From contig GG745359.1 of NCBI GenBank assembly GCA_000151295.1, forward strand, positions 104,617-168,616: a stretch of 64,000 nt of DNA, in the 5' to 3' direction. The notes under the pieces were generated by a model. That model did no database searches. It was not told the DNA's origin and saw nothing but the letters and a program-made list of their open reading frames with translations. Source of the stretch: Allomyces macrogynus ATCC 38327 (taxonomy: Eukaryota > Blastocladiomycota > Blastocladiomycetes > Blastocladiales > Blastocladiaceae). Positions 1 through 64,000 of this stretch are shown piece by piece. Numbering within the stretch: the first letter of the stretch is position 1; each line of letters begins with the position of its first letter. The position numbers were made by a program, and so were the translations under genes.

Positions 1-966
1 CGCTCGCAATGAATCCTTCAAGTTCCGAGCCCGCCTCCTCGTCATCAAGCACGTTGTTGGCGAGACTCGTGTTGGAATCGGTGCCGCCACTGTCGTCCGA
101 CCCGTCTGAGTCACTACTGCTCGCGCCGGGCACGGTGATGACGGCGGTCCAGGAAGGCACGGGCGCGGCGGTTGCTGTGCCCTTAACGCGCGCACGGTCG
201 AGCCGGTCGCGGATCGACCCGCGGCTGCGCTTGCGCGTCTCGGTGGACTTGATGATGTCTAGCCGCAGCGAAAGCACGAGAAGATCACCTTTTATTCGCA
301 GTAGAAGACAGTAGCGCGAGTCGGTCAAGTCATAGTGAAAGGGAAGTGACGCACTGCTCGCGTCAACATCAAAGTCCTCCGCGTCGTCCTCGATCACGGG
401 CGGCGCTCGCCGACGGACCTTGGCGACGGGCGCGTCGGCCTCGTCCGAATCCGAATCCGACGCAATGTGGCGAGACCGCTTGGATCGAGCACGGGAACGG
501 GGAGACGTAATCACGGGAGCCGATTCACCCTCGTTGTCGCCATCGCCATCCGAATCGGTTACGACAAGTGTGCGGCGCCTCCCCGTGCGCGCCGGCGACT
601 TGATGACCGTCTCCGCTCTTAGAGCTGCCAGCGCGGCCGTGCTGAGCGGCTGGTCGTCGTTGGAATCCGAGTCGTCGAGGACCACCACGTCATGGGTCGG
701 CGCAGGGGTCCAAGTCGCCAATTCCTCGCCCCCAGCACGAGCGCCATCACCGTCATCGTCATCGTCGTCGGTCGTCGAGTCGGGAACAAGCAGACGCTTC
801 TTGCGGACGGTTTGCGAGGGGGCCGTCGCGGGTGGGGTGGGCATTGGAGCGCGGATTGCTGTCGAGGTGCGACCTCGGCGGCCGGCGCGGGCGTGGGCCA
901 CGTCCATCATTCGGTCGAATGCACTCGCTCGCTCAGCAGGCGCTGGGTTCGGGTTCGGCCGCGGCA
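1..966 (-). CDS. acidic Ser/Asp-rich nuclear protein, N-terminal part (runs off left edge)
   Basis: The minus strand is open from an ATG at 966 to the window edge, so only the N-terminal ~320 codons are seen. The protein has a basic, Pro-rich start, then acidic Ser/Asp patches (runs such as DDDDDD and SDSDSDE) alternating with basic patches (VRKKR, RSRARSKRSR). This looks like a disordered nuclear or chromatin protein. A stretch around 203-301 is bounded by GTGCGT and CTAG and is a multiple of three, so it is either a retained reading frame or an intron. No catalytic domain is present in the visible part. The plus-strand ORF over the same bases is an antisense shadow. I do not recognise the family. 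Confidence 0.55.
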
Positions 967-1298
967 TGGTTGTGCGTGGAGTGCGGGAGGTTGGTTGGTA
1001 TTTATATTGCTGAGGTGCACTCGGGTGCAGGTCCGCAGGAAGCATGCGGAGGAAAAGGAAGCGCGAGACGTGTGTTCGCCTGTCCAGCACTCTTCATAAA
1101 AGCGAAGTCTGCTGTAAGAGCTCCTTGACAACCGTTCAGACCGACTCTGACCTCTCCATTTCACATCTGCCTGAACGACACAGCGCGGTATCGCAAAGAT
1201 GCCGTCGTTGCCGGCACTGCCATTCACACGCAAGACAATGCTCAAGATTTATACACATTCCCAATCCTGCCCACGGCCGACCAGCAGCTGCATCTCGC
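967..1298. other. intergenic, promoter of the left-edge gene
   Basis: About 330 bases lie between the start of the left-edge gene and the stop of the PEX11-like gene. I see no coding frame with conserved content and no RNA gene. It should hold the promoter of the minus-strand gene to the left and the 3' UTR of the PEX11-like gene. Confidence 0.4.
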
Positions 1299-2053
1299 TC
1301 ATGCCGTCGCCTTCCACATGCGAATGTACCCGGCGACCCCACCCAACACGCCAAAGAACCCGACCCACCACTGTGGCATCGGGTACGCCGGCAACGACCA
1401 ATGAATCGCCATTGGCAAATCGGCCAGTTGCGCGACCAGCCGCAGCTCGAGATCCTTGAGCCGCGCGCGCGCCTTGGCGCGGTCAGCTCCGACCGCCCGT
1501 GCCTCTTGCCGCGCCGCGCGCAGTCCACGCACGATCGTGACGAGCTCCAACACGATCCACCCGGCCCAGGCCATGCACGACGCGCGCGACCACCGGTCGT
1601 TCGCGAGCGCGCTAATCTTGATGATGTTGTGTGCCGACAGCCAGTACATGAGTTCGGCGGGCGCGTAGATGAGCATCAGCAGGTTCTGCGTGCGGTCGAG
1701 TGCAGTTGGGTTATACTCGTTTCCCCACGCGTACTCGATGCTCGGCAGCGTCGAGAGTACACGCATCGTAATGCGCGCATCCGTCAGGGGACCGGCAAAG
1801 GCCTTCAAAGTCGCAAGGTGCGGGCTCGTCGGATTGCGCTTGGCCAGTGACGCCGCGACGAGCGTGAGCGTGTAGACGATCAAGCGGAAGACCTGATTCA
1901 GCAGTGAGTGAGCGAACTGGGGCAAAACAACGGCACCATGCGCCAACGAAACGACGGTACCTTGTCGAGCCCGTAGACATTGGTTGTGAGCTTGGTAAAC
2001 CGCACGAGCCAGCTGCGAATCGCCTTCTCTGTTGCTACGGACAGAACCGCCAT
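1299..2053 (-). CDS. peroxisomal membrane protein PEX11-like
   Basis: Two exons: 2053-1961 and 1892-1299, joined in phase across a 68-nt GTACCG...CAG intron, giving 228 aa. The protein shows the PEX11 layout: an N-terminal amphipathic region ending in LDKVFRLIVYTL, a central DARITMRVLSTLPSIEY segment typical of the family, then hydrophobic segments, a charged helix with RGLRAARQEAR, and a C-terminal membrane segment near WWVGFFGVLGGVAGYIRMW. PEX11 proteins tubulate the peroxisomal membrane and promote peroxisome division. The length is normal for the family (about 220-270 aa). It could be closer to the PEX11C/GIM5 branch; the exact subfamily needs an alignment. Confidence 0.8.
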
Positions 2054-2734
2054 GGTGCCGTGCCGACTATGAACACACGCGTCGTCAGAACACTTGCACG
2101 GGAAAAAGCTCGCGCATCTTCGTCGCGTTCTCGACAAGATCAGCGTTCGATTGGGGTCAAACCAAGCGAGCGCCAGGTTCCGCATACTTCAATCAACCAC
2201 ACTACGCGAAATGAAATGTCGTGGCCGTGGTCGAGCCGCTGGCTGAAACCGGTTCGATGATATCGACAAAGCGTCTACGCGTTGCAGCAACTCAGCGGTA
2301 TTGGTGGCCAAAGTCGGTGGGCGTTGATGATCGCGGTCGTTGCTGGTCTGGAACCGCTTTTGATCGCCGAAATATGGATATGCCAGCAGTCACAGCCGTC
2401 AGTCCTCGACGGTGTTGTGAACTTGCGGGGGCCGCAGGCGATGCGGGGGAGAGCCGGAATGGATTTCGCGGCGTCCCCGATGGCCGAAGTGCCCGGATGG
2501 AAATGGTGATGAAAAATGATTGTAACTGGCCTGATATTCACGTGCAAACTGTCTCGCACTTTTCGACATCACGCTTTTTCAGCAAGTCACGGAACTCCCA
2601 AAGCTTTCTGTCGGATGCGATCAAGAGAGCCTGCTTGTTAAGGGCCCACACGACATCGAGGAAATTTGTAAGTGTCACGCGTGGCCTTCTCGCTCAGCGC
2701 CGAGGTCTGCTCTTCAGAATGCAAAGTCGGTTCT
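2054..2734. other. intergenic upstream of the PEX11-like gene
   Basis: About 680 bases of CpG-rich sequence. The short ORFs on both strands share nothing with known families. It probably contains the PEX11-like promoter. It ends abruptly where the CpG-depleted island begins. Confidence 0.4.
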
Positions 2735-3280
2735 GATCAAGCACAGATTATCACAGCCACACTTGAATGTCACAGAACAGTTGGGCACATCAGTCAAGGC
2801 TGAATCTCAAGCACAGTGCTGATATTGCTGATGTGGCCGAGTTTTGGGATGTGGTTGATTGGCAGTGTGGCCCAGGCCAAGTGGGGTCTGACAAGTCACT
2901 GCTTGTGTACCTCATGTGGGCACAGTGTGTGGGTAAGTGTAAAGTCAGCTACAAGCTGCTTCTTAGGCTTCAGCAGAGCGTGGCAACATGCAAGGCGAAG
3001 ATGAGGGCAAGGACAATGCCCTTGTGCCAATTAACACCATGCTTGCAGCCAGAGAAGCTGACATAGAACAAGTTTGGCTGCAAGGCATTGAGACAGACGT
3101 GTGTGTTGTATATGAGTTGATGCAGGACCATTCTGTGATGCTCATGAACGTGCAGACAGCAGTGTTGGAAGACGACAAGGATGTCGAAAAAGAGGATGGC
3201 AAAGCGGCTGTTGATCAGCAGTTGGTAGGTGATACCTTGGAGCCCTGAGTTTGGTGTTGTGCATGTGAGAATGCATATCA
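2725..3280 (+). pseudogene. decayed partial copy of the SET-domain gene C-terminus
   Basis: Translation gives fragments matching the last ~150 residues of the SET-domain protein at 5755-7972, on the opposite strand. Matches include SADIADVAEFWD versus SADIADAVEFWD, LLVYLMWAQCVGK versus LLVYLVWAQRAGK, and MQDHSVMLMNVQTA versus MQDHSVTLLNVQTA, ending at a stop in the same place (TLEP versus VLEQ). The frame is broken between the first and second half. DNA similarity extends to about 2725 upstream and a little past the stop into 3' UTR. Differences are dominated by CpG to TpG or CpA changes. No SET core is included, so no enzyme can be made. Confidence 0.88.
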
Positions 3281-5570
3281 GTGTGGTTCTCTGTTCTACT
3301 GCACATGCTTTTGGGGAGTGGTACATGTTGCAAAGGATCCATTCTTGTTGTCAAGTCATGGTGGCCATACTTGTGCACAATTGAAAGACCATGAGTGAGC
3401 CAAAGTGTTACCTGCAGGGCATGCAATAACTTGAGCAGGTCATTGCCAACTATTTTGCAGTCAAGTCGCAGTGATCATGATCTCAAGAAAGAATCATTGT
3501 GCAGGACATCAATTCTCCAACAAGACATGGTCACCCTCTGAGACAATACAGTTGCAAGGCGAGCAAGCAAATTGAAACCTGAGAAATGGGAAAAGGGAGT
3601 TTGAAGGTGGGATTATGTGCATCCAAAGCATTTTGCAGTGGCGACCCGCATTTTATCACTTGTCAACTGGCTGCAGCTTGTCATGCATGAAGCTTGTGCA
3701 CATACTTTATCAGTTCTCAAAGAGACAAGAGCAACCACAAGCCATGCCTCTGTCATGGCCTCACATTGTGCCATGGTCTTCCATCTTCATAGTCTTGTCT
3801 TCATTTCCATTGTACCTCATCATCTCACACCCAGCTCCAGAATGATGTGCCTGGTGCAAGCCTCATTTGTCTCCCACTCTCTGAGGAAAAACAGGGCCAT
3901 GTCTCACATTCCAAAGCATCAAGCGAATCCTCATTGCTGCACATTGAATTTAGCACATTCTGACAACAGGCATGTTGGGTCTGGGTCTTGCTGTTCCAAC
4001 ACAAGCAGCACAACTAAGGCCAGTACCAGCTGGTGAATTGCTTAATCAACTCAAACCAGTATGGAAGCCTCTTCTCCATTTACCAGTGCTCAATAGTATG
4101 AAATAAGGCGACAACAAAGCCGCCCAATCCATTTGGCTTGCAAATTTGAACTAAAAAATGTGCAATCGATCCATATTGATTATGCGCCTTGACTCTGCCC
4201 CCAAGGTCTGTGACAGCAATCCAGGATGTGATTGCCACAGCCCAACCTGAGCCATTTTTCAGACCTGCATTGGGTCAAAAACCCGTAAATTTTCCCTGAA
4301 AGTTGGGCACAATGACTTTCATTTATTTTGGGCGGTAAAATTATCAACAATGAAGTGAGTGAGGAGCAGTGTGTACATGACCAATTTTCACAGCAGCCTG
4401 CTCACCCATACCAGCACAAACCAGCAAAACCATGAAGCCAGTAGGTCATAACCATCCATGCTTACAGGCCTGCACTGAAGGCTAACCCTGATGATGAGGT
4501 CCACAGAGCAACAACCCCAAGGATCGTGTCTTGGTCATAACCCACACTGCCAGGCCAGCACTGAAAGGTTAACCATGGCAATGAGTATGTCCTGGCCACA
4601 AGACACACTCCTTGATAACTGATGATTGCACACAAGTTTTACTGTGGTTGTCACCAATTTCGCAAGGCAAATGCATTGGGCGACTGTTGGCGCCGCCTAT
4701 TTCTCATTTTTATTCAGTGCTGGAAGGTGTGGAGGCGTGCATGCTGCTGTGGGGCAAGCAATGCAAATGTGCCAGCTGGTGCTGGTCTGTGTTGTTTGTG
4801 CTAAATGGCAAGGCCCCGCCAAACATTAAATTTGCCTGAAAAAACGCTAAATGCATGCGCTGTGGCAAGAAGCCGTTTGATGCCAGGGGACTGACCACAT
4901 GGGCTGTGAGATGTGATCTTGCGCCTTGGGAGAGTCTGAGGCAAATGAGGCATGTACCAATCACCAAATCGCGCGCAGAGTTGAAAGCAACGAGGCAATA
5001 GAAATGAGGACGAGAACTCGATGGGAACTGCAGTGCAATGTGGAATATTTCTATATTTGCTGTGATTCGCCAGGCTGACTGATGCGCCTCCTGACTGGAC
5101 AAATGATTGGCCGTGAAATCATGACTGGCATGGCAGAACCTGATGCATTACTTCATCAGGTTTGGCATGATTCGCGTATGCGTGTGTATGAATGTTCCCT
5201 TGTGACTGCACCCACATCCACAGCGTCTGACTTGGGCCACATCCACGTTCTTGGCAACTGGGTTGGACTCACCACTGATGGTTGCCATGAGCGACATGGT
5301 GGTGTGAGTGGGTCGCACCAGTGGCGTGCAGTCCTTAGCGAACTGCCAGGCTTGTGTTCCTCTCATTGCGTTGGGGTTTGTTCGTGTCATTTGTCTTGTC
5401 CATTAATACAAAGCAGCTGCGCCCATTGCAGTCTGCAGCCGCCTTCCAGCAAAGGGCTCTGCAGCCCACTGCACCACATCATGGTCATTGCACACACACA
5501 TCAATCAGGCTTCATGGCCAAACCTTTGGGCTCAACCAAGATCTGACAAGTTGAAATGATTTGCAATGGC
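2735..5570. repeat. CpG-depleted, TpG/CpA-rich island 1
   Basis: Base usage changes sharply here. Line-by-line counts show 0-2 CpG per 60 bases for most of the block (for example 0 in 3001-3060, 1 in 3061-3120, 0 in 4741-4800), against 10 in 6001-6060 of the adjacent gene. TG and CA dinucleotides are correspondingly common. The block starts at the breakpoint of the SET-gene copy and ends just downstream of the intact SET gene. This pattern is the footprint of deamination of methylated CpG. Apart from the pseudogene and a short direct repeat I find no recognisable gene; the middle (4620-5400) has slightly more CpG than the rest. Confidence 0.75.
4444..4585. repeat. imperfect direct repeat of about 54 bp
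   Basis: 4444-4498 and 4532-4585 share the order GGTCATAACC..., GCACTGAA(A)GG, TTAACC/CTAACC, ATGAG with scattered changes. It is a local tandem duplication inside the CpG-depleted island and has no coding capacity. Confidence 0.55.
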
Positions 5571-5754
5571 CGCCACAACAGTGCGTGTTCGCTCAAAATG
5601 ACCTGCAACTCGTTATTAGCATGGATATTTCATGAACTGTAAGCGCGTCACCCCAAAAGCAAGCACGTCCTGATTGGTGGAGACAGGAAGCGTAGAACAG
5701 AGAATATGAAAAAATGACACCCTGCAATCCACCCTCACATGTGTGATGCGTTGC

Positions 5755-7972
5755 TTATTGCTCCAAGACAACACCCATCAACAGATCAGCGCCCATTCCA
5801 CCCTCCTCCTCGTCCTGGCCGTCGTCGTCATCTTCCGCTGCTGCCGTTTGGACGTTCAAGAGCGTCACGGAATGGTCCTGCATCCACTCAAACATGGCGC
5901 GCACGTCCGCCTCAACGCCCTTCCACATAGACCCCATGTTTGGCTCAGCAGCCGCGAGGACAGCGAAAATTGGAGTGAGGGCCTCGTCCTCGTCCTCATC
6001 CTCATCCTCGCCGTCTTCGACGTCGCCTCGCTTAGCCGCTGACGAACCAACGGCCACGTCCGACGGCAGCTTACCCGCGCGCTGCGCCCACACGAGGTAC
6101 ACGAGCAGCCACTCGTCGGGCCCCCACTCGGCTTCGGCCGCGTTCTCAATCAAGGGCGCCGCCGCGTCCCAAAACTCGACCGCGTCGGCAATATCGGCAC
6201 TGCGCACGAACCGGTCCGATGCGGCCTCGATTGCCGCGCCCAACTGTTGCGCGGCATTCGCAAGCGCGGCCACGAGAATATGCGCCTGGCCGGAACGGTA
6301 GATGAGGGCCATGCGCGCGCGGAACTGGCCCTGCGCCGCAGCGACCTCGACCGGCACGTAACCGCTGTCAGCTTCGTCGTCGTCCGGGCTCGAGGACTCG
6401 AGCGCGGCGTACTTGTGGCTGAGCAGCGAGACGAGCGTGTCCCAAACAGTCATTTCGTTCCGGTGCGAGACGTGGGTCGTGAGCACGTCGACGGCTCCGG
6501 TTTCGATGAACGCGAGTTCGGTCGCGTTGGCGACGAGGACGCGCATGCACGCGACGAGCGTGGCCGGGATCAGGTCGGCGTGCCGCAGCAGGAAGAGCGA
6601 CTTGAACGGCAACAGGTTGCAGTGCGTCAAGAACGATTCCTTGCGGTCGCGCAGCGGGTCCTGGGCAAAGTTGATCTTGATGGGCACGTAGTCGTCGGGG
6701 TTGTTGGGGATGTCGAGGCAGAAACCGTACGAGAGTAGCAGTTCCTACACGGACCAAAAATGGTAGGTCAGAAATGACGAACGTACGGCGGAAAAAGCGC
6801 AAACGGGCAGGGTACGCACGTCGTTGCCCTTGGGCCCGTACGAATTGAAGACTTCCTCCCCCTTGGTCATCGAAACACCCGTCGTGAACCAAATCCCATT
6901 GTCGCGCGTCGCGTCCCACATCATCGACTGCCCACGGCGGTGGTTGAGCATGTCGAACAAGGGCCAGAGCGCCAAAAAGCACTTGCACGGCGGATACTTG
7001 CCGTCGGGACCCGGCTGCATCACCGCGTGCACACCATCCCGTCCGATCCCGGCAACATCATCGTCCTTGGACTCATTTGTGCGGCCTTGCTCCACGACAC
7101 GCAAGTCCGAAGGGAATGCACGCGACGAACACGACGTCCGAGCCCACAGGAAATTGGCAAACGTGAGCGTGCTCACATCGCCCCAGACCTGCGGGACCCG
7201 GTCGAGAATCATTGCCTTGGCGGCAGCGAAATCGGCCTGCAGCTCGGCCTCCTTTTCGGTCACGACAAAGTGCAGGTTCGTCCCGCGCAGCCACGCACGC
7301 TCGTGCTCGGGCCAGAACAAGGGCGTATCGTAGGACCGCGGGAGAGCACGCAGGTACGGGAACCACTTGCTTGCGCGGCCCTTGTTGAAGAACTCGTGCA
7401 CAATAAACAGCCACAGGATCGTCTTTGTGCACACATGCTGCGCCGGGTACTCGTCGAGCGGGATTGTTGCGTTGTGAGCCAGCAGCGCGCGACCCAGGTC
7501 GGACGCGAGCGCATCTGTCTCGGACAGGATTAGGTGGCTCGGGACAAAGGCGACGTCGGCGCCCGCGGGAATGTTGGTCTTGGCAAAGACACCGAAGCCC
7601 TCGGCTAATCGTGGTCGTGGTCATGGTCATGATCAGGAATCGAACAGCAACGGGTCGAAGCAAAATCAAGACGTTCGGGTCAGTACAAATTCCTTGCCGC
7701 GACATCATCGAATCAAAAGACCACGAATTGCACGACTTACAGGTCTCTGATTTGCGCAGGCAAATGTTTTCCAAGTTGCCGCCATTGTCGAGAATCCACT
7801 TTTCCAGACGGCGGTAATCAGCCTCGACAGGTTCAGCGTCATGGTCGATGGGCTCGAGCCGTGCGCGCTTCTCCGGACGGTCTACCGCTCCGGCGCCGTG
7901 TTGCGATTGCTGGCGGTGTCGCTCCATATTGCCGTCATGGTCGGCGCTGATGGGTCGAGGTTGGCCTGCCAT
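5755..7972 (-). CDS. SET-domain lysine methyltransferase (Rubisco-LSMT/SETD3/SETD6 type)
   Basis: Three exons: 7972-7741, 7604-6820 and 6744-5755, all in phase. The start of the SET domain reads EGFGVFAKTNIPAG, the usual G-x-GVFA opening. An inserted helical region follows, then the AdoMet/Lys-binding end: FDMLNH, EEVFNSYGPKGND and LLLSYGF. After this comes a long all-helical C-terminal domain, as in the Rubisco-LSMT substrate-binding domain. These enzymes methylate lysine or histidine on non-histone proteins such as ribosomal proteins, elongation factors or actin; the target here cannot be told. The N-terminus is short and polar, and acidic runs (DEDEDEDE near the end) sit in the C-terminal domain. 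A decayed inverted copy of the last third lies 2.5 kb downstream at 2725-3280. Confidence 0.87.
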
Positions 7973-8417
7973 GGTGGATGATGTTTTGGTTGATCACGAG
8001 GTGGGTCGTCGAGCAGCAAAGTGAGAGAGGATAGATCGCTAATCACTTTTTGCTCACACCTGGCTCGGCGCCTGAACAGCTCGAGGCCGCCGACATAACC
8101 CCGCGCAACTCATCCTCACAATACCTGTCCTGATCGCTGCGACCGCGGCCGCACCGTAGACGTGTATTACCGACACCGTGGTGGACGCGCACAACCCGTC
8201 GTTTTGACCGAGCTCCGTGCATGCCGATCCGAGGCCAGGTACAAATGGAATTTCAAGCGAAGACACACGAATTTTTTGAATAATGATGATTCATTTGGGC
8301 AAACACGAGAGGCAGGTAAACCAAGACTATATCGCCAGCAAAACACACGGGGAAACAAAGCTATCCGTACGCGATCGCCGCCGTGGGTGGCCGCACGACG
8401 CGCTGTTACCGTTTGAC
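7973..8417. other. intergenic, SET-gene promoter and NUXM 3' UTR
   Basis: About 445 bases between two minus-strand genes. I see no conserved reading frame and no RNA gene. It is expected to hold the SET-gene promoter and the NUXM 3' end. Confidence 0.4.
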
Positions 8418-9180
8418 CTAGTTGGCAACCTGCCCGGCCGTCTGCAGATCCTTGTAGAGGTCCCAGTTGACGCCCTGGTTGTGGTGCACAAAGTTGAACC
8501 ACGGGAGCCACGCTACACGGTAACGAAAAGGAAGCACGTTCGAGCAAGTCGAACCGGGTCAGAACACGGGATCACCGCAAAATAGACAAGCGAGTGGGGG
8601 TCGCAGGTGCGTACAGAACGACAGCGCCGTGTAGCGCGAGTGGCGCGCCGACACGCCCTGCAGGTAGGGCTCGAGCGACGATTTGCCGAGGTGGTGCTCC
8701 TTGCCCGAGGCACGCGCAGCGACAAACTCGGCGCGGTCCTGTTCAATTTCGCGCTGATTCTCGCTCACACCCCAGAAGCGGACTACGATCGCAGCGTGCA
8801 TGGTATTGATCAGCCCGTGGAACACGAACAGCGCCGGCTGGCCTTGATCAGCACGACCAGAGCGCACACGACGTGTCGTGCGGCAATCTGCTTGGGCGCG
8901 CCGAGAACAGGGATCCGATCGTACAGCTCGACTGCTGGTACGCGAGGAAAAATCCACCGACAAACCCGAGGGCGGCGGCGGCCTTGAGCCCGAGCGGCAG
9001 GCTCTTGGTCGGGCGCTGCATGTCGACCCAGTAGTAGGTGGCGGGCGCGGCGGCCGTCGACGCGGCCCACAGACCGTAGTCCTCGAGACGCAGGAACCGC
9101 ATCACGCGGCCAAACGTCGGGTCCGAGTCGATGGGCGTGAACTCAGTCTCGTGCTGGCGGAATGGCATGGTGGCGGGCAA
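8418..9180 (-). CDS. NADH:ubiquinone oxidoreductase 21 kDa subunit (fungal NUXM type)
   Basis: Three exons, 9180-8925, 8782-8615 and 8512-8418, join in phase to give 172 aa. Family landmarks are the N-terminal FTPIDSDPTFGRVMRFLRLEDYGLWA, two hydrophobic segments (ASTAAAPATYYWV and AAAALGFVGGFFLAYQQSS), the join giving SSFRFWGVSENQRE, and a C-terminal WLPWFNFVHHNQGVNW. This is an accessory subunit of mitochondrial complex I, placed in the membrane arm of fungal enzymes. A second in-frame ATG lies four codons downstream of the chosen start; both give the same mature protein. Introns start GTACGA and GTACGC. Confidence 0.85.
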
Positions 9181-9732
9181 GCGGGTCGGTGGTCGAGGGG
9201 CGCCAGGCTGTGATCAAGAGGCAGTACGCCGAGTTCACGGAGCGACTGCAGCAAGTGCTGGCCAGTGGTTGTGGTTGCAGCCGCGGTGGTCGTCGAGTTC
9301 ACAACGATTTGGCGTTTTGGGTCTGTTCCGATACTAAGGCCCACTTCCAACAGGCAAAACCTGGAAAACCTGTTCGCTTGGCCAAAATCTCTTTGAAGCA
9401 CGTGAGCTTTGTTCATTCCATCACCTGACAGTGCGAATCCGTCGCAGTTCGGCCTCCAAGTGCAGCGCGAGCGCGTTCGACGATGAGTCCAGGTCAGCAA
9501 CCACCGGCGTCGGCCTGAAGCGCAATGAGCGATCGTGAGCGGTTGGTGGCGGGGGCGATCGAACGAGGGCGATCGCGCCGCGATGTAGTGGAGAGCGGTC
9601 GAAAGGAGGCGGGGAGCGGCCATGGAAAAGCGTCAATAATAGTGGAGAACGTTCATCGGTCAGTGGAGAGCGAAAGATGATGGATTGAGCGAGGCTCATG
9701 GTCATCATTGGTCAGTTCAAGCGCGCGACGCG
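9181..9732. other. intergenic, NUXM promoter
   Basis: About 550 bases between NUXM and the 3' end of the coiled-coil gene. No conserved frame is seen. Several ATCGnnCG-type GC-rich direct repeats occur around 9530-9680 but none is long enough to name. Confidence 0.4.
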
Positions 9733-12642
9733 TCACGAAACTACGTACAATCGCCCAGGCAGATCGCGCAAACCGGCAGCCGGTGTCCTCGGTGCCGACC
9801 CGGTCTCGTCATCCACCAAATCCAAGTCGGCCAAGTCGAACGCGCTCTCCTTGCGCACGATCCGGTCCATTCGCCGCTGCAATGCCCGCTTTTCGCGCCG
9901 CATCTCCACTTGCGCGCGCACTGCATCTTGCAGCTTGAAACTGAGCTCCTCATTGTGCAATGCCGCATCGCGGTACTTTTGCTGCAGCGCGGCCATCGTG
10001 GCCTTGGCCTCCTGTAGCTCCCTGTGCAACTTTTGCCGTGCAGCCTTGTCGGAACGCAAGTCGCGCACGGCCTCGTCCTTGCTGACGAGCGCGTCCGAGA
10101 GCTTGGTGCGAAGCGTCGAGACGAGCGTCTCGTAGTCGTGCGCCAGCTTGTCGTGCTCGGCCTTCCACCGCGTTTGCTGCTCATGCGCCTTGGTGATGCT
10201 CGAGCGCAGGTCGTCGGAGACCGTCTTGAGCTGCGCCGTGACCCGGTCGAGCTCTTGCCGCAGCTCCTTGTTCTAGTCGAGCAAGCGGCCGCATCAGTCC
10301 ATCGCCACTCCCCTCCGAGTCAAGAAGATAATGAGCGCACCTGCGCCTCGTACTTGCGCGTCAACTGAGCGACATTGGACTGAGCTTGTCGCTCCACCCG
10401 CTCTTTTTGCGCGCCGAGCTCCTCCATGGCCTTCAGCGCGTCGGCATGCTTGGCCGAGATCTTGGCGTTGTCCACCTGGATCATGGGGTCAGTCGCATCG
10501 TCAGAAGATCACACCGACTTGGCTCATCGAGCAGCATTTAAACATACCCTCAAGTCCTCGATCAAAGCTTCGGCTTTGGTCGCTCGCCTCGTCAGGTGCT
10601 GCAAGTCCTCGGCGGCCGACTGCCGGTCCTGCTCGCTCTTGACGTTGGCTCGCTCCAAACTTTCTTGCAAACTGAATAAACAGACGTTTCGGTTGTCAGA
10701 AGCTGAGCGGAGCAAACGAACAGAGTGTGAAAAAGCGTACACGCTCTGCTGGAACATCAAATTGTTGCGCTCACGTTCGCATGCCCGTAGCTTGGCGCTC
10801 AGCTCCTCGATCACGCCGTGCATCCGCGCATGCTCGTTCGGCGCATTACGCTGCACCGCGCGCAGCTCCTCGTCGACCGTGCGCTTATCGCGCAACGCGC
10901 GCTCGAGCTGGTTCATGGTCGTCGCGTGCGTACTGGTCAGCGCCACGAGCTCAGCTGTCAATCGTGCCACCTCGGTCTCGGCCTCGGTCTTGACCTTGGT
11001 GAACTCCCTCTTGGCCACACTCGACGCCATGACCTCATCAACGAGCTTGCGCAGCTCGTCCACCTGCTTACTGCTCTCGTCGAGCGCTGCCGCGAGCCGG
11101 TCGCGATCAATCCTGAGCCCTTCGGCGCGCTCGTCGGCGTTCTTGAGTTGCAAGAGATACGCGTCCTCCCTCGCCTGCCCGTCCTTGACCCGGCCCTCGA
11201 GCGACTCGACGGCCTCGTGCATTTTCTGGTGCTGCTCCATCAACTCCTTGACCTGCGCCGCCGTCGACTGCGCCTGTGCGACGAGCTGCACGACCTCATC
11301 GTCCTTGGCACGGACCGCCGCGACCATGGCCTTGTTGCTGTTAGCCGCGGTCTCGAGTTCCGCGAGTGTGTCTTGGAACCGTGCCGTCACGGCGTGCAGC
11401 GCCGACTGAAGGTCCTTGACGCGCGTGGATAGTTTGTGCGCGTCAACGTCGCGCCGACGCAGTGAGTCGGCGAGATGGTCGCGCTCGGATTCGAGGTCGC
11501 GCACGTCGGTCATGGCGTCGGCGAGCTGCGATTCGAGATCGGCCTTGGCGTCCTTGAGCAGCTGCACCTGCGTGTGCAGCGACTGTTGCGCCTTGGTGGA
11601 CTGTGCGAGGTGCTGGTGCGCGGACTGTAGGTCGTGGCGCAGCGTCTGTACTTCCTTGCGCAGCTGCTGGTTCTGCTGGATCGCGACCTTTTCCTCGGGG
11701 CTAAATGAATGAGGTGAGGTCGGTAATTCGAAAGAAATGTGGGAGCAAGATGGGATGAGCTTACCTACACGCCCCTCCAGCCTGAAACCTTAGGCTCCGC
11801 GCCGGGTTCCCCCGCACTCTTCCCGCCCACCCCCCCCTGGCGGCCAACCCCCCCCCCCTCCCCTGGGGGCCGGGTTAGCCTTCTTCCTTCCCCCCGAGAA
11901 AACCTCCCACGGGTCACAAAGCCGGGCCCCCTTGTCCAGCCAAAAAATTTTGCCCCTGTGTCCCACCAAGCGACCAAGGGCCCCCCCGAGGGGGGGGGGG
12001 GGGGGGGGGAGGGTGACAGCAGCCAAACGAACCTCGTACTCTGCCAAACGAGCAAGCAAGGTCGTGACGAGCTCATCAAAGCAACCAAGCAACGGAGTGA
12101 GCGAATCGGTGTCCCATAGCCACGAGGCCTCGCCCGAGGCCAGGAACTCGGACTAGAAGTCGGGTCGGAGCGGAAGTGAGCAACGTTGATTGCAAGTAAT
12201 CCGACATGGAATCGAGCGCACCAGGTTCGTCTTTTCGCCCATGAACTTTTTCTCTTCCTTGCACCGCGCCAGTTCGCTGTTCAATCGACCCACTAACCAC
12301 CGTCAACAGCGTCAGTTGCCGGAACCTCGGCCGGGTCGCGTGGATGCATCGATACGTGCCGAGAGCCTTGAGAAACGCCACATCCTCGGTCGCGTCCTTT
12401 TTCGGCACCTCCGGCTCGTCACTGTGGGCGGGCTTGGGCAGATCGCGCGGCGGTACCAGAGCAGGCGCCGGTGACGGGGTCCTTGGAGGCTGTTTGACTG
12501 GTGATGCCGGTTCTTCGACCGGTATTACCTCGAACTGCGGCCGAGGTTGGGTCCAAAACGTGGCGAGCGGTGCACGCGACGGCGGCGTGAGCAGATCGTC
12601 GGTCGCGTCGTCGCGATAGTCGGTCATGATCATCGACGGCAT
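9733..12642 (-). CDS. long coiled-coil protein, family not recognised
   Basis: A multi-exon minus-strand gene. It starts near 12642 (MPSMIMTDYRDD...) with a Pro-rich head, followed by short exons reading ELARCKEEKKFMGEKTN and EASWLWDTDSLTPLLGCFDELV. From about 11703 down to 9733 it is almost continuous heptad-rich coiled coil (for example LKDAKADLESQLADAMTDVRDLES), ending in an acidic tail before the stop at 9733. Introns lie near 12033-11703, 10730-10672, 10540-10481 and 10342-10274. Such proteins are common in centrosomes, basal bodies and Golgi. The exon/intron region 11760-12030 contains long C and G runs that look like poor sequence, so coding sequence may be missing there. A cytoskeletal or basal-body role is inference only. 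Confidence 0.65.
11760..12030. other. low-complexity C/G homopolymer block, probable low-quality sequence
   Basis: This block has repeated runs of 7-10 C and an unbroken run of 20 G at 11990-12009. Nothing like it occurs elsewhere in the window except the two homopolymers near 46772 and 55608. It falls in an intron or lost coding part of the coiled-coil gene. It looks like a poorly resolved assembly join and should not be read as biology without re-sequencing. Confidence 0.5.
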
Positions 12643-13042
12643 GGACGGTGTCGGTCTTGGGTCCGGGTTTCGCAAAGAGAATAGAGTTGGTCGGCAATAC
12701 TTGCAGGCGTCGTTGACGGGGCGTGGGGTGCGCACGGTCCCGACGGTCGGAAAACGAGTGCTGTCGGTCGTCAGCAGCGCTTTGCGTCTAGTGTCGTGCG
12801 GCCGGTCGTGGGAAGGCCGACGGATTCCGGTCCGCGCGCGACGTCGACGAAGCCAGCAAGACGAGGGAGCGGGTTGTCTCCCACCGACATGGCCACGTCT
12901 CGCAGACCAGGAGCGCGTCGCAACAGGGCACGTGGCGTCACGCCGCAACAGCGGCCACGGCCCAACGCTCTGGCTCGCCCACGCCTGGCCTGATCGCACG
13001 CGCTCTCCGCTGTCCACAACCCGCCCCCGCCCAACCGCCAAG
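12643..13042. promoter_or_regulatory. bidirectional promoter region (coiled-coil gene / TRM112)
   Basis: 400 bases separate the divergent starts at 12642 (-) and 13043 (+). The region must drive both genes. I see no clear TATA box or named operator. Confidence 0.4.
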
Positions 13043-13802
13043 ATGGTCCGCCTGCTCACGCACAACATGCTGCAGTGCCATGTGAAGAACTGCACGAACG
13101 GGTTCCCGCTGCGCTTCCAAGACCCCGTCATTGAGCAGCACGAGCAGGAAATCAACAAGGAGTTTCTCGTCAACATGCTGCCGCGCATCGACTGGAACGC
13201 GCTGCGTACGACCGTCGACCAGGTAAATCTTCTTTCACATTCGCTTCCGGCCACGCGACGCCGCATCGACGCTGGACAGCAAAGGGGGGCGTGGACGATC
13301 CAAACTTTATTTGCACGTCAGGCATAGACCCTGGACCAGTGATCGGCGCTCGCTCCTGTGGCCGCTCCGGCGGAGTTGGCTCGTGGCACGGGCGTCGTCC
13401 TGGATCCGGGGCATCCTGCTGATAACTCTCGCGTATCTGAGCCCCCTTTGCCTGGTCGAAGATGCGGTCCTGGTCGCATGTCGCTCGCCCTCGATGCTTG
13501 ATCTCTGACCCGATCCCTCCTTTCCTCTCCACCCTCAGTTGGGCTTGCCTGAGCTGCCGGCAGCCGTCCCGGAAAACCCGGCCGAGGACGAGGCGTTCCT
13601 TGCCGCGCTGCACCGCGCTCTGATGGAGGTACAGATTGGCATTTTACTGTCTTGACTCCTTGCTCGTGCCGCATTGGCTCACTGCTTTCCGCTCATTTAG
13701 GTGAACATTCAGTCAGGCTCAATGGTGTGCCCTGAGTGCGAGCATGTCTACCCGATCCGCGACGGGATCCCGAACATGCTCTTGAGCGAGGACGAGGTCT
13801 AA
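13043..13802 (+). CDS. TRM112: TRM112, activator of tRNA/rRNA/eRF1 methyltransferases
   Basis: Three exons, 13043-13222, 13539-13628 and 13701-13802, give 123 aa, the normal length. The start MVRLLTHNMLQCHVKNC is the canonical TRM112 opening with the first zinc cysteines. The end MVCPECEHVYPIRDGIPNML is the zinc/hydrophobic C-terminal motif. TRM112 is a small zinc-binding partner that stabilises several methyltransferases (Trm9, Trm11, Bud23, Mtq2 in yeast), so it acts in translation. Exons join with phase intact; donors are GTAAAT and GTACAG. The middle of the protein (PELPAAVPENPAEDEAFLAALHRALMEV) is the usual acidic helical insert. Confidence 0.93.
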
Positions 13803-14241
13803 GGGCAAAGCACCGCGACGAATACCCTTTGCTTTGCTCCATCCATGTAAATAGCCGTTGTTTATAGAATGAAACACACCTTCACTGAGTATTCTGGCAT
13901 TGTGCGTCGTAGAACCGGATTTGAGACGACTAGTGAGGGGAAGTCATGGCGCGGGAAGTGGTGGTTGCCGTGATCCTTGCTTCACGAGTCGGCTTCTGGT
14001 CGTCGATTGATGGCTTGCACAAGTCACAAGTACCACTGCCCCGGCCAGATTGCTGGACGTTCTCGTCGACGACGCTCCTCTCCAAGCGAACCACGCGCGG
14101 ATGTGCAAAAACGATCCAACCGCGTCCTTCATCAAAAGTACGAGCGTACATTAAGAAACTGCAACCACAACTGCAACCGCAACCCGACTCCACCGACAAC
14201 GGCATCCCCACCTTGCCGCCACACTCGCTTTACCAAAGTCT
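13803..14241. other. convergent 3' intergenic region
   Basis: About 440 bases between the convergent TRM112 (+) and myosin (-) genes. It contains 3' UTRs. No other gene is seen. Confidence 0.4.
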
Positions 14242-17200
14242 CTAATTCCGGCGCGGCACCGGGGGCCGCGGCGCGACACTCGGCCGCGGGGTCACTGCCG
14301 GCCGCGGCGACGTCCCCGGGCGGGACACGTTCCCTGCGGGCGTGCCATTCGCCGACGCCTGTTTCTGCTTTTGCGCCTCCATGCGCGCGAGCAACTGCTT
14401 CTTCCACTCGGGCAAGTTGTCGCGATCGAGCGCCGACGACGTCGACGGAGTCGCTGATGCGGCCGCAGGTTGCGGACTCGCACGCGGTGCCGGTGCCGGC
14501 CGCGGCGGTGCGGGCGGCGGGACGGATGCGGCCTCGACGGGTACTTCTTCGAGGTAGTTGGACGGGACCCACCCTTCGTCGCCGGCGTTGGTCTTGGCGA
14601 GCCACCATCCGTTCTCTTCGCGCCGCAGGACATCGACGAAGTCGCCGGCCGAGACGGATAGTTCGCCGGCGTCCTGCCCGGCAAAGGGGAAGAGCACCTT
14701 GAACATGGGTTTCGCGGGCGTCGCGCGGCGCGCGGTCGGTGGCGGGGTCGGGCGCGAACGGGTCGGTGGTGGCGACACGGCGGCGACGGCTGCGGCGGCC
14801 GCGACTGCGACGGGGGCCGCGTACGAGGAAGATGTGGTCGCGACTGGGCGCGGGTTGGCCGCAGGCTTGTTGGTTTGCCGGGTCGCGACAACAGGTTTCT
14901 TGGTCTTAGCCTTGGCTGCGGTCGAGGCGCGCGGCTTCTTGCGGCATGGCGGCTTGGTCACTGGGTGGTGGTGATTGCAATGGAGAGTGAGTTGAGGGGG
15001 GCTCGGAAACGTCAGCATTGGATAAGAAACTGCGTACCGGACGACGCGGGCTGACCCGGTGCCGCGTGGATCTTGTCCTTCTTGAACTCCCACGCCACCT
15101 TGAGCGACGGGTCGAGCACGGCCTTGAACGTGTGCGATTTTTTGTCTTTCTTGTTGGTCATAATGAGCCTGGTGCAAGGAGGAACTAGAGGGTAAGCGAA
15201 AATCGCGACAGAAGCCATCACAACGTTTCCGAAACGCACTCGTTGGCAATCTTGACAGGCGTCTTGTTCTGGTAGACGAGGTAGGCGACAAGCTCCGTCT
15301 TGAACGGGCACGTAATCAACCAATCGTCGTCGCCATCCACATGCAGCAGCAAAAAATCGTCTTGGAACGCCGTCAGCGTCGCGGCCGTGATATCGCGCAG
15401 CTGTACCTTCTTCTCGATCCGCTGCACCGTCTGCTTGCCGTCGAGCTTGGTCACGACCAGCGTGAGGGTCTTGTCGGTCATCACGACCATGCGCGGCGAC
15501 AATTTAGCCGACCGCAGCAGCCGGAACACGACCGTCTGCGCGCGCGCCGAGAAGATAATCAGCTCATCCGACGACAAGTCGGCCGCGGTGCGCAAGAACG
15601 CGCCACCGCGACCGGCCACATCGAGGTAATCGCCGAGGTACCGGCGCATACTGATCAGACTGAACGCGCGCCGCTCCTTGCGCGCCTTGAGCACCTCGTG
15701 GCCATAATCGCGCATGCGCACGTAGACGTTGAGCCCCTTGTAGTCGCGCCACGCCTGCTGGATCGTGCGCGCCGCGGCCGCACGACGCTCCTGGTACTTG
15801 CGCCACGCGCGCTGGATGCGCAACGCCATCATGTGCCAGTAGCGGTCGCGCATCGCCTCGAGTTTGAAGAGCTAAACGTTTCGGATTGAAAGGGTGGTGA
15901 GCTCAGTTGCAAGAAACCACTCGAACCAACGGAATAACAAAAAAGGTACCGTCTCGGGACTCTTGATGAACACCTTGGTCTGCCCAAGCTGCCACTGGTC
16001 GCGCGGGATCCCCGTGGCCTCGAGAATGATGCGGCACCCGTCGCGCGTATTGCCCGCCCACGTGCACTCGCCGGCAAAACACGTCTTGCTCGACAGCAAG
16101 TAGAACCGCTCGAGGAACCGCTCGTACTTTTGCCGCGACGCGAAACCCGCGCGACGCACCTTGACGTTTTCGAGCAACCCGAGGTACTTGACTTGGTGCA
16201 TGCACATGGCGTCATTGTACTCCTTGGCCGACTTGTTGGCGTTGGGCTTGAGACAACGAATGTAGTTCGGGTGGCAGCCCATGAGCGTCGTCACCAAATC
16301 GGCCGCTGACAGCTTGATCTTGTCGGACGCGGTCGGCGGGCGCTGCCGGTTCTCGCGGTCCACGTCCTCCGGGAACAGCGACTGCAACAGCGCCATGTCC
16401 GACGACTTGATGGCCTCGAGCAGGTCCTTGTTCGCCTGGTCGCGGTTCTTCTCGGACATGCCCGCCGCCTGGTAGGTCACGTCGCCCGCATAGTGCTCGA
16501 TGGTAAACGTGCCCATGTGCGCGCGGAACCGCGGGTGCGAGAGTCGGCCCAGGTCCGAGGCTAGGTTCTGGTCGGCCTTTTCCGGGTCGGCATGCACGCG
16601 CGCGCCGGCGTCGTTCATGATGGCGAAGATACCGGGCGGGCGCTGAAAAGTGAGGGGAGATGCAACGCGTCAGGTCGATCTCGGTTGTGTGACTGCCGAA
16701 CTGAAGAAACAACGTACCCTTTCCTCGATGAGCTCGCAAACGACCTTGTTGTTGAAGAACTTGATGGGCGTCTGTTCAACGAACAATCGCACGTCAGCTG
16801 GGTGGTCGAAAGGGTGCCCGTATATAACGAGCCGTGATGGCAACGGACCCACTGGATGCCTTCGGCGACATAGTCCTCCTGCTCGGCCTTGAGCGTCAGC
16901 TCGATGAAGATCTGCTGCAGCTTCTCGTTGACGTAGTTGCTATAAACGAAGAAAGGGCATCAGTTCACGCATCCCGGCATCTGACCCATGAACCCGATCA
17001 AAACGTACATGCACAGCTGCTCAAAGCTGTTGTGCTCAAAAATCTCAAACCCGTAGATATCGAGCACGCCAATCGACCGCGTTGCCTTGACCGCCGGTCG
17101 CATCGCCTGGTTGACGCGCACGACAATCCAATCAAACAAGCGGTGGTAGAGCAGCTTGGCGAGGGCGTCGCGCACACCCAGCGCCTGCGCGACATTCAGT

Positions 17201-18745
17201 GGCGAATCAAACCGCTCCATGCCGTTGCCGCGCGGCGTGACAATGACGCGCTGCGTGATCGCACGCTCGAGCGTGGCCTCGTCCATGCTGAGCAAGTAGG
17301 CCGCCGACGCGAGGGCGTCGCGCTGCGTGACGACCGCGTCCTCGCCATTCTCGGCCTCGGCAAAGGTCACGTTGCCGAGCCACAGGATCCCGGCCAGGAG
17401 ACGGTGAATGTCCGACTGCTCGTCGGCCGACAGGCCAATCACACGCATCGCCTCGATCACCTCGGCGTACTCTTGCACATCGTCGATGCCGTCCACGTCC
17501 ATGCACCGCGCCTGGCTCGTGTAGTAGAAGCTCTCGGGGCCGGCGATACCGAAATCTGTCGGATTGGTCGAATTTGAGTCAGGTGTTTGGTGGATCATCG
17601 CCACAGTCGACAAGAGAAAGACGCACCAGGGTACATGGTCCCAGCAGCCTTGCACAGCTGGTAGAAGATGTGGAACCCGCGCTCGTTTTCGACCTGGTTC
17701 ACGACGCGGCTCTTTTCGAGGAGGTAGTTGGTGATGTTGGCGCCAACTGGCTCGCCGTGGTCGTTGAAGAAGATCTCGAGGTACTTGCCCTGTTCAAGAA
17801 GACGGATTACACATCAGCTCCAACGCGAACCTTACTTCCAAACTGCGAATCGACAGAGGAAGAAAACGCACAAATCGACTCGAGTTGTTGTTGCGCAGCG
17901 TCTTGGCGTTCCCGAAACTCTCGAGCAACGGGTTGGTAGCGAGCACCATTTCCTTGACGTGCTGGATCGACTGGTTACTGTTGCCCGAGACGGCGGCCAC
18001 GTACTGCATGATCTTCTTGGCGGCCTCGGTCTTGCCCGCACCCGACTCGCCCGAGATGATGATGCACTGGTTGTCGCCGTAGCTCTTCATGCGGTAGTAG
18101 GCCGACTCGGCAATCGCAAAGACGTGCGGCGGCATTTCAATCAGGTTGCGGCCGACATACGACTGGAGAATGCTGTCTGTGTAGATGCCGAGGTCCTTGA
18201 ACGGGTTCACGGAGATCAGGACGTGCCCGATGTACGTCTGTTGCCGCGTCAGGTTGTTGTTTAGTTGGTGCGCAATCTTCTCCACCGGATGCAATCCGTC
18301 TCCACCGCACCCAAGGCGGATGGTGGCGTTCCGACCGATCGATCACGTACGTAGATCTCGCCCTTGTGGAAGCGCTTCGACAGGTTATCGTTGATCGACT
18401 CGTTGGACAGCGTCGAGAGCAGCGTCATGTCTATATGAATCGTGCGCGCGACGCGCCGGGAAATCAGTATCCGGTTCGACACCGTCCTCCTCCGTCTCCA
18501 AGAGCAATCGCTAGCACACCATCGACGCCGACTTGGTTGGGCTTGCGGTCGCTGTTCCAGGCAGCCTTTTTCCAGGCAGCCTGGGGCTTGGCGACCTCGC
18601 CGCCGCCCTGGCGCTTGCCAAGTTGAATCTATCGCGTCGAGTGCCGTTGCCGAGTGCATATCAGTCGACACTGGTCGCGATCGGGCTGCCGCGTGTGGCC
18701 GCGACGGCGTCTGATCGCGCCCGAGCGCCGGCAGGGACGGACCGG
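14242..18745 (-). CDS. class I myosin with TH1 and SH3 tail
   Basis: About nine to eleven exons from about 18745 or 18610 down to the stop at 14242. The motor is complete: [12 protein letters not shown] start, [15 protein letters not shown]-loop [31 protein letters not shown] switch region, [21 protein letters not shown] relay, and [10 protein letters not shown] actin site. The TEDS position (five before the Pro of the SPLN motif) is Glu, so the motor should not need phosphorylation. One or two IQ motifs ([26 protein letters not shown]) follow, then a TH1 lipid-binding domain, an Ala/Pro-rich linker, and an SH3 (ALYDF-like KVLFPFAG...WWLAKTN...[10 protein letters not shown]). The protein ends in VPRRN without the acidic Arp2/3-binding tail of yeast Myo3/5. 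It acts in endocytic actin patches in other fungi. The first exon is uncertain: an ATG at about 18745 would splice to an exon at about 18627. Confidence 0.88.
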
Positions 18746-19579
18746 CATGGTGACGGCAGCACTGAGAGCGGGCTGATCGCGTCAAACGGGTAACGAGCTG
18801 CAAACGGCAACGATAGCTCGACCGAATGCGCGCCGAGAACGAACGAGATTGAGAAACTAGAGCGCGATTGGCGGGGATTGGTGCGTGACGACTTGAGCTT
18901 GAGCCGGCGACAGTTGTTCGGGCACACAATCCAAAGCCGGAATCGGTCCTCGATGGCCCTGAAAGTCTTCGCGATATTACGTGGGGGCCGCGGGGACGTG
19001 ACCGAACAGCGACGAGCGAGGGTCAGCGTCGGTCTCCAGTCTCTTGCAGCGTGTTGCGCCTTGTTGCTAGGGGGGCTGCGGCGGCCGCCGGTGCGCAGTT
19101 TCTTGACGCTGGGGGCCGCAAAGGTTGACTGCGATTGACTGCAGCAACTCGCCGTCGTGAGCGTCGCGGTTGGTCGGCGCGGTTGGGTCGCGGCCAGCAG
19201 CAGCAGCACGTCGCGCGCGGTGGAGGTGAAGGAGCGGCGCACGCGGCGCGCCGGCTGGCGACTTGGTTCCAGTCACGAAAGTGGGGCGAAAGAGGCGAAA
19301 GCAGCATGTGGCGCGGCAATCTGCAGCAGTCACGCTTCGGGAGACACTCCTCGCATTCCACTGTCTCCCCGCGCTTTGCTCGTCGACAACCACGCCTACA
19401 GTCCACAACGTGTTGCTGTCGCAGACGTCGCAACTGCAGCGCCAGTCGGACAATCCGAACCCGGCGCACGAGTAACCGCCACAACCCGCTGCAAACTGGA
19501 AGCCGCGCGCTCCTGGATCAAGTAGCGACCAGCAGGACCCAATCGTCAACCGCAAGCCCGCCCACCCGCTTCATTCACC
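18746..19579. promoter_or_regulatory. divergent promoter region (myosin / GPATCH11-like)
   Basis: About 830 bases lie between a minus-strand and a plus-strand start. ORFs in this stretch overlap each other on both strands and have no recognisable domains. It probably contains both promoters and 5' UTRs. Confidence 0.4.
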
Positions 19580-20744
19580 ATGGCCAGCGACTCGGACGAC
19601 GACTACATGTCGGCGGCGTTCCTCGCCGAGCCCGCGGCCCCGCCAGCCCAAGACCTCGCAATTGACCTACTCGGAGCGCCGCAAGCTCAAGGCGCGCGAG
19701 GCCGCGGCCAAGCAGGCGCCGCCACGCGAACAGCTCAAGGAATCGCGCGATCAGGGCCTCAAGCGCAAGCTCGACGAGTCGAACAAGGGCATGCAGCTGT
19801 TGAAGAAAGTGGGGTTCAAGGACGGCAAGGGTCTCGGCAAGGACGCGGCGGGCATGGCCGAACCGCTCGCTGTGTCGGTGCACGCGGGTGTGTACTTTGC
19901 GCGTCATGGATTCGATTGCGACGGCTCGGCAACTGACCGGATGCTCAGGCAGGACCGGGATCGGCGTCAAGACCGCCGAGGACCTGGCCGTCGAGCAGGA
20001 GGCCAAGCGCGTGAAGCGATTGCAGGAAGCGCAGGGCAGTTTTCGCGATTGGGGTTCGACGCGATTCCAAGAGAAGATGTACGCGTTACTTTGCTCGTGA
20101 CCATACTTGCCTTGATCATCCATCCAGGTTAATCAATTTTCCACTTCGTCCCTAGGCTCGATTCGGACATCAAGAAGTGCCGCAAGATTTGCCACGAGCT
20201 CAACTCAAAACAGGCACTTTCACTTGGATCGCCAACAATCGACTCTCAGATAACTGACGATGATTCTCCACCGAGTAGGAGCTACAGACGCACACGCACT
20301 TGTGGCCACTCAGCGTCTAGCCGTTGCCCGAAACACCCGTCTCGCTCCCGCTCCTGGATCCCGATGCCGACACGGGCGATACCGAGCCAATCGTCGCTCC
20401 GCTCGAAACCATTGTGGACGACGACGAGGATCCCGGACCCGTTGAGCTGGCGCGGCCCGAACCAAACGATCCAACTGCCAACGACGGACCAATTCCAAGG
20501 ACAGCTGAAGCCATCACATTCGAGGGGTTAAGCGTGTACATTTCTGCTTTTTCAGTCGAAATCGCGTCCGTCTGTGCGATTGCTGACGAGAACCTCGCCC
20601 GTCGTGTAACTGGACATGCAGCTCGGGACGCTGACCGAGTACCTGCGCGCGACGCACCGTTACTGCATTTATTGCGGGTGCCAATACGATGCGCAGGACG
20701 AAATGGACGAGTCGTGCCCTGGAGCTACCCGAGACGACCATTGA
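19580..20744 (+). CDS. GPATCH11-like G-patch protein (two apparent frameshifts)
   Basis: The start DSDDDYMSAAFL matches the acidic opening of GPATCH11/CCDC75. TYSERRKLKAREAAAKQ follows, then the G-patch (NKGMQLLKKVGFKDGKGLGK...HAGRTGIGVKTAEDL), a helical part ending STRFQEKM, and the C-terminal Zn-like YLRATHRYCIYCGCQYDAQDEMDESCPGA ending at 20744. Introns lie at about 19879-19949, 20078-20156 and 20535-20560. Two one-base shifts break the frame: between about 19625 and 19661, and at GTAAC near 20608, where removing one A restores the family sequence. G-patch proteins activate DEAH helicases in splicing or ribosome assembly; the partner here is unknown. The gene could be a recent pseudogene, but sequencing error is more likely. 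Confidence 0.75.
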
Positions 20745-21010
20745 AACGGCGGGGCTGTCGTGATTTGATACTTTTGGCCGGAAAACATGCTATTCATTGT
20801 TGAGCGTCACCGTTCTATCCACGCGCTCAAAGCGCAAACGAAGCAGATCCGTCCATCTTTCTGTTTGCAAGGACCCATCCAAGGGTACACTAATTCGCTA
20901 GTCAGAAAAAGAGTGTCGACCTTTCACGCCGCCACCATCCGAAACGGCGGATTCAAGTCCCCACCCAACGCCATCGCGTCCGAGCCAGTTAGCCAGTTGG
21001 CCGCGCTCTG
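20745..21010. other. convergent 3' intergenic region
   Basis: About 265 bases between the convergent GPATCH11-like and opsin-cyclase genes. It contains 3' UTRs and nothing else I can identify. Confidence 0.4.
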
Positions 21011-23198
21011 TCACGTCTTGCGACCGAGTACCCTATTAGCGCGCAACCCACCGTGCGTCAGTTGAGATGTCCTCCAACCGGCACGTAATTTGACCTCCAA
21101 CACGGACCAGTATGTCTGCATCTTGCCCTTGCCCTTGACCTCCATGACGTCGAGCGGCTGCGTGACAAACCGGTCTTTGATCTTCTTGTAGGTGTCCTCG
21201 GAAATGTGAATGTGGCCGGCCTTGGACGTAGACTCCCTGACGACAACAGCGCGACAAGTGAGTTGAAACGCTTCGCGCCAGACGAGCGCATCGAAGCAGG
21301 TCAAAAGCGCACATTCGAGAGGCCGTGTTGACCGTGTCGCCCACAAGGCACCAGTGCGGGTTCAAGTCGCCAAGCACGCCAGCCGTGACGGGCCCACTGT
21401 GCAACCCAATCCGGATATTGATCGACTCGCCCGTCGCCGACTTGAACGACTTGATCATGTCGATAATGTCGAGAGCAAAATTAACGGCGCGTTCGGCGTG
21501 GTCGGGCACGCGGTCCGGCGCACCGGCCACACCCAAGTAGGCGCTATAGGGGGTCGAGAGAATCAGCTGCTGTTACAATCACACACGAGAAGGGAAAAGA
21601 TAACATACTCGCCAATCGTCTCCACCTTGTAGATCCCCCACTTTTTCGCAATCGCATCGTACTCGAGCCACAGCATGTTAAGCGTCTTCATCATGTCCTT
21701 GGTCGACGTGCGCGACGAAATCACCGTGAAGTTGGTGATATCCGAGAAGAAGACGGTCACCGACTCGTATTCCTGCGCCTCGGTCGCTTCGCCGTTCTTG
21801 ATTTGCTCGAGCACACTATCGCAAGACACTCAATCGTCAGTCGCTGGTCACTCGCTTCCCGTGGGCATAGCACATCAAATGCGCACGTTGCAGGCATCAT
21901 CTTCTCCAAAATTGCGTCGCAGTTGTTGACCTGCGTCTCAAGCTCCTCAGCAATCGCCGTGATCGCTTCCACCTTTTGGTTCTGCGCATGCTCGACGGTC
22001 GAATTGACGAGTACCAGCGTCAATAACACCTTGGCGCCGATATCGAGCACGGCGAGTGCTGCCTCGGCCGCGGTAAACGAGACGAGTTCCGCATGGAACG
22101 CGAGTGCCGAGACGGGGACGAGCGTCCAGGACACGAACGTTGAGACGCGCAGCCACTTGAGCGCTGACGTTTCGACCGTCGAGACGGTCGTCCCGTCAAT
22201 CGCGCACGTAAAGCACATGACGAGGTGCGTCACGACATAGCCGATCCCGGCGCACGACAGAACACTGCACAGGTTACCGAGCGGGAACGGCGGGAGGACA
22301 GCACCCATGAACGCGGCGATCGTGACGAGGTAATTCACGGTAATCACCGCGGTCGGGCGATGCGGCGATTGCGTGATAGCGGCGATCACCTGGATCAGGA
22401 CGGGACCCGTCGCGAGCCGCTCGAGGTACCGCGCCGGCTCGACGGCGTTGCTCTGGCTGCCCTCGATCGTTGGCGAGAGCCGCAAAAGGACGAGCACGTA
22501 TGTCGCGAGCGCCATGACGTTGACGCCAAACAGGGCGAGTGCCATGGCCTTCTTTTCCGTGGATTTCGCGCCGAAGAAACCCATGCCGGAAAATGCGACA
22601 CCAATGGCGAGGCCAAACGCGCCGTACCCGTACCACACGTCGGCCCACCCGCGGTTGTAGGCCTGCCGGTCGTGCGCAGTCACCGTGTACCACGAGAGCG
22701 CGGCCGTTGCCGCGATCCAGAGCAGGCCATGCACAGCCAGACATTTAAGCGCCGGTACGGTCCATAACATGCTCCACGACCACGCGGCATCGAACGACGC
22801 GTGACCCGCCTGGAAGGCCGCGAGCGAGGTATGCGCCGTGGGGCTCCCGCTCGCGCTTTTGCCGGAATCGACCGACGAGGTGGATTTCGAGCGCGAACCT
22901 TATTATCGTAATAACGACGCGTTTACCGAATCGTGAGTAGCGTGAAATTGCCATCGAACCCATCGAATTCGGGCTGATCCGTACTCGACTTGACAGGCGA
23001 CACCGACGGCACCAGGCCCGACCCGGACCCTTTGCGCGACATGCGGCGGTTCGAGACGCTGGCATCGACAATTGAGTGCTTGGTGACGGCGCAGCGGCAG
23101 TCGTCGCACTGCGGCGTGCCATTGGCGGCGGGCAAGTACTCGGCGCACGTCTTGCAGCCCGTGCAGGCACCGCGCATCTGGTTATCCTTGTCGCGCAT
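21011..23198 (-). CDS. microbial rhodopsin-guanylyl cyclase fusion (RhGC/CyclOp)
   Basis: Five exons, 23198-22927, 22855-21887, 21815-21609, 21543-21313 and 21236-21011, give 634 aa. The cytosolic N-terminus starts MRDKDNQMRGACTGCKTC and carries a Cys cluster. Then come eight membrane segments (one extra plus helices A-G). Helix C is RYLERLATGP (233-242), and helix G holds the retinal Schiff-base lysine in LDIGAK (K366). A coiled-coil linker ends LEKMMPATVLEQIKNGE. The class III cyclase has both metal aspartates (D439, D483), the guanine-specificity pair E479 and C548, and NTASRM with the catalytic Asn and Arg. It should make cGMP, with light control by the opsin. Against the Blastocladiella protein the spacing is constant (offset 18), but W to R at 237 and C to G at 241 are unusual. 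The exon 1/exon 2 splice is the least certain. Confidence 0.93.
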
Positions 23199-23962
23199 GT
23201 TGGCGCGAGTCGCAGTTGGATGGAGCGGATTGGTTGGACGGAGCGACACGCAAGTTGACAAGGGGGCAGTTGGCGGGAACAACGCGCCGACCGGATTCGG
23301 GGAGAGCGCAGGCACGACGAGAGCACAGGTTGGCATGCGCGTCGCGTTTGATCCAAGCGCTGCTGACGGGGGTCGTTGGCGACGAGAGGTCCAGATTTTG
23401 TTGCAGGTCAGTTGCGCCAAGTGCGGGCCACCTAGGTTGGCGCGATTTGAAAGGAATCGAGTGCTGGCTGTCGCCCGACGTTGAGCTCATAAAAAATGAT
23501 GTTGCGGTCGAACTTCTCGCGCGTCGGATCGACCGATGGTGTGCGCACTGCGATGCAATCAAGTCGGCGACAAAAACAAAATCCATACAAATTATCACCA
23601 AGTATTCTGGCATCGCGTTGTGTCTTTTCTGAGAGGAGATGTGAAATCAGATTCAGCAGGAGCAGCACCACAACTACGATGCCCGACGAAGACCTCATGC
23701 ACTTTGACGTGAAACATCTCGTTCCCGCTACAACTGTCGTGTTGCCAGCTCCGGATTTGAACCGAGGGCCTGGTCGTTTTTGGAGCTCAGTCGTCTCCAT
23801 CGACGACCGCCGACACATTGCTGTTGCTGCAAGACAACAAGCTGCAACAATGTCCTCAAACTCGAGTTTCCATCCGCGTCCTATTTGCGACGCTCAAGCC
23901 AAGGCCCTCCACAATTCCATGACCCCCCGCATCAGCACCCTCCGCTGCCGCCAACCCGCACC
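23199..23962. promoter_or_regulatory. bidirectional promoter region (opsin-cyclase / CFAP299)
   Basis: 764 bases separate the head-to-head starts of the rhodopsin-guanylyl cyclase (-) and CFAP299 (+). No third gene is convincing here. Both products belong to the flagellated zoospore, so shared control is plausible. I cannot identify a specific factor site by eye. Confidence 0.45.
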
Positions 23963-24734
23963 ATGACCGACGGCACGCCCGGCGACATCATCATCAACGA
24001 GTTTGCGACCTACGAAGAGTACCTCGACTCGCAAATCTCGGCCGTCGACCTCTTCTACCTCGAGGACCGCGACCTGGCCCGACAGCTGGTCGAACTCGGG
24101 AACCGCGGGTCCGGCGAGCCGCTGAAGCGCAACGAGTTTGATGCGCGCAAGAAGGCCGCCGAGAGTTTCCGGCTCGCCAAGCGATGGCAGGCCAAGCTGC
24201 TCGCGAGCCACGGCAAGGATGTCGCGCGCTCGCCGTTCCTGACGGTGCTCGCCGACCGAGGAGGCCATTCGGAACGGGAAATTGACGGTGCGTTCCCGTT
24301 CCAGCCCGTCGTGCGAACCGAAAACGGGTACCTGATCTTGGATCAGATCGACGACGGCCAAACAGCCCATGATCTTCCTGCGCCTACGCAACGCGCACGG
24401 CCAAGAGATTTCTAGGGACATTGACTATGCGCACCGGCTCAAGTTCGAGGCCTTTGACGCCTACTTTGCAGGCACCAAGACGATGGTTCCAAGACCGTCG
24501 GACCTGTCGTTTTTCAACCGGGAGACGCAGCTGTGCACGAGCAACAACACGCCCAATTGGCAAGTGATTTCCGATAACGAGACGGGCCTGCTCTTCAAGA
24601 ACAAGTGCGACCGCAAAGTCGTCAATGTCGACCCGAAAGCCGACGCGGGCGATAACACGGAGCGCCGCGAAGTGCAGTCGCGCGAGTACATTCAAGTCGT
24701 GCTCTACGACCACTTGACGCGCCGCAAGACGTGA
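23963..24734 (+). CDS. CFAP299: cilia- and flagella-associated protein CFAP299
   Basis: Two exons, 23963-24287 and 24366-24734. The start [24 protein letters not shown] and the following [21 protein letters not shown] are near-canonical CFAP299 (C4orf22). Exon 2 gives [69 protein letters not shown], and ends [14 protein letters not shown] frameshift lies near 24256: the expected [14 protein letters not shown] needs a one-base change in GACCGAGG, after which the frame runs cleanly to the GTGCGT donor. The protein is associated with motile cilia in animals, and its presence supports a flagellated zoospore. The rest of the gene is well conserved, so the shift is probably a sequence error. Confidence 0.88.
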
Positions 24735-24868
24735 ACTGGGGTGGGGGATGGGTGGACTGGGGAAAGACGTGCTGGAAATCCGTACTTGCAGTTTCAATTC
24801 ATCGCGACGCAATTTCTACGTTTGATTCAAAATCGTACTCCCAACAACCCCGTCCGCGCTATCCACCC

Positions 24869-25624
24869 TTACTCGTCGCGATTCGCCTTCTGCTCCATCT
24901 CCCAAAACACGCGCATCGCCGGATCCATGACGCTCAGCGCGGCACGGCGCTCGGCCTCCTCCGACTCGGGTTCGCGCATCTTGATCTCGGCATCGTCGCG
25001 CTCGCGCTGCCACCACGCAGCCTGTGGTGTCCTCTCGGTCGTCCGCATCAGCTGGTCGCGCGCCCAGTCGTACCGCTGCGCGTGCCAGTCGCGCACCGTG
25101 CGCTGGTACGCAATCACATCGTCCAAATAATGGTTCCAAACGCTATCGATGCCGAATAAGTTTGAGCTTCTGGTCCTTATTTCGCGATGAATTCACAACG
25201 ACAAAGCGTACCAGTGCAGGCACCCCGACATGCAGCAGTCGGTCGGCGCGTCGGGCGGATTGTGCGGCGGCGGCGGCTCCGGGTACGGTACAACCCCATC
25301 GGGAGCGATTAGCCGCGCGGCTGCGTTCTCCTTGCCGTCATCGCGTGGAGTTGAGGACATTTTAGCGGCAGGCTTGCTATCGACCGCAGTTGCCGTCCAT
25401 GTCGGAACGGTAATGGGCGACCGGGTCGTTGTTGGTGGGGCTGTGCTGACCGATTCGGCCGACTTGATGGGCGAACTGACGGGCGCCGGACTCGGCCTCG
25501 TCTGGTCCAATATCAAGGTCCAAAAACCGTTGTAGCGCGACGGTGCCGTGACAGCCGCTGCTCGAGCAGCATTGGCCGCGACGGTTGATGCAGCAAGTGT
25601 TGAAAGTGGTCGTGCAGCTGCCAT
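24869..25624 (-). CDS. OXLD1-like mitochondrial protein (oxidoreductase-like domain)
   Basis: Two exons, 25624-25212 and 25142-24869, give 228 aa. An N-terminal MAAARPLSTLAAS...ARAAAV resembles a mitochondrial targeting peptide. A low-complexity Ser/Pro/Thr region follows, then the family motif spanning the splice: PPDAPTDCCMSGCLHCVWNHYLDD. The four cysteines and the CVW triplet are the hallmark of the oxidoreductase-like domain. After this come charged helices ending at 24869. The biochemical role of this family is not well established; a mitochondrial redox or metal function is inference. The intron starts GTACGC. Confidence 0.72.
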
Positions 25625-26056
25625 TGCTATGTAAGAAACTGAAAAGTGATCATGACAAGCACGAGAGAAATGAAAGCGACGCGCTTGGCCCATCTTCATA
25701 TCCCAAAATTCATCTCCACGCCTTTATCGAGCACAACCCAGGCCCACGGCCAAGGCCGATTGACGACAAGAACGACAGACCCACAATTTTACCATTGACC
25801 AGCCCGGGCGAGCCGTACAAAAGCAGGTCGGAGGGACCGAAGGGAAGAGAACAAAAAAGTGCCCGAGCAGCGCAAAAAAACCGACGCGTGGGCCGGGCCG
25901 TGTTGAGCGCCGCCAAACGCGAGATAGGTATACAGCAAGCGAGAGTACAGCATCAAAAAGGGAAGGAGGAGGGAGGAGATAGGGGGACGGGATAACAGCA
26001 TATCGCGAGCCGCGTCGAGGGCGTACAACACACGTCATCGTAAACGACACATTGTT
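25625..26056. other. intergenic between OXLD1-like and the CC1-box gene
   Basis: About 430 bases, including the OXLD1-like promoter and the 3' UTR of the gene to the right. No conserved frame is seen. Confidence 0.4.
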
Positions 26057-27224
26057 CTACTCCTGGACAAACGCGCGCAAGCTGTCGAGCAGACCAAAGA
26101 AGCCCTTGGGCGGCTCGGCCTGCTGCTGCGACCAGGCGCGCTCGAGCTCTGAGATGAGCGACGAGTTGGACTCGCGCATGGCGGCATCGGCCGACCGGTT
26201 CGGGCGCGCGACCGCGGGCAGTTCCTCGCCGTCGGTCAGCTGGTTGAGCCAGACGCGCTGCTTCTCGACGAGCTCCGAGAGCTCGGTAATGTGCTGCGCC
26301 TGGTACTTGTACGAGTCCTGCAGGTGGCGGAACTCGGCGACCTTGCGCTCCGACTTGGCCGTGCGCGCGGCAAAGTCGTCGACGGTCGTGAGGGCGTCGG
26401 CGAGCTTGGTGGCCAGCTCGGCGTTCGCCTCGGACAGGGCATCGCGCTCGTCGCGCAGCTGGTAGAGCTCCTCGGTGAGTTCGGCCAAGTGTTCCGGGAC
26501 GGGCGCAGCCTCGTCAGCGGCGGGCTCGGGCGCCTCGGCATCGGCGTCGTCCGGAATCGGCTGCGACGCGAGCTTAGCGAGCCGCACCTTGAGCTCAAGC
26601 TTTTCGCGCGCCAAGCGGTCCTTGGTCGCGGTCACGTCGGCGAGCTTGGCCTCGGCCGCGTCGGCGCGGTCGCGCTGCGCGGCGACCTCGTCGGTGAGAC
26701 GGCGCGTCTCCTTGGTCGCGGCCACGCGCAGTTCACGCAGTTCGCGCTCGAGCTCGTCGGTGCGCGCCTGCAGGTCCGTGTTGTGCGCCTGCAGCTTGGC
26801 GAGAATCTCGTCCCACTCGGGCGGGAGCGTGTCGGCCGCGATCCCGGCCTTGACGCGCTCCGCGAGCGTTGCGCGCGCGGCCGAGAGTTCGGCAGCGGCA
26901 AGCGCGTTCTTCAAGTCCGTGTTGGCATCAAGCAGCGACTGGCCAATCTCGGCCGCGAGCAACAGGTCTAGTCGCGCGCGAGAGGAAGGGACACGTCAGC
27001 ATCGCGTCGATATGAATGAGTCGCAAACGACGGTGAATGGGCGGGGCCAAAATCGTACCGCGCTCCTTGGCGGCGACCTGCTCGTAGGCCGACTTGACGA
27101 GCGCGCGAAGCTCATCGGCGTCGAGCTCGTCGAGCTGGCGCAGGTCGTCGTCGGAAACGGCGACGGCGGCAAGCGCCGAGTTGAGGGACTCCATGTCCAT
27201 GGTGCCGGTCAGTTGCTGCAGCAT
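26057..27224 (-). CDS. HAP1/BICD-like coiled-coil motor adaptor with CC1 box
   Basis: Exons 27224-27059 and 26967-26057 give 358 aa. The splice creates KERDLLLAAEIGQSLL, which fits the CC1-box (AAxxG) at the start of the coiled coil of HAP1/TRAK, BICD and BICDR proteins, where it binds dynein light intermediate chain. The rest is nearly pure coiled coil (for example ERELRELRVAATKETRRLTDE and LAKLASQPIPDD), then a short tail FFGLLDSLRAFVQE. In other organisms these proteins link cargo (mitochondria, vesicles) to dynein and kinesin. A true Spindly or HAP1 motif has not been found, so the family call is by the AAxxG box plus architecture. An alternative start at 27200 is in frame. Confidence 0.68.
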
Positions 27225-28553
27225 CGTGGTCGAGGGTGTCGTTTGCGCGCGGGGGGTCGCGGCGGATTACAGGCAGAACAAGTCGATCGAGTCGTGGGCG
27301 AGTGCAGCGGGTGCGGGCGCAAGTAGCGGTGCGGGGGAGAGCAGCGTGGTGGTTGGTGCCGTCGCTTGGCGGTTGGGCGAGGGGAAGAGGGCGACGAGGT
27401 GCTGCCTTTTTGACTAAGGGGGGCCACACGCGAGCAAAGTGGGCGCGAAAGCGAAGGCAGAGAGCGGAGCGAGGCAAGGCAGCGCGTGTGTTTACGCGTT
27501 TTTCTGCAGCGTTGTTGGCCTCGTCGGTTTCTGTGGCGTGCCGTGGCTTTCGCACGTTGAAGAATCTCATCCACAAGTCACAACACCTGAGCTGTCGGTC
27601 GGCCCTCCTTTTGCAGTTGCGGGGCGCCACTGAAAATATGGAATTTGTCCTCTCGCACCTGAATCGCTTGCACCAGAGCGAAGCTGAATGACCGCGTGAG
27701 GAGCATGCGGGAGACGAGTGGCGAGGACGCAACTGGCGAGGTCGACCGTGCATCAGCAGGAAATCAAACGGTTTGTGGCCAAGAGGAAGCAGGGAGGAGA
27801 AGGTCAACGCACGAGGAAATTCTTGCTTTCTTCAAGTGGATCAAGCTCATTGATGTGAATGAGGAGCAGGCGTGGAATGGTTTATCACGAACTTGATCAT
27901 GCCATTATAGCTGCGACTTCTGAGTACAAAAGAGCCCGTCGTTGCCCTATTATTGACCTTTGGCTATGCTCTTATTCTCAATTCATGCTGTCTTGTCGCT
28001 GATGAGTCGCAACACGAAGCGCAGCTCAAACAATCGCGTCGAATATCATGTTCATGTTGGCGAGCATTCTGCACGGGATCCAAATTATGGGCCGTGAGTC
28101 AAAATGGTGTGCGCGCATTGACTTCGCTGAACCGATTCCTACGCTGTCCACCGTTTACGGGGCTCGACGTCCTGTCCTGTCATGCTCGAGAACCATGTAT
28201 TCGGACTGGGGTGCCGACAGGGACACCGTCTCTCGGCTTTGCAACGCGCCCCGTCCGCACGCAAACTGACCGAGGAGCAAGTGGATTTGATTTCAAGTCT
28301 TGTGCGGCGGATGATGCGCATGGACGATGTGACCGCGTGCAGAGGTTGCAGAAACCCGAACCGTGCGCTCGCGAGGTCACATCGTACCGATCCTGTTCCA
28401 TTGGGCTGGCCCTGGTCGAAAGCGCGGAGCGCGCGCTGACGGGCGTGCGGAGATGCGGATCGCGCGGTCGTGCATGGTCATCACAATGATAAATACATAC
28501 AATTTCCCAACGCTCGACACCGTTCCACTTCACCCTCCCCAAACGAACGACTC
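27225..28553. other. intergenic, 1.3 kb, no recognised gene
   Basis: The stretch has short ORFs on both strands. Plus-strand pieces such as RRRSTHEEILAFFKWIKLIDVNEEQ (about 27800-27870) and LTEEQVDLISSLVRRMMRMDDV (about 28270-28330) look more protein-like than random but lie in different frames with stops between. They could be remnants of a broken gene. No family is recognised. The promoter of the CC1-box gene and the SGT 3' UTR should be here. Confidence 0.35.
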
Positions 28554-29722
28554 TTAGTTGCCGCCCGGGCCACCAGCGCCCCCACGGTTGCCCATGAGCC
28601 CCGCGAGGTTGTTCATCACGTCCGGGTTGCTCATGGCCTGCGCAGCCATCTCCATCATCGCCGGGTTATTCATCAACTCGGCAATGTTGGGTGCGCCACC
28701 CGCGCCGCCGGCGCCGCCAGAGGCCGCTCCACCGGCTCCACCGGCCCCACCACCCATCATTTGCTGCGCCATACGCGCGAGACCCGGGTTACTGGCCATC
28801 ATTTGCTGCGCCATTTGCATGAGGTTCGGGTTGTTGAGCAGGCCCGCGAGCCCGCCGGCACCGCCAAGCGCGCCGAGATCGGGCATCCCGCGGGCACCGG
28901 GCGCGGCGCGCGGGGTCGCGTCAAGACTGTCCTCGTCCTCGTCGTTGTCGGCGGGTTCCGTGACGGCCGGCAGCTTGGCCTTGGCCTGCAGCATCGCCTG
29001 CCGCATCGTCTTGTTGGATGGGTCGAGCTCGAGACCCTTGGCGTACGCGTCGTGCGCCTCCTGGAACCGGCCAGTCGCGTAGTACGCGTGGCTATTGGAG
29101 AAGTGGATTGTGATCAGTGAATCAGTGAGACAGATCAGAGATATCGGGGTTCCAAAAACGGCCAATAAACGAACCCGAGACGCGAGTAGGCCTTGCTGAA
29201 CGTCGGGTCCACGACAGCCGCCTGCTTGGCGTCGTCAATGGCCTTATCGTGCTGACCGGCCTGCGAGTAAGCGGCTGCGCGGTTCGAAAAGTAGACGGCG
29301 TTGTTTGGGTTCAGCGCAATCGCGTCCGTGTACTTGGCCACGGCCTCGGGGAACTTGCGCTCGGCGACGAGCTTGTTGCCTTGGGCCTTGAGGTCCTCGG
29401 CACGCTTCTTGTCCTCGTCGGACACGTTGCGCGGTGCTGCCGACGCCGCAGCGACCGCAGCGGCGGGCACGGCGCGCGCCTTGGCGTCGCTTGCGGCCTT
29501 GGTCTTGAGGTAGACGTCAAAGACCGACATGAGCGACGCCGGCTTCATGGAGAACAGCGCCTGCTGCTCGGCGTCGTCGAGGTCGACCTTGAACACGTCC
29601 TGCAGACACTGCATGGCCACGTCGAGCGACTCCTTCTCGTCGTCGGCCACCTTGTCGGACGCGTGCGTCGCCTGCAAAAACTCGAGCACGGCAAACGCGA
29701 GCCGCTTGGTCTTTTCGTCCAT
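28554..29722 (-). CDS. SGT/SGTA-type TPR co-chaperone (yeast Sgt2)
   Basis: Two exons, 29722-29175 and 29091-28554, join in phase to give 361 aa. The N-terminal dimerisation domain (KRLAFAVLEFLQ...ESLDVAMQCLQDVF) is followed by three TPRs (AEDLKAQGNKLVAERKFPEAVAKYTDAI; NNAVYFSNRAAAYSQAGQHDKAI; SKAYSRLGHAYYATGRFQEAHDAYAKGLELDP). The C-terminus is rich in Gly/Met/Asn-Pro (LLNNPNLMQMAQQMMASNPGLARM), the client-binding region. In yeast and animals this protein hands tail-anchored membrane proteins from the ribosome to Get4/5-Get3 and also binds Hsp70/Hsp90. The intron begins GTTCGT, an uncommon donor that is seen again in the CNG channel gene. Confidence 0.92.
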
Positions 29723-30247
29723 GGTCGTAAGTCGGGAGCTAGGGTGCAGCGGGTTGCAGTAGGTCGCGGTTGCGGGTCAGTTCGAGCGTTTGCACGAGCT
29801 GCTGCTGCTGCCGTGCGGGTGAGATGAGTTGAGGAGCGCTCGCTGGTTGGAAAAAGACGGCCGGCGGGAAGCGCAGTGGCCGCAAACGCCAAAGACGAAA
29901 TTGAAGAACGCATAGGTGGAAAAGGAGCGAAGCGCGCCGAGCCGTCACATCTGTCGCAAAAAGCACGCCCACCACGTCAAGCGCCGGCACGAAGGCATCG
30001 ACGCCTGGACAAGATACCTTCACAGCCTGCACGTGTTGAATATCGACGCGACCGATAACGGACGCAACGTTGCGCTGAGCAAAAGTGAATGTGATGATAT
30101 GATCGTGGATGTACGTGCCGGAGGTGCGACCCTGGACCTCGTGCCGGCCACACTCTCATGATCCATACGCACGGTCCAATTCCAAAAACGCTCATGCACA
30201 AAAATCCGCGCCGGCCTGCCGGTCGCTCTCCTCTGCTAGGCATCACC
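29723..30247. other. intergenic, SGT promoter and PTM1-like 3' UTR
   Basis: About 525 bases between two minus-strand genes. No gene-like frame with conserved content is seen. Confidence 0.4.
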
Positions 30248-32414
30248 TCAGTACTTGCCATCCGGTGCGACCCTCCCACCGCCACCGCGAATCGGGCTCG
30301 GCGATCGCGACCGCAGGTGCGCCGCGGCCTGTCCCATCCCCGACGCGAGCGCAACGCGCGTCGGCGACCCATTCCCCGCGGCCCCACCATGCATCGGCCC
30401 GGTCACGTCGTCGTCCGAGTCGTCCGTGTCGGAATCGAGCGCAAACACGACCGTCTGCTCGGCGAGCGGGTCGCCTCGGCGCTTATTGGCGCCCGGATAC
30501 CGTTCGGCATGCTGATCAAACAAGTCCGGCACATCGAGCTCAAACTCGTCCTCGAGTGGGTCCGAAACGAGTTCCTCAAGCCCGTAGCGCGCGTTGTTGG
30601 ACGTGGGCCGCCACAACAGGCAAATCGCGAGCATGCACACCGTGTAAAGCAGGTTAAGCCACCCGTCCACGAGCAACCACCGCCACCGCCACCACCGCGC
30701 GAGAAAGACCACGTCGTCGCGCTTCGAGAACCACACGCTGTTCACGACAAAGAAGGCGACCAGGTTGAGCCCGGCAAAGAACAGCAGCCGCCACAGGTTC
30801 TTGTACATGGCGAGCTTGAAGTGCTGCCGCCGCATCTCGAGGTGCTGTGTCGTTGCCGTCAGCGCCGACAAAGTGCCGACGTAGAAGAGCGTCAGCGTGA
30901 TCGCGAGCGGGATAATGACGAGCAGGATGCCGAATCCCTTGTGGTCCGACTGCTTGAGCGTGAATCCCGCGTAGAGCGCGCCAAAGACGAGGTGCACCGC
31001 CGCGAGCAGCTGGCATTTTTTCATGTCGTCGCCGAGTGACGGCTTGACCACGCCGTAGCCCATAGCGACAATCAGCAGAATAAAGAGCGAGACCGAGTTG
31101 CGCGCCGAGTTCATGATGGCCGAGAGGAACAGCAACGCCCACGACTGCTCGCCGTGCGTATTCCTAGACGCGGTTGGCCACACGTGAATTGTGGAATGAG
31201 GTCGTGTGAACGGCTCAAAGAGACGTGGACAACATACCAGTCGGAGAGATACCAGTAGTTGGTCGCCGTCTCAAGGACCAAGAACCCAATCACCCCCGAA
31301 ATGTACTTTTGCACGGGCAAAATCTCGTTCCAGTGCAGCGCACTCTTGGCCATCCACATGAGGAACACGCCTAAGTAGACGAGACACGTCACACCGTAAA
31401 ACTAGACAGTGATTGCGGCTGTGGTCAGCTGTACAACCTTCGACTGCTCGTTTCCCAGAGTACAACGAAACATACCGGCAACTTGGGGTAGTCCACGGCT
31501 GGAAGCAGCCCGTGCGCATTCACATACTTGATCGTCGCCATGACCTCGGCATCCTCGTCAAATCCACCGAGCGGCATTCCAATCATGCAGTAGAGGCCCG
31601 TGACCGTCACGTCGTACCGTACCCGGTACGGCAGCGTGACTTCCTTGAATTTGAGCACTTTGGTGAACAGCGGCGCGTGCGGTGGGCGGGTGCCATCGGC
31701 CGTCGCATTGCGGAAGAGGACGCGACCAACTTCCGGGCACATGCCGGCTTGAACGCCGGCATCGGTGCACAGGTAACCAAAGTCGTCGGGCGGCTGGTGT
31801 GTGCGTGGCGGTGTGCGTGGATCGTGATGAGCATCAGGTAGCGTGGAGCGAATGGGGGCGGTGCGTGACGTACCGGAAGCTTACCACCCAGCAGACCTTG
31901 GTCGAGAATGTTATAGACGGCCAGCGTCGCGGTGCCCGTCGATGGGGGAATGTACGTAACTAGAGACACCAACGGGGAAAAAATGGACGTGAGCGAGCTG
32001 TCCTCGAACACGCGCAACGCGACGCGTCGCGCAACAACCGGCTCTGTCGTGAACGTACGCTCGACGTAGGCATCCTGGCCGCCCGGAATCGAGTTTCGCG
32101 CGTTCATGGCAAAGCAAATGCGGTTGATCATCAACTGCTCGTCCTGGAAGCGTTGCACGACCACGAGGTCCATCAATAACGTGTTCGATAGTGCAACTGC
32201 GGACTCGACGACGCGGTCGGCGTACAATGACGTCGTCGATAAAGTCGCTGGCGCCGCCCTCGGGCGAAGGATCCACATCGACATCAACTTGCGGCAACGC
32301 AAGCACGGGCGCCGGTGCCACAATGGTGACGAGCAGGACCGCGAGAGCGACCACGAGCGTGACGGCCAGCGCCGTGGCCGTGCTGCGCCTTGCTCGGCGT
32401 GCAGATACTGGCAT
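30248..32414 (-). CDS. PTM1/GPR107/TMEM87-type seven-TM Golgi protein
   Basis: Several exons from the ATG at 32414 to the stop at 30248. The start MPVSARRARR is followed by a long hydrophobic signal/anchor (ALAVTLVVALAVLLVTIVAPAPVLA), then a luminal region (RVVESAVALSNTLLMDLVVVQRF...). The seven-TM block includes LVYLGVFLMWMAKSALHWNEILPVQKYISG, NSARNSVSLFILLIVAMGYG and VVKPSLG; the last two are the lung-7TM/PTM1 signature. The tail is cytosolic, acidic and Pro/Ser-rich (DDSDDDVTG...SRSPSPI). Relatives reside in Golgi/endosomes and act in membrane trafficking; some have been proposed as receptors. One junction in the luminal part (near 32230) is ambiguous in phase. Which branch (TMEM87 or GPR107) it belongs to is not resolved. 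Confidence 0.82.
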
Positions 32415-33335
32415 GGTCCACGGGGGCGAACGGACGCGGATGCGGTTGCTGGAGGTGTCGGTGGCCGGCTTGTTGCTTGGGCTCGGGCAGGCGGTCGCGA
32501 TGAGCGGAGAGCGCAGTTGTCGCGGTCGTCGGTCGATTCGCGCGCGGCGTGTGGTCTTTCACGGCTCGTGGACGCGGCTGCACGCAGTGCGGTTGCAAAA
32601 TACAAAGATTGGCGGGCGGATCGGTCGTGTCGTCGCGACTGTCGTAGCAGCCGGCAGCAAGTCGCGACGCGGAGTGGTGCCAAGAAGCATCGCGTGGCTG
32701 CGACCCGCATGTGATCGGTGTTTTGAGCCCAGACGCCTGCTTACACCAGGCGCCGGTGCTTGTTAACACGACACATGCCCTCGACCCGAAACAACACTGC
32801 TCCACAACCACGGCCCGACACGCGTGCGCCGCGACACACGTCACGGACATGCATGCATGCTTCTGGTTGTTTTGCGCGATACAAGGGCGAAATTGTTCTC
32901 ACGATCCTGAAATTTTCATTGCAAACAGACCCTTTTCGGCGAGCCTTGCGGTTCGGTTCACGCAAAACCGAAACCACAACCTGAGTGCTTGGGGACGGGC
33001 TGGGTGCAGGTTGAATCAAGGTCACAACCAACCCATTCTTTCAGCTATTTACTCATTTCCGATTTCCGATGCGGTGCATGGTGTGGTCACGATCAGAGCA
33101 AGGCTTGCGCGCTCCACATCGAAGTTAGGCATGGCTACGACCGCCTTCTCTCTCTCTCGGTCCCTTAGGCAGAGTTTTGAAGACAAAGATGTTTATCACA
33201 TTGTACAAGTTGGGCACGATTTTCCCAACAAACACCAGCAACATGGTCGACAGTTGTGGTGACCCGACGCGACCCAACCCGATCCAGCTCGGCGTGGCTG
33301 CATGGCAGCAGCACTCTACTTGGCACGCCCCTTGC
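32415..33335. other. intergenic, PTM1-like promoter and UFD1 3' UTR
   Basis: About 920 bases. ORFs overlap on both strands and have no family match. The CpG content is slightly lower around 32750-33200 than in the flanking genes, but it is not a depleted island. Confidence 0.4.
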
Positions 33336-34774
33336 CTATTGAACCAAAGACGCGCCGCCGTCCCCCGTCAGTATCCCGGCCCACAGCTCCCGCGCGCACA
33401 CACATCCAAACGTACCCTTCCTCGTCTTCAACACGTTGCCCTCGCCCTTGAACACGACCGGCGCGTCGTCCCCGGCCTCACCGTTCTCGCCATCACCTGC
33501 AGCCGCGGGCGCCGCAATATCGAACCCGAAAAACAGCTGCCCGAGCGGGACCCGCAGCGGCGCGGGCCCCACCACGTCAGGCGTACTTGCCGATCTCGAC
33601 TTGCTTGAGTTCGCCGACGTCGATGAGGATACGGCGTGATTGCTGCTCGCGGCAGTCGTGGCGCGGTGAGAGGACGGTTTCAGTTTCTGACCGGCGCCGA
33701 GCGCGTCCCACCCTTGCTTCGCCGCCACGGGCACGTGCTGCATGACCTCGTCGCGGATACTGTTCTGTTTGAGCGGCGGTGCGACGAAGAGGTGCGTGAG
33801 TTGGGAGGTAAAAGCGATGCGCGTCGCGTCGAGAAGTGGAGCTGGCGTACCAGGCTCCCAACCGCAGATCCGGACCCGGCAGCGCCGCGCGCCATGGGCG
33901 TGGGCTCGACGTAACCCACGGGTGGCGCGAAATCCACCTCGAGGTCGGTATCGAGGATATTGACGGAGTTGGCGGGCTTGACTTCGAGTAGTTTCACGTC
34001 GCGCTGCTTGCCGAGGTACTCGAACGAGATAATGTCACCAATCGTCAGGGTGGAGTAGTTGCGGAATGCTCGCTCGAGACTAATTCAAGGAGGCGAAACC
34101 GTGAGCGACTGGGAACGCAGTTGCCGCAGAGGAAAATGGCAAACGTACACTGCCTTGGGATCGGAAATCTCGAGAAAGTCGACCGACTGCGGCTCGATCT
34201 TGACAAACGTGCCGCGCGGCAAGACCTTGTTGGTGATCTTGATCAGCTGGCCCTCGGCCGCGCCGAGCGAGGCCATCATCCACCGCGGGACATAGACGCG
34301 GCCCTCCTCGGCGACAAACTCGAGCACGCCGCCGTGTGTCGACTTGCCCGTGGCCTCATTCGTGAGCTGGAAGAAGTAGGGGTTCTCGATGTGCAGGCCG
34401 GCTGGGAGGAGAAGTTGAGGGTGAGGAGCTGATCCGTGGGGCGCGTGCGCTGGTCGCTGGTCGAGACAAACGTACTCAACTTCATGAGCGCAGACGGCGG
34501 CATGAAGACTAGGTCGTGGGTGACGGACGAACGGCGCTCAGTGCGCGGGTGGGGTGAGAGGCAAGGATCCTCAAGGAGAATGACGCACTCTTGGATCCGT
34601 GGTTGGCGTTTTCGCGCTCCTTTCCGGGCATGAATGCGTTGGAAAAGCAGCGGTACTGCGACAGCGACGTGGTCAGTCGCGTTCGGGACAGAAACCGAGC
34701 GTCGTAGCACGCACATATTCGTTGAACGAGCCGGGCCGCTGGTTGCCAAAGCCAAACTGGCCGCCGTGGTCCAT
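33336..34774 (-). CDS. UFD1: UFD1, ubiquitin-fusion degradation protein (Cdc48/p97 cofactor)
   Basis: Several exons from MDHGGQFGFGNQRPG (34774) to 33336. UFD1 landmarks are the Gly/Phe-rich start, YRCFSNAFMPGKEREN, GSKIFMPPSALMKL, LHIENPYFFQLTN, GVLEFVAEEGRVYVPRWMM, LIKITNKVLPRGTFVKIEPQ and AFRNYSTLTIGD...FEYLGKQRDVKLLEVKP. The C-terminus is Ser-rich with a Cdc48/Npl4-binding tail (LGQLFFGFDI...). UFD1 pairs with NPL4 to recruit ubiquitylated substrates to the Cdc48/p97 ATPase in ERAD and nuclear proteolysis. An acceptor-like CTAG lies just upstream of the chosen ATG, so an extra small first exon is possible. Introns are short with GTGCGT/GTACGT donors. Confidence 0.92.
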
Positions 34775-36617
34775 GAAGCCGCCAAACTAGTCGAGGTGCG
34801 CGCGTGCCGCGACGCCTGGGCATCAGTTGAGGGTCCTGAGCATCGGACTGCGCCGCGGTCGCAACGGGGAGCGCCAATACCATGGTGCCGATTGCAGGTT
34901 CGGGTGTTGGTCGGAGTTGGTTGCGGGTCGGGATGGCACGGTCGCGTGTGGTCGAGGACGGCAGCAGCTCGCAGCGGGCAGAAACTGGAGAATGCAGGAA
35001 GTTGCGCGCTGTGCTCTCGTCGTAGCCGTGCTGTGGTTGCGGTCGACCAAGCCGATCGCGGGGCACGACTACAAGCTGGATGAAGTTGCAGGCGAGGGAG
35101 CGACACGTCGGTGCTTGATCGCGTCGTTGGTCAGGCACACGTGTGCCGCGTTGTGGCCCTGCCGCTTGACTTCATCCACCTCACAGTCACTTCCGTATCG
35201 GATCTCCGCTTCGATGCCGCCAACGCTGACATGCACGCAAACTCATGGTCCTTAGTTGCTCGAATTCATCAGGACGCCTTTCACCTTGCGGCCACGCCGG
35301 TCCCGTCGTGGTTTAGCGTCGGTGCGAACTGGTGTGGGACTTTTACTGCATTGGCAAGCGCGCTTTCCTGACTCTGGAACCGTGCGAATTGTCCCAGTCG
35401 CTCAAGATTTGTTTTCTTCCCAAACAATGCTCGTTTTACCCGGGGGAACAGCGTTGCTCAGCGCGCGCAGAACCGCTATTCATCAGCGAACTATGCCTGA
35501 CCGCTTTTCGTTATGGAGCTGATGCTTGGCCAATATCAGTACCACCTGCAGCTCAGCATGACCGTGCTTTCTTGGTGCTTTCCTTGCGCACTACAAAACA
35601 AACGGCACACCATCAATCCCGTGGTATTTTTTTCGTCGATAATTCCACATGCGCCGGCGCTCTCAGCGTGTTTTTCCGCACTTTGACCACCCTGCCCTCC
35701 CCATGGAACAGGACAAACGCGTCCCCGAGACCGCGCTCATTACCATCCCGCCGCAGCAGTTGCCACGGAAACCGCAGGAATCCGAGAGAGGTGCATCAAG
35801 ATGTGGGCCTTTCAAGTCCGTCGTCGTCATGAAACTTGACTCGCGGCTTGCAGTCCTCTGGTGCGGCGGCGGCTTAGAGCAGGCAGACTCTTGATCTCGG
35901 CGTGGGCTTAGTCGCGCACGTGCGTCGTGCAGCAATCCCTGCCGCTGGCTCGCGGGATGCCTTCCCTTGGGCAGGGACGGCCTGCTGGCCGTTTATCAGA
36001 TCTGGCCCATGCCGCTGTGATGGCCGGCCACGGCGCAACATCGAATTCGAAAATCATGGGCTCGCTGCACCACGACCACCACCACCCTCGCCCCGCAACC
36101 CCGCACGTCCACTCGTGTGCGCTCTTGGCGCTGCTTCCGGCCGCCCGCATTGGCGTGCACGCGGCCCGACGTACCCGCCATTTCGACCAAGTCGTCCCGA
36201 CTCCGACCCTCGAAGTGGCCACGGCCGGCCTCGATTCGACCACGACAGTCGCGCGCGGCCCACTTCAGCACGAGGCCCGCCGCGTGCTCGAATCGCCCCA
36301 CCACGAGGCGCGTGCTTGTGCGCGAACACGGCCAAGAAACGGTTTAGAGAAGTCGTGGTCGGCCATCAATCGCATCGCACAAGCACCGGCCGGCCGATCA
36401 GCTCTCTTTTCTCCCCGCTGTGTGCTCGCCTGCACACGGCCCGCTCGCGGTGGACAGTCTGGCCAGCACGCGCTACGACACGACCGTGACCGTTCAACGT
36501 TGATCTGCACCCTCACGCTGGTATGGATTCTCTTCGGCCACCGTGTCGGCAGCAACAAGCGTGTGCACCGGTCCCTGACCATCCGTTGCCTCCAATTTTG
36601 TTCTAGAACTCACTCCC
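34775..36617. promoter_or_regulatory. long divergent intergenic region (UFD1 / GATA factor)
   Basis: About 1.8 kb between UFD1 (-) and the GATA factor (+). Several 100-260 codon ORFs exist on both strands, but they overlap each other and carry no domain, as expected by chance in GC-rich DNA. The length suggests a complex upstream region for the transcription-factor gene, but no element was identified by eye. Confidence 0.4.
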
Positions 36618-39600
36618 ATGCACGACCACCAGCCCTTTGCACCACCCGGGCCCGGACCGGGACCAGGACCCGGCACTCACGCACCCGCGCGCCCGCCGCC
36701 GCTGCCGCCATCGCGGTCTGACCCGCCATTTCCGCGCGCCTCGCCCGACTTGGCGTCGCTGCTGCTCGGAGTCCACGGCGCGCACCTGCCGCCGCATCTT
36801 GGGCCGGCCGCCAACGCCGACTGGCGCCGTGCCGGGCCCAACTCGACCACCCGTCCGGCCATGGCGCAAGCTCCGAATTCAGCCATGCCACCGCCACCCC
36901 CACCCCCACCCCCGGCGCCGGCGCACCACCACCTGTACCTGTCGGCACACGCACCTACAGGGCCGCTCTTTACGATGCACGCACCAGGACCTGCTGCGGG
37001 CCAGCCGGCCGCAGATTCGATGACCGACCATGCCGTGCCGCCGCCATATCCACCTGGTGCCGCTACCGCCCAGTACCCCGCCGCCAACAGCCAGTACCCG
37101 ATCGCTGCGCCGGTGGGGACCGAGAACGGTGTGCCGCCGACCCTCTCCACCGGATTCCCGCCGCATCGCGCCGCTAGTGGAGCCCACGCCGCGTACCCGG
37201 CTGCCGGACCGGGCCCCGGCCCGCCGCACCCCCACCCTGGCCATCATCCGCTGCAAAATCCGACGATGCACGCAGCCACGTACGCGGGCAGTACTGTCCA
37301 CTCGGCACCGGCTCCGTTTGCGCCGTCTACCGTGCAATCCGCAGCCGCACCCACGCAACCGCCGCCGCCACCGCCGGTAGCACCTGCGGCACCTGCTCCG
37401 GCGTCAATCGATTCCGTCCCCGCGATCCCGGACGCACTCCGCGGCGTGGTTCCGCAGGGCGTCGACGAATCGTCGTTTTGGCTTGGAATGCAGGCGGCCA
37501 ACTCGACGTTCACGACCATGCTCCTCTCACAACTCTCCCCCGCGGCGCAGTCGCAATTGCTTGCGGCCCTCTTGCAGAACGTGAACCCGTTTACGGCCGC
37601 GTCGGCTGTTGCGGCGGCGGTGGCTGCGTCTGGATCGGGTGCCGGTGCTCAAGGGACCTCGCAGCCGCAACCTCCGCAACAGATGGTCGCACAGCAAGCG
37701 CCTGCGCCGGCTCCAGTACCGCCAAACGTGCCGCCGCAGCCGCCGATGTCGCACCCAGCAGCCGGCGCGGTGTTCGTTCCGTCGACGAATGCCGCGGGGA
37801 CGCCAGATGGTGGCCACGGTCACGGTGGGCCGTTCTCTCAACACGCGCACGCAAATGTGCCCTCACATCCGCATCAGTCCGCGCCGGGCCTCGCACGCGA
37901 GTACCCGACTGCCCCGCCGCATTTCAACTTCCACGCGCTACACGGCCACAACGACTCAGTACCGACCGACGCGCACCACCCTGCCGCCGTCGTACCGCTG
38001 CCGCCACCACCTGTGAGCGGACCCGGATGGCCGCTCACCGATCACGGCTCGCGCGACCCATTCCAACAACTCCTCTCTCCACCTCACGCGCCGACGACCA
38101 CGGCACCCCCGCCAATCTCGCTGTCGTCGCCGCACCACACGTTCGCGCCGGAACTCCGCCTCTCGCCAGCGTCCCTGGCCGCACTCGAGCCGTTCTCCAG
38201 CGACACCGTCGAGACCGCATCCCATGCGACCCTTCTCCATCTCCGCACCCCGCCCGGACCCATGGACACCGGCCCACCGGGTGCTGAGCACTCGGCGTCC
38301 GAAACCGCCGCCAGCACCCCGCGTCCACCCCCCTCGCTCCTCGACACCGACGCGACCATGACCGACGCCGACGCGGCCTCCACGGACCTCGCGGTGCTCC
38401 TCGCCGACCCATTCGCCTTCTGCGACCCACTCGCGGGCGGCGCGATTCAACCCGTCTCCTTTCTCCCACCCCCACAGGCCACCGCGCTCGAATCGGCCAT
38501 TTCGCACGTCGGCGGGCCCGTACCATTCCATCTCCCGCCGTGTCTCGGCGACGCGCCGATGCCGCAGGACGCGTTGTGTCCGCTCGCTGACGGGACCCCA
38601 AGAGGGGATACACCGCTCGCGCTCATGGCAATGCTTGATATCGAGGATTTTTTGGTGGATGCTGCGCTTGCCGGCGGCGGGGGCGAGGGTGATCCCGCGG
38701 GGGTGGGGCTAGGGGTCCCGGAACCGGCGGTTTCGATCGGGTTTGATTCCGTGGAGGGAGGGAGTAGTACCGCGGCGGCGGCGCCGCGCAGGCGCCGGGC
38801 AAGGACCAAGTCGGTCGTTGCCGGTGGTGGATCTGATAAGATGGAGGTGGATGGCGCGAAACAGGTCAAGGCCGCGCGCAAGCGGCGCAAGACGGATTCG
38901 TCGGATGCGGGGGAGACGCGGCCTGCTCCACCGCCGCCGTTGCCGCTATTGGCCCCGATGCCACCGCCGGCGTCGCGATCGGCGTCGACGACGGACGCGG
39001 GTTCGTCGGCGGCGGATGATGAGGACGACGAGATGCCCGAGTACAAGTGTGCGCATTGTGGGACGACCAAGACGCCGTTGTGGCGCCGCGGGGAGAATGA
39101 GGAGGTGTTGTGTAACGCGTGCGGGCTCTAGTACGTGACGCTCTCCACCGACTCGCGGTCGTATATTTGCCTTTTCCAGCTCACCCAATTCTGTTCCCGC
39201 GAAACAGCGTCAAGAACAATAAGCGGCCACGACCGCTCACGCTATGCCAATCAGCGACCGTCCGCGCGCCCGCCGAACCGGCGCCGCCGCCCGAGTGCGC
39301 GAATTGCGGGACCAATACAACGTCGTTGTGGCGCCGGTCCAAGGACGGCGATCCATGGTGCAATGCGTGCGCACTCTAGTACGTTTTTCACGTATTTTGT
39401 TCTCGGCGCTGTGAAAAGACTGACGACTGACGATCTTTTAGCTACAAATTGCACGGCAAGACGCGACCAGCGACGATGCGCGCGACCGTCGTCAAGAAGC
39501 GCAATCGGTACCCAAAGAAAACGCGCGCTAAGTCTGGGTCGGCCGAGCCGTCGGCGGGGACGACGCCCACGCCGACACCGACGCCGACGCCCGCGCCAGA

Positions 39601-39679
39601 CAGGGACGTTGTTGGTGCGCCCGATCCGGTGATGCCAGCGACGGCCACAAACGGCTTGACACCTTTCGCTCCAGGTTGA
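36618..39679 (+). CDS. GATA-type transcription factor with two zinc fingers
   Basis: Three exons, 36618-39130, 39208-39378 and 39442-39679, give 973 aa. The first ~800 residues are Pro/Ala/His-rich and disordered, like a fungal activation domain. Near the C-terminus lie two GATA fingers: [19 protein letters not shown]...CNACGLY and [19 protein letters not shown]...CNACALY, each C-x2-C-x17-C-x2-C, both followed by a basic tail ([23 protein letters not shown]). A short segment in front of finger one is rich in basic residues (KAARKRRKT), a likely NLS. Both introns cut the fingers at the same codon (Leu-Ty|r) in phase 2. The regulon cannot be told; fungal relatives control nitrogen use, light response or iron. 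Confidence 0.92.
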
Positions 39680-39960
39680 TTTTTGGCGCGAAGCATGATG
39701 GACTGGATCAGCACGGGGGCGCCGAGTCTTGTCCACCCTAGTTGATTGATGTTACGGGCATCGCGGCCCAACGGGTGTGCATTTGAACGTGGATAGTCAA
39801 ATGTAGAAGCGTGTTTTGATCCATTCTCGCCGGCCGGCAGCAAATACTTGGCACTCGCAAAAGACTCCAAAGTGATGAAGAACTGCACAGCCATGTTTTG
39901 CAAACCGCAACCAACCAAAATGCACGACACACTACTTACATACTCATCCCACCACCTCAC
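39680..39960. other. convergent 3' region
   Basis: About 280 bases between the GATA factor (+) and kelch-like gene A (-), holding both 3' UTRs. Confidence 0.4.
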
Positions 39961-41990
39961 CTACATCCGCGGCGCATTCCCGCCGCCGCCGCCCTCGCCA
40001 CCCCCACCCGCACCCAGCCCGCGCGCGACCGTCGCCTCCGGCAACATGTACACGTCCCCACCCCCTGATCCGCGCCAATTCGTCGGCGCGCGACCCAGTC
40101 CGCGCTCCGTCGTGACCGGCGGCAAGTACAGCGGCGCGCGATCGTCCCCCACGCCATCTTCATGATCATCGACCGCGACCGCCGCCGAATGCGCCGGCAT
40201 CGGCGGCAAATTAAGTGCCGACGCCATCGTACTCGGATGCACGCCCGCGCCCGGCCCGGACGCGACCCCGGCCGTCGACCACATGCGCGGGTCCGTCGGG
40301 ACCATGTCGGTCACGATTGTCGACGAGTCGGAAGTCCCGCCCACGATCGACGGGAACGAGACAGGCCGTTTCGGGCCGAGGACGACAGGGGTGCCGCCTG
40401 CGGCCGCGGCGTTCGGGTCGGTCGGGGGTGCTGACGAGTAGTGGGACGCCCGTGGGTCGGCGAGGGCAGCAACGATTGCCGGGTCGGCGTTCGGGTCGGC
40501 CGCTTTCGCGCGCTTAGCCTTGGACCGGCGCCAAATGAGGACGGCGGCGAGGATGATGATGCTGGCGCCGGCCACAGCGCCGACGGAAATGCCGGCGATC
40601 ACGGGCGTCGAGAGTTTGTTGATCACATCGTCGACGGCGCGCGCGGTGGACGAGGAGACTTGAGTCTGCGAGGCCATGGGCGTATACGCGGGCACCCACG
40701 CGAACGCGAGGGAGCCGTCGTTGTTGGGCGTGATTTTGATGGCGAGGAGCAAGGATGTGGGGAGACCGCCGACGAGGAACAAGTGGTTGTCGTGCACGAA
40801 CATGGCGTGCGCCGAGAGCGATTCCGGGCCCTTGGATTGAGTCGAATCGATGATGGCGGCCTGCGGTTTTTCGGACGCCGAGGCCAAGCTGATGTACTCG
40901 AGGAGTGGGCTCGACGAATAGCCCATGATCAGGGCGTAGGCGCGCGCCTTGTCGGGTGTCGTGTAGATGGCGATTTGGCAGTCGTCGCGCGCGGCGAGGA
41001 GCGGGTTGGCAAACTAGAGGTGACACGGATCGGGTCAGGGGCAGCAGTGGAGGTGTGGAAGGAAATGTGACGGAATAGCGAACCTGGCTCCACGTTTTGG
41101 CAACCAGGTTGAACGACCACAAATCGCGCAACCGCGTGTTGCTGCCGTTATTACCACCCGAAACCAGGACCTGCGACCCGAACTGCACGGCGCACGCGAA
41201 CCCGCGCTTGGCCGGCGTCTCGCCGGACGAGACGGGGACCTCAGCAAGTGACAGCGACTATAGTCGAGCAATGGTCAGTTTCGGTTTGATCATCCTCCAC
41301 TGACGCGCGCATGAGCATCAACCGTACCGAATCGAACCGCCACACCTTACTGCTCACATCGCTCCAGTTGCCCATCGCGTAGGCGGCCATATCTTTACTG
41401 TCTGCGGGGTACGGCATCACCACCGCGGACCGTCCGGGACTCGCGATCCTCAACGACGTCGGATCGGCCTTGACCGACTGCGGCGTGACCCCCGTCGCCC
41501 GAATCAGGTCCTGGACGAGCCACACCTTTGGGGTCGTATCCGCGTCTCCTGGGCCCGTGCCAGCCAGCAGCCACACATCGTAAACATTCGCAAACGACCC
41601 GGCACGCTGCGCCGCGACCGCGATCAGACTGCTTGCGCCCGAGTCGGGCAGAGTGAACGGTGCCGGCTGGACGGCGGGCGAGTCCGGGTCGTTGACGGTG
41701 AACTTGGAGTCGAGCGAGATAACGGCCACGTCCGGGATCGAGGCGAGTGGAGAGACGCGTCGGCCACCGAGTACGTAGGCTTTGCGGTCGATCGGCAGGT
41801 ACACGACAGTCGGGCCCACGAGCTGCTGTCGCATCCCCGCAGGCCAGCCGCGCGCGGGGGGCGATTGTGCGAGCGCGGATGGGGCGGTCGAGGTCAGGAC
41901 GGCGAGCAAGGCAAGGACCGTTACTGCGAGGATTGCGGGCGCGCGAGCGCCGCGCGGTGGAGGGCGGTAGTATGGAGGTGCTGCGGGCAT
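39961..41990 (-). CDS. kelch-like single-pass membrane protein, paralogue A
   Basis: Exons 41990-41328, 41257-41084 and 41013-39961 give 629 aa. A signal peptide (ILAVTVLALLAVLTSTAPSALA) leads to an ectodomain with kelch-type blades (VYDVWLLAGT, VLVSGGNNGSNTRLRDLWSFNLVAKTWSQ, HLFLVGGLPT). A membrane segment (VIAGISVGAVAGASIIILAAVLIW) is followed by a basic stop-transfer and a Pro/Gly-rich cytosolic tail. It resembles fungal cell-surface kelch proteins of unknown role. Paralogue B (47493-49828) shares the same three-exon structure, including a middle exon of exactly 58 codons. The repeat unit is degenerate, so a beta-propeller fold is inference. Confidence 0.72.
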
Positions 41991-42529
41991 GATCTGGAAT
42001 GGCTGAGACAAGGGTACTTGCGGGTAACAGGCGCTCGGCGGGTTGTCCTTGTCGTCGAGCGGATCACAGACGGCGAAAACGCCTCGGTCGCGGGTCCGAG
42101 GGGAGCGGCACAAGTCAGTCGGTTGGTTGCTTGGTACTTGGTCCGTCGAGGAGCGGATGCTGAGCTGGTTGGCTGTTGTTGCGCAAGCAGCAGTGGGCAG
42201 CGGGGCCGGTCGAGCGCGGCGGCGCAAATGCAGCAAGTCAGGGAGCGCGCACGGCCGCGGGGTCGCGGCAGTTTCGGAAAGCAATATCAGCGCGAGGACG
42301 TTGTCTTGTTGACGGGAGACGTTGCAGTCGTGTGAGCCAAGGAGAAGTCTGGCCAGTCTTGTCGCGTTTGGTGGCAGAGACTTGTGCCGTTTTCGGACGT
42401 AGCACTGCAGCAAAGCGTCTTCCACAGTATATTTTGGAACAAGCAACTAGAAGAACATCGAAAAATTGCGCGTAAAATGCCAAGCTGTCTCAGCGTCCAA
42501 CTTCTCGGAAAATAAAATGAACCACGAAA
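41991..42529. other. intergenic, kelch A promoter
   Basis: About 540 bases upstream of kelch A on the minus strand. It grades into the CpG-depleted island near 42530. No gene is seen. Confidence 0.4.
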
Positions 42530-45500
42530 AATACCATTAAGTGCACCCTGCAACTGGGCACTTCATCCATTGCCAACAGGTGATCTGAGCACCACCCTAG
42601 TCACAGCAGCCCATGGAACCAACAACTTGCGGCACATGGGGAGAGAGTAAAATGCAGAGGGTCGTTTCGATCACGATTTGGGTAAGGGGGAAGTGGGAGT
42701 GTCAATCGAAATAGACACAAATCAAGGGCAAAACAAAATTGGGGCAGCACATATGCATCACCATGCACTCACCACTGCAGCAGGCAGCACACACCCACAC
42801 ACTTTGCGCACCAACTGTTTATGCTGTGGGGGGACACACTGGAGTGCGGGTAGGTGGAATGGACAATAGAGCAGAGGCGAGCGGCCCAGCAAGAGATGTA
42901 GGTTGTCATCAGTGCCCAACTCACTGCAAGGCTAACAGTTGCACCATGGCCTATGGCCAATGGAAGCAGTATGGATTGCTAAAACGTGCGCCCAAAGGCA
43001 GCACGCTGTCCAAAGAAGCCTAGCACGCGGTTCTTTCAGAGGAGGGACACCACACAGTTTGTCATGCAGACTTCATGCACAGTCCTGTGCATCATGGTCA
43101 CAGTGGCCAGGCCAAAGGAAAAGAAGCAGGGCCCAGGATTCATACCTGTCACAGGCGAGCAGGCTGTTCTTGCACATGGAAACCAGGGCGGACAGCACAT
43201 GTTGCATCCTTGTCACCCAGGTTGGTTTGTACAGTCTTGATGGTGGCAGCTCTGAGTGACAGGCGCAAGAAGTTGTTAGGGTGGTTCTTTTCCTCAGTGG
43301 GCAAGTGGGGGGCTGTGCATTTGATTTGGTGTGACATGGACAAACTCGCTCAACACGAGATGGTGGACAATAAAGAAAATGGTGGTACAGACCTGAGTGA
43401 CAAAGTCGTTAGGGTGGTCCTTTTCCTCAGTGGGCAAGCAAGGGGCAAAGAGCACACCCTAAGGCCCCTTGAGCTTTTGAGCCCCCACAATGCTTGTGCT
43501 GTCACCCAGCGACCAAATGAAGAATGGCAAAGGAAAACAGGGAAGCTAGCCACAGGGGCCTCAGACCTCCCTGAAAAAAGCGGCGAATATCAAAGCAAGG
43601 AGGCAGTGTTTGTGCAGCTTGATGGCAAAGTTGTGGAAGGCTTGTGTGCAGTCAGGCCTCTGGCCTGCACTAACAAAAGCATGATCAAGAGAGTCATTAA
43701 GATAGATTGTAGGCTTGCCAATGTGGCAGGACAGTCCACTTCTTAGTTGGCAGCTGACATCATGGGTTAGGTTCAGGTTGCAAGGTGACATGTCATGTCA
43801 AATTGTCAGAGTGCTGCAGACATTGACAGCTGGAAGGAGAATGATTCCAGAGGCCATTGGGGTTTGTTGCTAGGGTGGATACATTTGGCATGTAACAGGG
43901 GCAGGATATGCATGTTTCATGCCACCAAGGGAAGAGATGTGGGCATCAACATTGCCCACACTGGTGGAGAGAGTGGAATTTTGGTGGAATGGCATCAACA
44001 ATGCCTGTGGTCGTCATTGTACGGCTCTCGAATCGTCAGATGCATCATAGTAGTTGGAATCATGGTCATGAAAACAAGGGGTTGTACCAGCCATGTCAGT
44101 GCTGGGGGACAGAAGTTGCAACTGGTTGTGTCCAGTCATGAGCAGTGATGGAGAAGGTCAAGGGACCTGAAAAAGTAAAGGAAATGACAAGGGGAGTGTT
44201 GGAGAGTGACTTGATGAGCTGCAGCATCAAATGATTGCATCAGGGCAGTCAGGTTTGAACTGACAACCGTTGATCACAGCACAGCCAACAGAAGTGAGTC
44301 AACAGCATCAGCCAGTGTTGGCATGAGCCTGGTCACACAACCCATCATCATTTGAGTCCAAGTCCAAGTCCTGGATGCCCTCAGTTGGGGGCCCTGTGAC
44401 AACACATATCACACATGTGCATTGTACACACACTCAAGTTTGACTTGACAACCACAAGACTGCACAATTGCAGTTCAGCAAGTTCATTCTTGCCACAAAA
44501 AAGACGACTGGCAATCTGCATGCTGGTCAACTTGCACCCAGAAAGTCAAATGATCCACACTGGAGGTGGGTATTGCTAGACCTGGGATAATTCCTGCCTG
44601 TGGGTGACACCTCAAAATGCAAAAGCACCACTTGAATGATTTTGGTGCAAGCCAGACATGCCTGGCCAACTCTAATTGTTGCAATGACAAGAGCTGGTCA
44701 GTTTCACTTGTCAAATGAACAGGGAGCAACACAAACTTCACCACCAATTAATGACTGAACCCCAACACATACTCAATCCATGTCTTGGCAACTGTTTCCT
44801 CAAGGGACCTCCTCAAGGGACTGCAGTCACTCTGCACTGCTCCAATCACCATGCACCCACCAGCTTGGACTAGCTGACCTTGGTGCACATGACACAAATA
44901 CAACTAATACACAGTCATGACCACCAATCCCAACAACAATGACTTCATGAACTGCCAGCTGGCTTTGAGCACAATGACAGCAAGCAGTACTGACTGGCAG
45001 CAAGAACACAAGGTGTGGCTGAGGTTGCAGGCCCAAAAAGTGCATGCATGCAGGGAGCAGATGGTGAGAGCATGCTGGTAATATGTGGTGGGGCACAATG
45101 ACAGTGCAAGAGAGGACTTGACTGGTGGAGAAGAGTGCTGGCACATGAAGAATGCAATGGGTGGGCAGGCAATGCATCCTATTTATTGCCTTTGTGCCCC
45201 TTAGCATTTTCCACTCGCCCTCCACCACCAAGGGTTGCATGTAACGCCAAGAGGGCGTGGTGTGCATTTCACACCTTTTCAAGTTCCTGGCCACCCAGGC
45301 ATCAACAGACTGCTGCACCTCCTGATGTCAACCAATGCTGACTGACCTCTCCACTGACACAAGCTGAGCCGACTCCAACCCTTCCATGACCACAGCAAGC
45401 ACAGCTGAGATGACACCTTACTTTGCTGAGGCCAGGCGCCAACCAGTGTGTGTGCATCCAGCACATGGCAAGGCAGCTCCAACCACCACAAAGAGAAACT

Positions 45501-46640
45501 ATGTGATGGCCCAATGTGCAGTGTGCAGTCAGCTCATGGTGCTGATCTAGTTGGATTTGTGGGGGCTCCTGACAGTGACAATGAGAGGCGGGCGTGTGAA
45601 GTGTTTGGTTATGCATGACCACTGGCATGGTGCAATTGTCTCCCAAGTGTCACCCATCATGCTGTTTCTCAGTTTTCAGTTCTCATCCCAACCGCCTCCC
45701 TCTCTTCTGCACACTATTGTCTCCAATCATTGCTCTCCTCATTTCTTGTCCATTACATTCCTTACACATGCACACACACCAGTGGCACGCCTACAAGAGT
45801 CAATGGCCCTCCTGACACTGCATGACGTTCTGACAGGGTTTTTGAGTGGGAAAGTTGATAGCAACCTGTTGTATTCCTTGGGGCATGGGGACACCCTGCT
45901 CAAGACACACAGCCTGCCATTGTGGGGTCATCACCTGCTGCCACATGGCCTGTAGTCATGGCTTGAGGGACATGCCATGGTGTGACTGTGTGCCTTGTGT
46001 GGTCACAGCTCAGGACATTGCACTGTGCTGCAACACCTCCCCTGTTTGCTTCCACATTGCAGTTGGGCTCTCAACATTGATCTTGTTGGCTGCTGTCATG
46101 TCATGTTGTGCAGTTCTGTCAATTCATTTTGTTTACATGGTCTGAAAAGGATGTTGGTCCTCAGTGTCACTTGCCCACTGCTGCTGCTGCCACCCATCTC
46201 CACTGCCACTGCTACCAATTTAATGTTTGACATTAGCCCAATCTTGCCCTGAACCCATGCTTCAAAATTGTATTGTGCAATCATGCCTCTGACCCACACC
46301 ACCTTCTCACACCACACCACATATGCACCTATGTCTCCCAGTGGGTCCTTCACAACACACTGCCCAAAATCTCCAAGACTTTTAATACATGCTCCACATT
46401 TGCACCATCCATAATCTCTCACATTTCAACAAACACTTGACATCTGCACCACTCATAATCTCCTCCAATCCCTTATCTCTGTCGCCTCCTCCATCTCCCT
46501 TCCCCTGCCCCTTCCATTGACTTTTTGCAACCCAGGACGCGCCTGTCAGAATGATATTGCTGCTGCTGCTGCTGCCACTTTCATAGTCATCATTGATGCT
46601 GCTCATTCTGCTGTTGAATGCACTGGCTGAAAAGCCGACC
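42530..46640. repeat. CpG-depleted, TpG/CpA-rich island 2
   Basis: This block shows the same base signature as island 1: 0 CpG in 42541-42600 and in 45001-45060, with CA/TG runs throughout. It lies between the two kelch paralogues. The longest reading frame (43075-43746, plus, 223 codons) has no recognisable domain, and its TG/CA-rich codon use suggests decay rather than selection. It contains a local direct duplication at 43254-43438 and one tRNA-like T-arm at about 44250-44275. I find no intact gene. Confidence 0.72.
43254..43438. repeat. imperfect direct repeat, copies about 45-50 bp
   Basis: 43254-43305 and 43395-43438 share GAGTGACA, GTTAGGGTGGT, and CTTTTCCTCAGTGGGCAAG in the same order, 140 bp apart. 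The repeat is non-coding and lies inside island 2. Confidence 0.6.
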
Positions 46641-47492
46641 GGTTGACTGTGGGTGCTATACTTGACGCGGGCCATGCTTTGGAGGCTGCCCCTCTGTGCA
46701 GAACCCGTTGATTTGTCGGATCAAGTTCCAAGTCAGAGAGCATGCTGGAGGACGCTGTGCAATTTTCACCGCCCCCCCCCCCCCCCCCACGTGCCAAAGA
46801 CGTGGGCAACCCGGAAAACTTGCACCCTCACTTTGACCATCTTGAGGATTCTTGCAAGTGAGCTGCCCACTGAAATGGTCTGGTTCTGCCGCGTTGCCAT
46901 TCCCAGTGCCGGTGTCGACGCGCCCTTGATGTGCTCAACGAGGGTTTTCAGTCTTCCATGAGGCGAAGCGTCACGTCGCGTCCAGCCTCCAAGTCTAAAC
47001 AAGCACCAACAGTTCGCGGCCCACGTCGATCCTGACACCTGGCAGCTGAGCACCACGTCATTGCACAACGACCACGCCAATATGGCGCGCGCACGGTGCC
47101 GCTTGGTCCCTTGGAATCAGGCGCACGGTTGCACCGCGCCAGAGTCGAGGAGTTGACCGCAGCGGTCCGTGCGCCGTTGGATCTGCCCTGGCCATGGTGG
47201 CGTCCGTGGGAAACACACCCGGTGCCCGCTCGTGCGCCACGACTGAGTGGAGAAGGTGGGCAAGGTCAAGGTAATCATACACGTCTTGTTTGGGATCAAC
47301 GTACCCGGGAAAAGGCCAACAAGGAGTGGACAAAAAGACGTGATGAACAGCGAGTTGGAGTGAGGACGGCGTGGATGAAAAAGAATGCACAGATCACACA
47401 AAAAATGGACGACATGAATGAATGAGAGAGACGACGGATGCAATTGGAATCATCGACTGCGACTGCTGCACCTTTCTGCTGCGACAAATGAA
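46641..47492. other. intergenic, kelch B 3' side, with a 17-C homopolymer
   Basis: About 850 bases between island 2 and the kelch B stop. It includes a run of 17 C at 46772-46788. ORFs here (for example 47096-47425 plus and 46766-47080 minus) overlap and have no domain. Confidence 0.4.
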
Positions 47493-47531
47493 CTATTGCT
47501 GCGACGGCGGCTGGCCCTGCGGCTGTTGCGC

Positions 47532-47562
<31 letters not shown>

Positions 47563-49828
47563 CGCTCCTGCTGCCGCTGCTGCTGCTCCTGCTGAGACGG
47601 CGGCAACATCTGCGACTGCTCGCGCTGTCCCGATCCATATGGCGTTGCCGTCGCCTGCACGGGCGTCGGTGCAAACTGCACGACCTGGCCATACGACATG
47701 GGCGCCGCGTACTGCACCTGCGCGCCGTACGGCACCTGCACGTACTGCGGCTGCGCGACATAGTACGCGGCCTGCTGCGGTGGCAGACCCGGTGGGGGTC
47801 CCGGCCGCCCATTCGACAGCCGCACGACGCCCGGCATCCCGTTTGGCAGCGTGCCCGCCGGCAATTCGTACCCCATGGTCGGCAATGCGCGGTAGACGAC
47901 CATCGGCGGCGGCCCCGCAGCCGCATCGGGCGGCCCACCGGCACTCCACCGCGTGTTGTACCCCGTGGGTGTATCGGGCGGAGGCGGGCTCGTCGACGCG
48001 AGCATTGGCGGCATTGGCGGGGGGCCCCACGGTTGATGCGGCGGCAGGTACAGGTCCGACGGCGCGGCCGCCGTGTCGGTGGGCGGCGTCGAATTGCGTG
48101 AGGCGTGGTGCACGATGGGGGCCAAGTCGCTGGTGCTACTACCCGGTGCCGCGTAATAGTTGACGTAGGTATCCGACGACATGCCCGAAACCGGGCCCGC
48201 ATTCGGGTCCTTGGGCTCCGCGACCCACCGCGCGGTCGCGAGTAAGTGGTCGCGGCGGTCGGCCGAGATATCGCTCCTGGCCGCGGACGGGCCCGACGCG
48301 CCGCCCACCACGCTGTCAAAATCACGCCGCGACCCGTGGTGCTGGTCCGTCGCTTGCTGTTTCCGCCGCCACATGAAAAACGCGGCAAAACCGAGCAACC
48401 CCATCCCCGCAACCGTGCCAACACTGATCCCGACCACGGTACCCGCACTCAGTCCCGTCCCGTCGGTCGCGGCGCGGTCCATCGTCGTCCCATTGCCTGC
48501 AGCCGTCGTGTTGGTCCCTGCGCTCGCCGACGGAACGTAGGTCTTGACCCATGCAAATGCGAGTGTGCCGTCATTCTGCGGCGCGATCTTGATAATGTTG
48601 AGCAGGGCCGTCGGGACGCCGCCCACGAGGAACAGGTGGCTGTCGTGCACGAACATGGCGTGCGCCGAGACCGATTCGGGGCCTTGTGTGTCGGCGGTGC
48701 TGAGAACAGCGGCGCGCGGCGCGTCGCCAGAATCGAGATTGACGTACTCCAGCGCCGGGTTTGACGTGTAGCCCATGATCAGGAGGTATGAGGCCGACTT
48801 GTCGGGCAGCTGGTAGACCGCCATTTGGCAGTCGTCGCGCGCCACGAGCAAAGAGGACGAGTACTATGGGGCGATTGTATGCGAGCGATTAGCGGCGGTG
48901 AGCAAACACAGCCAGAAAATGTACTTGGTGGGACGCACCTGGCTCCAAGTATTCGCAACCAAATTGTAGGTCCACAAATCCTTGAGTCGCGTGTTATTTC
49001 CGTTATTCCCACCCGTAAGAACGACGCGCAGCGAGTCGTAGCGGACCATGCACGAGAAACCGCGCGATGGGGGCAGCGTGGTCCCGGCGGCGACGGCACG
49101 AACAGCAGCCGACTAGACAAGTGCGCGCGAGAGAATAGTGAGGAACTGTCCTGAAAAAGAAAAGTAGTAGACAATCTCTCCACCTTGTCAAACCGCCACA
49201 GCGTGTTGTTGACGGTACTCCAGTTCCCAAACACGTAGACGGCCGGATCGGTCCCAAGCTGGTTGCTCGCGCCCGGCGCAAACGGGGTCGTAGCTCCACT
49301 CCGTCCCGGATGCCCAACAACGAGTCCACCGAGCGACTGCCCGCTAGCATCCGACGTGGCCAGGCCAACACTCGTCACTTCCTTGGCGCGCAACAAGTCG
49401 TTGACCGCGTAGGCGCGCAACGGCGCTCCACCCGACGCCATGCCGCCAAACAACCACAGGTCGTAAACGTCGTTGAGCGCTTTGTCGCGCGTGACGGCGA
49501 GCGGGACCAGACTCGAGTCGGCGTTCGGCAGGGAAAATGGCGCTGTCGAGACGGCCGACGAGTCAGCGTCGGCACCCGTAATGTTGCGCGTGAGGTCAAT
49601 GATGGCCACGTCCGTGTAGTGCGTGAGCGGCGTCAGAATACGGCCGCCAAAGACGTAGGCCTTGCGCTCGCGCGGCAGGTAGACGACGGCGGGCGCGACG
49701 AGTTGCGTGCGCATATTGGCGGGCCATCCCGTGGCGGCGTCAGCGACGGCATGGTGCTGCACGACGAGTAAAGTAAAGAGTGCGAGTGTCACAGCGCGCA
49801 CGAGGCCGTGCAGCGGCCGTGGTGCCAT
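47493..49828 (-). CDS. kelch-like single-pass membrane protein, paralogue B, with polyQ tail
   Basis: Exons 49828-49184, 49112-48939 and 48863-47493 give 729 aa. A signal peptide (LVRAVTLALFTLLVVQHHAVA) precedes an ectodomain parallel to paralogue A: AVVYLPRERKAYVFGGRILTPL, VYDLWLFGGM, VVLTGGNNGNNTRLKDLWTYNLVANTWSQ, FVHDSHLFLVGGVPTALLNIIKIAPQNDG. One TM helix (GTVVGISVGTVAGMGLLGFAAFFMW) is followed by a cytosolic tail that is Pro/Tyr-rich and ends in a glutamine-rich stretch (about 20 Q in the last 40 residues). The ligand is unknown. Exon sizes match A except for the longer tail, so the two arose by tandem duplication. Confidence 0.72.
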
Positions 49829-52751
49829 GGTGTGCACGCGCGAAAGTCTTGGTAGTGGACACGGTCGAGCGGGTGGTCGAGCGGTTGGCAGTGCCGTGTG
49901 TGTACGCCTTCCGGGTTCCGGCTCGCGCGAGGACGCATCAACACCGGAAGTTGCACCAGGGAGCACTTGAGCGAAGCACCGTCGCTCTTGGTCCAGCGCG
50001 AAAACGGCCCGAGCAGACGGTTGTTGCAGGTCGAGTTGAGTGTACGGCCACTGGCAGCGACTGCGGGCGACCAGAGCAAGTTGCACTGGCGAGGATGGTG
50101 TGCAGCGCTGCGGGAATTTTGTGGCGGTCGAGGCTGAGTTGATTTTGGAGTTTGCGAGGCTGCTGAACGGGTGCAAACCCTCGTTCCCACAAGCAAGCAT
50201 CAGATGCCTCGCACTATGCCTTTGCAGGTTTATATCGAAGCCGAAAGCGATGGCAGCTGCTGATCACGACCTGATCAATGCCTCGGGCAGCTCCCAAGAG
50301 CGCTGGAACCCGCTGCAAATGACTGTCCACGCGTTGAGCCGACTGTTCACATGCTGAGCCCCGCGCGGATCGGTTGAGCTAGCCGTCGAGTGGTGGAAGA
50401 GCTTACGAGTGGAGAGTGCCAGAATGGCCTCTAGGCCGTGTGGATCTTTCTGCAAGCACCAGCAACAACTAAAACAGCAACAAAAAATAAACAATTGTGT
50501 CGCAAGCAGATGGTCTGCTTGATTGATGGTCCATGAACGGTTTGTCTTGCCATTTGCGCTTGCCGTTGTGCCATTTCAGGCCGCGTAACGCAAGCAGCGA
50601 CGGGTCTCGCCAGTCGCCACGACATCGCAGCCTACCTATCGCAACCAGTCGCGGTTGCACCATGATCTTGTCCTACAACATGACCATCACGTCCGCGCGC
50701 GGGGGTTGAAGGGGTCATGCGGTCGGTTTTATCTGTGCTACCTACTACGAACAGGAGCGACGGTAACTCCGTCCCGCTTTGGCTCTGCTTCGACCGCGTC
50801 GCGGCCGGATCGTAGCGCGCCCGCGCCCGTGGTTGGCGGTACACGGTTGCGGGTGTACGCGCGCGGAACCATTACGAGCGCACCCGTTCTCATCAGCATC
50901 TGCAAACAATCAGTGGAACAAGGAGGGAGCATGGGTTCCTGCTGGTTGTTGCTTGGCCAGTTTGTGCTCCGACGCGCGCGCGAAGACGGGGGTCTTGATC
51001 AACGTGCAGCGGGCTGTTGCCGGTCGTTGTCGGCCATTGTCGGCCGCACCACGCCGCGTCGTTGACGACATTTTCATGGTGGAGATCGCACATTGTGCGA
51101 ATGTGGCGGCGCAACTAGGATGAGCATGCACGCCATTGGGTTGGCGGTGGTACGATCACATGAGTGTGGTGTTTGAAGTGCGCCCGGTCGCCGAGGCGAA
51201 GGTGGCGAACGATGCGCCGGTCGTGCGCCGGTGTGCGCCGGTCACAGGGCCATTTTGAGGCGCCACCAATTACCTGTGCGCAACGATCACTTTTACCCGC
51301 CCACACTTTGTTCTCGAAACGTCGGCCGAAGCTATGGCATGCGCCATCCGACTGACGCGCCGGGCCCCATGCGATGGTGACATCGGCGGTCGCCCACTTG
51401 CGCGCCGCCCGCAGCTCATCCTTGCATCCCTCATTTCGTTCTGGGTTTTGCGTCGGGGTGCGTCGGTCGTTGGTCGCAACGTTCTTGCTTGGCGGCCAGC
51501 ACGGCGGCTCCTCGCTGCGAAGCTGGCGATGCCTGGCGAACGCGGTGGCCCCACATGGCCAAGAGATGCACGGAGGGTGATTGGGGTCCGGAGCAGTGGT
51601 TTGCATGTCCTTCGACGCTCTTCACGCTCGTCTGGCCGAAACCTGTTCCGTGCCTGCCGCAGAGAGCCTGCGCGCGCGGTTGCGCGTCGCATCGGGTAGC
51701 CTGTTTTCCCGCGGACCCGGGACCTGCCGCGAGGTTCTTCGGCTGGTCCGGCGCCATGCTGGGGTTTACGCGCGTTAGGGTGCTCCAACCGGCATCTTTG
51801 CACACGCAACCCGCCGGTCGCCCTCACGCTCGGCAAAACTAACGCGCCAAGCGAGACTGGCGCACGGTCCAGTTGGTGGTGGGTGCGAGCAAGAGGTTGA
51901 AGTGGACACAAAATCTATCACCGAACAAATCAAGCTGTCGACTGGTGTGTCGTACTTGGCCACGGCCGCTCGAGTGCCTCGCTGGGAGGGTGCCGTCATC
52001 TGCGTGGCGCAAGGAAATGAACCAATGACCAAAAGTGCGCACACGCGCTGAACCGCAGAGGCGCCGCATGAGCTTGACCCTATGGGCAACAGAGAGACCC
52101 ATCAACTCGAAACGTCCGTGCCTTTTCCTTGCAGCAAATCCGATGGCGGGCGTGCATTGGTGTCGTTGCTCAAAACAGAGAATACAGCCATGATTCAATC
52201 AGGACGGCGTCACTGGCTGGTACCTTTGTGCAACGCCACACCGCCGACGCCGACGAACGCCAGGAGAACGCCAGCTGGCGTCGGCGTTGACGCGCGTCCC
52301 CACTGGCGCACACGCGCACACTTGTCCGCCTGACCTATCCGTCCCATCCGGAGTTCTTCCTGATGGCGCGCTTCCCTTCCCGGCCAGCAACCGTGTCGTC
52401 GCTTACGGGAACGCAAGGGGATCTCGTTCATTTCGGCGCGCGCGCAGACCAAACCCAACCCGGCCAACCGGGCCTTGTCGCACACGCGCGCGCACTTTGC
52501 TGAACAACCGAGAACCATTGCTGGATGCCGATCGCAGAGGTATAAGAGGCCAGCGCCCCCGCCCCACTTCGCTTCGTCGTATCGTGCCTACTCGTTGCGG
52601 TCGACCTCGTTGGCGACACACTACTCTGCTCGCTGCCGCTCGTTCGACGACCCGCCCCACCTCGTCGACGACCGTCAAGCTAGTCGCCCGGTCGCATCGC
52701 ACGCAGTACCTCTTCCACGCGACCTCGGCCGACTCGACCTAAACAGGCACC
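49829..52751. other. long intergenic region upstream of kelch B and the transporter
   Basis: About 2.9 kb between divergent kelch B (-) and the POT transporter (+). It has normal, CpG-rich composition. All ORFs are under about 215 codons, overlap on both strands and lack domains. No RNA gene is evident. It probably holds two promoters; why it is so long is unclear. Confidence 0.4.
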
Positions 52752-54629
52752 ATGGGCGTCGAAAAGATTGACTCGAGCGTCACGCTCGAAAACGCGCCCG
52801 ACGATGCGCTCGCTGTATGTCTCATGTTTCTTTTGCTCGCTGCCGCGCCCTGCAGCCCGCTCTGCAACCCTGTCGAGGCCCAGTGTCTCACGCAATATCG
52901 CCTTCCCTGCCCACGTAGCACGAGTACAACACCGCGGGTCTGTCGGAGAAGCAGATTGCGCTGCTCGAGAAGGAGCGTCGCATCAACGCCGAGTACGTCG
53001 CCTTCGCTGGTGATTGTGCGCTTGGCATTTGCTCAACGAACCAAATAACTGACCATTTCAGCACTCTTCTCCACCGCCTACAGTCTCGACGCGCGTATTG
53101 CCAAGAACCCGAACGCCTTCCCGCGCGCCATCTACTACATTCTGCCCAACGAGTTTGGCGAGCGTTTCACGTACTACGGTCTCAAGGCCTTCCTCAACCG
53201 TTACCTCATCTTCATCGGCAATGAGGAGACGTCGGCCAAGTCGATGGTGCACGCATGGCAAATGGCGACCTACTTCTTCCCGCTCATCGGTGCCGCCATT
53301 TCCGACTCGTACCTCGGCAAGTACAAGACGATTGTCTACCTGTCGCTCACCTACCTCGTCGGCAACATTATTCTCACGATCACGGCCATCCCGGCGCTGC
53401 GCACCAACTGGTCGGTTCTGCTCGGTCTCTACCTGATTGGCATTGGCACCGGTGGTATCAAGCCCTGCGTCGGCCCGCACGGCGCAGACCAGTTTCTCAA
53501 GATCCAGGCCGATGGTCTGCGTCGTTTCTTCTCGTACTTCTACATTGCCATCAACGCCGGTGCCGTCTTGACTGGTTTCGCGACGCCCGCGCTCAAGGAC
53601 GCGTTTGGCTGCTTTGGCGACGCGATCGGTACCGGCGACGACGCCGAGCCCGTGTGCTACTTTGCCGGCTACATGCTCCCGACGGTTGTTTTCGCGATTG
53701 TCACGGCGCTTTTCATCTACGGCGAGCGTTACTACCGTGTCGTGCCGCCGGTCGGCGAGTTTGTCCCGTTCCACATGTTCGCCGTCATCGGCGCTGCCGT
53801 CGCCGGCTGGATTGGTGCCACTCAGGAGGATCGTGCCAAGAAGACTTTCTGGCAGTTTGGCGCTGGCCCGTACGGCGAGCAGTTTGCCGAGGAGACGGGC
53901 GAGTTCATGCGCATGCTGCTCATGATCTTCCCGTTCTCGTTCGTCTGGATGGTCTACGACCAGCAATCCACTGAATGGTCGGACCAATACGACCGCATGG
54001 ACACGTACTTTGGCTCGATGCGTCTCTCGCCTGAGGTCTGGATTGCGATTGTCAACCCGATCATGGTCGTGCTGCTCGTCTACCTGCTCTCGACGTTCTT
54101 GTACCCGTGGCTCGAGCGTCGCGGTCTCGCCGTCACGCCGCTCAGGCGCATGGTTCTCGGGTCAATGCTGGTCACTGTGGGCTTCTTGCTGAGCGGTTTG
54201 CTTCAATCTAAGGTCTACGACGGCTACGGCGGCACGATCGACGAAAAAACTCGCTTGACTGACCCCAAAACGTGCAAGGGCAAGTGTGTACACGGCGCGT
54301 GGCAGCTGCCTCAGTGGTTTGTTCTTTCTCTCGGCGAGTCGTTGTTCTCGCCCACGGGTTCCGAATTCGCGTACACGCAGGTCGGCAAGTCGATGCGCGC
54401 CTTCTCGACGTCGTTCTGGCTTCTCATGGTCTCGCTCGGCAACTTCTACGTTGTGGCCATTGAGGCCTCGCTCAACTCGGAGGCCAACGTCGAGAACTGG
54501 ACCGGCAAGAACCTGCCCAAGAAGTACTTCCTCTACACGGGTATCTCGGCCGCGGCCAACGTGTGTCTGCTCGTCATGGCCTACTTCTACAAGTACAAGG
54601 CCGGTAGCAGCACGTCGGCCAAGCAGTAA
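52752..54629 (+). CDS. PTR2/POT-family proton-coupled oligopeptide transporter
   Basis: Exons 52752-52814, 52919-53009 and 53062-54629 give 573 aa. The POT signature E-F-G-E-R-F-T-Y-Y-G is present in TM1, followed by GTGGIKPCVGPHGADQF (TM4-5 region) and FSYFYIAINAGAVL, the second family motif. About 12 hydrophobic segments are visible. A lumenal loop with CKGKCVHGAWQLPQWFVLSLGE links to TM10-12. It imports di/tripeptides with protons across the plasma membrane and feeds nitrogen metabolism. The two short 5' exons encode a cytosolic head. Codon use is strongly biased toward C-ending codons, in keeping with high expression. Confidence 0.93.
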
Positions 54630-55234
54630 GCCGATGATGCTGTTGCAAGATGACGCGTCGTTACCCGATTTCGTATCTGGGTTTTGTTTCGCGGCGTGTT
54701 GTGCCTTGTAAGATTACGCACACTGTCGTGCGTGGAGATGGCTTGATGCCGCGTTGTTGTGCTCTTCATTGAAATCATTTTGGAATAGAGACATCTTTGG
54801 AGCAAATTTTCTTTGCGTTCTCGTTTTTCGCCACCAGTGTTTAGCGGTGCCGCTTGGTGCCGCTCGCACATGTGGTGGCGACGCGAGTTTGTTTGATCTT
54901 GTCTGTGATCTTCGATGGCCTGTGGTCGTCCTCCTGCGAATCATGCGCCAGTTCTTTGTGTCTTCATTCGCGAGTGGAAGAGAAACCCGGCGCAATCCTT
55001 CTCCACCGTGCTTGCAGGCTGTTGACGCTGATCGTGGCGGGGTAGTGCGTCTTTACCCCTTCTTGCGAAGTGACCCGCTGTATCGCAAGGACATGACCGC
55101 AGCGAAGTAGGGGGGCTGCTCGGTGCCACCAAGACGCTCCACACCACCAACCACATATCGCTCATCAAAAGATTCCGGCCGAACATCGAGTATATTCCCA
55201 CCCTCCAGTCCGCAGTCCACCCCCTACCCCGTCC
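54630..55234. other. convergent 3' region
   Basis: About 600 bases between the POT transporter (+) and CNG channel (-) stops. It holds 3' UTRs. No gene is seen. Confidence 0.4.
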
Positions 55235-57346
55235 TCACGCCGGACCCTGCCCCCCACTGCTGCCATCCTGCTCCGACGACGCACGCGACCTCGGCGACCT
55301 TGTCGGTGCCGGCATCAGTTCCGCGCCGTTCCTCACCTTCTCCGAGTCCGATTCGCGGCGCCGGGACCCGCCCGCCGCGGCAACCGCACGCAGGACCGCA
55401 AACGGAGTCGCCGGTCCGGCCCCTGCCTTGGCCGAGACGCGCCGCGCGAGTTTATCGAGCCGCTCTTCGGCCTTGGCGGGGATGCGCCCGGCCCCCGTCG
55501 GGGAAGTCCTCGAGAATGCGCAGCAGTTCGGCTTTTTCGAGGCCCCCGAATGTCCCAGTGCGTCGCGGCGCGGATTTTGCCGGTGCGCGGGCCCATTTTG
55601 CCTGAGTGGGGGGGGGGGGGGGGGGGTGAGGAAATGCGCCCGGAGATGGATGGGATTGAAGTGGAGAGAGAGATAGAGAAAGAGAAAACGTACTGAGACT
55701 CACTTCGCCGAAAAACGTGCCCTCGCCCATGGCGTCGCAAACTTCGGTCAGGTCCTCGGACAGGACCTCGACCTTGCCGCGGCGGATGAAGTACTGGTGG
55801 GTCGGGTGGACAACGTTAGCGATGAGTTGAGCGTTTGCGAGCAGCAAATTGCGAGCGAATCCGAACCATTTCCTTGCCCGCGTCGCCGCGATGCACGATC
55901 AAATCGCCAGGCAGGTACAGTTCCGGCCGTAGCGCGCGCGACAATGCCATGAAAAACGACAACCCAGCGCCTTGAAAAATCGGCACCTTCTGCAGCAGCT
56001 CGGCGTTCATGTGCATAGACACGTCGGCGTAGAACGCCGGCGGCAGCGTGGTGAGCAGCGACAGCGCATCGATCCCGCGATTCCTCATCCAGAGCACAGA
56101 ATAATAGTCGAGCACGCGCGACTGCAGGTCCTCGGGGAACCCACGCTGCATCATTTCCTCACGCACGGCATCGAGTTTCTGCTCGTACCGCAACTGCACA
56201 CCGCGCGAGTTGGAGAGCAGCGACGTGACGGTACCCGTGCAATACCCAAAGACGAAGTTGCACACGGTTGCGCCAAAGACGGCGATGATGCGCTCGGTCG
56301 TGTTGTACGGGTTAACGCGGCCGTATCTATGCGGTGGTGGGGAGTCGCGAGTAAGCGTATGGCCTCGGCAGTCGCGGGCAAAGCGAGAAATGTAGACGAA
56401 CCCGGTCGTCGTCAGAGTAAAGCACGAAAAGTAGACGGAAACCACGTAGCGCGACACGGTCGGCATGGTGCGCAGATCCTCGCGGGGTATGAGTTGGCCG
56501 GGCCATCGGCCGTCAATGTCGCTGCCAAGTGGACAGCCGTCGGGGCATCTGCGTTGTGGTTGGTGACCGTCAGCGATGGTCGCGGGTAATGATCGTCACC
56601 TGCCATTCTGGCAACCACGCGAAAAAAGGCGTACCCGACGAGGTAGAGCATGCACGCGTACCAGTGGACCATGGTGGAGATGAGAAAGGCAAACTTGACA
56701 ATGTGCAGCGAGAAGCGCGCGTGGAGCATGGCGGATCGCTCGGCAAAGTAGGTGAAGATCAAGTGCAATCGGAGCTACAAATTCAACGGCAAACGTGATG
56801 AGCTCAATCCATTCAAGAACGCGGCGGGGGCAGCCGAGAGAGAGACAAAGTAGAAAACGTACGCACCATGCGGTTGAGCCGCAAAACGACAAAGAGCGTC
56901 GGACGGACCGCATCTCTTGACCAATACTGCGGCAGCACTTGCGTTTCGCTCAAAATCAGGTCCGTCAACGGGTCGGTGAGCAGCTCGAGCGGCAAGAAAC
57001 CGGCCACGTCCCACCACCCGGTGCGCGACGCCCACCACTGACGCATAATCGAGGGCACGTCCATGATCTCGATACGATCCTCGACGTAGGGCACGTGCCA
57101 TCGCACGAGGCAGTCGGTGCCGTGGAGCACGTCGAGCGCGACGCCTAGCCAATGGAGGTACATGGATTCCCGGTCGAACGCGACCTTGTACGGCTCGAGG
57201 AGGCCGATGAGATAGATGGTGACGAGCACGAGATGCTGCCACGTAATATAGAGCGGCGACGAGCGAATGACGACCCATTTCCACAAGCGCGCGGTCCAGG
57301 ATAATGATGCCGGGTCGACGGGGATGTAGCGCGCAATGTAACCCAT
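55235..57346 (-). CDS. cyclic-nucleotide-gated K+ channel (CNG/HCN-type)
   Basis: Several exons. S1-S4 run from about 57300 to 56870 (HLVLVTIYLIGLLEPYKVAFD; VVLRLNRMLRL as S4). S5 is HARFSLHIVKFAFLISTMVHWYACMLYLVG. Joining across a GTTCGT...ATAG intron gives the selectivity filter LTTTGYGRVNPYN, the K+-type TGYG. Then come S6, a C-linker (VQLRYEQKLDAVREEMMQRGFP) and a CNBD (YLPGDLIVHRGDAGKEM, YFIRRGKVEVL, GEGTFFGEVSL...RTGKIRAATH) with the Arg-Thr of the phosphate cassette. The last exon has one or two frame changes at C5 runs (about 55545 and 55492), where GLEKAELLRILEDFP continues in another frame before a coherent C-terminal tail ends at 55235. In Blastocladiella such a channel turns cGMP into a K+ current for phototaxis. 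The 5' end before 57346 is not resolved. Confidence 0.88.
55608..55626. repeat. 19-G homopolymer in a CNG channel intron
   Basis: On the minus strand this is a C-tract just before the CTCAG acceptor. It could act as a pyrimidine tract, but its length and the neighbouring frame shifts make assembly error likely. Confidence 0.6.
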
Positions 57347-58311
57347 ACTCGGCGTCGATTGGTCGGACCAGCAGGTTGCACAAGCGGTCCCGGTCGATGG
57401 TGACAAATGCGCCGAGGTGGTGCAGGCAGAGGACAGGCTGGATCATGAAATCGTCGGCTCTCGCCCGTGGATTTGCGTTCGCGGTGCCTGCAGGAGAGCC
57501 ACGCGAGCACAAGACTTGCACACGGTTGCTTGGATCACGCAGCGACGAGACACAGCAGCAAATCGATCGCGGACGACGTGGTTGAAATTGGCAGCGCGGA
57601 CGAGTGGCGGACAGGACCGTCCGGGACGAAAGAGTGCAGGTCGGATCAATCGAATGCAGGCAGTTGCAAGGGCGAGTCGAAGTGTCGGTCGTGCGCGCTG
57701 TTGTTGACGTCGTTGCTGATCGGCAAAAGGAGCACGCGCCTTTGAATGCCGAAGCGCCAGGTTGCTAAAATGCTGAACTGCCAAAGATGCACGTCGGTGG
57801 TTCGCACTGCGCTCGCGGCTGGTTAACAATTTATCACATCTGACTTGGCCGCGTCTTGGCGGCAGGCCTGCACCCGATCTCATTTCGTTGACATTCACTC
57901 CAAAGCATTTCCACCATCGTGCCGGTCCTCTTGGCCGTCTTGGCCCGTCGCCCCGCGCGCAAATACTAGCTGCAACGCTTTGCTCGAGCTCTCGTCCGCT
58001 CCCGACGCCACTTCTTGGCCGCAAAGCACCCGCGCGAGCCAGCGTTACCTGCTGCAAAGCTTCCCAACTTCCATCAGCCATTCTGTCGGCGTGTTGCGTG
58101 CACGCTCGCACGGGCGTCCAGCTCGCTCGACTTGCCCACTCCAGATCCCCGAAAAGAACGCTGCTAGACGACTCGAGAACGTAAAAGAGGCCGGCCGGTC
58201 CCCCGGAAGTGATCAAGCTGCTTGAAATCTGCAAGCGTTCGCCAGCCGAGAAATTTGTCCTGTCCCAACACTCTCGTACTGTTACTCGACGACGCGCCCG
58301 CTCGATCCGCA
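57347..58311. promoter_or_regulatory. divergent region (CNG channel / GT71)
   Basis: About 960 bases between a minus- and a plus-strand gene. The CNG channel may have another 5' exon here: a frame opens upstream of 57346 with an acceptor-like CCAG near 57448. The 350-codon minus ORF across this region has no domain and is regarded as chance. Confidence 0.45.
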
Positions 58312-60024
58312 ATGTTGACTCGACAACCCCGACGATTGCTCTGGCCCTGTGTCGTGCTTGTTCTTTGCGTTTTGGCCCTCTACCATTCGACGCGGGAACC
58401 GGCCGAAACGGGGCCACTCGACCCATACGACCATCTTCCCACTTCAAACGCGCGTGTATCGACTGCCGATGTGCTCGCCAAGGGCTCACCCGCATCCTAC
58501 GCCAGCGTGCAACACGGGATCACTGCCGCGGGATCCGACTCCGACCCCTTCGCCGCGACGACCTACGATATCGACGAGAACCTCGTTGCGCTCCTCGATG
58601 CCATTGCCGCGGATCCAAGCACCAAGGCGCCGACCAAGCCGTGGAGCGACCCGACAGCGGCAGCGAATGTGGTGCGGTCAGCCATCACGGCAACGCTCGC
58701 GCGGCACACGCTCGCACAGCTGCAGGCCCCGCCAACCCCCATCGATACGATGCCGGCGTTTGCGCATTACGTGAGGCTGCACCGGGACCTGTACCGTCTC
58801 CGCGCGAATGCGGCAGAGCGACTGCATCTGCTGGCCGACATTAAGGACGCGGTCCCGCTCGCGCCCATTGACGAGCTGCTGCACTCGCTCGAGGCGAGGC
58901 TCTACCCATGGCTCAAGACTTCAGTGCGCACGCTGCACCGGTCCTTCCCGCGCGCGTCGCGCGGGCTCGTCTACACGTGCGGTCGGCAGCACGCGCACTA
59001 CGCCTACGTCTCGATTCTCGGGCTACGCAAAGTCGGTTCAACGCTGCCCGTGACCATCATGTACGGTGGGGACAATGACTTGCCGCCGCATTACCGCAGC
59101 GTGCTCGAGTCGCTGCTCAATGTCAAGACGATGGACATGACCGCGCACGTCAACTGGGACGTGGCGAAACCGACTGGGTGGGCCATGAAGCCGTTTGCAT
59201 TATTGCTCGCGCCCTACGAACACACGATTCTCGTCGACTCGGACGTCTACTTCTTGCAGCCGCCCGAAGTGCTCTTTGACGACCCGGGGTACGAGAAAAC
59301 GGGCACGCTCTTCTTCCACGACCGCACACTGTTCCCGGACGCCTACGCGCCCGGATTGACATGGCTCAAGTCGTTCGTGCCCAACCCGTCGGAGCGCGTA
59401 CGGGCGTCGCGGTTCTGGCGTGGCGTCTCGCAGCACGAAATGGAATCGGGCGTGGTGGTCGTGAACAAGGCGACGACGGCGGGCACGCTCGGCATGCTGG
59501 CGACGTGTGCGCTCAACGCGCCGCCATTGCGCGAATCGATCGTCTACCGAAAAGTGCACGGCGACAAGGAGACCTTCTGGATCGGGTTCGAGGTCGCGGG
59601 TGAGCAAGTCGCGTTTATGCCCGGATACGGCGGGTCGATTGGGTTCCTGTCCACGCGCGAGTCGCCGAAGACTTCGTTCTGGACACGGCGGCGGCGCCGG
59701 ACGCAAGGGGCCATGGTCTGTGGTGGGTTGCTTCACACGGACCGCGACCGGCGACCGCTCTGGTTCAACGGCGGGCTCGAGGTCGACAAGTACAGCCAGC
59801 CGAACCGGATGCTCGTGTTTGAGCACATGATGATGGACTGGGATGCGGAGGGTGTCGACTGGCAGTTTGGCGAGAACTCGCCTGACGGGTTCTGTTTTAA
59901 CAAGCGCGGCAGTTTACCGGAAGTGCTCGAGCCCAAGTTCGCCAAGATCGGCACGTGGCTCGCGAATATGTATGCCCGGTACCAAAACGAATCAACGTGG
60001 GAGCCGTTCTGGACGGGAGCATGA
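58312..60024 (+). CDS. GT71 (MNN1-type) alpha-mannosyltransferase
   Basis: Single exon, 570 aa. It is a type II Golgi protein with a short cytosolic head (MLTRQPRR), TM (LLWPCVVLVLCVLALYHS) and stem. The catalytic domain begins GLVYTCGRQHAHYAYVSILGLRKVGSTLPVTIMYGGDNDLP, followed by GWAMKPFALLLAPYEHTILVDSDVYFLQP with the DxD metal motif near residue 310, then EMESGVVVVNKATTAG and MVCGGLLHTDRDRRPLWFNGG. MNN1-family enzymes add alpha-1,3-mannose to protein-linked glycans in the Golgi and shape the cell wall. The ORF is open 30 codons farther upstream but has no ATG there, so 58312 is the start. It has no introns, unlike most neighbours. Confidence 0.87.
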   Translation: MLTRQPRRLLWPCVVLVLCVLALYHSTREPAETGPLDPYDHLPTSNARVSTADVLAKGSPASYASVQHGITAAGSDSDPFAATTYDIDENLVALLDAIAADPSTKAPTKPWSDPTAAANVVRSAITATLARHTLAQLQAPPTPIDTMPAFAHYVRLHRDLYRLRANAAERLHLLADIKDAVPLAPIDELLHSLEARLYPWLKTSVRTLHRSFPRASRGLVYTCGRQHAHYAYVSILGLRKVGSTLPVTIMYGGDNDLPPHYRSVLESLLNVKTMDMTAHVNWDVAKPTGWAMKPFALLLAPYEHTILVDSDVYFLQPPEVLFDDPGYEKTGTLFFHDRTLFPDAYAPGLTWLKSFVPNPSERVRASRFWRGVSQHEMESGVVVVNKATTAGTLGMLATCALNAPPLRESIVYRKVHGDKETFWIGFEVAGEQVAFMPGYGGSIGFLSTRESPKTSFWTRRRRRTQGAMVCGGLLHTDRDRRPLWFNGGLEVDKYSQPNRMLVFEHMMMDWDAEGVDWQFGENSPDGFCFNKRGSLPEVLEPKFAKIGTWLANMYARYQNESTWEPFWTGA

Positions 60025-62103
60025 TGGAGTAGGGGGGCTGGCGCGGCGCTGGGGATGGGTTGCTGATTGCATAGTGCGTTCTGTCCGTCCGAAGATTAAG
60101 ACAAATCCTTAATCACTTGCAGCTCTGACGGCCATGATCGATTCTACTCGAACCCTCGACAACCGTTGATCATAGCCGGGAGGATGCGTGTTGTCCTGCG
60201 AGATGTGTCGATGAGCGTCACAAGATGTTTGCCTTGAGAGCCGCGGATGCTTGTCGCCTCGCCTGGTTGTCGTCGTAGGTGGCGTGCGTCTCCCGCAAAC
60301 GAGACGCGCTAGGACATGAGAAATTTCCACAACCAGATCATTTGCCTCTACCATCTTTCGTCTCCTTTGACTGGTCAATAAAAACAAATAACGCAAAATT
60401 CAAATTCTTTCTGCACAAACAGCACCATGGGCAAGGTGGACGGTCAGCATCGATCTCATTCGATTCGATCTGCTCCAAATCGTGGTGGGAGGGCAAACGA
60501 GATCGGGATCGCGGTTGGCCGGAAAGCCTTTTACACTATGCCTTGGAAAGGTGGGCGCTGAGAAAGGATTCGTACTCGCCAATGGGTTGGAGCAGCCAGA
60601 GGAAGACGGAGGCCCCCAGCCGCACACTGTGCCTGCTTTGCGGCGCACATTCGGAGAACGCTTTCGAACTGGTACTCACCTTCGGGTTGGAGCAGCCGGC
60701 GGTTAGCGGGCGGGTGTGGATTGCGGAGCGGTCGTGCTCCTTTAAGAATTGGTCGTGCTAGGAGACGTGTGTTGGTTCATGGCCCACGCATGAAGTTACT
60801 GAAGTGATTGGTATCTGTATTACGTTTATGTCGCACAAAATGAGCAGCGAAGCATTGATCACGCTACGCGTGGAGTTGATCGTTTGACAGGTGGACAGAA
60901 AAGAGTGCTTGAAGCAACCGTGAAATCAAGACGGCTGAGTACTACGAAAGCGGAGAGATGTCATGCTCGTTGACGTTCTCCACCTCGTAGAAACGTGGTC
61001 GCCCATCCTGACGAAGATCAAGAGAGTGCATGAATCTTAACCTGCGGAGCAACACCGTGCCTCCAAAGGAGCGGGAACAGATGCGCATTCGCGACAGGCA
61101 CGGTGAATGCATGGGAGCAGGGCCATTGGAAACCGTGTTTTTAGACCATGATGGGCGAGATGCATGCAGCTGTTGCGTTGGCGATCGGGTTGATGGCGGC
61201 ACTTCAGGCGAAGTTGTCCGTTGAACACGCGCGGCCTGCGAGTGCGCTGGAGCGGTGAGCTGCCGCGCCGGAGGGTGGGCCAGGCTTGGTGAGGAATTGG
61301 TACTGGGTGTCCGCAGGCGGTGGAAGGAAGGGGGGCCGATGGCGATGCTTGCAACGTAAGGGAGATGGTGGGTGAACTCGGCGCTTGCCTCATCTGCGCA
61401 GCACGGAACATTTGCTTGAAGGAAGCGATTCCAAGTCACCACACCGTTGATATCGCCTCTGATATCCATTCTCTCGCCTGACTGTTGGATGAAACCACCA
61501 AATCAGCATCGTCTGCACGCCGTTCGATCAGCCGCGATCAGACGAGAATCAGGGGACGAAATTGCGTTTGGTCGTCAGACCACGTAAATTGTGCCTTCGA
61601 GCAAGCCGAATCGTGTCCGCTGACTAGGTAGGCAAGGATTAAACGGTGGCAGTAACATTAAATTGGCGATGTCATGACGGCCGCGCTGGAGCGCGTGCGC
61701 CGCGTGGACCGCACACGAGAATCAAACCGACCTGGCGCTGCAACGTTAACCATCGGTTCGAGCGAATGGCAGCTCGCAAGCGGCCTGCCGTGCACATCGG
61801 CCGCGACTTCGACGACGTGACACTTCAGCAGTCCAGCGCCGACAAGAGGCAACTTGTCTCGCATTCGCCACGAGATATCCACGTGCCCTTCAGCGAGCCG
61901 GATTGAGCTCCTTGCCTTCTGCTACAACCATCGCTTCTCCCCCGCCATTTCAAGTCCACCCGATCCAAGTTGCTGCATTTTGGCGCTCGAATTGGTTTTC
62001 GGCAACACTTTGATTTGGCGCTTTGTTTTGCGGCGCCAGCGGCTGTTCGGACCTCCAACCTCGCACGACCACGATCAACGAGCACCACCTCGTCGGGACC
62101 ACG
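60025..62103. other. intergenic, 2.1 kb, with weak repeats
   Basis: Between GT71 (+) and the Pro-rich coiled-coil gene (+). Short plus- and minus-strand ORFs have no domain. It contains a small direct repeat at 60570-60698 and a segment (about 60950-61010) resembling the first intron/exon 2 junction of the next gene. The promoter of that gene is expected near the right end. Confidence 0.4.
60570..60698. repeat. short imperfect direct repeat
   Basis: 60570-60600 and 60671-60698 share GTACTC(G/A)CC and GGGTTGGAGCAGCC in the same order, about 95 bp apart. Confidence 0.45.
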
Positions 62104-63607
62104 ATGAATGCCGAAAATGAAGCGCCGGATCAGAATGCCTCCACGCCAAAGGAGCTGACGATGCGAGAAAAACTCGCTATTTGGCAAGAGCAGCAGCGAT
62201 TGAAGAAGGTGTGCACGAGCCAACCAATCGAAGGGGCAGCCTGATGAAAAACTGCTGGAATTGCACACGGAAACAGTAAGATCTCATGCTCTTCGATGTT
62301 CTCCACCTTGCAGGGAAAGCGACCGGCCGGCTCGACGACGAGCAAATCCGCAAATGCGCAGCGGCAGCCAATAACCAAGACCAAGTCGAGTGCGGGACTC
62401 AAGGGGTCCAGTTTGACCGGAAAGGTGCGCGGTGCTGGTGATCATGGTCAATGCGTGGATTCTCATGATTGATTCGTTTCGACCACGAATGTAGATCTCC
62501 AAACGGTCGAAAGCGTCCGCTGCTCGCCCTGCCCTCGCTCCGCTCCACACGAATCCGCCGTCCAAACCCGCATCCCCGCGGGCGCTACCTCCCCTCCCGG
62601 TCTCGAAGCCCGCGACCCCATCGAAACTTCCACCCGCGACCCCTCCCCAACACTCTCCACCGGCCCCGCGTCCCTCCAGTCCGCCCCCGCGGTCCCCTCC
62701 ACCCTCGACATCTTCACCCGCGCCAAAATCTGTGCCGGTACCTGCACCTACCTCTACGCCGGCTCCCGCCACCCCACCCCAACTCTCCCGCCTCGCCGCG
62801 GACCTCGCGGCCACGCAGCACGCGCTCGCCGTGACCCGCGCGGCGCTGGAACGTGCCGATGCCGAACTCGCCGTTGTCCGTGCGCGCGCATTGGTTCTCG
62901 AAGCACAAACCGTCGCAGACGCCGAACTGCTCGCACACTTACAAGAGGCGCTCGACGCGACACTTGACGATAACGCGACGCTCCTGTCCCTCGGCGATAT
63001 TGACGGCGAAAATGCCACGGTCGTTGCGCAAGCGGACGCGGAGGTGCAGACTGATACGACCGACCCGGAAGTCGCGGACCTCCACGCGCAACTCGCTGCT
63101 GCGCACCAGGCCCGTGTACTCGTCGAGCGTGACTTGACCCTCCTCCGTGCGGGGAACGCGGTGATGCTTGAGGACGCGAAGCAGCGCGAGGCCGCGCTCG
63201 CGGAAGAGCGGGACGTGGCAGTCGCGGCTGCGACTGACGCGGCGGATGCGCGGTGGCAGGCGTTGTTGGATGATGCGCTCGCGACGATGCAGGGCGAAGT
63301 GCGTGCGGCAGTCGCGGCGGCGGTTGCCAAGACGCAGACGGTCCAGGCCCAGCTGGCCGCGGAAAAGGCGCGTCGTGTACGTGCGGAGCGGCGGGTCGTC
63401 GAGTTGGAGGATGGGATTGGGGTTGGGGTTGGATTGACGAGGAAACGGCGGCGAACTTCGGTGGGTGGGGGTGGAGGGAAGCGGCGGTGGTCGCTGGGCG
63501 TGTCGATTGTGCGGCGGAGCGAGGTGGAGAGTGGAGAGGGCGATGAGGAAGGAACGTTGGCGCCGGACGGTGAAGAGGAGGATGTCATGGCTCGCGCCCT
63601 TGAGTAA
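62104..63607 (+). CDS. Pro-rich coiled-coil protein, family not recognised
   Basis: Exons 62104-62208, 62314-62424 and 62495-63607 give 442 aa, all in phase. The head carries TMREKLAIWQEQQRLKKGKRP, a short basic amphipathic helix. A Ser/Lys-rich and then strongly Pro-rich linker follows (PPSKPASPRALPPLPVS...), then about 200 residues of Ala-rich coiled coil (LERADAELAVVRARALVLEAQ...). A basic patch (RKRRRTS) and an acidic tail end the protein. The MREKLxxWxxQ helix recalls microtubule-associated proteins, but this is weak. Function is unknown. Confidence 0.6.
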
Positions 63608-63855
63608 TTGTCGCGGATCATAGTTTTGGTTGATTGCCGTGTGGTCATTGCAAAAAATATACCCGTCCTAGTGTCGAACTGTGTTCGTCTCCTCACGCAT
63701 CTTTTCGTATGCTCAACGACCAGGTTGCATCGGTGCTTGCAAAAAAGTCCATGTAAATTGTCACAACCACAAAACAAGCTATGGCATCGCTCACCCACCC
63801 TCCCTTCCGCCCGTTCGCCACGATCCTCGCGCACTTACCCGCAAGCGCGCACGCA
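63608..63855. other. convergent 3' region
   Basis: About 250 bases between a plus-strand and a minus-strand stop. Nothing else is seen. Confidence 0.35.
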
Positions 63856-64000
63856 TCAATGGCCTCCATGCTCATCGTCATCCTCATCATCATCATCATC
63901 ATGCCCGACACCGAGCTCATCGAGCTTATCCAGGATATGGTCCCCGAGATCATCGTCCCCCATCAGATGCGCGTGCTTGAGCCTCGGCGAATTGGGCGTC
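63856..64000 (-). CDS. C-terminal end of an acidic protein (runs off right edge)
   Basis: The minus-strand frame entering from the right edge is open and ends at a TGA at 63858-63856. It reads SPRLKHAHLMGDDDLGDHIL, then DKLDELGVGH followed by Asp/Glu-rich residues and EHGGH. The GATGAT repeat (63880-63905) encodes the Asp run. Only about 47 codons are visible, so no function can be given. Confidence 0.4.
   Translation of the reverse strand, partial: TPNSPRLKHAHLMGDDDLGDHILDKLDELGVGHDDDDDEDDDEHGGH

Follow-up and report, generated by a model that had tools for sequence, protein, structure and literature searches.

The genome of Allomyces macrogynus ATCC 38327 encodes a rhodopsin–guanylyl cyclase (RGC) whose opsin keeps the hallmark Schiff-base lysine and carboxylate counterions (K361, E231 and D357) but has lost most of the conserved retinal cage: of W86, W182 and the aromatic residues at positions 185 and 189 (bacteriorhodopsin (BR) numbering), W182 alone remains. 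The pocket is thus changed with its charged triad kept, the cyclase is intact and a canonical potential partner gene lies in the same genome. On balance, these features lead us to favour a partner subunit that is insensitive to light or weakly pigmented, the opsin of which would have left ordinary light sensing while its cyclase was retained. A rebuilt pocket had been noticed in the original prediction from the sequence of the window; that observation is confirmed and is larger than first noted, as W189, D115 and G122 are also replaced, by Ala336, Asn260 and Ala267.

Gene architecture and paralogues

The window is the whole stretch of 64,000 nucleotides that was analysed (C44:104617-168616), and coordinates count from its first letter. 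We searched the 54.0-Mb assembly (75 contigs) and found opsin matches at three places: the window gene on C44, its further copy on C52, and a paralogue on C63. In its predicted splicing, the window gene joins an N-terminal type I opsin to a class III guanylyl cyclase, the RGC or CyclOp architecture, with a reading frame that is open throughout and has no frameshift. Its domain order runs from a Cys-rich N terminus starting MRDKDNQMRGAC through a predicted extra helix, the seven-helix opsin and a helical linker to the cyclase:

21011..23198, minus strand, whole RGC gene, five-exon model, 629 amino acids
23198-22985, 22898-21887, 21815-21609, 21543-21313 and 21236-21011, minus strand, exons 1 to 5 (splicing from the model)
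22675..22749, minus strand, putative N-terminal helix TM0, ahead of the seven-helix opsin, from alignment with C63 and the published CyclOp architecture (PMC4569695)
22000..22647, minus strand, type I opsin domain, seven helices
22372..22437, minus strand, helix C, RYLERLATGPVLIQ
21815..22002, minus strand, helical (coiled-coil) linker from opsin to cyclase, split by an intron (21886-21816) and near-identical in C52
21107..21781, minus strand, class III guanylyl cyclase domain with D434, E474, D478 and C543 (PF00211, 189.8 bits)

The borders of exons 3–5 are backed by agreement with C63 and with the PDB chains 6sir and 6ao9, and the choice of start codon by the N terminus of C63, MKDKDNNLRGAC. 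The exon 1/2 junction (GT...AAG) is tentative, which explains a constant offset of +5 in the ten residue numbers of the original prediction relative to those of our model. Within exon 1, the Cys-rich motif RGACTGCKTCAEY...CDDCRC (23198-22985, minus strand) is conserved in part in C63 and is possibly metal-binding.

The opsin was detected by PF01036 in a six-frame profile search (56 bits) but was missed by hmmscan alone, as PF01036 was absent from its report on the window protein. AlphaFold predicts a microbial rhodopsin fold when given 28 prokaryotic rhodopsins, an input chosen from 80 prokaryotic loci that may bias the model towards this fold; the single sequence alone gave an uninformative model (mean pLDDT 44.7). 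The best-matching solved opsin fold is that of the Rh-PDE of Salpingoeca (7cj3 and 7d7q). The TM0 region is modelled as a helix at a pLDDT of only about 40–50.

C63 is the canonical paralogue, with the motifs RYLEWMGTCP and WTMFPVVW and 52% identity to the window protein over the opsin. C52 is 80.5% identical to the window over 4.1 kb (window 18160-22232) and covers the gene from helix F to the end of the cyclase; the sequence upstream of this is a run of N at least 3,971 bases long. That run takes in helix C of the C52 copy, and the Arg and Gly of helix C described below therefore rest on one sequence. As assembled, C52 also has a TGA stop in the E–F loop, with about 35 bases between it and the run, which is either a real stop or an edge error. 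A published ‘rhodopsin-less’ Allomyces duplicate may be C52 seen through the assembly gap, given that helices F and G adjoin the run. A search for a fourth RGC copy led to C55, which matches the block downstream of C63, with no RGC match in its readable part and then a run of N. Such runs thus occur at or near two RGC copy places, C52:691500-699500 (L016, at least 3,971 bases) and C55:82000-91999 (L130, at least 6,452 bases). In viral contigs, 22 stretches matched the search pattern and none encoded a relative.

The window gene adjoins a myosin-head gene (17794-18342 and 15875-16669), and the C52 copy is likewise followed by a myosin fragment. On the other side of the window gene lies a divergent DUF4464 gene (plus strand, 23963 to about 24734), the first part of which scores 83.9 bits with PF14713; the two starts are 765 bases apart. 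We take PF14713/DUF4464 to be the flagellar protein CFAP300; it is possible that this gene and the RGC share a zoospore-stage promoter.

Loss of the retinal cage

To place the changes, the window opsin was aligned with BR, Rh-PDE, C63 and 99 distinct prokaryotic rhodopsins. These derive from 106 loci, 103 of which have a matching open frame (identical proteins merged); the other three (L122–L124) have none and all lie below the Pfam cut-off. Because 80 of the 99 were seeded by six BR peptides, one including W86 and one including Y185 and W189, the sample is biased; the remaining 19 came from profile searches without a peptide seed. The residues concerned are:

22420..22422, minus strand, E231, counterion position (BR D85)
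22417..22419, minus strand, R232, codon CGG, BR W86 position
22405..22407, minus strand, G236, codon GGT, BR T90 and RGC C259 position
22333..22335, minus strand, N260, BR D115 position
22312..22314, minus strand, A267, BR G122 position
22117..22119, minus strand, V332, BR Y185 position
22105..22107, minus strand, A336, BR W189 position
22042..22044, minus strand, D357, second counterion (BR D212)
22030..22032, minus strand, K361, retinal Schiff-base Lys (BR K216), Lys in C52 too

The two motifs first read from the sequence, RYLERLATGP in helix C (22431-22402) and LDIGAK in helix G (22047-22030), are both found in exon 2 on the minus strand, and the spacing of 126 and 130 residues from the first counterion to the second and to the lysine holds for E231, D357 and K361 (originally E236, D362 and K366). 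The interval originally given for the feature, 22035-22070, takes in part of helix G with D357 and just misses K361, and the helix C codons exist but lie slightly below the proposed 22425-22440 (CGG at 22419-22417, GGT at 22407-22405). The Arg at the W86 position, the Gly at the gating-Cys position and the Val at the Y185 position (residues 237, 241 and 337 in the original numbering) are likewise present, as R232, G236 and V332. The number C259, originally ascribed to Blastocladiella, is given in the literature for the Catenaria protein (PMC8575461).

Two of the altered positions, W86 and G122, are invariant in the prokaryotic set. At W86, Trp is present in 99/99 prokaryotic rhodopsins (19/19 of those unseeded), in C63 and in Rh-PDE, and the window protein has Arg; at G122, Gly is equally constant (99/99, C63 and Rh-PDE) and the window has Ala. 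The Y185 position is Tyr in all 97 rhodopsins with a residue there (19/19 unseeded) and Phe in C63 and Rh-PDE, as against Val in both the window protein and C52. At W189, Trp (92 of 97) or Tyr (5) gives way to Ala, again in both the window protein and C52, with Trp in C63 and Glu in Rh-PDE. In bacteriorhodopsin and channelrhodopsin, a hydrogen bond between helices C and D pairs residue 90 with residue 115, and both members are altered: position 90 (Thr 94 and Val 5 of 99; Cys in C63 and Rh-PDE) is Gly, and position 115 is Asn, where C63, Rh-PDE and 89 of the 99 have Asp and only 2 of the 99 share the Asn. The window opsin retains R82, Y83, the Glu at 85, T89, P91, S141, W182, P186, D212 and K216.

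Not all of these positions are strictly required, as Rh-PDE carries Glu at W189 and two of the 99 rhodopsins carry Asn at D115. Nor need such pocket losses unfold the protein, because structures have been solved, by their titles, for BR T90A/D115A and for H. walsbyi BR W94F; we place W94 of the latter at the BR W86 position. W86, W182 and Y185 are described as perfectly conserved in ion pumps (PMC4585134).

Among BR positions conserved in at least 85% of the 99, both paralogues keep 17 and have changed 27, and gaps cover 2; five are lost in the window protein only (86, 115, 122, 150 and 189) and three in C63 only (53, 174 and 211), which is no significant difference (p 0.73). As judged from this alignment, the notable point about the five is which positions they are, rather than how many. 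Over the whole opsin, with Rh-PDE as the outgroup, unique changes number 27 in the window copy versus 11 in C63 (binomial p 0.014).

An intact cyclase

The original prediction that the cyclase half is untouched is borne out. The complete cyclase set is present, with the metal-binding Asp residues D434 and D478 and, for the GTP base, the Glu/Cys pair E474 and C543 (originally D439, D483, E479 and C548), and the domain is identical at 171 of 179 positions to C63, at 161 to 6ao9, a chain we take to be from Blastocladiella, and at 159 to 6sir (Catenaria). The C44, C52 and C63 cyclases share 11 residues that differ from the residue common to 6sir and 6ao9, and 3 more where those two chains differ from each other. 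This split, although unrooted and compatible with a root on the C63 branch, points to a duplication within the Allomyces lineage, separate from that of NeoR. Whereas the opsin changed more in the window copy, in the cyclase it is canonical-pocket C63 that has 6 private changes, against 1 in the window protein.

Comparison with other rhodopsin enzymes

With BeGC1 (Blastocladiella) and CaRGC (Catenaria), the window protein shares the domain order, the Schiff-base Lys, the counterions and the closely similar cyclase. The published architecture also has the extra helix TM0, preceded by a cytosolic N terminus, and such a helix is predicted here. It differs from such homodimeric RGCs, by comparison of the opsin through C63 and Rh-PDE, at the W86, C259, D115, G122, F/Y185 and W189 positions, and ordinary light gating is expected from the sequence to be lost. 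Rh-PDE is likewise an enzyme fusion without Trp at W189 but keeps W86, Cys90, D115, G122 and Phe185, and carries a different enzyme.

NeoR of Rhizoclosmatium globosum is another RGC paralogue with an altered pocket and an aliphatic residue at Y185, which works with a canonical partner, as we propose for the window protein. The resemblance, raised in the original prediction, holds for the Y185 position and the heterodimer idea and goes no further, as the NeoR counterion cluster is absent. NeoR has a Glu/Asp/Glu triad at BR 85/89/212, Thr at P186 and Ile237 at Y185 (PMC8815786); the window protein has Glu/Thr/Asp, keeps the Pro and matches only through its Val, and is further set apart by the Arg at W86. 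Membership of the NeoR group is rejected on the missing triad and the retained P186.

The strongest alternative to a partner subunit, which we nevertheless consider unlikely, is that the opsin binds retinal in a reshaped pocket and acts as a spectrally shifted or bistable photosensor, NeoR-like and separately evolved. K361, E231, D357, W182 and P186 are all kept, as this would lead one to expect, and the published account of NeoR treats Ile237 as the sole exception to a rule of Phe or Tyr at this position in all other microbial rhodopsins (PMC8815786), to which the window protein and C52, with Val, would be further exceptions. Against it, the positions of NeoR D140 and E262 are Thr and Asp here, Pro stands in place of the NeoR Thr, and the NeoR pocket is called surprisingly similar to those of other rhodopsins (PMC8815786), whereas W86, G122 and W189 are also changed in the window protein. 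Two of three A. macrogynus CyclOps were moreover without a light response at 532 nm (PMC4569695). For the spectral shift suggested originally, the remaining Lys, Glu and Asp leave room, and nothing was found here in support.

Constraint on the altered opsin

Divergence is given as NG86 values, since YN00 could not be used for 11 of the 15 rows; the larger dS values are near saturation. Between the window gene and C52, 91 of 94 residues of helices F–G and the linker are identical (dN 0.019, dS 0.377), as are all 188 of the cyclase (dS 0.369, with an NG86 dN still of 0.002). Three replacements in 94 opsin-plus-linker residues and none in 188 of the cyclase at a dS of about 0.37 imply that both copies have the altered helix F and that it is under constraint, neither an error nor in decay, with the caveat that the test covers helices F–G and the linker and that much of this constraint may stem from the linker. 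Between the window gene and C63, exon 2 (N-terminal tail, opsin and linker) has a dN of 0.42 at a dS of about 1.0, compared with 0.03 and 0.65 for the cyclase. Gene conversion of the cyclase is not needed to account for this, as the C44–C63 dS is alike in exon 2 (1.01) and exon 4 (1.03); in exon 3, all pairs have a low dS (0.15, 0.38 and 0.31).

These values bear on a second alternative, in which the opsin half is decaying after duplication under relaxed constraint, perhaps tied to absent phototaxis, and the cyclase alone is selected. Exon 2 has indeed moved far from C63 (173/333 identical), phototaxis is reported as absent in A. macrogynus zoospores (PMC9616733) and C52 as assembled has its E–F loop stop beside the N run; yet the helix F–G and linker replacements are few for their dS, the window gene is open throughout and the Lys, Glu and Asp persist. 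We regard decay as improbable, and the pattern of asymmetric opsin change after duplication, followed by constraint, would fit a change of role better.

The emptied pocket might also have become the site of a different ligand (a sterol, a lipid or another carotenoid product), making the protein a chemoreceptor-like membrane guanylyl cyclase. Two aromatic walls are now small residues, an Arg lies beside the Schiff-base region and constraint is seen where testable, but the retained Lys, Glu and Asp suggest that the Schiff-base site still matters, and the ligand is hypothetical; we consider this very improbable. An assembly or base error in the window is the least credible account, for although the helix C Arg and Gly are each one base from TGG and TGT, six pocket positions differ from C63, the change from Trp to Ala takes three base changes (TGG to GCA), the Gly and Asn codons each lie two bases away from the Cys and Asp codons of C63, C44 has no frameshift, and the independent recurrence of the helix F Val and Ala in C52 makes chance or base error unlikely.

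A proposed partner subunit

AmCyclOp1–3, the published RGC copies of a blastocladian genome that has undergone duplication, are very probably the gene set found here, and the window gene is probably one of them. Expressed alone in oocytes, AmCyclOp1 was weakly light-activated (light/dark ratio (L/D) 93, dark activity 0.04), AmCyclOp2 was without activity and AmCyclOp3 was constitutive (0.7 in dark and light) (PMC4569695). AmCyclOp1 with AmCyclOp2 gave 0.008 ± 0.007 in the dark and 3.2 in the light (L/D 400), the 0.04 for AmCyclOp1 alone having been obtained with twice the AmCyclOp1 cRNA of this mixture; AmCyclOp1 with AmCyclOp3 had a dark activity raised to 0.09 and an L/D lowered to 37, and in AmCyclOp2 with AmCyclOp3 light was without effect (L/D 1) (PMC4569695). 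Gao et al. termed heterodimers merely possible (PMC4569695). A light-insensitive or partner-only protein, as first suggested, fits the sequence, and fits the oocyte data if the window gene matches AmCyclOp2 or AmCyclOp3, a gene-to-name mapping that we assume. The direction of any partner effect depends on that mapping, because AmCyclOp3 raised dark activity and the AmCyclOp1 and AmCyclOp2 mixture had a lower one. A word search of the main texts of Avelar 2014 and Gao 2015 returned no description of the pocket changes. The heterodimer duplication is reportedly placed in the Chytridiales by a 2023 survey of rhodopsin-cyclase diversity, which may already treat the Allomyces proteins.

In the partner-subunit reading, the opsin half of a duplicated RGC would have been withdrawn from ordinary light sensing and its cyclase half retained. 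The opsin would bind retinal poorly or without gating the enzyme, and the protein would pair through its cyclase and linker with a canonical RGC of the C63 type, supplying half of each catalytic site and altering the dark activity as well as the gain with which the canonical subunit responds to light. Carotenoid oxygenase (PF03055) matches at three places (C43:209894-211639, C74:96388-98009 and C45:169552-171319, the last with internal stops in the six-frame reading) are possible retinal-synthesis genes, judged by their domain. In NeoR/RGC1, only one of two nucleotide sites is described as catalytic (PMC12264004). The retained Lys, Glu and Asp could form a salt bridge that holds helices C and G, or could serve a slow or unusual chromophore; that all three persist counts against a wholly blind opsin, which would not need them. 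The more specific proposal, a maintained light-blind regulatory subunit in a Blastocladiomycota heterodimer that evolved separately from NeoR, with one pocket dismantled and then preserved by selection, is one we put forward tentatively.

If true, this would provide a natural opsin with its Lys and counterions but without most of the aromatic cage, in which the function of the cage could be asked directly, and a genome with both a canonical and an altered copy supplies a natural pair for swaps. It could explain why, in the 2015 study, two of the three A. macrogynus CyclOps did not respond to light when expressed alone, and would point to more than one origin of asymmetric rhodopsin-cyclases.
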